A stretch of DNA of 39,527 nucleotides from a virus: positions 1 to 39,527 of the IMG/VR virus record IMGVR_UViG_3300021141_000022; one strand, 5' to 3'. Each line of letters starts with the position of its first letter. Position 1 is the first letter of the stretch. The notes beneath the pieces were generated by a model. That model saw nothing but the letters and a program-made list of their open reading frames with translations. It was not told the origin of the DNA and searched no databases. Positions 1 through 39,527 of the stretch are shown in pieces. The translations under genes were made by a program, and so were the position numbers.

Positions 1-1516
1 ATGGAGCTCCAGCGGCTGTTCTAGCTGATACCATGTATTCCGCTGCGGTTACTGTTACTGCAGTTGGATTGACACTTGATGCAATTGCCCAACGTGATGT
101 ACCTGTTACATTATTTTCCCAGTAGAATGCTTCACCATCTCCTGCTGCATCTTGAACAATGATACCCGCATCAACTACTGCGCCTGATCCAGATGCTAGT
201 AGTAGGAATTGATCAGTAATCGATACGTTAGTTGAGTTGATATACGTTGCTGATCCAGTGATTATTCCAGTTACAGTCAAGTTACCACCTACGGTTACGT
301 TTCCTGATGTAGAGATTGCTGCTGCGTTTAGTGTTCCAGTGAACGTTGGAGATGCTGAGAATACTAAGCCTCCAGTTCCTGTCTCATCTGTTACCGCTGC
401 TGCTAAGTTAGCTGATGATGGAGTAGCCAAGAATGTTGCAACTCCAGTTCCTAATCCAGAAACGTCTGTTGAGATGGCAACTGCATTCGCTTGAATTGTT
501 GCTACACCTGCTCCGTTTATTAACACATCACCTGATACTTGTCCAAAGATTGAACCAGAGATAGCTGGGATTAACGTTGTAGTGTTAACTGCTACGTCGT
601 TAGTGTTAACAGTAATGTGAGAACCTGCTCCAATTGCAGCAGTTCTAGCTGTACTACCATTGTATGCTGTTGTAGAAACGTGACCAGCTCCAAATGTTAA
701 ATTTTCTAAGTTGTTACCAAGAGTAACACCAGATATTGTACTAGATGCTAATTTAGAAACTGCAATTGCTGCTCCTGATGCGATGTCTGCATTTACGATT
801 ACTCCTGATCCAATCGCTGCAACACCTGCTGCGGTGATTGTGATATCTCCAGAAACACCTCCATACAATGACCCACTAATAGCTGGTGCTAATGTTGTTG
901 TGTTAACCGCGACATCATTTGCGTTTACTGTGATGTGAGTACCTGCACCTACTGCAAGTGTGTGAGCTATACCTTCTCCTGATGTAGCTCCACCTGTCAA
1001 ACCTGCACCTGCATCGATCGTTGCTACATAATCTCCAGTTGTGTCAGTTCCTAATGCTACTGAGTTAGCTCCGATTGTTGCAACACCAGCAGCTGTGATT
1101 GTAATATCACCAGATACGCCTCCATATACTGAAGCTGATATCTGTCCTACTGTTACATACTTGTTTGTACCATCATTAGCAAATAACTGACTTGCTGCTG
1201 TGATAGGCGTTAACTGTGTTGCTGGGAATACTGCTGTTGCAGTTACTCCAGTTAAGCCAGCACCGTTACCACTAAATGATCCACTAAATGAACCAGATGC
1301 TGATAAGCCAGTGGCACCAGTTGTTGCTACAATGTTACCAGTACCATTAACTGCTGTCGTAGTTACTGCACTCGTTCCATTTCCTGTTAAGAGTTGACCT
1401 GCGGTAAAGGTTGATGCCCCAGTACCCCCATTTGCAACCGATAGATCGGTCGTTAAACTAAGCGATGATAGTTCGGCTGCGGAGCCTGAGACTATGACCT
1501 TTTTCCATTCTGCCAT
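1..1516 (-). CDS. Repetitive tail-fibre-type structural protein (3' end cut by window)
   Basis: The reading frame is open from the ATG at 1516 (MAEWKKVIVSGSAAELSSLS) to the window edge, so only the N-terminal 505 residues are present. The protein is rich in Gly, Ser, Thr, Ala and Val and carries phage-fibre phrases such as SVANGGTGAST, TLNAAAISTSGNVTVGG and NLTVTGIITGSATYI. Two near-copies of a module containing AVNTTTL-PAISGS followed by VSGD and GVA-I are visible, plus a partial third. Such proteins form extended trimeric fibres or tail-associated decorations; a C-terminal intramolecular chaperone may lie beyond the edge. A TATTTATA box lies 29 nt upstream of the ATG. Its receptor is unknown. 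It could be a whisker or collar fibre rather than a tail fibre. Confidence 0.8.
   Translation of the reverse strand, partial: MAEWKKVIVSGSAAELSSLSLTTDLSVANGGTGASTFTAGQLLTGNGTSAVTTTAVNGTGNIVATTGATGLSASGSFSGSFSGNGAGLTGVTATAVFPATQLTPITAASQLFANDGTNKYVTVGQISASVYGGVSGDITITAAGVATIGANSVALGTDTTGDYVATIDAGAGLTGGATSGEGIAHTLAVGAGTHITVNANDVAVNTTTLAPAISGSLYGGVSGDITITAAGVAAIGSGVIVNADIASGAAIAVSKLASSTISGVTLGNNLENLTFGAGHVSTTAYNGSTARTAAIGAGSHITVNTNDVAVNTTTLIPAISGSIFGQVSGDVLINGAGVATIQANAVAISTDVSGLGTGVATFLATPSSANLAAAVTDETGTGGLVFSASPTFTGTLNAAAISTSGNVTVGGNLTVTGIITGSATYINSTNVSITDQFLLLASGSGAVVDAGIIVQDAAGDGEAFYWENNVTGTSRWAIASSVNPTAVTVTAAEYMVSARTAAGAP
496..640 (-). repeat. Coding repeat module B of the fibre protein
   Basis: This stretch encodes a module with HITVNTNDVAVNTTTL and SGSIFGQVSGD. 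It is a diverged copy of the module at 813-958, with the same residue order and spacing, consistent with duplication of a beta-rich fibre segment. Boundaries are approximate. Confidence 0.6.
813..958 (-). repeat. Coding repeat module A of the fibre protein
   Basis: This stretch encodes a module with HITVNANDVAVNTTTL and SGSLYGGVSGD, matching the module at 496-640. A third partial copy (ASVYGGVSGDITITAAGVAT) lies around 1076-1140. Boundaries are approximate. Confidence 0.6.
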
Positions 1517-1545
1517 GTGTAATTTTTGTTAGGTTGTTATTTGCA

Positions 1546-1553
1546 TATAAATA
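1546..1553 (-). promoter_or_regulatory. Putative late promoter box TATTTATA
   Basis: The coding strand reads ACATATTTATATG, 29 nt upstream of the ATG at 1516. It is one of twelve intergenic copies of the same 8-mer upstream of late genes. Confidence 0.65.
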
Positions 1554-1571
1554 TGTAGGTGATTGACAAAA

Positions 1572-1823
1572 TCAATCCAAACCTACAAAGAAATCCGTTG
1601 TTGTAAAAGTTATTCCACCATTTGGAGCTGTTCCATTTGGTGTTGCTGATTGTGTTGCTAATGTTAATACCCCACTCTGCGATACTTCAAAAATAACACT
1701 ACCACCAGCGTTTTTAATCAAAAAGAGGCTATTTGCTACACCAGCAATTTCAGCAGAACCTGTGATGTTTAGCGATCCAGTTAAGCCTAGGGATCCAATA
1801 ATTGATGGTGAGAATAGCTTCAT
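1572..1823 (-). CDS. Small fibre-like structural protein (83 aa)
   Basis: An 83-residue protein beginning MKLFSPSIIGSLGLTGSLNI, with repeated TGS turns and then a hydrophobic beta-rich segment (SLFLIKNAGGSVIFEVSQSG). The composition matches the N-terminal or linking segments of the neighbouring fibre proteins, so it is probably a short virion accessory or fibre-attachment subunit. No catalytic motif is seen. TATTTATA lies exactly 4 nt before the ATG, so the mRNA would be nearly leaderless. It sits between two larger fibre-type genes. The function is inferred only from composition and position. Confidence 0.7.
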   Translation of the reverse strand: MKLFSPSIIGSLGLTGSLNITGSAEIAGVANSLFLIKNAGGSVIFEVSQSGVLTLATQSATPNGTAPNGGITFTTTDFFVGLD

Positions 1824-1827
1824 TTAA

Positions 1828-1835
1828 TATAAATA
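1828..1835 (-). promoter_or_regulatory. Putative late promoter box TATTTATA, 4 nt before ATG
   Basis: The coding strand reads GCATATTTATATTAA directly followed by the ATG at 1823. If this is a -10 element, transcription would start at or within a few bases of the start codon. Confidence 0.7.
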
Positions 1836-1891
1836 TGCAACAGATTGTTTATGCAATCCCTTTTAGTGCAACCTATTTGTGTGTTATTCAT

Positions 1892-2875
1892 TTAATTATA
1901 AACCTGGACATACCCATAGTATGAACTTAAACTTCTATTTGTGCTTCCACTTACCACAAACTTTAAATCACCTGGGGTAATGTCAACGAAGCTTCCGGAT
2001 ATAGTCGTATTAGATAGTGGTGTTCTTTTTAGATCACCAGTTTGATCACACCACCCTATGGAGTAACAAGTGTATGCTGAGCCTGATGTAATAATCAATT
2101 CACCCAAAATCTCAAAGGGTTTATTGGTTGTAAAGCTCAAAACCTGTGTACCTATGTTAGATCCTGACAGTATGTGATCGCCTATTGATAAAAATCCTGC
2201 AAAATTAGTGTCATTACCTCCTCCGGATGCAAACTTACCTACAACTCTAAAGTGCACAACTTTCGCAGTGTAGTTTATTGAACTATCAAAAAAGGACTGA
2301 GGAAGTGCACGGGATCCCCATGTAGTACTACCTCCTAAGAAATCTACACTCACACCCGATCCTGCAGTATATGTAACAACGTTGTCCCTAGAGTATATAG
2401 TTCGAACTGAAGCACCTCCTAGATTATCAACATTACTGCCCGATGAGTTTGTGTGACCTCCTCCACCTCCTACTAACGGGGATCCGACCACTACTATAGC
2501 GGTGCCTGACATGGGTATTGGAAAGGTTATTGTTGTGGTGTTCGCGTCTGTGAGATCGACAGTTTGTGGTAACATCTGCTCCTCGTTAGCGTCATAGGTT
2601 TGAACGACAACGTATGCTGAGTTAAGATTATGTTGAACTGTCCAAGTGGATTGGTTGTTGAAAGATTGCGTGTAGCTACCACTAGAAAGGTTAGTAATGT
2701 ACATGCTACCCGTAATTCCTCCAGTAACCACTAAGCTACCGGTGATTACTGCAGATCCACTGAATGGAAATCCTGTTCCACTAGAGTTTAATGCATAGGA
2801 AGCTGTTAACGCATAACTTGCGCTTTCTGCACCTGCAACACTTCCTGATATCTGACTCCCTTTTATTACTGCCAT
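1892..2875 (-). CDS. Tail-fibre/adhesin-like structural protein (327 aa)
   Basis: The N-terminus carries SASYALTASYALN, a repeat style common in virion proteins of Bacteroidota phages, followed by SGSAVITGSLVVTGG turns. Residues about 75-130 contain STWTVQHNLN, VVVQTYD and a final TITFPIPMSGTAIVVV. This resembles a small beta-sandwich domain seen at many phage fibre ends (W-x-V-x-H-N-L ... VYD ... F ... G-x-A). A Gly-rich linker follows, and the C-terminal 170 residues are beta-rich and unrecognised. The ATG is one base after the stop of the gp15-like gene, so the two are probably co-translated. It is likely a virion surface or receptor-contact protein; which appendage it belongs to cannot be told. 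Confidence 0.75.
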   Translation of the reverse strand: MAVIKGSQISGSVAGAESASYALTASYALNSSGTGFPFSGSAVITGSLVVTGGITGSMYITNLSSGSYTQSFNNQSTWTVQHNLNSAYVVVQTYDANEEQMLPQTVDLTDANTTTITFPIPMSGTAIVVVGSPLVGGGGGHTNSSGSNVDNLGGASVRTIYSRDNVVTYTAGSGVSVDFLGGSTTWGSRALPQSFFDSSINYTAKVVHFRVVGKFASGGGNDTNFAGFLSIGDHILSGSNIGTQVLSFTTNKPFEILGELIITSGSAYTCYSIGWCDQTGDLKRTPLSNTTISGSFVDITPGDLKFVVSGSTNRSLSSYYGYVQVYN

Positions 2876-2876
2876 C

Positions 2877-4073
2877 TTATGCGAATTTTCCTATTGCGAC
2901 GATTTCGTCAGTTGTTGCTAATGTAAACCCTAATTGCGCAGTATTCACTATCAGCGTACAAACACCTGCTGAGTTATTAGTGAATGATGTAATTGCACTA
3001 GGCTCCATATAAGTTCCGTTAATAAAGAAGGTAAAATTACTAACACTAGTGCTTGGTAATCCACTTGGTGCTGCCAAGAAGTCTCCACTAAATACTACCG
3101 TATCTGGAATGGTAATTGTTGGGTTTTCTATAGCCTGGTTTGTATTTAGATACGTTAATGTCATATCGTCAATTGTTTGGGTTATTGCGTTTACTCTATA
3201 CTGAGGTGCTGTGTATGTTACGTTTGCTCCTGACTTACGATCAGCTTCCTCTGTACTAAAGATACCTGGGTTAGCATCTGCGTCTGCTTCAATGATAACC
3301 TGTCTTGCATCATGTACAAGTCCAGCTTGTTTTTTGCTAAGATTTTTAACTAACACATCTGGAATAATATATCCAAATAACGTTAAAGTGAAAGAAGTTC
3401 GAACTACACGATCTTGATCCTGCAGTAAGTCAGTAGTATTTGTATAACTATCCACCTTGGTTCTGAATCTGAATTTATCAGGTTCTCCCCAAAAAGAGCC
3501 CTCCGAATATAGTATAGATTCAACTATACCATTCATATGCTCTACGAAGTCAGTCCAAACGATCACCTCATAAGTCACGTTGACAAACTCCGGTATTACT
3601 GTTGTGACATACGACTTAACTGGTTTGCTGTTTGTTAATACGCTAAACTGATCGTACTTATTTTGCTGTCCGTACTTTAGCTCCTGTGTGTAATAAAGCT
3701 GTGGGAAGTTTGCGTCTACCTTTGATCCTAAAGTCTTATCCTTTTCTATAGCGCTACGTCTATATGAAATTAAAGGTGATTGAATCTTCCCTTGCATATC
3801 TCTAAAGTATCCATCAGCTTGGACATTCTTCCACTTTTCTGGAGCTCCAAACATTACTGGTACTTTTAGAGTTGTACCAAAGTCATCAATCTGCGGTTTA
3901 ATTACATTATCAAAATACCACTTAATCGTATGATCAATATCAAACAAACCAATTGATAACTCTTTCAAAGTATCACCATCTCGCCTTATGTCGTTATCAC
4001 GACCAAAACGCTTATCCGCCTTTCCAGTAGAAAGCTCATATTGAGATGTTGGTAAGTTCTTTTTTGTATACAT
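2877..4073 (-). CDS. 15: Tail terminator (T4 gp15-like) with C-terminal extension
   Basis: T4 gp15 caps the tail tube and sheath and joins them to the neck. Residues about 65-250 follow its pattern: KVPVMFGAPEKW near the start, then TYEVIVWTDFVEHMNGIVES, and later VRTSFTLTLFGYIIPD. These align by eye with T4 gp15 segments YELSIFTRYEDDMFQIVEQI and the block ending GWMYPP. At 398 residues it is longer than T4 gp15 (about 270). The extra C-terminal 130 residues include FFINGTYMEP and TDEIVAIGKFA and look like an added beta domain. The ATG overlaps the stop of the gp14-like gene (TAATG). I am confident of the family; the role of the extension is unknown. Confidence 0.8.
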   Translation of the reverse strand: MYTKKNLPTSQYELSTGKADKRFGRDNDIRRDGDTLKELSIGLFDIDHTIKWYFDNVIKPQIDDFGTTLKVPVMFGAPEKWKNVQADGYFRDMQGKIQSPLISYRRSAIEKDKTLGSKVDANFPQLYYTQELKYGQQNKYDQFSVLTNSKPVKSYVTTVIPEFVNVTYEVIVWTDFVEHMNGIVESILYSEGSFWGEPDKFRFRTKVDSYTNTTDLLQDQDRVVRTSFTLTLFGYIIPDVLVKNLSKKQAGLVHDARQVIIEADADANPGIFSTEEADRKSGANVTYTAPQYRVNAITQTIDDMTLTYLNTNQAIENPTITIPDTVVFSGDFLAAPSGLPSTSVSNFTFFINGTYMEPSAITSFTNNSAGVCTLIVNTAQLGFTLATTDEIVAIGKFA

Positions 4074-4582
4074 TATATTCTATCCTTTTCTATCTGTAAT
4101 CTTGTTACTCTTGCTAAGTGTGCAGTACACTCTATGCTTAGGCTTTTTCCAAACTCTGGACCAACACCTTTTGGATGTTGGTTATCTTTACCTGCAACAA
4201 ACTGTATTTCATTCGTGCCATCTACCTCGTAGTATCTTCCTCGATCTTCGATAATGTCCCCAACCTGCGGTACTAAGGCTAACTCTTCTAGTTTTAATCT
4301 TAAAAACCTAAAGATAAAAGCAGAAGTAACATCTATACCAAATTGGTCATCTTGTAGTGTTGCAACTCCTTGTGTTCGATCAATAAGGCACGATAATCTT
4401 ACTGGTCTGTAATATGTCTTTTGAGCAGAAGCTTCTCCGTATAGGTTGCCCACATCCTTGCTCTTTACTCCTGGTAGATATAGTTTATAGTAGTGTACCT
4501 CTTGCTGAATTACATTATCTAGCAACTCACCGTTCACTTTATGCATAAAGCTAATATCCCTACTACTCCCAAATAATGCCAT
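4073..4582 (-). CDS. 14: Neck protein (T4 gp14-like)
   Basis: A 169-residue protein between the gp13-like and gp15-like genes, in the same order as T4 13-14-15. It contains QQEVHYYKLYLPGVKSKDVG, then YYRPVRLSCLIDR, then VPQVGDIIEDRGRYYEVDG. The P-x-x-G-D-x-I ... G-R-Y-Y-E-V pattern is typical of neck/head-closure proteins that bind below the portal. T4 gp14 is about 256 residues, so this version is shorter. The start overlaps the stop of the gene upstream (TAATG), consistent with coupled translation. The call rests on gene order and motif pattern rather than long identity. Confidence 0.7.
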   Translation of the reverse strand: MALFGSSRDISFMHKVNGELLDNVIQQEVHYYKLYLPGVKSKDVGNLYGEASAQKTYYRPVRLSCLIDRTQGVATLQDDQFGIDVTSAFIFRFLRLKLEELALVPQVGDIIEDRGRYYEVDGTNEIQFVAGKDNQHPKGVGPEFGKSLSIECTAHLARVTRLQIEKDRI

Positions 4583-5757
4583 TACTTAACGTATATATAA
4601 AGTGGGACTTTTGACAACTGTGTCGAAAGCGCTGTTGCAATTGCTGTCTCTTGTTCCATCTGACCCTGTCTAGTCATCGACTGTAGTAGGGTTGTCAGTT
4701 CAGTTATTAGTGTAGTTTTATCTTCACGCCCTTGTGCAATCAAGTCAGCACCATTCAGTGTCATTTCTGATCCTGGAATTGGGACAGTAGAATACTTACC
4801 TCTAACTAGACCAAGCATCTCCTTTGAAGTTGCTAAAGCGTATTTGTAGATCCACTGCAAACCAATATCCTTTATGTTTGTGAATGAAATTCTACTATAA
4901 GGTACGTTACTTAAATCACTAATAGACCCCGTTGGTGCTTTTAGTGGATTATTTCTCTCTGAAGTTAAAATGTACTCAAACCAAACAATAGCTCCTTCTT
5001 CTGGAATAGGGAATAATCTTAATTTGTTGTTTCTTATTTCGAAGCTATAAGTTGACTTACGAATCATATCATTCATCTCAATAGCTTGCATACGCAATAA
5101 GTCAGCGTATAAAGGCATCACCATAAACGATACCGACGGTGAATAAGAACCCCATCCAAAGGAATCCAACATCTGCTGCGTTCCTGCTCCAGTACCTACA
5201 TATGGATCAAAGTACCTTGTGATTGCTGGAGTCACTTCATGGAATACTCTCTTTATCTCTATAGAGGCTCCTGACTCGCTTACGTTAGCCCACAACATAT
5301 CTAGATCATACTCACTTACGTTTTCGCTTGTTTCAATATAGCCTTTTTTATAATCCACATCACCACCCGAACCCACTTCTGTCCCGTACTGCTTAGCCAG
5401 GCTAATTGTTCTTCCTAAATTAGGAGTAACAACTCTTTGAGATAGATTGTTTGATGCAGGAGTACCTTGCAGAGTAAGCATGTAATCCTTAGCGTTGTTC
5501 ATGTTAACCTGAGTACTAAACTCAGTAACAGCTTCCTCTAGTGCGGCAAAAAGATTGATATCTTGAAGCTCTACTTCCATGATTGGATAACCAAGCTTGC
5601 GTGCACACCAGTCAGCAACCTTATCGGCTTCTATCTTGAATGTTGCATCGCTATCGTAGTAGCCGAATGGTGTAGGTCTTATGGTAGTTGATCCTCCGTA
5701 AAAAGAAGCGGATGCACTTGTAAAAGAACTAGAGCCTGGCCAAATTGGTATATTCAT
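4582..5757 (-). CDS. 13: Neck/connector protein (T4 gp13-like)
   Basis: The early segment KVADWCARKLGYPIMEVELQ followed by FAALEEAVTEFSTQ matches the N-terminal helical pattern of T4-type gp13 neck proteins, which join the portal to the tail. The rest is mixed alpha/beta with a Gln-rich C-terminal helix (QSMTRQGQMEQETAIATAL). I chose the ATG at 5757 (MNIPIWPGSS), giving 391 residues. The frame is open further up to a TTG at 5784, but those codons are made from the TATTTATA box at 5773-5780, so translating them would mean translating the promoter. The gene is followed directly by the gp14-like and gp15-like genes with overlapping stop/start codons. Confidence 0.72.
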   Translation of the reverse strand: MNIPIWPGSSSFTSASASFYGGSTTIRPTPFGYYDSDATFKIEADKVADWCARKLGYPIMEVELQDINLFAALEEAVTEFSTQVNMNNAKDYMLTLQGTPASNNLSQRVVTPNLGRTISLAKQYGTEVGSGGDVDYKKGYIETSENVSEYDLDMLWANVSESGASIEIKRVFHEVTPAITRYFDPYVGTGAGTQQMLDSFGWGSYSPSVSFMVMPLYADLLRMQAIEMNDMIRKSTYSFEIRNNKLRLFPIPEEGAIVWFEYILTSERNNPLKAPTGSISDLSNVPYSRISFTNIKDIGLQWIYKYALATSKEMLGLVRGKYSTVPIPGSEMTLNGADLIAQGREDKTTLITELTTLLQSMTRQGQMEQETAIATALSTQLSKVPLYIYVK

Positions 5758-5772
5758 GTATCTAGATTTTAC

Positions 5773-5780
5773 TATAAATA
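5773..5780 (-). promoter_or_regulatory. Putative late promoter box TATTTATA for the neck operon
   Basis: The coding strand reads TGATATTTATAG, 15 nt upstream of the chosen gp13 ATG. It lies just after the phoH terminator, so it would begin the neck/fibre transcript. Confidence 0.68.
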
Positions 5781-5803
5781 TCAACCAAAAAAGCTTTTCG
5801 TAA

Positions 5804-5830
5804 TAAAAAAAGGACCACTAGGGTCCTTTC
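5804..5830 (-). terminator. Rho-independent terminator after phoH
   Basis: On the coding strand AGGACC pairs with GGTCCT around a 5-nt CTAGT loop and is followed by a run of T (plus-strand A run 5805-5810). It lies 25 nt past the phoH stop. Confidence 0.85.
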
Positions 5831-5852
5831 TGTTATAATAAAATAAACACCA

Positions 5853-6545
5853 TCAATCTCTATAATCCGAGTATACTGAGAGTATGTTTTCTACGATTTC
5901 GTGTCTGTGATTAGTTTTTAGTGAAACTATCTTCACTCCTTGTACGTGTTCCTCAAGTCTTAAAAAGAAACTAATTCCTGAGTCTTTTTTATTCTTCAAG
6001 TCTATCTGAGCAAGATCACCACAAAAGATCATCTTTCCTCCCTTTCCTAAACGACCTAACATCATCTCTGTCTGAGTGTGTGTGATGTTCTGGCATTCAT
6101 CTACTAGCACCATTGCATTAGGAAAAGTTCTTCCTCGCATAAAGGCAAATGGAACAATCTCTATAACACCCTCTATGATCATCTTATCTACCGCCTCCTT
6201 ATTGTATAACATATAAAGGTTTGCGTAGATTGGAGCCAACCATGGATCCATCTTCTCCTTCATATCACCTGGAAGAAATCCTATCTCCTCCTTAGCTACC
6301 GTTGGTCTTGTTATGATAATCTTTTCGATCTCCCTCTTAAAGAACATATCAAGAGCTACCTGACATGCAACTAGGGTTTTACCAGAACCTGCCATTCCCT
6401 TTAAAAGGATCACCGGGTTATCGTAGATTATAGCTTTTGCTGCTTTCTGCTCTTCGTTAAGTTCGATTTTGAACTTTACTGGGTTCTTAGGTTTTCTCTT
6501 ATCGAGATTGCTAACCTTCTTCTGCGGATTCTGTTGAACTTCCAT
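5853..6545 (-). CDS. phoH: PhoH-like P-loop ATPase
   Basis: PhoH proteins are cytoplasmic P-loop NTPases, often fused or linked to RNA processing in bacteria and common in marine and freshwater phages, where their role is unsettled. Walker A GMAGSGKT is at residues 50-57. Also present are ITRPTV, Walker B MVLVDECQN (about 145-153) and the downstream FCGDLAQID segment, all in the usual PhoH order. The 230-residue length is normal for phage PhoH. The gene stands alone: the gp23 terminator and its own TATTTATA box lie upstream, and another terminator lies downstream. It is therefore a separate unit between capsid and neck genes. Confidence 0.92.
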   Translation of the reverse strand: MEVQQNPQKKVSNLDKRKPKNPVKFKIELNEEQKAAKAIIYDNPVILLKGMAGSGKTLVACQVALDMFFKREIEKIIITRPTVAKEEIGFLPGDMKEKMDPWLAPIYANLYMLYNKEAVDKMIIEGVIEIVPFAFMRGRTFPNAMVLVDECQNITHTQTEMMLGRLGKGGKMIFCGDLAQIDLKNKKDSGISFFLRLEEHVQGVKIVSLKTNHRHEIVENILSVYSDYRD

Positions 6546-6566
6546 AAACTAATAACTTTTCTTTTA

Positions 6567-6574
6567 TATAAATA
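6567..6574 (-). promoter_or_regulatory. Putative late promoter box TATTTATA for phoH
   Basis: The coding strand reads AACTATTTATATAAAAG, 21 nt upstream of the phoH ATG. It lies just past the gp23 terminator. Confidence 0.68.
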
Positions 6575-6584
6575 GTTTGGAAAA

Positions 6585-6612
6585 CAAAAAACCCCTCACT
6601 AGGAGGGGTTTC
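6585..6612 (-). terminator. Rho-independent terminator after major capsid gene
   Basis: On the coding strand AACCCCTC pairs with GAGGGGTT around a CTAGT loop, followed by T-rich sequence. The loop is the same as in the terminator at 5804-5830. Confidence 0.88.
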
Positions 6613-6630
6613 TCTTATCGATTGTTAAAA

Positions 6631-8241
6631 TCAATATGCATTCAAGTCAGCTACATATACTTTACCGTAGAACTCTGGACGAGTAACAACTTTCGCATAG
6701 CGAGTCATTACACCACGTCTTGGGATAAAGTTTTTCGGATCGTATACAAGTGGCGTCAACATTAATGGAATGTAAGGTGCGTAAACAGCTCCTGTTTCCA
6801 AGAATTGATTACCTCTAAAGCCCATTAATACTGTATTCTCTTGCATGTAAGGGTTTTTGTACACTTGGTAACGGCTAGTCATAGCACCTACTTTTTGTAC
6901 ACCCATTGCGTATTTAGATTTTGTTCCATCTCCGTCTGCTGCATATCCTGGGATTGACTCTAGGATTGTAGAAACGTCTGGAGAACATACTAGGAAGTTT
7001 GCACCACCACGTAATGTTTTCGCGTGAATTTGGTTAGACACTTTTTGTAGTTTAGTACCTAAAGTAGCAAACCAAGTACCTTGGATGTATGCAGTACCTG
7101 TGTATTGTCCAGTAGCGAATGTAGAACCATTCCACTCTTGACCAACTTTTGCAGACCAGTATTCTGTTGTCGCAGCAGCTGAGATCAACATATCCATAAT
7201 CTCTAAGTCGATTTCCATAGAAACGTACTCAGACAACATAGCTGTCAATTCACCTTCAGCATCAACTGAGTGGTATGCGTTAAGATCTTGAGCGAACTCA
7301 GGAGTCCAGCTTGCTTTCAACTTACGAGTCTTAGCAGTTACTGGAATTGAACGCATTTGCAATTCAATTTCTGGGATGTTCAAGTCTGTGTCTAATGAAC
7401 GGTTGTTAGCGTCTACTCCAGTTGATTCGAAGTCGTTACGGTTATCGTTAGTAGGTTGTACTGAGTAGATAACTTTAGCTACTGCTGTAGCTGTACCGAT
7501 TCCTGATGTTGCAAGAGATCCAGTTACAACGAATACTACGTTATTTCCAGCGATACGAGTAAATGCTGGCAAGTATTGACCTTCGCTCAAGTTAGTTGAA
7601 CCAGAAACTGGTACAAATGAACGCACGCCGTACTCATCAAAACGAGTCAATGTAGACGTTGAGATAGACCAAGTTTTAAACTCACCCACAGATCCTGTGT
7701 AGTTGTCATCAAAGTTGACATCAGTTGCTTGAACTGAACCAGTTACTACAGCTAATAGACCAGATGTTGCATTGTTTACAGAGTATCCAAAACGACCTGC
7801 TCCGTAAAGACCGTCAGTTGGGTTACCAGCTGCATTTGTGATACCTTGAAGAGTACCAGTTTGGTTTTTTCCGTCTGGAGCAAATCCAAATGGTTTTTTG
7901 TTGTTACCATACTTAAAGTCTAAGTAAAATACTAGACCTGAAGGCAAGTTCATCGGCTGTACAGAAACGAATTCTTTAGCAGCGATCTCAGCGAATACAC
8001 GACGTACTAACGGAAGAGCTACACCAGTCCATTGCTCAAATCCTGATCCACCTACACCTGCAGTTGTACCAGAACCTTCTTTTACTAATTGTTTTGCTTG
8101 GTTTTCCAAAAGGACAGCCACAGTTGACTTCTCATTTTTAGATCCCAAACCTTCAAGTAATCCCGTACGAGACCACTTTGAAATCAAAGGCTTTGTTGCT
8201 TCGCCTCTGTTTTCTTGATGCATGTTTTCAAACAAGTTCAT
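6631..8241 (-). CDS. 23: Major capsid protein (T4 gp23-like)
   Basis: The 536-residue product forms the hexamers of the head shell. Clear gp23 landmarks are LPLVRRVFAEIAAKEFVSVQ followed by PMNLPSGLVFYLDFKYG, then KLKASWTPEFAQDLNAYHSV, then GAVYAPYIPLMLTPLVYDPK leading to NFIPRRGVMTRYA. T4 gp23 has the same phrases. The first 55 residues should form the propeptide removed by the prohead protease. A candidate cut is after E55 (QLVKE, then GSG), although V rather than I/L sits two residues before E. The start is ATG with an A-rich leader (23-nt gap from gp22) and no Shine-Dalgarno. A strong terminator follows, as expected for the most abundant virion protein. Confidence 0.96.
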   Translation of the reverse strand: MNLFENMHQENRGEATKPLISKWSRTGLLEGLGSKNEKSTVAVLLENQAKQLVKEGSGTTAGVGGSGFEQWTGVALPLVRRVFAEIAAKEFVSVQPMNLPSGLVFYLDFKYGNNKKPFGFAPDGKNQTGTLQGITNAAGNPTDGLYGAGRFGYSVNNATSGLLAVVTGSVQATDVNFDDNYTGSVGEFKTWSISTSTLTRFDEYGVRSFVPVSGSTNLSEGQYLPAFTRIAGNNVVFVVTGSLATSGIGTATAVAKVIYSVQPTNDNRNDFESTGVDANNRSLDTDLNIPEIELQMRSIPVTAKTRKLKASWTPEFAQDLNAYHSVDAEGELTAMLSEYVSMEIDLEIMDMLISAAATTEYWSAKVGQEWNGSTFATGQYTGTAYIQGTWFATLGTKLQKVSNQIHAKTLRGGANFLVCSPDVSTILESIPGYAADGDGTKSKYAMGVQKVGAMTSRYQVYKNPYMQENTVLMGFRGNQFLETGAVYAPYIPLMLTPLVYDPKNFIPRRGVMTRYAKVVTRPEFYGKVYVADLNAY

Positions 8242-8264
8242 ATTCTTTGTTTTTTAAATTTTGA

Positions 8265-9296
8265 TTAACGATTAAATTTTACTAACTCTGTGAAACGGTT
8301 GTAGATTTTGTTCTCACTTAAAATCTTAGTAGTTGGTTTTTGACCTTTCGATGCAAATCCTTCCACCATTTTCTTTTTAGCAACAGGAGCTTTAGCTACT
8401 GTTCTTTTAGCTACTGATTCAGCAAGAGTTGTGTAAATCAATTTCGCTTCACGAACGTTTTTAGCACGGTCGAAAGTTTCGATGATTTTAATTTTTTGAC
8501 CTTCAGTAAGACCTTCTTTTTTGATTAGCTTGTTTACATAAAGCAATTTAGCGTTCAATAGGTTTACTTCGTTCAATTTGCTACGTAAAAACTTGATTAC
8601 TTTGTAAGCTTCTTCCAACTCTTCTTCAGCTTTTTCAGCTCTTTCAGACTCTTCACCACCTTCTTCATCTTCTTCACGTAATGCACGGATGATTTCTTCT
8701 AAGTCAACTTCTTCGTCATCTTCTGACTCTTCGTCTCCTTCTTCTTCCATCATCTTCATTTTTTTCTTTTTGCCTTCAGAAGTTTCTTCATACTCTTCGT
8801 CTTCACCTTCCATCATCTCTTCTTCTTCAGCTGGAGCTTCTTCATCTTCTCCTTCTAATTCACGAATCAATTCTTCTAGATCTTCGTCAGAAATATCACC
8901 TTCCTCTTCGGCAGGCATTTCTTCTTCAGTTGGCATTTCTTCTTCAGCTGGCATCTCTTCTGCAGGCATTTCTTCTTCGTCACCTTCTTCAGCTAATGCT
9001 TCTGGATCATTACCAGCGTCGCTAGTTGAGCCTTCACCATCCTCATCTCCAAAGATATCATCTTCTTCGTAGATTCCAGCGTTACGTCTCATTCTTGATT
9101 CCATTTTTTCGTCAGCAGTTTCTTCAGCAGGTGCGTCTTCCATTTCTTCATCTTCCATCTCTTCTTTGATTTTGTGAGATAGCATAGATTGAATCTTTGG
9201 AGCAAATGCTTCTTCAAGAGCAAACTTTGCGTTAGCTAATGCGGTTTCTCTAACAGCCTTAGCGTCAGCGATTGCATCTTTTAATAATTTGTTCAT
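8265..9296 (-). CDS. 22: Prohead scaffold core protein (T4 gp22-like)
   Basis: The scaffold core fills the prohead and is later degraded by the gp21 protease. The 343-residue product has a short helical N-terminus (MNKLLKDAIADAKAVRE), a very acidic middle (residues about 45-210, runs of Glu and Asp with E-E-M-P-A-E repeats) and a conserved C-terminal helical part. That part contains LRSKLNEVNLLNAKLLYVNK and IIETFDRAKNVREAKLIYTT, which match T4-type gp22. It is longer than T4 gp22 (269) because of the acidic insert. It lies directly upstream of gp23 as in T4. A TATTTATA box precedes it by 38 nt and drives gp22-gp23. Confidence 0.93.
   Translation of the reverse strand: MNKLLKDAIADAKAVRETALANAKFALEEAFAPKIQSMLSHKIKEEMEDEEMEDAPAEETADEKMESRMRRNAGIYEEDDIFGDEDGEGSTSDAGNDPEALAEEGDEEEMPAEEMPAEEEMPTEEEMPAEEEGDISDEDLEELIRELEGEDEEAPAEEEEMMEGEDEEYEETSEGKKKKMKMMEEEGDEESEDDEEVDLEEIIRALREEDEEGGEESERAEKAEEELEEAYKVIKFLRSKLNEVNLLNAKLLYVNKLIKKEGLTEGQKIKIIETFDRAKNVREAKLIYTTLAESVAKRTVAKAPVAKKKMVEGFASKGQKPTTKILSENKIYNRFTELVKFNR
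8902..8976 (-). repeat. Tandem 18-nt coding repeat in scaffold gene
   Basis: About four copies of an 18-nt unit encode E-E-M-P-(A/T)-E in the acidic region of the gp22-like protein. The copies are imperfect and one is shortened, a sign of slippage-type expansion. Confidence 0.75.
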
Positions 9297-9334
9297 TTTG
9301 GATTTTTTTGTCCTGTGGCTATTGGAGCCAGCAA

Positions 9335-9342
9335 TATAAATA
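9335..9342 (-). promoter_or_regulatory. Putative late promoter box TATTTATA for gp22-gp23
   Basis: The coding strand reads TGATATTTATATTG, 38 nt upstream of the gp22 ATG. This is the longest leader among the twelve copies. The leader includes an A-run close to the start codon. Confidence 0.68.
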
Positions 9343-9396
9343 TCAAATATAGGACACTATAATAAGGATAGCGTATTTACAAATAAGTATTATAGT

Positions 9397-9430
9397 AAAA
9401 CACAAAACCCACTTTTTAGGGTGGGTTTCT
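9397..9430 (-). terminator. Rho-independent terminator before the gp22 promoter
   Basis: On the coding strand AACCCAC pairs with GTGGGTT around an 8-nt loop, followed by TTGTGTTTT. It ends the portal-protease-core transcript and separates it from gp22-gp23. Confidence 0.82.
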
Positions 9431-9455
9431 TAAAAATATTTTGTATCTTTATTGG

Positions 9456-10232
9456 TTACGCTATTGCTAGGTCTGGTAGCTCTTCTGAGCCTTTCCCTTT
9501 TTCGTCTTTGTATTGCTTGATTGCCTCTTTAATGTGTTTCCACAATGCACGCACTTCAAATCCTTTTCCAATTAATCCAGTAAGCGATAGTACAATCATC
9601 AAAGGTGATGCTCCTAATACTGGGAAGAACATTGTACCCAAAGCAAAGAATACCAATACAACAATCATTGTTCCTGAGTATCCTGCAATCTTTTGAGCTA
9701 CATCTCCACCACCCATTTTACCTGCAATGAATCCAAAGAATTTCTCCATTGCTTTAGCAGGTAGTCCAGTTAGCTTTTTTAAAGCTCCTGCTAACTTTGT
9801 AACACCAGCCGACATCTTGCTTGGATCGATCTTCTTTCCAGTAGCCTTTTCAACAGCTTTTGCAATTACATTCATCAAAGCTGCATTACCTAGTATGTTT
9901 CCTACCATCTCTAGAGTATGGATCAAACCACCACCACTTTCAGCTAAGGTATAACCTCTTGCCTCTTTAATTTGGCCAGCTACTGCATCAACATCTTGAG
10001 CATCAACATTGTCTAGCTTTCCTTGGTCATCTAAAGCAGCCATTAACAGTGCAGCCTGTACTTCCTCATCGGTTGCATCTTCACCAGCAGCTTGAAGCTC
10101 CTTTCCTAGATTAACAACCTGACTCTGAATACCAGATGCCATCCCTGCTGCGTTTTCCATTATCATTTTAATTCTCTTTTTGAAGAGAATCTGCTGTGCA
10201 AGCTCTGTTATGCTTATTTGTGTTTTTTTCAT
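9456..10232 (-). CDS. Membrane protein in the prohead-core cluster (258 aa)
   Basis: I do not recognise the family. The N-terminal 35 residues are basic and amphipathic (MKKTQISITELAQQILFKKR, with I-T-E at 8-10). The middle is Ala/Gly-rich and helical. Two hydrophobic segments at about 187-206 (GTMIVVLVFFALGTMFFPVL) and 208-226 form a hairpin, followed by a charged C-terminal tail. It overlaps the upstream gene by 4 nt (ATGA) and lies between the protease and scaffold genes. A membrane-hairpin protein here is unusual. It could help anchor the prohead initiator at the host membrane, or be a head-carried protein ejected with DNA. Both ideas are inference. A terminator follows it. Confidence 0.75.
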   Translation of the reverse strand: MKKTQISITELAQQILFKKRIKMIMENAAGMASGIQSQVVNLGKELQAAGEDATDEEVQAALLMAALDDQGKLDNVDAQDVDAVAGQIKEARGYTLAESGGGLIHTLEMVGNILGNAALMNVIAKAVEKATGKKIDPSKMSAGVTKLAGALKKLTGLPAKAMEKFFGFIAGKMGGGDVAQKIAGYSGTMIVVLVFFALGTMFFPVLGASPLMIVLSLTGLIGKGFEVRALWKHIKEAIKQYKDEKGKGSEELPDLAIA

Positions 10233-10624
10233 TTCTTAACTTTAAAGAATTTTTTAGCGCTCTCTGTGATATCATCAAAACCTACAAGAATGGTAACTCC
10301 ATCTGGCTCTACTGTAGCTATTATTCCATCTTTAGTAATCTTTTTAGCTACAGCCTTGGAGTTCATAAAATGTGCTTTGTTGTACTTTTTAACTCCACTT
10401 ATATCAAAATTAAAAGTTAAAGCATCTGCCTCTCCTCCCTCTTTCTTTTCTGAATCCTTTTCATCTTTAGCATCACCACCTTCTGCAGCTGGTTCTTCCG
10501 CTGCGTCTCCACCTCCTGCAGCATCTGGTGATGCAAAAGGATTAGTCGGAGCCTCCTCTTCAGCCTCAAAAACGTATTCTTTGAGTACCTCTGAGATTAG
10601 TTTATTTATAAGGTGCTTACTCAT
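10229..10624 (-). CDS. Acidic prohead-core or internal head protein (131 aa)
   Basis: The leader MSKHLINKLISEVLKEYVFE is amphipathic and offers two (I/L)-x-E sites (I-S-E 10-12 and L-K-E 14-16), matching the T4 prohead protease rule. An Ala/Glu/Gly/Asp-rich low-complexity stretch follows (about 22-68). The C-terminal compact segment contains TFNFDISGVKKYN and DGVTILVGFDDI. Its place between gp21-like and gp22-like genes corresponds to small core proteins in T4 (gp67 and gp68 also lie near gp21), but I cannot establish homology. The start is coupled closely to the preceding gene (2-nt gap). Confidence 0.75.
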   Translation of the reverse strand: MSKHLINKLISEVLKEYVFEAEEEAPTNPFASPDAAGGGDAAEEPAAEGGDAKDEKDSEKKEGGEADALTFNFDISGVKKYNKAHFMNSKAVAKKITKDGIIATVEPDGVTILVGFDDITESAKKFFKVKK

Positions 10625-10626
10625 GC

Positions 10627-10986
10627 TTATTGTATTTCGTAGTATCTACCCAAAGTACTACCCATTTCTTCGTAAAGAGCTTCTAAGCGTTGTTGCAACT
10701 TAGCAACCTCACCTACAGTTTTCTTAAATGCCTCATTGTTGGAACGAAGAGACTTCATATTACGCTTAACGGTTACGTCATCGAACCATTCGTCAGTTTC
10801 CTGCAATGCAATACGCTCAGCATTCTCAACAATTTTACTTATCTTTTCAGCAGCTTCTCGCATACCATCAGTACGGTAAATGATCTTTCCATACTCGTTG
10901 AACATTGATACCTCTTGTAAGAATGCAGCCTTTTCAGTGCGTTCTACTTTCTGGTCAAGATTCTCTACAATTGTTTTTAGTTTCAT
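10627..10986 (-). CDS. Coiled-coil prohead-core candidate (119 aa)
   Basis: The product is almost entirely helical and charged. It starts MKLKTIVENLDQKVERTEKA, with an I-V-E at residues 6-8, and ends in a heptad-like segment (VAKLQQRLEALYEEMGSTLG). It begins one base after the protease stop and lies within the head-assembly operon. A role as a minor scaffold/core protein is likely from position and shape, in the way T4 places gp67 and gp68 next to gp21. No recognisable catalytic motif is present and the family is not identified. Confidence 0.75.
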   Translation of the reverse strand: MKLKTIVENLDQKVERTEKAAFLQEVSMFNEYGKIIYRTDGMREAAEKISKIVENAERIALQETDEWFDDVTVKRNMKSLRSNNEAFKKTVGEVAKLQQRLEALYEEMGSTLGRYYEIQ

Positions 10987-10987
10987 A

Positions 10988-11602
10988 TTACATTACTGAA
11001 ATTATATCACCGATAAGTGAATTGATTTTTGAATATTTATTAGATGCTCCTCTGTTCACTCCCTCATTAAGAGATGGTGACATGAAAGCTCCTTGAGTCG
11101 ATGGATTAGATACTAAGTCCCAACAAACGATTTCGAAATCATCCTGAACTTCCACCTTTCCTTCTCCTAGGTTTGTTACTGAACCCATACCTCGAGATGA
11201 AATACCTAAACGGATTCCAGCCTTCAGAAGCTCCTTAGCAATGTTTCCAGATGGTGTTCCTAGGATTTCAATTTTACCCATCAAATCAGCTCCATTCCAC
11301 CATAAGTCTATTACGTTGTGAGATACATTCGATAAGTTTACTACAGACGACTCTGGGTGATCTAATTCTCCTAGAGCTCTACGTTCTGCAATAAAAACTT
11401 TTTTGTATTTGTCACACTCACGCTTTAGTATTGGAAGTGGATAACTTCTACCATTTTGGTTGAAGTTTTCATCTCTACCAGTACTGCCTCTTTGCATGAT
11501 ACCACTGACAATAACTTTACCGTTGTTGTTTGCCATAGATTCGTGAATCTGCTCTGGCGTTACGGTGATTGATCCTATGTAATCAACTAGTACTTGTTTC
11601 AT
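10988..11602 (-). CDS. 21: Prohead core protease (T4 gp21-like)
   Basis: This serine protease of the herpes/T4 assembly-protease fold cuts scaffold, capsid and internal proteins after (I/L)-x-E during head maturation. The 204 residues contain the two catalytic regions in order: ALGELDHPESS with the likely catalytic His82, and RLGISSRGMGSV with the likely nucleophile at Ser135/136. Spacing and length match T4 gp21 (about 212). SGIMQRGSTGRDENFNQNGR is the usual N-terminal beta region. The gene overlaps the upstream 247-residue gene by ATGA. Its presence makes the many (I/L)-x-E leaders nearby meaningful. Confidence 0.93.
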   Translation of the reverse strand: MKQVLVDYIGSITVTPEQIHESMANNNGKVIVSGIMQRGSTGRDENFNQNGRSYPLPILKRECDKYKKVFIAERRALGELDHPESSVVNLSNVSHNVIDLWWNGADLMGKIEILGTPSGNIAKELLKAGIRLGISSRGMGSVTNLGEGKVEVQDDFEIVCWDLVSNPSTQGAFMSPSLNEGVNRGASNKYSKINSLIGDIISVM

Positions 11603-12342
11603 GGATTAAATTCTTTAGATATGTTTTGTATTAACTGTTGCTCTTGATTGAAGTTTCCAAGTCTTATATCCTCATCATAATCCTGGTAAATTATCTCACC
11701 AGCCTTATAATCGATTGCAACTGGTTCTCCATTCATCATAACATCAAACTCATACCAGTCATTACCTATTTGATTGTAATCAAGATCTTGAGCTGTTACT
11801 TGTATTCCAGCTTTATTGAAAATCTGTACTAGTTTATCTTTTACAGAATTTGCTGCTAGCTCTTTTAGGTTTGCTAACTGGCTTACCTTCTTGTTTACCT
11901 CTCCAATTCTAGCTTTCATTTTAAGAATTGCTTCGTTAGTCTTTTTCCAGTAACGAGAGTTGTCTAAAGCCGATTCTTGTTTTAACTTCATACTATGATC
12001 TAAAGCTTGTGAGATTTCTCTCAACATACGGTTGACCTCTAGTACTTTTCTATTAACTTTTTGAACCTCGTTTAGTGAGGTATCTTCTTTGAAGGTTTTA
12101 TAGTTAGCTTCATGTAGCTTTACAAAGTGTGGTTTTTTCTCACTAGCTTTAATTGAGTATGCGTATTGCTCATCTTCAACGTCAATAACTGTAGTACCAT
12201 CTCCACCCTCTTCGCCAGACCAAGCAGCTGCAGTAAGGAAGCCAGGAGCACCTGCTGTGGTACTTCCCTCTTTTCGTAACTTCTTAATATAGTTACGAAC
12301 GTCGTTCATTTCTTCTTCAGTCAGTTTTTTCTTAGTTGACAT
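11599..12342 (-). CDS. Head-cluster protein of unknown function (247 aa)
   Basis: The N-terminus is charged and helical (LTEEEMNDVRNYIKKLRKEG), then a linker with TAGAPGFLTAAAW. A long coiled region follows (about 95-170, VNRKVLEVNRMLREISQALD and KMKARIGEVNKKVSQLANLK). The C-terminus is a small beta domain (about 180-247) with DWYEFDVMMNGEPVAIDYKA. A candidate protease site is S-L-N-E before VQKVN. It is encoded between portal and protease genes, overlapping the upstream gene by 11 nt. It is probably a prohead core or internal head protein; the family is not recognised. Confidence 0.75.
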   Translation of the reverse strand: MSTKKKLTEEEMNDVRNYIKKLRKEGSTTAGAPGFLTAAAWSGEEGGDGTTVIDVEDEQYAYSIKASEKKPHFVKLHEANYKTFKEDTSLNEVQKVNRKVLEVNRMLREISQALDHSMKLKQESALDNSRYWKKTNEAILKMKARIGEVNKKVSQLANLKELAANSVKDKLVQIFNKAGIQVTAQDLDYNQIGNDWYEFDVMMNGEPVAIDYKAGEIIYQDYDEDIRLGNFNQEQQLIQNISKEFNP

Positions 12343-13186
12343 TCTTTAGCTCTTTTAGTAGTTCGTGATAAAGTAACAACGATAAGATATGCTCTTCTTT
12401 AATATTTCTCATTTTAGAGAAAGCGCCAAGCATGTTGTTTACTTCGTTTAACTTAATTTTAGTTACCTTATCTTGAATCTTAGGTAATTGCTTTTTTAAT
12501 TGGGTTTGAAGTATTTTCGCCTCGTTTAAGGCAAACTCCTTTAAAGACACTGTGTTAGATATATTGTTAATATACTCTTTTAAGATGCCTCTTTGTTTAG
12601 GGGATAGATCAGCATACTTCGCGTTGAACTTATCAATCATCAACTTATACGCCAATAACCTAACCTCTTCATCTTGTTTAAGATAATCGCCAACTGGATT
12701 AGCTGATTCCTGAAGTTGATTGGATTTCTTTTTAGTTAAATGTTCGATAATTGTGTATCGACTATTAACAACCTCTGCTGCCTTTGATACTGTCAAGCCT
12801 TCAAACACTCTATAGATAGAAGCATATAGCTTATAGTCTGTGAGGTTTGTTTTGAAGAAATCGCCTAAATCATAGTGATTTTTAATTTCACGGATCAAAG
12901 CGTATTTTCTATCTCCTAACGTTTTAGCGTCTAAGTTGTTGCGAAGCTTTACTACTGTATTTACTAGGTACGATGCCTTCTCTGTGCTAGAGAATCTCTC
13001 GTTTACGAGTGTCTGGTATAATACCAACTCTTTAGCTACTACGGAGTTTGATTTGAAGTACTCCTTTATCAACGCTAAAGCTGGTGATTTATCGATACCC
13101 TTGATCGTATCAGCTGCAACCTGTCTGGTTAGCAATTCAAAAAGAATTGCAGTGTTCTTGATCTTGGAATGTGTTGACTTTTTCAT
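12332..13186 (-). CDS. Conserved T4-type head-cluster protein, unknown (284 aa)
   Basis: The product is all-helical. It begins MKKSTHSKIKNTAILFELLT, followed by RQVAADTIKG, a phrase pattern (N-T-x-x-L-F-E-L-L) I associate with conserved unknown proteins next to the portal gene in marine T4-like phages; this is recalled, not checked. The segments TLGDRKYALIREIKNHYDLG and LYASIYRVFEG are well defined. It is the first gene after the portal and has TATTTATA 5 nt before its ATG, so it starts its own transcript through core and protease. A structural or assembly role is likely from context only. Confidence 0.8.
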   Translation of the reverse strand: MKKSTHSKIKNTAILFELLTRQVAADTIKGIDKSPALALIKEYFKSNSVVAKELVLYQTLVNERFSSTEKASYLVNTVVKLRNNLDAKTLGDRKYALIREIKNHYDLGDFFKTNLTDYKLYASIYRVFEGLTVSKAAEVVNSRYTIIEHLTKKKSNQLQESANPVGDYLKQDEEVRLLAYKLMIDKFNAKYADLSPKQRGILKEYINNISNTVSLKEFALNEAKILQTQLKKQLPKIQDKVTKIKLNEVNNMLGAFSKMRNIKEEHILSLLLYHELLKELKNVN

Positions 13187-13191
13187 CTAAA

Positions 13192-13199
13192 TATAAATA
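13192..13199 (-). promoter_or_regulatory. Putative late promoter box TATTTATA, 5 nt before ATG
   Basis: The coding strand reads TGCATATTTATATTTAG followed by the ATG at 13186. It lies in the 25-nt gap after the portal stop. Confidence 0.7.
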
Positions 13200-13211
13200 T
13201 GCACTTATGAC

Positions 13212-15080
13212 TTATTCCTCTGGTAAGATATTGCCTTCATCCAATAAATTTGAGCTTTCTTGCTCTGTTTTATTGTCAAAAGTCTCACTTAATGCTTGTT
13301 TTTTGGTTGGCATTGATTTCAATAGAGATCTATATGCTTCAATTGACTGTCTTTTAAGTGATCTGTTCTCAGATACGTTTCCTGATACTTTATTACCCAA
13401 CGGATCCCATCCAAGTGGATGTGCGTGAGTTCTATACGTACCAGGCTCTTCTGGACGTCCAGCACCTGGCCAACCTCCTTTTGGAGCTTCCATATCGGAA
13501 CCATACCCTTTAGGAACTCCACCATTACCTTTGTATAAAGATGCTAAATCATGAGGTGTCCCGAAAGATTGTCCAGTTTTTATTGGATCGTTTCCTTCTG
13601 TTTTAATTTGTTCAATTCTAAATTGTGCTTTTGTATCTTCGATAATTCTATCTTGCTCATGTAAGAACTCAGCTTCGCTCAGGTTAAATAGGTTTTCATA
13701 AACCCAGTAGCGACTGAATAGCTTTTTCTCTATCATGTCACCAGCGAGTGTTACCTTCGATGTCCACAACTCTACCTTCTCCCTCTCATAAACAGAAGAT
13801 GGAGCTGTAAGGCTTATTGTGAAGTCTATTAACTCATCGTCAGTAAAGCCTTGAGCATATAAATGCACGATTGCAATTTTATGCAACTCAGATGCAACTA
13901 TTTTCTGAACTCTCTCAATCGTTCTAGCAAATCGGAAATCTTGAGATGCCAAGGTAGCCTTACCTGTCGTATCCTCTTCATATCCCAAATACGCTTTAGG
14001 TATCTTTAAAGATCCTAATAGTCTATTTCTTAAGTATTCGATATCTTGAATAGAGTCATACTGCACTCCTGGTAGCGACTCTATAGAAGTACCGCTCTCA
14101 GAACCACGCACTGGAAGATAGAAATCCTCTAGTAAGTTCTGCATATTGTATTTAAGATTGTATTCTCCAGTCTCTTGATCAATGTATGGTACTTTTTTCA
14201 TTTTGTTAACCATACCCTCCATAAAGGTTTCAACCTCGTTTGGTGGAATGTTACCAATATCAATTTTGAATACACGCTTATCTGGAGCTCTCATGATACG
14301 GTGAATCAACATCGCATCTTCCATAAGAGTAATTTGTTTCCAAACTTTTCTTGTTGGCTCTATAATAGAACGACCATAAGGTAGGAAGTTTGTATCTGTT
14401 AGCAATCTAAAGTGTGCTATCTCATAGTTGTCAAACTCTTCACCATCTTTATTAGAAGTTACAGAATATGTAGAAGATAGTGCTGTTAAATCTCTTTTAA
14501 ACTTAACCTCATTTGGATTTTCTGGATCCATTCCCTCCTCACGAATCATCTCGTAAGCAGAGATAGGCTCTACATTGATTACACCATACTTCTCTGCAAC
14601 ATCCATTTTTAAGAAGAAATCACCATACTTGACTGTGTTTCTGATCCACGGCCATAGGTTAAATTCAATATTCAGAACATCGTAGAATAGGTTGTGAAGT
14701 ACTTTTTGAACTCTCTCGTTAGGAGAGGTTATAGATAGAACATCACCAAACTCATTTTTAGCAGTACACTCGTCTGCATATATGTCCAATGCTGATGATA
14801 TGATACTATCAGTATCCATTGCTTCATAGTCACGGAAAAGCTCTAATCGAGTGTATAACTGAAGTTGACCACTGCTCATCGACATGCCACCTGGCATCGA
14901 AGAGAATAGTCTAGAATATCTATCAACTCGTCTGTTGGTTTTAATATTACCGTCAGATTGAATCTTATTGGTATCTATTACCTTTAGTTGATTACCTCCT
15001 ACATTACGTATAATAACGTCTGTACTAAATAGACGTCTTAACGATGCAAAAAGATTCGCTGGTTGTTGATTTTCAGCCAT
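13212..15080 (-). CDS. 20: Portal vertex protein (T4 gp20-like)
   Basis: The portal is the dodecameric ring through which DNA is packaged and leaves. Matches to T4-type gp20 include RDYEAMDTDSIISSALDIYA, then EFNLWPWIRNTVKYGDFFLK, VKFKRDL, and GSLKIPKAYLGYEEDTTGKA. The 622 residues exceed T4 gp20 (524). The excess is a C-terminal Gly/Pro/Ser-rich tail (after about 510) with SMPTKKQALSETFDNKTEQE at the end, which includes L-S-E as a possible protease site. The gene starts with ATG 15 nt after a TATTTATA box and lies directly downstream of the terminase gene. Confidence 0.95.
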   Translation of the reverse strand: MAENQQPANLFASLRRLFSTDVIIRNVGGNQLKVIDTNKIQSDGNIKTNRRVDRYSRLFSSMPGGMSMSSGQLQLYTRLELFRDYEAMDTDSIISSALDIYADECTAKNEFGDVLSITSPNERVQKVLHNLFYDVLNIEFNLWPWIRNTVKYGDFFLKMDVAEKYGVINVEPISAYEMIREEGMDPENPNEVKFKRDLTALSSTYSVTSNKDGEEFDNYEIAHFRLLTDTNFLPYGRSIIEPTRKVWKQITLMEDAMLIHRIMRAPDKRVFKIDIGNIPPNEVETFMEGMVNKMKKVPYIDQETGEYNLKYNMQNLLEDFYLPVRGSESGTSIESLPGVQYDSIQDIEYLRNRLLGSLKIPKAYLGYEEDTTGKATLASQDFRFARTIERVQKIVASELHKIAIVHLYAQGFTDDELIDFTISLTAPSSVYEREKVELWTSKVTLAGDMIEKKLFSRYWVYENLFNLSEAEFLHEQDRIIEDTKAQFRIEQIKTEGNDPIKTGQSFGTPHDLASLYKGNGGVPKGYGSDMEAPKGGWPGAGRPEEPGTYRTHAHPLGWDPLGNKVSGNVSENRSLKRQSIEAYRSLLKSMPTKKQALSETFDNKTEQESSNLLDEGNILPEE

Positions 15081-15095
15081 TAATGTTTGTTTTTA

Positions 15096-15103
15096 TATAA
15101 ATA
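15096..15103 (-). promoter_or_regulatory. Putative late promoter box TATTTATA for portal
   Basis: The coding strand reads GACTATTTATATAAAAAC, 15 nt upstream of the portal ATG. It lies immediately after the terminase stop codon. Confidence 0.68.
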
Positions 15104-15104
15104 G

Positions 15105-16685
15105 TCACATTAACCAGTTAAGGTCTTCTTCTTTGCCATCCGGCGTTTTCATGCTCCATTTAGAGTTTTGTGTCGACGGTTTGTAAATTGAAATAGTCGA
15201 CTTTATATGACTAACAGCTTGTCTACTTAAATCTATCCCCGCTTGTCTTAATCTTAGTGCAGTATCTCTTACCCATAATCCTTGACAAAAACTCATTACT
15301 AAATCGTCATGGTAACCTGATGCCGCTTCTGGTCTTCCATTTCTATAAATAAAAACAAAGAGTTCATCTAGCAATCGCTTACTCCTTATTATACAACTTT
15401 TTTCACGAATATACAACTCCATCTTACTAATCGTAAGAGGTCTTACTTTGTGTGAGTTTGTAAACCCAGCCACCATGTCTGACTTGTCTGTTAAGTCATA
15501 ACCTCTAGTTAAGAACTTATCTGAATCTAGTCCACTGTCCTTTGGTGTGTAGTATAGGTTTTTGTAACCACGTTCAATAATTTGCTGAAGTGTTGCCCAA
15601 CCTACGTTTGCATTCTCCACAACCAACAAAGCATCGTTGTATTCTGTACCCACTGCTACTAGCAAATTACCAAAGTCTTTAGTTGAAAGTTGACCCTTGT
15701 ACTCAGCTACTTGTGCTGCAGTCTCTACATCAAATACATGGAAGGCAGAATAATCACTTCCATCACCTCGTGCGACATCGGCTGCGATAAGGTAGCTTCT
15801 TTGATAATCTGGTTGTTCCCATATCCACAAGTTTCCGTCAAAGCCTCTCTTCTCAATTGGATCTTGAGCAAAGTTTTCTACATAGTGAGTAATAAGGTCT
15901 GGAGACACTACTGTATTACCTGACGTACTAAAGTCACAGTCACACTCCTGAGCTGCTAACCTTGCACCGAGCTCTGCCTCTTGTCTGTCTCTCCAAGTTT
16001 GATCTCTTTCTGGGTGGACTTGCCATGGAAGTCTTAATGTCTTAAATTTATTCTCTCCTGCTTCTGCTTTTGCCCACATCTTGTGGAAAAAGTTACCAGT
16101 TCCGTTAGGAGTTGAAAGTAGTATACCTTCCCCACCCGTTGATAGTGTTTGCTGTAGTGATGCCCATAGTTCTTCCGCTCCATCAACGAAAGCTGCCTCA
16201 TCGATAATTACCAACGATAACGCTTCTGAACGTCCAGATGTTCCTGTGCTTGATACGGCTTTAATTTGGGATCCGTTTGAAAGTCTCATCGAGAGTTTAT
16301 TACTCTCTACTGCCTTGAGCTTCATCCAACTAGGTAAGTTGTCAAACATTACCCGCACCTTTGTTACAAGGTTTTTAGATGTATTCTGATCAATCGCAAC
16401 TACCAATACGTTCTTGTCATTCTGAAATAAGATCATCCACAATGCATATCCAGCGATAAGAGTAGAAATACCCAACTGTCTAGATTTTAAGATGATAGTT
16501 CTATCATGCTCTTGAAAGTCTTGTAATGCATCCTCTTGATATGGATAAAGATGAAACGGAATCTTACCTTTAGTAGGGTGTTGGATAACACAATACTTTT
16601 TCATAAAGTAAGACGCAGAGCGAGCACATTTTACATACTCGTCTTTTATAATATCTTTGAGTGTTTTTTGTTGTTGTTCTGACAT
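15105..16685 (-). CDS. 17: Large terminase subunit (T4 gp17-like)
   Basis: The terminase motor drives DNA into the prohead and cuts concatemers. The N-terminal ATPase domain shows the unusual gp17-type Walker A KSRQLGIST (residues 67-75, T4 has SRQLGKTT), Walker B LVIIDEAAF (158-166) and a coupling motif LLSTPNGTGNFF (about 189-200). The C-terminal RNase H-like nuclease starts at AADVARGDGSDYSAFHVFDV, with Asp303 equivalent to T4 Asp401, and ends with GYHDDLVMSF carrying the last metal-binding Asp. At 526 residues it is shorter than T4 gp17 (610). It is followed by the portal and preceded at 3 nt by the lysis-type gene. Confidence 0.96.
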   Translation of the reverse strand: MSEQQQKTLKDIIKDEYVKCARSASYFMKKYCVIQHPTKGKIPFHLYPYQEDALQDFQEHDRTIILKSRQLGISTLIAGYALWMILFQNDKNVLVVAIDQNTSKNLVTKVRVMFDNLPSWMKLKAVESNKLSMRLSNGSQIKAVSSTGTSGRSEALSLVIIDEAAFVDGAEELWASLQQTLSTGGEGILLSTPNGTGNFFHKMWAKAEAGENKFKTLRLPWQVHPERDQTWRDRQEAELGARLAAQECDCDFSTSGNTVVSPDLITHYVENFAQDPIEKRGFDGNLWIWEQPDYQRSYLIAADVARGDGSDYSAFHVFDVETAAQVAEYKGQLSTKDFGNLLVAVGTEYNDALLVVENANVGWATLQQIIERGYKNLYYTPKDSGLDSDKFLTRGYDLTDKSDMVAGFTNSHKVRPLTISKMELYIREKSCIIRSKRLLDELFVFIYRNGRPEAASGYHDDLVMSFCQGLWVRDTALRLRQAGIDLSRQAVSHIKSTISIYKPSTQNSKWSMKTPDGKEEDLNWLM

Positions 16686-16687
16686 AA

Positions 16688-17122
16688 CTAGATTGTAAAC
16701 ATAACTACCAAGACAGCAACACTAGCTGCTAATCCTCCTCCTACGCCTTTTAACCAACGCTGTAGTCTTTTATTCTTTTTAGCTAAATCTGCTACATCAT
16801 TCTCAAGTTTAGTCACCTGGTTTGAGCATGTTTCGAATCTCTTATTTTGAGTAGCAATCTCTTTCTCATAGGTTAACACCTTTTCCTTGTAAATTGCAAT
16901 CAAGCTATCTTGCTCTAATACCTTTTGTTCTGTCTTCTGTAGAACCACCTGAGTACCCTTTAGTTCAACGGTAGTGGAGTCTAACCTTAGAAGGTCGACT
17001 GCTATCTTTTGTGCTGTTGATTGGGGAATGCAGATTAACTGCTCTTTAGTTGTAGCGTTCTGAGAAAAAGCTGTTAAGCTCAGTAGGAGTATAACGGCCA
17101 GCATTTTTAATTTTTTCACCAT
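16688..17122 (-). CDS. Exported coiled-coil protein with C-terminal membrane anchor; spanin-like partner
   Basis: From the ATG at 17122 the product (144 aa) starts with a signal-type segment, MVKKLKMLAVILLLSLTAFS, ending AFSQ as in many Bacteroidota exported proteins. Then come CIPQSTAQKIAVDLLRLDS, a long coiled coil (about 60-115), and a C-terminal membrane segment (GLAASVAVLVVMFTI). An ATG at 17170 would add 16 residues ahead of the signal; I prefer 17122, which has an A-rich leader. The gene overlaps the end of the preceding membrane coiled-coil gene by 77 nt in another frame, recalling the overlapping Rz/Rz1 lysis genes. A host-lysis role is inference. Confidence 0.72.
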   Translation of the reverse strand: MVKKLKMLAVILLLSLTAFSQNATTKEQLICIPQSTAQKIAVDLLRLDSTTVELKGTQVVLQKTEQKVLEQDSLIAIYKEKVLTYEKEIATQNKRFETCSNQVTKLENDVADLAKKNKRLQRWLKGVGGGLAASVAVLVVMFTI

Positions 17123-17393
17123 AGTATTTTCTTTCTTGAATAATTGCCTGTTTAGCTGAATCAATCTCATGATCTAGCTCTTTAATAACTAGTTCTTTGT
17201 CAGAGATTTTTTTATTTAGAATAATCTGGTGCTGCTGGTAACCTGATATGGCTCTATTCAAGCTATCAATCTCAGTCTTATACTTTGTGTCGATTGTATG
17301 CTCGTATCGCTTGTTTGTAATCCAGATGTAACTAATTAATACTAAAACCGCTAGTACTAGTAATATGTTGGGTTTTGTAACCGTTGTCTTCAT
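17046..17393 (-). CDS. Rz-like inner-membrane coiled-coil protein (spanin-type)
   Basis: The 115-residue product has one N-terminal membrane anchor (residues about 9-25, NILLVLAVLVLISYIWI) and then a periplasmic coiled coil (about 30-95). It ends with YTPTELNSFFSERYN. This N-in, coiled-coil layout is that of i-spanins such as lambda Rz, which fuse inner and outer membranes at lysis. The C-terminal L-x-x-x-E-L-x-x-x-x-S-x-R-Y style end is one I associate with small proteins in Bacteroidota phages. The next gene begins inside its 3' end. No endolysin is visible next to it. The spanin assignment is by architecture only. Confidence 0.68.
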   Translation of the reverse strand: MKTTVTKPNILLVLAVLVLISYIWITNKRYEHTIDTKYKTEIDSLNRAISGYQQHQIILNKKISDKELVIKELDHEIDSAKQAIIQERKYYGEKIKNAGRYTPTELNSFFSERYN

Positions 17394-17395
17394 GT

Positions 17396-17791
17396 TTAGA
17401 ATTTTCGCGACGTTACCGCTTCTCCTGCTTCAAGCTCATCTTGGGCATATGCTAATGCGTAATCCTCAATTAAATCGTTTAAGATGTTTAACGTTGGATG
17501 TAACATTCCTGGCGTAGTCTTTTTTGTATTAGTAAACCAGTTAGCCAATGCTTGTTTAGCTTTTTTTAAATCCGAACTATCAGCGCTATGAATTGGGAAG
17601 TAATCCTCCTTTAAACTACCCTCACTCTTTGCTGAGTAATTTTTATCCACATAATTGAAAAACTCTTTCTTTCTAACTGGATCTTTTAGATCTGTTGGAG
17701 ATGAAATGTCAAACTTATTCATTGCCTTTTTAAAGAACTCCTGGTATGCAGTATCTTCTTTAAGTCTCTTGATAATGTGTTTAGTATTCAT
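17396..17791 (-). CDS. Small head-cargo candidate with FFNYVDKNY motif (131 aa)
   Basis: The leader MNTKHIIKRLKEDTAYQEFF has L-K-E at residues 10-12, a candidate prohead protease site. The next segment (KKAMNKFDISSPTDL, then KKEFFNYVDKNYSAKSE) is a pattern I recall in many small proteins of marine T4-like phages, where it follows a head-targeting leader. The C-terminus is helical and acidic. The start overlaps the upstream stop (TAATG). I infer an internal head protein; no enzymatic function can be assigned. Confidence 0.68.
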   Translation of the reverse strand: MNTKHIIKRLKEDTAYQEFFKKAMNKFDISSPTDLKDPVRKKEFFNYVDKNYSAKSEGSLKEDYFPIHSADSSDLKKAKQALANWFTNTKKTTPGMLHPTLNILNDLIEDYALAYAQDELEAGEAVTSRKF

Positions 17792-18216
17792 TAGTGTACT
17801 ATGTTATTTCGGATTCCTTTTAATAGGTTTAATCTCTCTTCGCTAGTAGTAGTAAACTTCTCAGCTACCTGAGATAGCATATCGATAAGATCCTCACTTG
17901 TTGGAGTTTCTTGTGATAGGCTGATCTTGCGAGAAAACATATCTACTGCTGTTTGAAAATCACCACCTAGACCTTCTTCCTCTTCTGGTACCTCTTCTGG
18001 AGCTGGCTCTTCTTGCGGCTGCTCTTTTGCTGCTGGGTCAGATGATGTTGGTGGAGTTGGTGCTGATGGATTGGCTTCTGGTGCTTCTTCCGGAGCCCCT
18101 TCTGGAGACTCTTCTGCTGCTTTTTCTTCCTCTTCACGAAGAACTTTAACAGCTAGTCGGCGTATTGCCTCACGCAACGCTCTCTCCTTAGTTAACTTTA
18201 CCGGTTTTCTTTTCAT
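17791..18216 (-). CDS. Acidic Pro/Glu-rich protein with basic leader (141 aa)
   Basis: The protein begins with a strongly basic helix (KLTKERALREAIRRLAVKVL) ending in L-R-E (26-28). It runs through a disordered Glu/Pro/Ala linker (about 30-82) and ends in a short helical domain (about 83-141, AVDMFSRKISLSQETPTSED). The leader plus acidic linker resembles the 131-residue core protein at 10229-10624 in design. Both ends overlap neighbours with TAATG. The family is unknown; an internal head protein is the likeliest reading from the leader and context. Confidence 0.68.
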   Translation of the reverse strand: MKRKPVKLTKERALREAIRRLAVKVLREEEEKAAEESPEGAPEEAPEANPSAPTPPTSSDPAAKEQPQEEPAPEEVPEEEEGLGGDFQTAVDMFSRKISLSQETPTSEDLIDMLSQVAEKFTTTSEERLNLLKGIRNNIVH

Positions 18217-18581
18217 TATTTTAGGAATCTTAGTTTATATATTGTTGAGTATAATAACTCAGTTACACCATCTAACTGGTTTTGGATGTAAGTATCCTCT
18301 ACCTTACTGAAGGTGTCTTCTACCTTCTTTGCTAACGCTTTTAGGTATGATATAGTTGACTCAGTACTCTTATACGATTCTAAGCTGAAATTCTCATAGT
18401 TAGATATGACGTCATATTTTCCTTGATAAGATTCAACTATACCGTCAATCAAATCAACCACATTGTCATAGTATCCTGCCATGGCAATGTGTTCTGCGTA
18501 TGATTTAGTTTGCAGGTGGAATACGTGCATTTGATTTCTCGAATGCAGTAAGTATGCTATTAACTTTTCTAACTCTTTCAT
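18216..18581 (-). CDS. Helical His-rich protein, possibly ferritin/Dps-like fold (121 aa)
   Basis: Residues about 10-60 read AYLLHSRNQMHVFHLQTKSY, AEHIAMAGYYDNVVDLIDGI and VESYQGKY. The pattern H-x-x-x-x-x-H-x-x-H ... H ... D ... E-x-x-Q-G is one I associate with a conserved unknown family in T4-like marine phages and somewhat with Dps-type four-helix bundles (H and E metal ligands). I chose the ATG at 18581, which overlaps the upstream stop as TGATG; a GTG one codon earlier is the alternative. Metal binding is inference. Confidence 0.68.
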   Translation of the reverse strand: MKELEKLIAYLLHSRNQMHVFHLQTKSYAEHIAMAGYYDNVVDLIDGIVESYQGKYDVISNYENFSLESYKSTESTISYLKALAKKVEDTFSKVEDTYIQNQLDGVTELLYSTIYKLRFLK

Positions 18582-18988
18582 CACTTCACTTGGCTGATTA
18601 AATCTAGAAACTTGTTTGTTTGAGCGTCAAATTCTTTTTTGTTTTTATCATCAAACATTACGTGCTCGATTTGACCATCCTTTTGTTTCATTTTACAAAT
18701 AGTAGCATCAAACTTCTCTAAACCAGTAAGCGTATATATCATACCAAACACACCCTCTTTCTCTGTTACTTTTGCCATGATTTGTGCATCCTTGATAACC
18801 AAGTCTAACATTCCAAAGTCAGTCAGATCAGCAACAAAAATATGTTGATCATTTTTTGTACCTAGGTACTTGAAGAGTGGTTTATATCCGTGTGTTGTTT
18901 GAAATTCACGGAAATATGGAGTAGCAATCAACTCTGGTGTTGATGTATCTTCTACTTCTCTTAGTGGTATTAGGTTTACTAATTTCAT
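18581..18988 (-). CDS. Head-cargo candidate with LRE leader (135 aa)
   Basis: The leader MKLVNLIPLREVEDTSTPEL has L-R-E at 9-11, a good match to the T4 prohead cleavage rule. The mature part would be a small alpha/beta protein: FREFQTTHGYKPLFKYLGTK, then HIFVADLTDFGMLDLVIKD, then GVFGMIYTLTGLEKFDATIC. It is the first gene after a TATTTATA box (13 nt upstream) and starts a translationally coupled chain running down to 17396. No known family is recognised. Packaging in the head is inferred from the leader. Confidence 0.7.
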   Translation of the reverse strand: MKLVNLIPLREVEDTSTPELIATPYFREFQTTHGYKPLFKYLGTKNDQHIFVADLTDFGMLDLVIKDAQIMAKVTEKEGVFGMIYTLTGLEKFDATICKMKQKDGQIEHVMFDDKNKKEFDAQTNKFLDLISQVK

Positions 18989-19001
18989 GCCTTGCTTTAT
19001 A

Positions 19002-19009
19002 TATAAATA
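19002..19009 (-). promoter_or_regulatory. Putative late promoter box TATTTATA
   Basis: The coding strand reads TACTATTTATATATAAAG, 13 nt upstream of the ATG at 18988. It lies in the 35-nt gap after the two-membrane-segment gene. Confidence 0.66.
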
Positions 19010-19023
19010 GTACGCGTTTTAAC

Positions 19024-19239
19024 TTACTTGTGTTTTTTAGCTTGCCATTGTAGCAAAATGGATAAGCCAAAGAATAGTCCCGCTATACAGTACATAACGA
19101 AATTGGCTCTCCACAAACTCCCTGTTGCTAATACGAGCCAGTATTGAATTATATCGAATCCTAGTGGATTGAAAAAGAGTGCGACCATTAGTGACCACGT
19201 TGCTAATCTCTCCTTCTGTACTCTTCTCACTCTCCTCAC
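19024..19239 (-). CDS. Small two-span membrane protein (71 aa)
   Basis: A basic N-terminus (RRVRRVQKERLATW) is followed by two hydrophobic helices: SLMVALFFNPLGFDIIQYWL and VMYCIAGLFFGLSILLQW. A basic end follows (QAKKHK). The phrase WSLxVALFFNPLGFD is one I recall in small membrane proteins of T4-like marine phages. The start is a GTG at 19239; no ATG exists upstream in this frame before a stop. Size and topology would fit a holin or a membrane modulator, but nothing here proves it. It lies 8 nt after the ParB-like gene. Confidence 0.7.
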   Translation of the reverse strand: MRRVRRVQKERLATWSLMVALFFNPLGFDIIQYWLVLATGSLWRANFVMYCIAGLFFGLSILLQWQAKKHK

Positions 19240-19247
19240 TATCCATC

Positions 19248-20300
19248 TTATTTAGTTTGGTTTCTACTCTTGATTACTTTCGCAACCTCTTCCCTTACAA
19301 GTTTTCTCAACTGAGTCTCCTTGGATTCGTAAACAACATTAACACCTAGTTGCTTTAGTTTATTTTCTAAAGCGCTTTGTTCTTCCTGATCTCCGTCCTT
19401 TAGGTAGTAGATAACATCTTTAAACTTACTGAACCCTAGCTTTGGTAATAAGTCGATTCTGTTAAAGATTGCTTTTAGTATATCCTTTACACCGTATGAT
19501 GATAATTTAAGTTCGTTCATTGATTCTTGTAGTTTTGTGTTAGGGCTATATGGTTTTGTAAAATCCACCACTCCGTTTTTAATTACGTTTGCTATTTTTT
19601 GAACCTCCTCTGGTCCAATCACTGGCATGTCTACTCTATCAGGTGCTCCTGGCATGATCTGCTTTGGTAAAAGATCTGCGTTACGCATCATAATTTGTTT
19701 TGCCTTTTCTGGATCACCATTTGCTCCTGGAACCTTTCCTAAAGCTGCTTTGATTTGTTCGGCTGGTACTGGGTACTGTCCTTTGATTCCGTTTGCAATA
19801 GCGTCTGTAATGATTGGTTCAAAGCTGTTTCCTGTAAATGTTGCTATGTCTCCTGATCCTGGATTTCCAGACTTGCCTAATGCTTTCGTAACAATGTTAA
19901 GTACTGACACCAGTGCCACTCCTGGTAGGTTTATTACGGTTCCTGCAATCTTTGCTTTTGGGTCTATAAGAGAGATGGCTGCCCATCTATGGTGACCATC
20001 CATAATGAAGTTATCACTAGAAATAATAGCCTCCAAGTCAACACCATCCCATTCACCTCTATTAAGAAACTTAATAGCCATTCCAAACGCTTTCTCTTTT
20101 ATAATTTCAGTTTGTGCTGGTTTTAGGTCTTTAACTGGAAATGAAGCTTTTTTAGACATAACTATGTCATCAACTTGGTTGTTGTCCTTTCTCCCACTAG
20201 ACACTGCAACCTTTGCTACGTCGGCTGGAATCTTGCTTAGAGGAATTACTTTGGTTTGACCAAGTACCTCTACCTCGTTGAGTATGTGTTTTAATTTCAT
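19248..20300 (-). CDS. ParB/sulfiredoxin-like domain protein with head-targeting-type leader
   Basis: The ATG at 20300 lies 2 nt after the upstream stop and gives the leader MKLKHILNEVEVLGQTKVIP, with L-N-E at 7-9. A GTG at 20309 could add three residues. The core (about 15-125) has the layout of ParB N-terminal domains: KVIPLSKIP, a helical part, SSDNFIMDGHHRWAAISLID. The DGHHRWAA (101-108) is the usual phosphate/nucleotide-binding loop. ParB-fold proteins bind CTP or ATP, and some are nucleases or kinases. The C-terminal half has L-Q-E and M-N-E sites and a charged helical end. Activity is unknown; packaging is inferred. Confidence 0.78.
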   Translation of the reverse strand: MKLKHILNEVEVLGQTKVIPLSKIPADVAKVAVSSGRKDNNQVDDIVMSKKASFPVKDLKPAQTEIIKEKAFGMAIKFLNRGEWDGVDLEAIISSDNFIMDGHHRWAAISLIDPKAKIAGTVINLPGVALVSVLNIVTKALGKSGNPGSGDIATFTGNSFEPIITDAIANGIKGQYPVPAEQIKAALGKVPGANGDPEKAKQIMMRNADLLPKQIMPGAPDRVDMPVIGPEEVQKIANVIKNGVVDFTKPYSPNTKLQESMNELKLSSYGVKDILKAIFNRIDLLPKLGFSKFKDVIYYLKDGDQEEQSALENKLKQLGVNVVYESKETQLRKLVREEVAKVIKSRNQTK

Positions 20301-20302
20301 GT

Positions 20303-20884
20303 TTACCACTTTCTACACGACCAGTAGCGAGCCTTATCTCTTGGTCCTGGATTATCACAATTATGTCTAGCTCTAAACGATCGACGTCTAGCTGGATCAC
20401 TCTTCTTTATGCTCATACCCTTCTGTCCAAAGTTAACCTTAACTACGTTTCCTTTTGGATTCTTTACATACACTTTAAACTTCTTGACATCACCCTGCAT
20501 AGGTTTGCCTAGTTTAACTGTACGTCCTTGATATTCTGCTTCTGTTAATTCCTGCTTGGTTGTCCGAATAGCCTCTAATAAAGCTACTGCACAACTATCG
20601 CATATAGTTATCTCTTGTGCGTTAATCTTCTTTGCAGCGGCTACTGCATCTTTGTAAGCCTCAGAGCCTTTTCGGGCTGGCTTTTCACCTCGAGCTCTCT
20701 TTGCTCTAATGTTTGCCCATAATCCCTTTTGCTCTTCGTTTATAGATTCATTAGCGTTCAAGTGTAGGGCAGCAAGATACTTATGTAAAGCCTCTTTGTT
20801 TCCGTCGGTACACCCAACTTTAGCACCTCCGTCTTTTTTATAGACGCAGTACTGATCTCCTTCTTTTCTCGCTGTGTATGGCAT
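20303..20884 (-). CDS. Cys/Trp-rich protein with two internal prohead-type cleavage sites (193 aa)
   Basis: Three parts are seen. Residues 1-50 include CVYKKDGGAKVGC and end in I-N-E (48-50). Residues 51-115 start KGLWANIRAKRARGEKPARK, contain ICDSCAVALLEAIR, and end in L-T-E (113-115) followed by AE, the same junction as T4 gp23 (LTE/AE). Residues 116-193 have KKFKVYVKNPKGNVVKVNFG and a C-terminal RRRSFRARHNCDN and RYWSCRKW, a pattern I recall from T4-like marine phages. Processing by gp21 would release separate domains, which is inference. The start overlaps the GAF-like gene stop. Confidence 0.75.
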   Translation of the reverse strand: MPYTARKEGDQYCVYKKDGGAKVGCTDGNKEALHKYLAALHLNANESINEEQKGLWANIRAKRARGEKPARKGSEAYKDAVAAAKKINAQEITICDSCAVALLEAIRTTKQELTEAEYQGRTVKLGKPMQGDVKKFKVYVKNPKGNVVKVNFGQKGMSIKKSDPARRRSFRARHNCDNPGPRDKARYWSCRKW

Positions 20885-21492
20885 TATTTTTGTAAATGGT
20901 TGTGCAATACTCCACCGATTGCAGTTGCGTGAACTGCTAGATGGTTGATCGATTCCATATCTAATCTGGTCTTTCTCTTTGTATAATCTAAACCTAAAGT
21001 TCCAATAAACTTATTGTCAATAGTTTTAATTGCAAAAAGATATCCAGACTTGCATCCACCCTCTTCGGCAATATACTTTAATCCGTGAGTTGCTATTGTA
21101 TCGTCCTTATAATCAGCTATCTCTATAATATCGTTTTCTAAAAGGTAATTTGTTGACTTGCTGAATAAACTTACTGGAATGTTGTGGAAGTTGGATTGCA
21201 CAGATAATGCACCTAAGCCCACTACTTCGTACACCATGCTAAATTTAGCTATCGACTTTCCTGTTGGATAGAAGTGACCTCCATTGTGAAACTGAGTAAT
21301 CCATACACGATCTGCATTGAACTCATCCTTGATGTGTTCTAGCTTGTTAATAACCTTTTCGCTAGTCTCCAGAGCCTCAGTTACCATGTCTGGTTTAACT
21401 TGTCTTTTTTCAATAAAGTACTTTAAGGTTAACAATATTACTGGGCCTAATACTCCTGTGATAAAGGCTACTATGATCGGTGCTATACTCAT
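20884..21492 (-). CDS. Membrane-anchored GAF-like domain protein (202 aa)
   Basis: An N-terminal membrane helix (about 4-25, APIIVAFITGVLGPVILLTL) is followed by a helical linker. A GAF-like sensory fold (about 55-200) contains ADRVWITQFHNGGHFYPTGK, KFSMVYEVVG, EEGGCKSGYLFAIK and FIGTLGLDYTKRKTRLD. GAF domains bind small molecules or mediate dimerisation; no linked catalytic domain is present. The start is directly next to the stop of the zinc-ribbon gene. A host-membrane modulator delivered or made late is possible. The ligand is unknown. Confidence 0.75.
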   Translation of the reverse strand: MSIAPIIVAFITGVLGPVILLTLKYFIEKRQVKPDMVTEALETSEKVINKLEHIKDEFNADRVWITQFHNGGHFYPTGKSIAKFSMVYEVVGLGALSVQSNFHNIPVSLFSKSTNYLLENDIIEIADYKDDTIATHGLKYIAEEGGCKSGYLFAIKTIDNKFIGTLGLDYTKRKTRLDMESINHLAVHATAIGGVLHNHLQK

Positions 21493-21996
21493 TTAATCGT
21501 TCTTATAGTTTTCTACTTTGGTCTTTAACTCACTAACCTCCTTATCTACTATCGCCTGCATCACACCTTTATCGGCATCCTTCCACGATTCGAGCAATCC
21601 ATCCTCAGTAACGTTTGTTTTTGAAACCGAGTCTTGTATGTAATCGTTAAGAGTCATTTCCATATCCTCCACAAACGCTTCTGCATTTGCAGTGATTCTT
21701 GCTCTTTCGTATTCTTTCCATCTTCCAGATGTTATTATCTCATGCTCCATGTCTATGGTACATGAATAACATCTCTGGTTGTATGTCCACATTTTAGCAT
21801 CTAAACTATGCTTCATCGAACCACCACACTTTGGACATGCTAGTGGTGTAAACACCTGCTTTCTAGCAGCATCCATTCTTGAAACCGTTCTCTTTAGACC
21901 ATTCTTAATAGTCCAGTCTTTTCCATTTTCGGTCCAAACATCACCCTCTTTGTAGTTGGGACGTTTACCCTCTGTCGTAACAAATAATTTACTCAT
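21493..21996 (-). CDS. Zinc-ribbon protein of unknown role (167 aa)
   Basis: Cys54-x2-Cys57 and Cys76-x2-Cys79 (CPKCGGSMKH ... QRCYSC) form a four-Cys zinc ribbon. It is preceded by an N-terminal segment (NYKEGDVWTENGKDWTIKNG) and followed by a long helical acidic C-terminus with FVEDMEMTLNDYIQDSV. No catalytic motif is visible. It overlaps the next gene upstream by ATGA. It could bind nucleic acid or a protein partner. Confidence 0.75.
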   Translation of the reverse strand: MSKLFVTTEGKRPNYKEGDVWTENGKDWTIKNGLKRTVSRMDAARKQVFTPLACPKCGGSMKHSLDAKMWTYNQRCYSCTIDMEHEIITSGRWKEYERARITANAEAFVEDMEMTLNDYIQDSVSKTNVTEDGLLESWKDADKGVMQAIVDKEVSELKTKVENYKND

Positions 21997-22322
21997 TTTG
22001 CTTGTAACTTATATTTTTCTAAAACTAATTCTACGTACTTATCGAACTTACGCATTGCTCGTCGTAGCTCAAGCTTTGCTCCTTCTGCTAGCTTTATTCC
22101 CTCCTCTTTGTCAGAAACTGCTCTGTAGAATTCTTTTCCTCCAGTAGACGATACGCTCAATATAAAGCTAACCTCTGGAGAGCCACTTTCACCAACTTCA
22201 TTGAAGTCTGTGTTGTAGTGTAGTGTCATGTTTGTGTTAGGTGAGGTTGCAATGGCTTCTTTCTTTTCCTGCAACACTTGCTTTACTGCTACCTCTTGTA
22301 TTTGCTTATATAGGTCTTTCAT
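21993..22322 (-). CDS. Head-cargo candidate with IQE/LQE leader (109 aa)
   Basis: The leader MKDLYKQIQEVAVKQVLQEK gives I-Q-E (8-10) and L-Q-E (17-19). The remainder is a small alpha/beta protein with TLHYNTDFNEVGE, EVSFILSVSSTGGKEFYRAV and a C-terminal helix (AMRKFDKYVELVLEKYKLQ). It overlaps the large nucleotidyltransferase gene and the zinc-ribbon gene by 4 nt each. No family is recognised. The leader suggests packaging in the head and trimming by the prohead protease. Confidence 0.7.
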   Translation of the reverse strand: MKDLYKQIQEVAVKQVLQEKKEAIATSPNTNMTLHYNTDFNEVGESGSPEVSFILSVSSTGGKEFYRAVSDKEEGIKLAEGAKLELRRAMRKFDKYVELVLEKYKLQAK

Positions 22323-24973
22323 CGTTGAAATTTTAAATATCCAATAATTTGGTTGATTGGAGCAAATGCTCCAGTTAATTTGTAAAGCTTTCCGTTGTAC
22401 TTGAATACCACACCTTCCGTAGGTACAATAGCACTAAAGCCTCCTAAGTCTTTTACTCTCTGCAATTCTCTTTTTAGGAATTGAAGTGATTTGTCATCAT
22501 CTTGCATCTCTGGCGATGCCGCAGCTGCTCTAATGGTACGAATTGACAGTGCCAACTCATCTCTCATTTTTTGCATACTGTCGTTTGGATTGATTGCTAC
22601 TAGTTGTTGTATGTTTTGTAAAACATAAACTCCTAATTTAAGAAACAAGTTCTCTAAAGGTCTTTTTGCTTCTTTTTGCTGAGCTGCTACTCCATTCTTA
22701 TCAAACTGATCAACCCAGTTTAAAAAGTCCTGATTACTAATTCCAGCTCTTAGAGCCTTAATGTTGGTACTCTTGTCTCCAAATCCCCAACGGCCAATTA
22801 ATAACTGCAAACTATTGTCTGGTACCTGGTATCCTAGCTCCTTTGCTTTTTGCTCTATAAAAGCTTTCCACCATGCCTGAAAGTATGTGGACATCTTTTC
22901 TTGCTCACCTAGATTATAACTCTTACGTATAGTATCTAGTTGACCTAACAGCTCTTGTTTCTGCTTCTCGTAGTCTGCTGTTTTGTTTAAGGTAATTGGA
23001 TCTGTTACTCTAATCTCGTAAGTTTTCTGAGTACTCGCTTGTACAGCCTCGATAGCTTTTTGCAATGCAATTGCTGATTCTGAATCCTCATCAACAACAT
23101 TACCGTCTTTATCGTACTCCTTGAAACCATGAAGTCTCAACTGTGTAGCTCCATAAGGCACTACGTTTGTTGTTCCAGGATAAAGTACTTCGAAGTTTAC
23201 AAACTTCTTACCATTCTGGAAGAATTCTTCTTTTTGTGTAGAGTTTAGTCGATTGATAGCTGACTCCATGTCATTCATGGCTTCTACAAACGCAGTCTGA
23301 ACTGCACCCTTTCCGTCCATCATTTGATTAAGTTGGTCAGCTGTGATAGAGTTAGCTGCAAAATCTTTTAGCTGTCCTTTGTTTCTTGCTGCTCGTACCT
23401 TACCATCTTTATAGGTTACCATTAGATTTTGTCCATCTAACTTTTCTTGAGCAAACTCAACCTCACCACTCAAGGCTGCGTCGATCATCTTCGAAGCATC
23501 GTTAAATGTTAAGTCCAAATCATCGAATGGATGACTCATGTGACCTGCTGCTCCTCCTTCTTTAAGTATTTGTCGACCTTCTGTCAACTTCATAGCTTTT
23601 CGAAGTCTAGGGCCCCATCCATATCTGAGATATTGCATCTCTTCTGGTTTGAGTTTATTTTTCAAAATAGATTGAATCCCGTTTAGGTTTTGAGTAGCTG
23701 TTATTTTGTTATTCTTATCTAAGAATGTACGATCTTTTACTAGTTTTTGAATTTCTGGATCTTGGACTAATCTATCAGCTATCTTCTGAAGCTTTCTATC
23801 TTTTAAGAAATCCTTAAACCAACCTATAGGATCGAAACTCCAATTCTGACTATTAAAGTTTCCTTGTTTTTTCGCCAACATAAACCCTGTCGATGCAGCC
23901 ATAGCTGCCATCACTGCGGCATTTTCTTTTAGTGCAACTTTACTCTTTGGTGTAGTTTTTTCTGTAATTGGTTTCCATTCATACTCAAGAAGCGACGTTG
24001 CAATTCCAGCAGACGCTGCGTTCTTACTTATGAACGAACTCGGCATTGTATACTTCTCTAATTTAAGAAGTCTAATAAGTATGAAGTATATTGTTCCACC
24101 TGGAAGGATTGAAGCTGCAACTAATCCTACAGCCTTCAGTGAGTCTTTCATCTGATTACCAACCTGCTCCTTCTCTTGTTGTGTTAGTTGCTTTTTTCCA
24201 GAAGCTGCTTGTAATAGTAATGCAAAAGCTTTTTTAGTTTCTTGACCTTCTTTTTTAATAGAAAGTAAGAATGCTTTAAATCTAACTTTAAGTTTTTGAA
24301 CGTAATCGCTTATTACTGCTTCTGAGAGTTGTTGATTCTGATTTCCGTTGAGAATTTTATAAATAGAAGCTACAACCGTCTCAGAAACACCTGGATAATT
24401 TGTTTTGAAGTTTGTGAAATCTCCTGCTGCTAAATCTTGACGAAGAGTGCTGGCACTAATCCCTTGACCATTTAACTCATCTGTACGCCCTTGATATAGC
24501 ATCGGACTAGTGTTAACTGGTAACTCAACCACACTTACGTTTGGTCTATTATATTTTCCAGCTGGTGCTGTTCCTGATGCATCCGCGTGTCCTGCTACGA
24601 ACATTTTAACTCTTTCGTAGTCTTTTCCTTTTGAGCTTGAACCCAAAGCATAAGTTCCTGGAGCTGCCTTTTCGATAAACTCATAGGCTGCTCTCATAGG
24701 ATTATCGTTTGGTGCTTGTTCTACCTTGATGCCACTAGCACCTGCTAATAGTAGCTTCCAAATATCCATAGACTGCTTCATAGTGATACCGTCTCGCTCT
24801 TTTGGACCAATAAGGATTGTCACTTCTGACACATTAGGAAGTGTTGCATATTTTTTTGCTAACTGCAAATGTCCTGCGTGTGGTGGTTTAAAACCTCCAG
24901 GAAGCATCACTGTTACACCCTGGTTCAACTCTTGTAGAAGCTGCTCTACTAAATAATTAGCTAGTTTGTTCAT
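22319..24973 (-). CDS. Fusion of HxGH nucleotidyltransferase and covalent ligase-type nucleotidyltransferase (884 aa)
   Basis: Residues 1-16 are a leader with L-Q-E (13-15). Residues 18-205 are an HxGH adenylyl/cytidylyltransferase domain: MLPGGFKPPHAGHLQLAKKY with His32-x-x-His35, and GISASTLRQD (171-180), the ISxxxxR motif of NMN adenylyltransferase-type enzymes. Residues about 260-320 have a hydrophobic helix, ASILPGGTIYFILIRLL, then MPSSF, slightly LETM1-like. Residues about 475-884 form a ligase/RNA-ligase-type domain: motif I EKLDGQN with Lys511, RNKGQL (motif Ia-like), KFVNFEVLYPG (motif III), EGVVFK (853-858, motif IV) and LYKLTGAF (motif V). Substrates are unknown. TATTTATA lies 4 nt before the ATG. 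Confidence 0.85.
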   Translation of the reverse strand: MNKLANYLVEQLLQELNQGVTVMLPGGFKPPHAGHLQLAKKYATLPNVSEVTILIGPKERDGITMKQSMDIWKLLLAGASGIKVEQAPNDNPMRAAYEFIEKAAPGTYALGSSSKGKDYERVKMFVAGHADASGTAPAGKYNRPNVSVVELPVNTSPMLYQGRTDELNGQGISASTLRQDLAAGDFTNFKTNYPGVSETVVASIYKILNGNQNQQLSEAVISDYVQKLKVRFKAFLLSIKKEGQETKKAFALLLQAASGKKQLTQQEKEQVGNQMKDSLKAVGLVAASILPGGTIYFILIRLLKLEKYTMPSSFISKNAASAGIATSLLEYEWKPITEKTTPKSKVALKENAAVMAAMAASTGFMLAKKQGNFNSQNWSFDPIGWFKDFLKDRKLQKIADRLVQDPEIQKLVKDRTFLDKNNKITATQNLNGIQSILKNKLKPEEMQYLRYGWGPRLRKAMKLTEGRQILKEGGAAGHMSHPFDDLDLTFNDASKMIDAALSGEVEFAQEKLDGQNLMVTYKDGKVRAARNKGQLKDFAANSITADQLNQMMDGKGAVQTAFVEAMNDMESAINRLNSTQKEEFFQNGKKFVNFEVLYPGTTNVVPYGATQLRLHGFKEYDKDGNVVDEDSESAIALQKAIEAVQASTQKTYEIRVTDPITLNKTADYEKQKQELLGQLDTIRKSYNLGEQEKMSTYFQAWWKAFIEQKAKELGYQVPDNSLQLLIGRWGFGDKSTNIKALRAGISNQDFLNWVDQFDKNGVAAQQKEAKRPLENLFLKLGVYVLQNIQQLVAINPNDSMQKMRDELALSIRTIRAAAASPEMQDDDKSLQFLKRELQRVKDLGGFSAIVPTEGVVFKYNGKLYKLTGAFAPINQIIGYLKFQR

Positions 24974-25500
24974 TACTTATAAATATGCTGTGTTTTAAGT
25001 TGACGTTTAAGATCAACAACTTCTAGCTTTAATTTATCCACTGTTTCCATTAAATTTACTAGCAATCGTCCAATTGGTTGATCTCTTAGACTCTCATACT
25101 TTTTTATATAAATATCTTCCACTACCGCATTACCATCCACAAACAATCCGTAGTCTTTGTACTCCATTTCTTGGATCGATTGACCTATGTAAACCTTTTC
25201 CATAACCCTCAAAGGAACTAACTGTCTCTGTTCGACAGCCTTTGTTAGTGGATTATACGATAGATAATCAAGTATAAAATAGATTGAATCAGTTTTTAAC
25301 TTCTCATCTACTGCTGGCATACCTATCCTTAGTGTGTATGGATTAGTTTCGTGTCGATCTCTAATTTGGTTCATACTTTCCCCATTCCACTTTTGGTATA
25401 GGTTTTTAATACGAACCTTTCCTAAGGTCTCAGTTAATCCTAAGCCCTCAACTGCTGGAAAAGCTATCTTACAATTTTGTATTCTACTATTGTTTATCAT
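24973..25500 (-). CDS. Unknown virion-associated protein with C-terminal coiled coil (175 aa)
   Basis: The N-terminal part is beta-rich (GKVRIKNLYQKWNGESMNQI; DSIYFILDYLSYNPLTKAVE). The end, GLFVDGNAVVEDIYIKK followed by LRDQPIGRLLVNLMETVDKL and a Leu-heptad tail, resembles the last segment of phage fibre proteins, where a strand precedes a trimeric coiled coil. It overlaps its neighbours by ATGA and TAATG. Its final codons contain the TATTTATA box of the next gene. It is probably structural; identity unknown. Confidence 0.7.
   Translation of the reverse strand: MINNSRIQNCKIAFPAVEGLGLTETLGKVRIKNLYQKWNGESMNQIRDRHETNPYTLRIGMPAVDEKLKTDSIYFILDYLSYNPLTKAVEQRQLVPLRVMEKVYIGQSIQEMEYKDYGLFVDGNAVVEDIYIKKYESLRDQPIGRLLVNLMETVDKLKLEVVDLKRQLKTQHIYK
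24978..24985 (-). promoter_or_regulatory. Putative late promoter box TATTTATA inside the end of a gene
   Basis: The coding strand reads GCATATTTATAAGTA followed by the ATG at 24973. The box is read through as the last codons (H-I-Y-K-stop) of the 175-residue gene, so the 8-mer is kept inside coding sequence. Confidence 0.68.
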
Positions 25501-26867
25501 GAATCGAAATCGTCTAAACTATCAAATTCGGCTGGTTTGAGAGCATCTCCAATTGTTGTTGGTTTAATTAAGCTTGGATCAGTAGTAACTCCCACTTTAC
25601 AAAACTCCACATCATCAATTATGCAACCAAAGTAAGCGTCATTCGTCAAACTTCCAGTGACCTCGAACACCAACTGAGCGGGTGTTCCATATTGGACTAG
25701 GTTTATATTAAACGTCTCTATAAGATATCCAGTTGATGGATTGAGAAACGCCATTGCTGGATCATTCTTTATTCTAACTATATTTGCTTCTGGTGGATAC
25801 CAGCCACTAGCTCCTGCCACTCTACCTGATGGTGCAGGGACAGTTGTGTTAATATTATGCAAATACACCAGCAACTCACTTCCTCCAGTCGTATCGGGGT
25901 AATATCCTCTACTCACATCTCGCTTCAATGTAAACTTAACGTTGTAGATTCCTCCATTTTCTGTAAAGAACTCTGATGAACCTTTACCGGTTGCTAAGTA
26001 TACCCACGTTGCTGCATTACCCACCGCTACTGATCCTGAATTTCTTACTGTTGGGAAAAATAATCTCCTCTTCTTGAGTTCAGCAGTACAGAAGTTTCTA
26101 GCTGCTACCGTTGTAGCGCTAGCACTTACAGCAAAAGCCGCTAAGGAGGCGCTAATGCTAGTCCTAGTAATTCCACAGCCACCTGCTAAATCAAAAAACC
26201 TTCCATCATTTGAGCCAGTACTATTAAGTCCGTATGCTATGTTAGGTGGATTTTGTCCAACATTGGGGAATGTTGTTGTTGGAGGTGTGAAAGAAATAGG
26301 TAGACTATATACTGTGTTTTGTGGTAGGTACGCTGTGGCTGGAAAGTATACAAATGAGTTATCACCTCTGACTCTGTATCCAGTGCTAGTCGATCCAGAG
26401 GCGTGTTGTATCATTCTTGGTTCGTATGCAATCCAACTCGAAGTTATAGGGTACACAGCTACTCCATACGTTGAATTGCCCGGAAATTTAAACTCTCTGT
26501 GGCAAAGGCTTTCGCTGTTGAAGCTAAACCTATATTGTGTATCAGCTCTTCCTAAACCATCGGTTGATTGACTAAGAGACATCGATGGGGTTAATACATT
26601 CCACAGCAAGTCACTTGCTGCGCTACCCCAGGCTAATGCACCATCTTTTGTTGAAATTGTGGAAGTATGTCTTGTAAGTATACTTCCCGTTGCTGCATTG
26701 ACTCCAAATAAAGGAAAGTTATACCAAGATGCGGACATTGCTGAATTTGGAGCTGCTCCTGATATAAACTGCTGACTCCAGGTCAGACTAGTTATTGCTC
26801 CAGACCCGGTTGGAATGCGTTTATAATAAAAATCAAATGCATGCGTTAATACTGGTGCTGTTGGCAT
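25497..26867 (-). CDS. Structural protein, beta-rich (456 aa)
   Basis: The product is Ser/Thr/Gly/Pro-rich with many aromatic beta-type stretches (SLTWSQQFISGAAPNSAMSA; SNDGRFFDLAGGCGITRTSI). A jelly-roll-like region near residues 290-440 contains NGGIYNVKFTLKRD and AQLVFEVTGSLTNDAYFGCI. This is a pattern seen in carbohydrate-binding or galactose-binding-like folds, but I cannot name the family. It ends in a very acidic tail (FDSLDDFDS). It lies 1 nt after the 704-residue structural gene. It is likely a tail or baseplate decoration protein. Confidence 0.75.
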   Translation of the reverse strand: MPTAPVLTHAFDFYYKRIPTGSGAITSLTWSQQFISGAAPNSAMSASWYNFPLFGVNAATGSILTRHTSTISTKDGALAWGSAASDLLWNVLTPSMSLSQSTDGLGRADTQYRFSFNSESLCHREFKFPGNSTYGVAVYPITSSWIAYEPRMIQHASGSTSTGYRVRGDNSFVYFPATAYLPQNTVYSLPISFTPPTTTFPNVGQNPPNIAYGLNSTGSNDGRFFDLAGGCGITRTSISASLAAFAVSASATTVAARNFCTAELKKRRLFFPTVRNSGSVAVGNAATWVYLATGKGSSEFFTENGGIYNVKFTLKRDVSRGYYPDTTGGSELLVYLHNINTTVPAPSGRVAGASGWYPPEANIVRIKNDPAMAFLNPSTGYLIETFNINLVQYGTPAQLVFEVTGSLTNDAYFGCIIDDVEFCKVGVTTDPSLIKPTTIGDALKPAEFDSLDDFDS

Positions 26868-26868
26868 A

Positions 26869-28983
26869 TTAATAGTTTTCGTATTGACCTGGTAACATGA
26901 AGTATGTAGTTTCTGTCTGACAAGTGTTAGATGGAATCTCTCCTTTTAAGTTTACAACTAGGTCGTTTATGTTTGTAATATACTCAGACTGCTTTCCAGT
27001 GTAGTCGAAGTACTCTATTTTAAAATCTAAAGACTGAGAAAGAGCTAGTATACTATCGATCTCATTATTGAAAGGAATTGCAAATTGAACTAGGTTTGGA
27101 GAAAAGCCATTCATAGTTAAAGGTTTGATACTCACCTCGGCTACATAGGCGTTTCCAACAACATTTGCTCGATCAACTATATTTGATCTGAGAAGAGGTC
27201 TACCTAGACCATCAGCATCTGTTATAAAATCAAATTCAACTCGTCCGTAGTACTTTGCTTTATTACTATCATTGACAACTTTACCCACATACTTACCAAA
27301 CCTATTAACCGAATCTCGGTATCTAGTCTTCTCTTTGTTGATTGTTCGTGAAAAAGCGCGGGGGTATTGATTAGATACGATTACATTGCTGTTGACTGGA
27401 TCGCTATTCATATATATCTCCAACTCTGTACTTGGATCTAAAGCTACAAGCATACTGAGTGTGTATATTTGATTAGCGTTGTAGTTTTGGTTATACTTTG
27501 TAGTAAGTACAGTCGATTCCAAATGATCAGCCGTGAGTCGTGCACTCTCGTGCAACGACGAGCTGGTAATTGCTGGACTTAATGCTGTGTAGGTTGCTGT
27601 TGGTGTCTCTATAAAGTAATCCCAATATTCTGTTAATATCTCAGCACTAGTGAAGTGACCTATTAGCCTATAATCTGACTCTCGTTTTGCATATGAGGTT
27701 TGATTTGGATAAACGGCATCTGTTAAATATTCAACCGGTGTTACCACATTATCGTATATCAAAGTAAACTCACCAGTTGCAATTCCCCTTTTGTAGTATG
27801 TTTTAATTCTATACACTTCTCCACTAATAGGCTTCATGTCTAAAAACGTTACCTCTAAATAAGACTGACTCACCGTTGAACTAGTAACAAAAGCACCATC
27901 ACTTGGTAGATACGCTATACTTCCTGTGAACCTTGATGCTTGCTCATACTTAAAGCTAGTTGTGTAGCTATTCTGCTTACTATTCGAATCCAGCATTACG
28001 ACTTGTAATGGTTCACTCACAATCATTTGTGAATCACTAATAACCTCTACAATGTTTGCCGAATATCCTGCAAGCTGCTGACTTATACTCTGAGATAGTG
28101 TGTAGTTTGCGGGTGGGGTTGGTGTTAGCCGTGTTGGTACAGAGGCTGAACTGAAGAAGTTAAATACACCACCTAAAAAATCTTTTTGTATAGATCCAGA
28201 AGCTGATATTATAGTTGTTCCATATCTAGATGACTGCTCTTTAAGATAACCGTTTTGGATATCTGTGACTGTCATTCGCTGCGATGTATTAATTGTATTG
28301 GTTGTGCTTGGTTTTTGAGTTGGGTTGAGTAATATTGAACTCAGTCTAGGATCTAAGATTTCAGCACTTGTTGCAAAATCTCTATCGTATCCTTGAAAAT
28401 TAGATTGTTGAATTGTAAAGTCTGTTGCACTTGAAGTAAACGCAAGATACTGAGATCCTGTCGACTGCGACACCAAAGCCCTTTCCGGTGTAATAACTTG
28501 TACAATACCCACACTTGGTGGTTGATCAAAGAATAGCTCAGCATTGTTTCTTTCAGACGGAAGGACCATAATACTTCTACTCCACCGTACGTTGTAGGAT
28601 CCTCTATACTCTTCTGGAACTGCATTACCATTTTCATCTATCAACGCCTCTCCCACTAGGTAGACTGTAGCCATGCCCTTTGCTGTGATATCGTACACTT
28701 CGAAGGTAAGGTAGTAGTTGTTGAATCTGTCAATAAAATTTGTCATTTCGACAAACATATTATCTCCATTCGCATCCTTTATCTCGACATCAATCGTTGA
28801 GTTAAGTCTAAGATTCTCTCCATTACCCTTAATTACAATCACACTCTTACCACCTCCTACTACAGAAGGAAACTGCTGTATATTAAAGTAGAATGGAGAG
28901 GTTTCACTAACATCTTCGATGAAGTAGTTACTCGTATCGTAGCCTCTCGGTTGCGGTTTTTTATAAAAGGATAGTAAGCTCAT
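26869..28983 (-). CDS. Large virion structural protein, probably tail/baseplate-associated (704 aa)
   Basis: The N-terminal region (about 1-130) contains QPRGYDTSNYFIEDVSETSP and an Ig/beta-sandwich-like stretch (VIVIKGNGENLRLNSTIDVE). The middle is Ser/Gln/Thr-rich. A segment around 350-440 has FTGSIAYLPSDGAFV and VYRIKTYYKRGIATGEFTLI, like modules of large baseplate or fibre-support proteins. The C-terminus contains TYFMLPGQYENY. No enzyme motif is seen. TATTTATA lies 4 nt before the ATG, and the gene starts the transcript through the 456- and 175-residue genes. The exact position in the virion is unknown. Confidence 0.78.
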   Translation of the reverse strand: MSLLSFYKKPQPRGYDTSNYFIEDVSETSPFYFNIQQFPSVVGGGKSVIVIKGNGENLRLNSTIDVEIKDANGDNMFVEMTNFIDRFNNYYLTFEVYDITAKGMATVYLVGEALIDENGNAVPEEYRGSYNVRWSRSIMVLPSERNNAELFFDQPPSVGIVQVITPERALVSQSTGSQYLAFTSSATDFTIQQSNFQGYDRDFATSAEILDPRLSSILLNPTQKPSTTNTINTSQRMTVTDIQNGYLKEQSSRYGTTIISASGSIQKDFLGGVFNFFSSASVPTRLTPTPPANYTLSQSISQQLAGYSANIVEVISDSQMIVSEPLQVVMLDSNSKQNSYTTSFKYEQASRFTGSIAYLPSDGAFVTSSTVSQSYLEVTFLDMKPISGEVYRIKTYYKRGIATGEFTLIYDNVVTPVEYLTDAVYPNQTSYAKRESDYRLIGHFTSAEILTEYWDYFIETPTATYTALSPAITSSSLHESARLTADHLESTVLTTKYNQNYNANQIYTLSMLVALDPSTELEIYMNSDPVNSNVIVSNQYPRAFSRTINKEKTRYRDSVNRFGKYVGKVVNDSNKAKYYGRVEFDFITDADGLGRPLLRSNIVDRANVVGNAYVAEVSIKPLTMNGFSPNLVQFAIPFNNEIDSILALSQSLDFKIEYFDYTGKQSEYITNINDLVVNLKGEIPSNTCQTETTYFMLPGQYENY

Positions 28984-28987
28984 ATAC

Positions 28988-28995
28988 TATAAATA
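28988..28995 (-). promoter_or_regulatory. Putative late promoter box TATTTATA, 4 nt before ATG
   Basis: The coding strand reads GCCATATTTATAGTAT followed by the ATG at 28983. It lies in the 16-nt gap after the recombination nuclease gene. Confidence 0.7.
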
Positions 28996-28999
28996 TGGC

Positions 29000-31900
29000 C
29001 TAACAAGATATGTAGCTGTGTTCGTCTTTTTTATCTATTGATAATATAGTATCGACCATATCCCTTACAACATCAATGTGTGAGATTACTAAACTAAATC
29101 TAAAAATGTCTTTCATGTGTGTGAACAGAGTGTGCATCGAGTTAAGGTTACTACTATCCAATACTCCTAGCCCTTCGTCGATTGCAATGAAGTCTGGCTT
29201 AGGTAGGTTTGTAATCTTAATCAATGCAATTCGAATTGCAATTGAAGCCATAAAGCGCTCCATTCCAGAACTTAATTCTAGTGGCCATTTGTCATCATCA
29301 TAACATATGAACGCGTTTATGTTTTTACCATCAGTTTCCAATTCGACAGTAAAGTCTATGATTTGGTTCAAAATGTTGTTAGTGTGTTGCTGAATATACG
29401 GTACTGCTTTGCTAATCAAAGTATATGGAATACCATCCTTATACATGGCTTTTGAGTATAACTCATAAGCCACCTGCTCTTCAACTAGCTGCTGCATGTG
29501 ATCAATTGTGTTCAAACACTCCTTAATAGTTTGGTTAGCTACTTGCACCTTTCCGTGATAGTCTTTTACTGTGTTATTTAGCTTTGATACGGCAATCGAC
29601 TGCACATTCTTTTCTTTATTAACTTGGCTTATCTCATCGTTGATCCGCTTATTGTTCTCTAGGATTGTCGTATTCTTGTTGTATATATCAATGTTAGTTT
29701 CAATCTTCTGTATTTCACCTTTTGTTTGTTCAATCTGAGCTTTCAATCTCTCAAAGGCTGCTTCTTCCTTTCCTTTAAGCAACGCTGCCTTATTAAGCTC
29801 TGTACTTGCTTCCTGCAATACAACTGCTTCTTGGTCGATGAAGCTGTTTTGTTCAATAAAATCAACAACTTTCTGTCTTTCTACTAAGAACTCTCCAACT
29901 GTCTTCTTATCCTTCTCTAGCTCCTCACGAGTCGACATTGCGTCTTGAACGAATACATTGGACATACAAAACTTGCAATCCACATCATACTCGTGATCTT
30001 TAAGTTTATCCAACTTTTCAAGCTTATTCTTGATTGTAAGCTTCATCGTATCAAGTTGTGTATCTAGTTTCTGCTTAGTCTGCAAACTAGCTTGATACTC
30101 CTTGTACAGTGTTACGTTGAATAATCCTTTAAGTACTTCCAACTGCCTAGTCCAATGCTCAAAAACCTCGCATGCAGCTCCATGATCCAGACCCTTAGTA
30201 AGCTTAGCTTCTTCCAAATCTTTCACACTATCCAACCTCTGTTGCAGTGATTCGTTTAACTTATCAATATCCAAACCTTCACCTTGACATGGTTGTAGTT
30301 CCCTATTCAATTCAAGTAATTTATCGTTTAAATCCTGCATCCATTGTTGTGCTGATTCTAACTCTGCTACTGCTTTTTCATGCTTTGCTTCATAAGAATC
30401 CTTAGCTCTCTCCGCATCACCTAGCTTTGTCTCAAAGTCTTGCTTTTGATACTCCTCTAGTAGTATTACCGTCTTTCTATTGTTCTTATTTGCCAAATCA
30501 CAAAGTGAGTCAAAAATAGTAACGTCTAGGAAGTTAGCTAGTAAATCCTTACGCTCTCCTTGAGTCTTGTCGATAAAGTTAGAATTGTTTTGTTGCAACG
30601 AAAGTGCTGTTAAAATAAAGTCATCAAAGGTTCCAACGTATGATTGTATGTTAGCTGATGTGTCTCGTCTTTGCTCCCCATTAAGCGATACTCGATCACC
30701 CTCTGAGTTGATATGCCAGAAATCTATGTCCACTCGAAGCTTACCTTTAAGTGGTCCACTTCTATACTTTGTAGCTCTTTTTTCAACAAAATAGTCCAAT
30801 CCTCCTAACTCAAAGTTGAACTTACAATAGAAGTCCTCCTTCTTGCGATTAAGTACTTGATCTGCCTTACTTGCTCTGAATGACTGATCAAACAAGCAAA
30901 AACACAAAGCATCTAATATAGCCGACTTACCTGCATGGTTTGGAGCAAATATACCACAAGTACCTTGCTTTGTACTAAAGTCAATTACATTATCCTCTCC
31001 GTATGAAAACATATTACTAAACTCAAACTTCTTTGGTTTCCATACTACGTTACGAGCCATCTCAGGTAAGTTAATTTCTTGATTTAGCTTTTTATTTATT
31101 TCAATTACCTTCGCAATCATGTCGTCATCAATTCCTTGAGCTGAAAGATATTCAGTTAGTAGTTGACTTTGGTACTGCACATTTCTTACATCTCCTTGAT
31201 TAATTGCATCACCCAACAAACCAGAGCTTGTTCCGTCTGAATTGCGATCTAACCTTTGTACAATCACATCCCTAATGCGGTACTCTTTTCTAATTGTAGC
31301 AAGCACTCTTTTGAGTTGAGCCGGATCTGTGTTTGTTGTTCTTACTCTTAAATTTGTTTTAGAGGTAAGTGGTAAGTTAGCTGGAACTACCCCGTCTACA
31401 ACATCTAAAGTGTAGTAACCATAGTCGTTTGGAATATCATGAAAGGTATATTCGATATTCTCTTTTGTTAAGTCTATCAACGCATAACCATGATCCTCAA
31501 ACACTTCTCCGAAGTTTTGCTGTACTAGAGATCCTGGATAGAATATCGCTGGATCTTGTTTTGATAGTACTTGTCTTTTGTGAATATCGCCTAACGGAAC
31601 TACATCAAAGCCTGCAAAGGTTGCCCAGTCTAACCCGTGAGCTAGCGTTAAGCCACTATCTACTTTACTATTTGCAATCGTACCATGGAACAGTGCCACA
31701 AGCTTCTTATACTTGCTTGGGTTGGTAATTTTATCATAAGTAATGTACTTTTCTGGTTCATCTAAAAGTGACATAACGCTAACTGCTATATCTCCAATTT
31801 CAAATAAACCCGAGTTACGTAAGTAGAAAAGGTTGCTATGATTCATCCCTTTTATGATCGGTGTTAGCGCATCTAATCTATGTTTATTATTTAGATTAGC

Positions 31901-32182
31901 ATCATGGTTTCCTGCAATCACAATTGTAGGTACTCTGTCTGCTAACCCATTGAAGAGGTATGTAACCATTTCAATAAGCTCCGGACTCATATCTGTCTTA
32001 GCATGCACTATGTCTCCACCCACTGTAACGATTGAATTAGGTGGTAGCTCGTCTACCTGCTTGAATACTTTATCAAAAACCTCTTTAAACTCCTTATGTC
32101 TTTTCCAATTACGTAAATGGATATCTGCAATGTGAAAGATGTAATCAACATTCTTCATTGCGCACTTTACTTTGTTTATCAT
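29000..32182 (-). CDS. 47-46: Single-chain Mre11-Rad50 (gp47-gp46) recombination nuclease
   Basis: In T4, gp47 (nuclease) and gp46 (ATPase) are separate and process DNA ends for recombination-dependent replication. Here both are in one 1060-residue chain. The Mre11 part has all metal motifs: DIH (20-22), GGD (55-57), GNHD (91-94), FHG (His166) and GDIH (198-201). The Rad50 part has a P-loop GIFAPNHAGKS (410-420, His where Gly is usual), long coiled coils about 570-735 and 750-905 around a CKFC zinc hook (736-739), signature LSSGMERF (970-977), Walker B FIAIDEG (998-1004) and H-loop His1035. No frameshift or stop lies at the junction. The start overlaps the primase gene (ATGA); M9 is an alternative start. 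Confidence 0.95.
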   Translation of the reverse strand: MINKVKCAMKNVDYIFHIADIHLRNWKRHKEFKEVFDKVFKQVDELPPNSIVTVGGDIVHAKTDMSPELIEMVTYLFNGLADRVPTIVIAGNHDANLNNKHRLDALTPIIKGMNHSNLFYLRNSGLFEIGDIAVSVMSLLDEPEKYITYDKITNPSKYKKLVALFHGTIANSKVDSGLTLAHGLDWATFAGFDVVPLGDIHKRQVLSKQDPAIFYPGSLVQQNFGEVFEDHGYALIDLTKENIEYTFHDIPNDYGYYTLDVVDGVVPANLPLTSKTNLRVRTTNTDPAQLKRVLATIRKEYRIRDVIVQRLDRNSDGTSSGLLGDAINQGDVRNVQYQSQLLTEYLSAQGIDDDMIAKVIEINKKLNQEINLPEMARNVVWKPKKFEFSNMFSYGEDNVIDFSTKQGTCGIFAPNHAGKSAILDALCFCLFDQSFRASKADQVLNRKKEDFYCKFNFELGGLDYFVEKRATKYRSGPLKGKLRVDIDFWHINSEGDRVSLNGEQRRDTSANIQSYVGTFDDFILTALSLQQNNSNFIDKTQGERKDLLANFLDVTIFDSLCDLANKNNRKTVILLEEYQKQDFETKLGDAERAKDSYEAKHEKAVAELESAQQWMQDLNDKLLELNRELQPCQGEGLDIDKLNESLQQRLDSVKDLEEAKLTKGLDHGAACEVFEHWTRQLEVLKGLFNVTLYKEYQASLQTKQKLDTQLDTMKLTIKNKLEKLDKLKDHEYDVDCKFCMSNVFVQDAMSTREELEKDKKTVGEFLVERQKVVDFIEQNSFIDQEAVVLQEASTELNKAALLKGKEEAAFERLKAQIEQTKGEIQKIETNIDIYNKNTTILENNKRINDEISQVNKEKNVQSIAVSKLNNTVKDYHGKVQVANQTIKECLNTIDHMQQLVEEQVAYELYSKAMYKDGIPYTLISKAVPYIQQHTNNILNQIIDFTVELETDGKNINAFICYDDDKWPLELSSGMERFMASIAIRIALIKITNLPKPDFIAIDEGLGVLDSSNLNSMHTLFTHMKDIFRFSLVISHIDVVRDMVDTILSIDKKDEHSYISC

Positions 32183-33099
32183 AAAAGCATTTTAAATTTC
32201 ACTAAATCGAAAAAATCTACCTTTTTAGCGGTAGCTATAACTTCAATCATTCCTTCATATCCAACTTCGCTAGGATCCTTTCCTGGCAACCTTACTAAAA
32301 ATACTTCGATTCCATTATTCAAAAAATACTCCACCTCTTTAACGCTGTCAGCAAATGCATCAGCATCTAGTGCAATATATATCTTTTTAACCTTTTCTGT
32401 TAGTATGCGACTTCTTAATGTAGTCATAATTTTCTTACCAAACAACGGAATGGCGTTTCTTTTAACAGCAATAGAGTCAAAAGCTCCTTCTACTAGTATG
32501 ATGGGCTCTTTCCAGTTGATTTGATTTTCAAACCCTATAATATCCTTAGATACTGGTGGATTCTTGTGTGTTACTGCTTTGTGGTAGTAGCTTCTACCTA
32601 CATAGTAGTTTAATTGGTTTTGCTCATTATAGCTTGGAATAATAATCATTCCAGCATACGGACCTTCTTCACAGTATCCAACTTGATATCTTAAAATATC
32701 AATAGGTGTTAGTTTTCTTTCTGTGATTGCATAGTGTAAAGCGTTTCTGTAGTTAGGAGTACTCTGCTTTATATACAAAGGCTTATATCCTTCTGGAAGT
32801 GATACTAACTCTCTGGAGTTGGTAGGAGCAGATGTTCTCGTGTTATCACCGTACAACTCCTTCGCTCTCTTCACATACTCATATGGAGCGTTACTTTTGC
32901 GCAATAGTGAAGATACAGTCTGACCCTTTGCATCACAGACCCAACAATGCCACTTCTGTGTATGAAGGTTGACTTGTAGTTTCTTTTTGTAGTGATTGCA
33001 GAATGGACATTGATAACTCATCTCACCATTCTTGTGAGGAGTACTGGTACCTAGATACCCATCTAATAACTTTCTACCTGCTGCTACACTTACTGTCAT
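32179..33099 (-). CDS. 61: DNA primase (T4 gp61-like)
   Basis: The enzyme makes RNA primers for the lagging strand. The N-terminal zinc-binding domain has Cys31-x2-Cys34 and His51-Cys52-x2-Cys55 (CPFCNHYKKK ... WHCWVC). A TOPRIM domain follows: PIILVEGAFDSIAVKRNAIP with Glu204, and YIALDADAFADSV with Asp245 and Asp247. The 306-residue length is close to T4 gp61 (342). No helicase domain is attached, so a separate gp41-like helicase would be expected elsewhere. It overlaps the recombination nuclease gene by 4 nt, linking the two in expression. Confidence 0.93.
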   Translation of the reverse strand: MTVSVAAGRKLLDGYLGTSTPHKNGEMSYQCPFCNHYKKKLQVNLHTQKWHCWVCDAKGQTVSSLLRKSNAPYEYVKRAKELYGDNTRTSAPTNSRELVSLPEGYKPLYIKQSTPNYRNALHYAITERKLTPIDILRYQVGYCEEGPYAGMIIIPSYNEQNQLNYYVGRSYYHKAVTHKNPPVSKDIIGFENQINWKEPIILVEGAFDSIAVKRNAIPLFGKKIMTTLRSRILTEKVKKIYIALDADAFADSVKEVEYFLNNGIEVFLVRLPGKDPSEVGYEGMIEVIATAKKVDFFDLVKFKMLL

Positions 33100-33126
33100 G
33101 CAGTAACTATACTAAATCTTTATTGA

Positions 33127-33528
33127 TTATGCAAACCACTCAGCTGGAATATCCTTATCTGCGTAAAGAAATCCATTTTTAATGCACCAATCGGCATAAG
33201 TAGTTTTAGAGCCTTTTCTGAGCTTATTTCTAGAGTTTTGAAATACAAAACGTATATCCAAGTCAGGGTGTTGTTGTTTTATCAAAACGTGTTTTTTTCT
33301 ATCTTCAACGACAAAGCGACCTTTTGTTTCTATAAAGATACCATTTGGTAGTTTGAAGTCTGGAGTGTATGTGTGTTGAGTTTCTGGCTTAACATACTTA
33401 ATCCTATGCTGCTCGTACTCACCATCAACACCTCTTCGTTTTAGTGATGAATCTAAATCATCCTCAAGCCCACTTCGGTAACCCTTTACCTTAGCTGCTT
33501 GTGTTTTTGCGTAAACTCTCTTTGCCAT
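33127..33528 (-). CDS. T7-type endonuclease I (Holliday junction resolvase)
   Basis: The product matches T7 gene 3 endonuclease I along most of its 133 residues. GYRSGLEDDL gives catalytic Glu22 (T7 Glu20). HTYTPDFKLPNGIFIETKGR supplies Asp57, Glu67 and Lys69 (T7 Asp55, Glu65, Lys67). Then come DRKKHVLIKQQHPDLDIRFV and a C-terminal KDIPAEWFA. The enzyme cuts branched DNA such as four-way junctions and is needed before packaging. T4 itself uses the unrelated endonuclease VII (gp49). The gene lies 3 nt after a structural gene and upstream of the primase. Confidence 0.95.
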   Translation of the reverse strand: MAKRVYAKTQAAKVKGYRSGLEDDLDSSLKRRGVDGEYEQHRIKYVKPETQHTYTPDFKLPNGIFIETKGRFVVEDRKKHVLIKQQHPDLDIRFVFQNSRNKLRKGSKTTYADWCIKNGFLYADKDIPAEWFA

Positions 33529-33531
33529 AAC

Positions 33532-35295
33532 TTATCTGTCTAGTCGTATTATTATAGTTGTATCGACGTTGTTTGGTAGTTGTAGTGGTGTGCTTAACTT
33601 TCCTATTGCCACCAATCTGTAATAGTCGTCATATAGTCCAATCGAAGTTACAAATGGTGTAAAATCAGAACCAGTTACAAACGATCGGAACACGTATTGG
33701 TTTTGTTCTGGGTTATATTCTTGTAGGCTTGGATTGCTACTTCTAGTAAACTCACCAGGTCCAATTGTACATGATATCTCAGTTTCCCAAATTGTATGTG
33801 TGCCTCGAGTCTCTATGGTATTGAATGTGGCATATTTGCTAGGGATTGACGTCAGTGCCATCATTCCGTGATTGTAGAATACGTTTCCTACATTAACATT
33901 ACCAACTCCCAAAGTATGGTGTAGGATATTGATTTCTGTTTGATCTAAATACTTGTTGTAAATCTTTACGTTATCTATAAATCCATCAAACCCCAAATCC
34001 AAACTATAGTTATTACCTATAAACGTGTTTGCTAAGTTTACACAACTCCTATCCGAAAGTGTACTAGTTGCAGTGTTAATTGAGTTTCCATCAGCGCTGT
34101 TAATGTGCAGGCTCATCAACGAACCCGACTGCCTTGCTACTATGTGATACAACTTGTTAATATCTAAAGCCAGACTACTAGTCAAAGAAAATAAACTATC
34201 CTCTCCAGAACCTTTTTCGAAGGCAATCTTTTGATCAGTTGTATATCTCAACCTGTAAGGGAATTGATTATTTACTGGTTGTGAAAATACATTTCCGTTT
34301 TCATCTACACGCAACTCTTCAGCCGGTCCATGCTTTGTTAGCAATACAGCTCCAGATGGTTGTGTGGGAATCTGTGTTGGTCGTACAAACATACTAATAG
34401 CATAAGGCTTACCCTGGAAGTTGTACAGATCATTGTATTCTGAAGCTTCGTCAGTCTTAATGGTGATGCTTGAACTATTTGCAGAAGTAAACTCAGCTAT
34501 GGCTCCTAACAACTCAACAGCAGAAGCTGATGGTGCTGCAGTACCTGCTGGAAAGGAAACTCTTATATTGTTGTAGGCTGATTCCATCTGCCAGTCTCCC
34601 CTATTATAGCTGCTAGTGAAACTAACTAACCCAGCGTTCGCATATTTGTATATAGTATCAATGGGCCATTCTCCTACTGCAATCTTGTCTACTGAAGATG
34701 TGTAATTTGTGTATGCGCCTCCTACAAATTGACCATACGGTGAGTAATATCCACTTCCAGAGATGACAAGGTTACCGTGAAAATCATCAACAACTGTCCA
34801 AACTCCACTTGCTGTGGTTACAGACGAAGTGCTGTATAGGCTTCCGCTATTGACTGCATAAGACCAGCTCATATTCATTAATACCGAGCCTGGAAGGATT
34901 GCTTCTCCAAACTTAGGTTGTGGCATACTAACCACTTGAGCTTGATCTTCTAAATATCTTATCTGTGTGTTGATGTTTCCACTACCAAAGGATGCTTTGT
35001 TGTTGGTGTAAAAATCTCTATAATAGAGATGCTCCAACGAACTATGCACAACTCTCTGGTACTTACCATTAGCTGTTGTAAGTTCAAATTGATTAAAATA
35101 GATACTACCCTGATCAAAATTATCGTCCAACACATCCACCATAGGATAATTAGCGATTGGATTGTAGTTTGCCTGATATATGGTGTATATCGATCCGCTG
35201 AGATTGTTCTCAATAACGTCAGACCATAGCTTGTATGTTCTGAAGGGTGTGATGCGTACATCCGATTGATCGAGACTTTTAAAAACTCCTGCCAT
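33532..35295 (-). CDS. LamG-domain virion protein (587 aa)
   Basis: The middle (about 275-470) is a concanavalin A/LamG-like sandwich: KPYAISMFVRP, KLYHIVARQSGSLMSLHING-like turns, and FDGFIDNVKIYNKYLDQTEI followed by NILHH, the usual last strand. Such domains bind glycans. The C-terminal 80 residues (NPSLQ ... FVTSIGLYDDYYRLVAIGKL ... IIIRLDR) match the end of the next protein at 35373-36437. It is probably a tail or baseplate surface protein. TATTTATA lies 4 nt before the ATG, after a terminator, so it opens a new transcript that continues into endonuclease I and primase. Confidence 0.85.
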   Translation of the reverse strand: MAGVFKSLDQSDVRITPFRTYKLWSDVIENNLSGSIYTIYQANYNPIANYPMVDVLDDNFDQGSIYFNQFELTTANGKYQRVVHSSLEHLYYRDFYTNNKASFGSGNINTQIRYLEDQAQVVSMPQPKFGEAILPGSVLMNMSWSYAVNSGSLYSTSSVTTASGVWTVVDDFHGNLVISGSGYYSPYGQFVGGAYTNYTSSVDKIAVGEWPIDTIYKYANAGLVSFTSSYNRGDWQMESAYNNIRVSFPAGTAAPSASAVELLGAIAEFTSANSSSITIKTDEASEYNDLYNFQGKPYAISMFVRPTQIPTQPSGAVLLTKHGPAEELRVDENGNVFSQPVNNQFPYRLRYTTDQKIAFEKGSGEDSLFSLTSSLALDINKLYHIVARQSGSLMSLHINSADGNSINTATSTLSDRSCVNLANTFIGNNYSLDLGFDGFIDNVKIYNKYLDQTEINILHHTLGVGNVNVGNVFYNHGMMALTSIPSKYATFNTIETRGTHTIWETEISCTIGPGEFTRSSNPSLQEYNPEQNQYVFRSFVTGSDFTPFVTSIGLYDDYYRLVAIGKLSTPLQLPNNVDTTIIIRLDR

Positions 35296-35299
35296 TGTA

Positions 35300-35307
35300 T
35301 ATAAATA
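35300..35307 (-). promoter_or_regulatory. Putative late promoter box TATTTATA, 4 nt before ATG
   Basis: The coding strand reads TGATATTTATATACA followed by the ATG at 35295. It lies just past the terminator at 35315-35345. Confidence 0.7.
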
Positions 35308-35314
35308 TCATTGC

Positions 35315-35345
35315 AAAAAGAAACCCTCTAATTGCTAGAGGGTCT
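35315..35345 (-). terminator. Rho-independent terminator after the 354-residue structural gene
   Basis: On the coding strand ACCCTCTA pairs with TAGAGGGT around GCAAT, followed by TTCTTTTT. It is a strong 8-bp stem located 27 nt after the stop codon. Confidence 0.88.
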
Positions 35346-35372
35346 AATTTGTTTATGATTAATATGTTGTTT

Positions 35373-36437
35373 TTAGTAATCTAGTTTAACTTTAATTAAA
35401 GCCTCACGATTAAATCCTTTAAGTAGTGGACGGCTTAATTTAGCAACTGCAACTAAACGATTTTGTGGATCATACATTCCGATTGTAGTAACGTAAACGC
35501 TAGGATTACGAAGCATACTTGAGTGTAAAAATTGACCGCTTGATCCAGTTACGAATGTTGGGTTGTTTGAGAAGTTAAATTGCTTGTTTGTGATTCTCAC
35601 AAAGTAGTGAGTAGATGTTACCTTCTCTTCACTTCTTGCTTGGAAATATGATGCAGCATTAATGCGTGCTGACATACTTACGTGATTTCTTGGTTGCTTT
35701 GGTATTTGATCTAAAGTGTCTGGATCTCTTCTGTCGAAATTAATACCCAATTCTGTTGTAAGTCTTGCTGCATTAAACACATAAACTCCTTGATCTGGAT
35801 AGAACAAACCATATTGAACAGCTGATGCTGTTACACCTCCCGAACCACTGTAGATTCCGAATACACGACCTGCTGCGTTGATTGTTGGTGATTCATCTTG
35901 ACCACTTCCATCAATGAAAGAAGAGTAAGATGTAGCTGAAGGTGTTGATCCACTTCCAATACGTAGTTCCCAGTTTCCTGGATCTACTTTTTGTCTAAAG
36001 CGAGCACGTGCAACGTTTAGAGCTATAATATCATCTGGATTATCTGTTCCACCTGATCCATTACTAAACGAGAATACTGTGTCAGTTGGTGGTAATAACA
36101 TATTACGGTACTGAGAGTATATTGCTCTTGATGGTGTATCATTTACATTTTGTCCAGTTGTATTTGCATCTCCATATGATCCACTTCCTTTTCTGTTTCC
36201 ATATGTAATTGCAAACTGAACTGCTCCATTTGGATCAGCTTGTGGATCTCTATGGTAAATGTTCATATAGTAGTCTCCTGATTGAGACATTTGTGTAGAA
36301 GAGGTGTAAAAACCAATACCACTAGCATATGACTGCGAGTATGGGTTCATGTTTTCAGACCAAATCGGTTGTGATATAGTCTGAATGTCACCTGCTACGA
36401 TATCATCTTGCGTAAAGAACTTAAAAATCTCTGCCAT
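35373..36437 (-). CDS. Structural protein sharing a C-terminal domain with its neighbour (354 aa)
   Basis: The N-terminus reads MAEIFKFFTQDDIVAGDIQT, with YMNIYHRDPQADPNGAVQFA soon after, a phrase I recall in virion proteins of marine T4-like phages. The middle holds RFRQKVDPGNWELRIGSGS. The last 80 residues (FSNNPTFVTGSS ... VYVTTIGMYDPQNRLVAVAK ... LIKVKLDY) resemble the C-terminus of the 587-residue protein at 33532-35295. It follows the 254-residue gene by 9 nt and ends at a terminator. Probably a baseplate or tail-associated subunit; no enzyme motif. Confidence 0.8.
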   Translation of the reverse strand: MAEIFKFFTQDDIVAGDIQTISQPIWSENMNPYSQSYASGIGFYTSSTQMSQSGDYYMNIYHRDPQADPNGAVQFAITYGNRKGSGSYGDANTTGQNVNDTPSRAIYSQYRNMLLPPTDTVFSFSNGSGGTDNPDDIIALNVARARFRQKVDPGNWELRIGSGSTPSATSYSSFIDGSGQDESPTINAAGRVFGIYSGSGGVTASAVQYGLFYPDQGVYVFNAARLTTELGINFDRRDPDTLDQIPKQPRNHVSMSARINAASYFQARSEEKVTSTHYFVRITNKQFNFSNNPTFVTGSSGQFLHSSMLRNPSVYVTTIGMYDPQNRLVAVAKLSRPLLKGFNREALIKVKLDY

Positions 36438-36446
36438 GGCTTAGTG

Positions 36447-37211
36447 TTATCTAGTTGTTGTGTTTAAAGGTGCTGATGTTTGAACATCTAATGTTAAGAA
36501 TTGTGCTGGATCAACAGATATAGATATCGTTTTAAATCCTCCAGTTTCGTTACCAACAATAGTCAACAAAGCACGTTTGATTGTAGTACCTGATTGTGGT
36601 TTTGCTTTTATGATAAACTTAGATCCTACTCTAGTAATTGTCTTACCTGCAGTTGTTGTTCCTGTTACTTCGTCATCAATAAAGCTAGCAGCTGTGCTTG
36701 CTAAATTAGCATCAGCAACGCTAGTGATTGCACTAGATACGTTTGCTATTCCTCTTGTTTGAGTTGCTATGTTTCCGTCTGGAGCAATCTCCAATGTAGC
36801 TACCGTATCATCACTCAATATTGCAGTATATCCTGCGCTATCGTTACCTCCTGCAAAGTTTAGTGTACTTGGTGAAACTGTGACTTGTTGCTTAAGAGAT
36901 GTAATAACGATGCTTGATGGGTTAACGCTAATAACTGGAATACCAATAACATCTTTTGGAAGTGTTATTAGTTTGTATCTCAACATCTGTGACTCATCTG
37001 GCAATGCCTCTAATACTGGCATGTTTTCAATTACAGCACCGTAATAGTTTGTACCTAGTGTGTGTGCTGGATTCCATAAATCGTAATCTACCTCATCATC
37101 AGAAAGAGCAAATTTAACAATATTCAATTGCCCTCCAGAAGCGAGAATTTGACGACCTTTATTTGTCAGTATTGCGTCTACTGTTACCGTTGTATTATCT
37201 AAATACCCCAT
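36447..37211 (-). CDS. Conserved virion protein with Ig-like C-terminus (254 aa)
   Basis: The N-terminus MGYLDNTTVTVDAILTNKGR, QILASGGQLNIVKFALSDDE, VDYDLWNP is a pattern I recall in T4-like marine phages close to tail structural genes. Residues about 95-254 are beta-rich with VNPSSIVITSLKQQVTVSPS and look like one or two Ig-like domains. It is the first gene of a two-gene unit (with 35373-36437) that starts at a TATTTATA box and stops at a hairpin terminator. A tail or baseplate location is inferred from context. Confidence 0.78.
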   Translation of the reverse strand: MGYLDNTTVTVDAILTNKGRQILASGGQLNIVKFALSDDEVDYDLWNPAHTLGTNYYGAVIENMPVLEALPDESQMLRYKLITLPKDVIGIPVISVNPSSIVITSLKQQVTVSPSTLNFAGGNDSAGYTAILSDDTVATLEIAPDGNIATQTRGIANVSSAITSVADANLASTAASFIDDEVTGTTTAGKTITRVGSKFIIKAKPQSGTTIKRALLTIVGNETGGFKTISISVDPAQFLTLDVQTSAPLNTTTR

Positions 37212-37226
37212 TGTTAGTTATTTTAA

Positions 37227-37234
37227 TATAAATA
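37227..37234 (-). promoter_or_regulatory. Putative late promoter box TATTTATA
   Basis: The coding strand reads GCATATTTATATTAAAATAAC, 15 nt upstream of the ATG at 37211, in the 40-nt gap after the large structural gene. Confidence 0.68.
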
Positions 37235-37251
37235 TGCTACATTTTATAAAA

Positions 37252-39527
37252 CTACCTTATTTGGAAGTTTCCTCTTGTCGTTGGTACAGAAGCGAACTCT
37301 GTTCCACCTCCAACCGTAATCGTAATAACCGGACCTCCATCGACTGTGTCTAAACTATCGACATTATAGTCTGTCGAAGTCATTTTACAACCATCATATC
37401 GAGCATTCCTCATACCATAACTATCTTGGAGATGGAAATCTTGAACTTCTGCTCGGTAATTTATTGATTTAGCTGATAAATTTTTTATAAAAACAGCTCC
37501 TCCATTTGAAGCGCTGGATACCTTTAGTAATAGGGTTAGCTGATTCCCATCTGCCCTCGTTCTATATGTATATGTTGTTTCTGTTGGAAAGGACGGTACT
37601 GCTATTGATTGTGTGTATTGTGTTGCGAATCCACCAAAACCTAGTACTAGATTGCAAGTCGTATTAACACTAGTTAATGTTACACTAACGTCATATAGAT
37701 AGTCACGAGTTTGGTTTTCGGTTGGTTTATAATAAAAGGCGTCGAATGAAACAGATCCTGAATATGCTGAAGCGGATGCGCCTGAATTGTTAATGAAATA
37801 AAGTCCACTACCACTACTCATTCTCCAGTGATAATTTCCGGTTGAACTTATTGGATTCGATCCAACACCATAATAACTACTTCCATACAATGCTGTTCCG
37901 TAGAAAAATCCACTTTGAGTAAAGGCGGGGCGGATATGCATTCCATACTGTGATGTCCACAAGTTATCTTGGAATGCTGCTGATGAAGTAAATATTGTTA
38001 GGTTACTCTCTAGAGCTCTGCTTCCAGAAAACGCTCTTCCTCCAAATACATTTAATCCATAAACATCATCTGCATTGTTTGATCTTTCACTATATCGTCC
38101 TGTTATGATAGTTGGGTTTAACGCTTCGTGATAACTGTAATGGCTACTTGTGATCATGTAAGGTGCTGATACTGTTGCACCACTTCCACTTGTTGCCCAA
38201 GTCATAAACGCATACTGAGATCCTAAGACTCTCGTATCTCTACCATACTGCGATACACCTAAATCTACCTCACCCGTCATACTTACTGGCGTTGATGGGT
38301 TGTCATCTAATCCTAAGTTGTTAAACTCGTTAGCACGACTCTCCTCAAATGTTGGAGACAGCTCAACCTCTGTTCCATCCAATACCACATAGCTCACGGC
38401 AGGTGAATTGAAATCCGGAATCATATCTATATTCTGTCTTGGAGCTTGATAGTCGTATGTTGGATAAGAAATAATATCGTTATATTCTGCTACTCTCTGC
38501 TCTTCACCACTTAGACGAATATAGTCGCTTTCATCTCCACCAATAGTACCCTCAGGAACATATCCATTATTAAAAGATCCTAATTGATTTCTAAAAGGCT
38601 CTCCATCGCCATCCTGGATAGCACCTCCTGGCGTCCAGATAGCTTCTGGTCCTACATCAATAGATGCACTGTATTGTAATTCTTCAAATGAAGGTATTGT
38701 TGTTCTTGCTTTTGCACGTTCAATAATTGTGGGTTCGATTACTAAACCTACTTGAGTATTAGCTCTATACGGTACAAACTTTTTAATTAACTGAAAAAGA
38801 GATGCATCGTAGTGCTTTAAAAGTCTTATGTAGTTTTGTGGATTATTTCTTCCTAAACTAAATTTACGACTATACTCCCATTTTAGTCGATCCAATCCTG
38901 GATAGGTGTCTAATGACAGATAGCTAGGATCACCTATATAGTCATCAATACTTATTCCACCAAACTGTTCTGCAATGTCTTGATTGATTTCGTTTTGTGG
39001 AGAAAGATAAACTCCTAAACGAGAGCTATCTGGTGGCTGAGCGTCTGACAAGCTTCTCTGTACACTGTTGTCTCTCCATAATTCTGGAGCTCCTCCAACA
39101 CCTGCTGTTGTTGTGCTTTCGATTCGTATTTTAGTACCAACACTTCTGTTTCCACCCAAGTCTGGCCACTCTAGTGAATGCTTTTCTGTGATGGGCTCGT
39201 ATGAGCTGGAAGCTATGACAGAATAATTAATGAACGTCGCCTCTGCAATCTCTCCTGTGAAGAATGTTGTTTTAGATTGGTCTGGATGCTGTGATCGCAA
39301 GCTTGAAGTTGCACTCAAATTAACTCGCTTATTATCTGATCCCAGACACATTCTAAATCCTAAGTCATAAAAACTTGAAGTACTACCAGTGTACGCATCT
39401 TCTAGGTTTCCTTGATAGCTTGTTGGAGCTAGTGTGTGATTATCTAATATAGAATCTTGTAAAGGTTTTGTCCAGTATCTCAATTCTTGAACACTTCCTG
39501 ACCAGCTGCTATATATATTACCGTTAG
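37252..39527 (-). CDS. Large LamG-type structural protein (5' end cut by window)
   Basis: The frame is open to the window edge, so the true start is outside. The first visible residues (NGNIYSSWSGSVQELRYWTK, then LQDSILDNH and YQGN) are the closing strand and tail of a LamG-like domain, as in FDGFIDNVKIYNK of the 587-residue protein. A TTG at 39483 should not be taken as the start. The rest is a long Ser/Tyr-rich region (RLKWEYSRKFSLGRNNPQNY; RPAFTQSGFFYGTALYGSSY) and a C-terminal beta part ending in VPTTRGNFQIR. Probably a baseplate or fibre-base protein. Confidence 0.82.
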   Translation of the reverse strand, partial: NGNIYSSWSGSVQELRYWTKPLQDSILDNHTLAPTSYQGNLEDAYTGSTSSFYDLGFRMCLGSDNKRVNLSATSSLRSQHPDQSKTTFFTGEIAEATFINYSVIASSSYEPITEKHSLEWPDLGGNRSVGTKIRIESTTTAGVGGAPELWRDNSVQRSLSDAQPPDSSRLGVYLSPQNEINQDIAEQFGGISIDDYIGDPSYLSLDTYPGLDRLKWEYSRKFSLGRNNPQNYIRLLKHYDASLFQLIKKFVPYRANTQVGLVIEPTIIERAKARTTIPSFEELQYSASIDVGPEAIWTPGGAIQDGDGEPFRNQLGSFNNGYVPEGTIGGDESDYIRLSGEEQRVAEYNDIISYPTYDYQAPRQNIDMIPDFNSPAVSYVVLDGTEVELSPTFEESRANEFNNLGLDDNPSTPVSMTGEVDLGVSQYGRDTRVLGSQYAFMTWATSGSGATVSAPYMITSSHYSYHEALNPTIITGRYSERSNNADDVYGLNVFGGRAFSGSRALESNLTIFTSSAAFQDNLWTSQYGMHIRPAFTQSGFFYGTALYGSSYYGVGSNPISSTGNYHWRMSSGSGLYFINNSGASASAYSGSVSFDAFYYKPTENQTRDYLYDVSVTLTSVNTTCNLVLGFGGFATQYTQSIAVPSFPTETTYTYRTRADGNQLTLLLKVSSASNGGAVFIKNLSAKSINYRAEVQDFHLQDSYGMRNARYDGCKMTSTDYNVDSLDTVDGGPVITITVGGGTEFASVPTTRGNFQIR

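Follow-up and report, generated by a model that had tools for sequence, protein, structure and literature searches.

Phage injection of single enzymes is known, T4 Alt being an example, and RNA repair is a known counter-defence that phages express. Partners of the CCA-adding and kinase type have been described for phage RNA repair (PMC7824862), while a HIGH nucleotidyltransferase combined with Nudix or P-loop kinase modules is typical of the NAD enzymes NadM and NadR (PMC9503650). In the sections of PMC9026906 considered here, the T4 prohead protease gp21 is described as cleaving after L/I-X-E, and the internal head proteins of T4, including Alt, carry T4-type leaders and undergo L/I-X-E processing of the kind that we predict for the protein described below. 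Polyvalent proteins, according to the part of PMC5512222 consulted, are large multidomain products of late phage modules, as is the protein described here, and are proposed to be injected.

Here we describe P0001, a phage protein that joins a HIGH-superfamily nucleotidyltransferase to an RNA-ligase-like domain. A literature search returned no described fusion of a nucleotidyltransferase with an RNA ligase and nothing on the Pfam family DUF6267, to which the second domain is compared below; likewise, the consulted parts of PMC5512222 and PMC9026906 contain no description of such a ligase-like domain. We propose, at about even confidence, that a T4-like phage packages P0001 into its head as a cargo polyprotein, which is cut by the prohead protease and delivers separate RNA-repair or anti-defence enzymes.

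The P0001 locus lies within a head module

The window, i.e., the whole stretch of 39,527 nt analysed here (IMG/VR record IMGVR_UViG_3300021141_000022), is a fragment of a T4-like phage encoding portal, terminase, major capsid protein and a gp21-type prohead protease (Table 1). As originally predicted, one protein of 884 residues combines two nucleotidyltransferases; ORF and both domains were found on the minus strand. The gene overlaps each of its neighbours by 1-4 nt, and it is considered real because homologues with 80-82% identity across the C-terminal domain occur at three loci from independent metagenomes. P0001 sits within the head module, and this synteny recurs among 89 loci carrying the ligase-like domain: the zinc-ribbon homologue usually follows the ligase-domain ORF at a distance of tens of bases at most, terminase homologues lie mostly 0.5-2.5 kb downstream, and a prohead protease homologue was present downstream in 28 of the 89, with the terminase, portal and protease counts bounded by how far the contigs extend. 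Additionally, ParB-like and DUF5754 proteins, encoded by separate genes in the window, are fused modules of the polyprotein in some phages.

Table 1 Features of the P0001 locus; residues refer to P0001, and the arrow marks the predicted scissile bond
Feature	Position	Strand	Evidence or remark
P0001, polyprotein gene, 884 aa	22319..24973	minus	ATG start; ORF calling and homologues
N-terminal leader, residues 1-15, MNKLANYLVEQLLQE	24929..24973	minus	resembles T4 capsid-targeting propeptide
HIGH-superfamily nucleotidyltransferase domain, type A, residues 19-212	24338..24919	minus	profile, AlphaFold, Foldseek
HxGH motif HAGH, residues 32-35	24869..24880	minus	sequence
ISASTLR motif, residues 172-178	24440..24460	minus	S173 and R178 invariant in 40 full-length members
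Candidate prohead-protease site LSE218↓A, directly after nucleotidyltransferase	24317..24328	minus	motif scan
LETM1-like module, residues 222-314	24032..24310	minus	NCBIfam NF040639, E 2e-6
Uncharacterised linker, residues 315-465, variable among homologues	23579..24031	minus	sequence comparison
Candidate prohead-protease site LTE465↓G	23576..23587	minus	motif scan
Candidate prohead-protease site LKE472↓GG, ligase-domain junction	23552..23566	minus	motif scan; predicted disordered
RNA-ligase-like covalent nucleotidyltransferase domain, residues 473-884	22322..23557	minus	AlphaFold, Foldseek
Motif I EKLDG, residues 510-514, nucleophile Lys511	23432..23446	minus	52/52 conserved
Motif Ia-like ARNK, residues 529-532	23378..23389	minus	alignment of homologues
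Motif III region with Glu595	23177..23206	minus	52/52 conserved
Motif IIIa-like region with near-invariant His615	23123..23140	minus	alignment of homologues
Motif IV EGVVF, residues 853-857	22403..22417	minus	alignment of homologues
Motif V YKLTG, residues 864-868	22370..22384	minus	Lys865 kept, Thr867 at second-lysine position
Zinc-ribbon protein gene	21493..21996	minus	homologue in 84/89 loci
Terminase large subunit	15105..16685	minus	homologue in 78/89 loci
Portal protein, head module	13212..15080	minus	homologue in 64/89 loci
T4 gp21-type prohead protease, proposed processing enzyme	10988..11602	minus	Pfam PF03420 Peptidase_S77, E 5e-26

The N-terminal domain and the middle region

Both motifs named in the original prediction are in place: HAGH, with H35 invariant, represents the (H/T)xGH signature of the HIGH superfamily, and ISASTLR its C-terminal ISxxxxR-type motif. 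A profile built from residues 1-222 matched phosphopantetheine adenylyltransferase (PPAT, E 6e-8) and the MJ0541 NMNAT (E 7e-7) in the PDB, and the AlphaFold model (pLDDT 86.5) showed a HIGH adenylyltransferase fold, for which Foldseek returned PPAT, NadD and NMNAT structures (E 2e-5 to 1e-4, probability 1.00). The HIGH adenylyltransferase fold is thus secure, but the substrate is not. The proposed nucleotidyltransferase therefore stands as a fold, whereas its assignment to NMNAT is not specific and does not: type-A domains match PPATs better than NMNATs in both the profile and the Foldseek comparison, and P0001 reaches 16 bits with the curated NMNAT model NF002243, far from its cut-off of 127.

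Between the two enzyme domains, the LETM1-like stretch that had been pointed out is real but weak, with a score far under the curated cut-off, and the middle region is missing from some close homologues. A match of P0001 to Pfam Tape_meas_lam_C (E 0.009) was under the cut-off and put down to chance.

The C-terminal domain resembles ATP-dependent RNA ligases

The AlphaFold model of residues 470-884 (pLDDT 90.6, pTM 0.87) adopts the fold of an RNA-ligase-like covalent nucleotidyltransferase with Lys511 at motif I, and the ligase motifs I, III, IV and V that had been read from the sequence (EKLDG, E595, EGVV at 853-856 and K865) are present and conserved. K511, D513, G514, R530, K532 and E595 are invariant in all 52 aligned homologues, and E853 and K865 in all 51 that have letters at these positions. 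The features of the RNA ligase type are thus found for motif I (KxDG), motif III (Glu), motif IV (EG) and the first lysine of motif V. Classical ligases have a second lysine in motif V (KxK); in this family the position is taken by Thr867 in 51 of 51 homologues with letters there, so that sealing may not be the reaction. Moreover, an inserted helical domain of about 200 residues separates motif IIIa from motif IV.

The nearest solved structures in the Foldseek search were the archaeal 2vug, T4 Rnl1, the thermophilic 8uce, T4 Rnl2 and a fungal tRNA ligase, with E values of 1e-3 to 1e-2 and probabilities mostly of 0.8-0.99 for the RNA-ligase matches. The best of them (2vug, T4 Rnl1 and 8uce; probability 0.9-0.99) have TM-scores of about 0.25, low values that are probably due to the large helical insertion. 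All of the best 30 PDB matches are polynucleotide ligases, comprising 27 RNA ligases and three named ATP-dependent DNA ligases. At the sequence level, P0001 missed the gathering cut-off of the Pfam RNA ligase family PF09414 (12.8 bits vs 27), and the profile of the ligase-like domain had no credible match in the PDB; its matches to SMC3 and ribosomal S6 look like helical noise. Judged by the predicted structure, residues 473-884 resemble ATP-dependent RNA ligases and not NAD+ DNA ligases, and by the tests run P0001 belongs to none of PF09414, LigA, NMNAT and DUF6267.

The invariant threonine bears on a second explanation, in which the C-terminal domain is not a ligase and instead caps or nucleotidylates RNA, proteins or small molecules, for which the HIGH enzyme's product may serve as donor. 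Lys511, E595, E853 and K865 are kept in the family, yet the second motif V lysine is absent, as it is in DUF6267. Further conserved elements, i.e., H..HPfdD before motif I, the motif IIIa histidine and RW..dK in the helical insertion, are not known as features of classical ligases. We consider this explanation rather unlikely: it is opposed by the 30 best structural matches, all to polynucleotide ligases, and by the RNA-end enzymes that accompany the ligase-like domain in relatives.

For the self-recycling NAD+ enzyme of the original prediction, in which the ligase domain would use NAD+ and release NMN, and the N-terminal domain would restore NAD+, the structural matches were unfavourable. The top 50 Foldseek matches of the C-terminal domain included no structure of the NAD+-dependent ligase LigA, no Pfam model of the NAD+-ligase Ia/adenylation domain matched, type-A domains are nearer to PPAT than to NMNAT, and protease-like sites at the boundaries would part the two domains. 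Recycling within a single chain is therefore very improbable, given the predicted separation, the lack of NAD+-ligase features and the non-specific N-terminal domain. The idea draws on the relationship of the HIGH domain to NMNAT, on archaeal NMNATs as best solved relatives of the type-B domains described below, and on motif V, where LigA also has a single lysine. Nudix or P-loop kinase modules in other family members, as in NadM and NadR (PMC9503650), point in the same direction.

Distribution of the family and domain pairing

The ligase-like domain was identified in at least 578 IMG/VR contigs and in three of 50,697 phage records, among them one isolate, Microcystis phage Mel-JY01, while the search of a genome collection yielded only four loci, which are probably on phage contigs that were binned in MAGs. 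The domain forms the C-terminal part of ORFs ranging from 421 to 1907 aa, in which module order and content vary widely. A HIGH nucleotidyltransferase precedes it in one chain in 52 out of 58 complete homologous ORFs, 17 with type A as in P0001 and 35 with a divergent type B that is nearer to archaeal NMNAT; in LR756500 the two domains are encoded by neighbouring genes. Upstream modules in relatives comprise a CCA-adding enzyme (PF01743, E 1e-29), zeta/AAA_33 kinases, Nudix and ParB-like domains. The kinase module gave a weak polynucleotide-kinase match, and a phmmer search of the P-loop kinase module against the PDB gave none.

With its HIGH nucleotidyltransferase, LETM1-like and ligase-like parts, P0001 is a late-module phage protein that combines several domains of unrelated biochemistry, as expected for polyvalent proteins. 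A third explanation is pure co-packaging of unrelated early effectors in the style of polyvalent proteins, with no pathway joining the two enzymes; both the wide variation in module order and length and the occurrence of the neighbouring ParB-like and DUF5754 genes as polyprotein modules elsewhere speak for it. Against this, the nucleotidyltransferase/ligase-like pair alone is near-universal, unlike the other modules, and a similar pair recurs in cyanophages, either with the order reversed or as two adjacent genes, which makes mere co-packaging decidedly unlikely. Because the pairing recurs, we argue for functional coupling of the two enzymes. RNA repair is favoured because the ligase-like fold is nearest to RNA ligases and because relatives carry CCA-adding and kinase modules.

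Candidate prohead-protease sites and predicted head packaging

Candidate cleavage sites are found in the P0001 leader at LVE10 (L-V-E, 8-10) and LQE15 (L-Q-E, 13-15), the latter being the L-Q-E from which head packaging and delivery with the DNA had originally been suggested, and at the domain borders (Table 1), whereas the motif scan found no [LI]xE[AGS] inside either enzyme domain. The same pattern was observed across 69 homologues, for which expected values were taken from shuffles and counts are not independent, as the homologues are related: [LI]xE[AGS] is enriched in leaders (28 vs 2.1 expected), after the nucleotidyltransferase (50 vs 4.0) and at the ligase junction (49 vs 0.3), and depleted inside the nucleotidyltransferase (2 vs 18.7) and the ligase domain (10 vs 44). 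In a set of 55 non-redundant members, control motifs in which D, Q, K, N, A or S replaces E never occurred at the ligase junction and at most five times at leaders or after the nucleotidyltransferase. This junction has L or I at P3 in every member and a variable residue at P2; at P1, 40 members have E, 13 have M (LLM-like) and two have C (LLC). Cleavage here is therefore not predicted for all members, and chains with the M or C variants may stay joined. All 20 type-A relatives have [LI]xE↓GG at the junction, and LKE472 is disordered in the model of the C-terminal domain. Furthermore, every one of 34 complete non-redundant ORFs contains [LIVF]xE within its first 32 residues, resembling a head-targeting leader.

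The phage genome encoding P0001 also encodes a prohead protease of the Peptidase_S77 family, as expected for proteins processed in the T4 manner. In addition, gp154 of cyanophage S-CREM2, a distant relative of the nucleotidyltransferase with the leader MKNFSSFLTE↓A, was detected with three peptides in purified virions by mass spectrometry; the authors caution about co-purification, and NMNAT-like proteins were also reported in other cyanophage virions (PMC10665884). Leader sites, protease gene, head-module synteny and the virion record of gp154 together make the predicted packaging likely, and delivery of P0001 with the phage head is well supported by sequence; we infer its actual packaging, cleavage and injection.

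Discussion

In the mechanism that we propose, the leader would target P0001 to the prohead core, where a gp21-type protease would cut after [LI]xE in the leader, behind the nucleotidyltransferase and ahead of the ligase-like domain. As this cleavage would occur in trans, the two enzymes would act as separate proteins after injection, having entered the host together with the phage DNA. At Lys511, the C-terminal enzyme would form a lysyl-nucleotidylate, for which ATP is the most likely donor, and its most likely targets would be RNA ends, e.g., those left in host tRNAs by anticodon-nuclease defences. Its companion, the HIGH adenylyltransferase, would be functionally coupled to it and most likely make NAD+ or another adenylylated cofactor. 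We infer both the RNA-repair activity and the substrates of the two enzymes from folds, motifs and the modules of relatives.

If this holds true, one packaged chain, cut at its module borders by the capsid protease, would be a simple, ready-made counter-defence kit, whose enzymes would arrive in fixed stoichiometry ahead of all phage gene expression. P0001-type proteins are carried in some version by hundreds of uncultured phages, and an activity would be suggested for DUF6267 and for the 'cytidyltransferase' that accompanies it in cyanophages, which are present in hundreds of sequenced phages. We are about equally ready to see confirmed or overturned the broader view that these proteins form a class of phage cargo polyproteins that is widespread and so far undescribed. 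In this view, the prohead protease cuts them in trans inside the capsid, and they deliver RNA-repair and cofactor enzymes with the genome. Their near-constant C-terminal member would belong to a new ligase-like superfamily that includes DUF6267 and is coupled to a HIGH nucleotidyltransferase.

Comparison with known systems

DUF6267 (PF19782) of the T4-like cyanophages S-PM2, P-SSM4 and S-RIM44 shares the predicted ligase-like fold (Foldseek probability 1.00), the HxxH...KxDG...EGxV...K layout, the absence of the second motif V lysine and the coupling to a HIGH nucleotidyltransferase. The domain order is reversed there, or the domains are encoded separately: the 591-aa S-PM2 protein, reached by a Foldseek search of viral models, has DUF6267 followed by the nucleotidyltransferase, and in many other Kyanoviridae the DUF6267 gene is directly upstream of a 'cytidyltransferase' gene. 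Moreover, the DUF6267 gene lies near replication genes and not next to terminase; a motif search of the P-SSM2 head region found no DUF6267-like ORFs, the cyanophage gene being located elsewhere. PF19782 matched neither P0001 nor five family domains, and an hhalign comparison of the ligase domain with DUF6267 was in register and not significant (E 0.12), so that a common origin, likely though unproven, is argued from fold comparison only.

ATP-dependent RNA ligases (archaeal Rnl3 type, T4 Rnl1 and T4 Rnl2) share fold and motifs I, III, IV and V with the P0001 domain, which differs by the lack of a significant sequence match, the long helical insertion between IIIa and IV, and the motif V threonine. 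The NAD salvage enzymes NadM and NadR combine a HIGH nucleotidyltransferase with a Nudix or P-loop kinase domain, as do some relatives of P0001, while P0001 itself is fused to a ligase-like domain and scores under the curated NMNAT cut-offs. Polyvalent proteins, in the part of their description consulted, use embedded peptidases, whereas P0001 has a different domain set, and its predicted cleavage at the junctions between modules would be carried out in trans by the prohead protease. The 'cytidylyltransferase like protein' of Microcystis phage Mel-JY01 (WWT39297) differs from P0001 by a type-B nucleotidyltransferase and the absence of the middle region, and has the same two domains in the same order, an IAE↓GG junction, and a gene directly upstream of the zinc-ribbon gene and the terminase region.

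Gene neighborhood and junction variants

Homologues of the zinc-ribbon protein were found in 84 loci from very different phages. In nearly all cases the ligase-domain gene has the zinc-ribbon gene as its immediate downstream neighbor, and the zinc-ribbon protein is likely a functional partner. The ParB-like and DUF5754 genes are separate in the window, and stretches homologous to them lie within the polyprotein or just upstream of it in relatives (L003 and L020; L077, L085, L088 and L089). At the junction before the ligase-like domain, LLM|GG replaces [LI]xE|GG in 13 of 55 non-redundant family members, including L025, L036 and L085, and these variant junctions are perhaps not cleaved.

Coordinates of the features discussed
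Feature	Location	Strand	Remarks
ParB-like gene	window 19248-20309	-	DGHHRW
DUF5754 gene	window 20303-20884	-
Zinc-ribbon protein gene	window 21493-21996	-
SbcD/Mre11-like + SbcC/Rad50-like ORF	window 29000-32182	-	1060 aa; residues 15-202 phosphoesterase, 389-629 ATPase
Phage endonuclease I	window 33127-33528	-	PF05367, E 6e-61
Large polyproteins	L088:835-6558		1907 aa; CCA-adding enzyme + type-B nucleotidyltransferase + ligase-like domain
	L085:652-5643		1663 aa; same domains
Intein-like ORF	L003:14517-16298		593 aa
Lak type-A nucleotidyltransferase	L005:5986-6609
S-CREM2 gp156	L170:7013-7726		near gene of the packaged cytidylyltransferase

Additional observations and comparison with other phages

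The SbcD/SbcC-like ORF is a single chain joining the functions of T4 gp47 and gp46. This T4-like phage also carries a phage endonuclease I, and in L003 an ORF with intein-like ends (CVSGDTRVLT ... VADGVIVHNC) splits a head-module gene.

In Lak phages (L005 and 15 Lak megaphage records) the type-A nucleotidyltransferase stands alone, having neither leader nor ligase-like domain. In the cyanophage S-CREM2, gp156, reported as part of the virion proteome (PMC10665884), looks from its motif (GG...SDIDLHLV) like a Pol-beta-type minimal nucleotidyltransferase.
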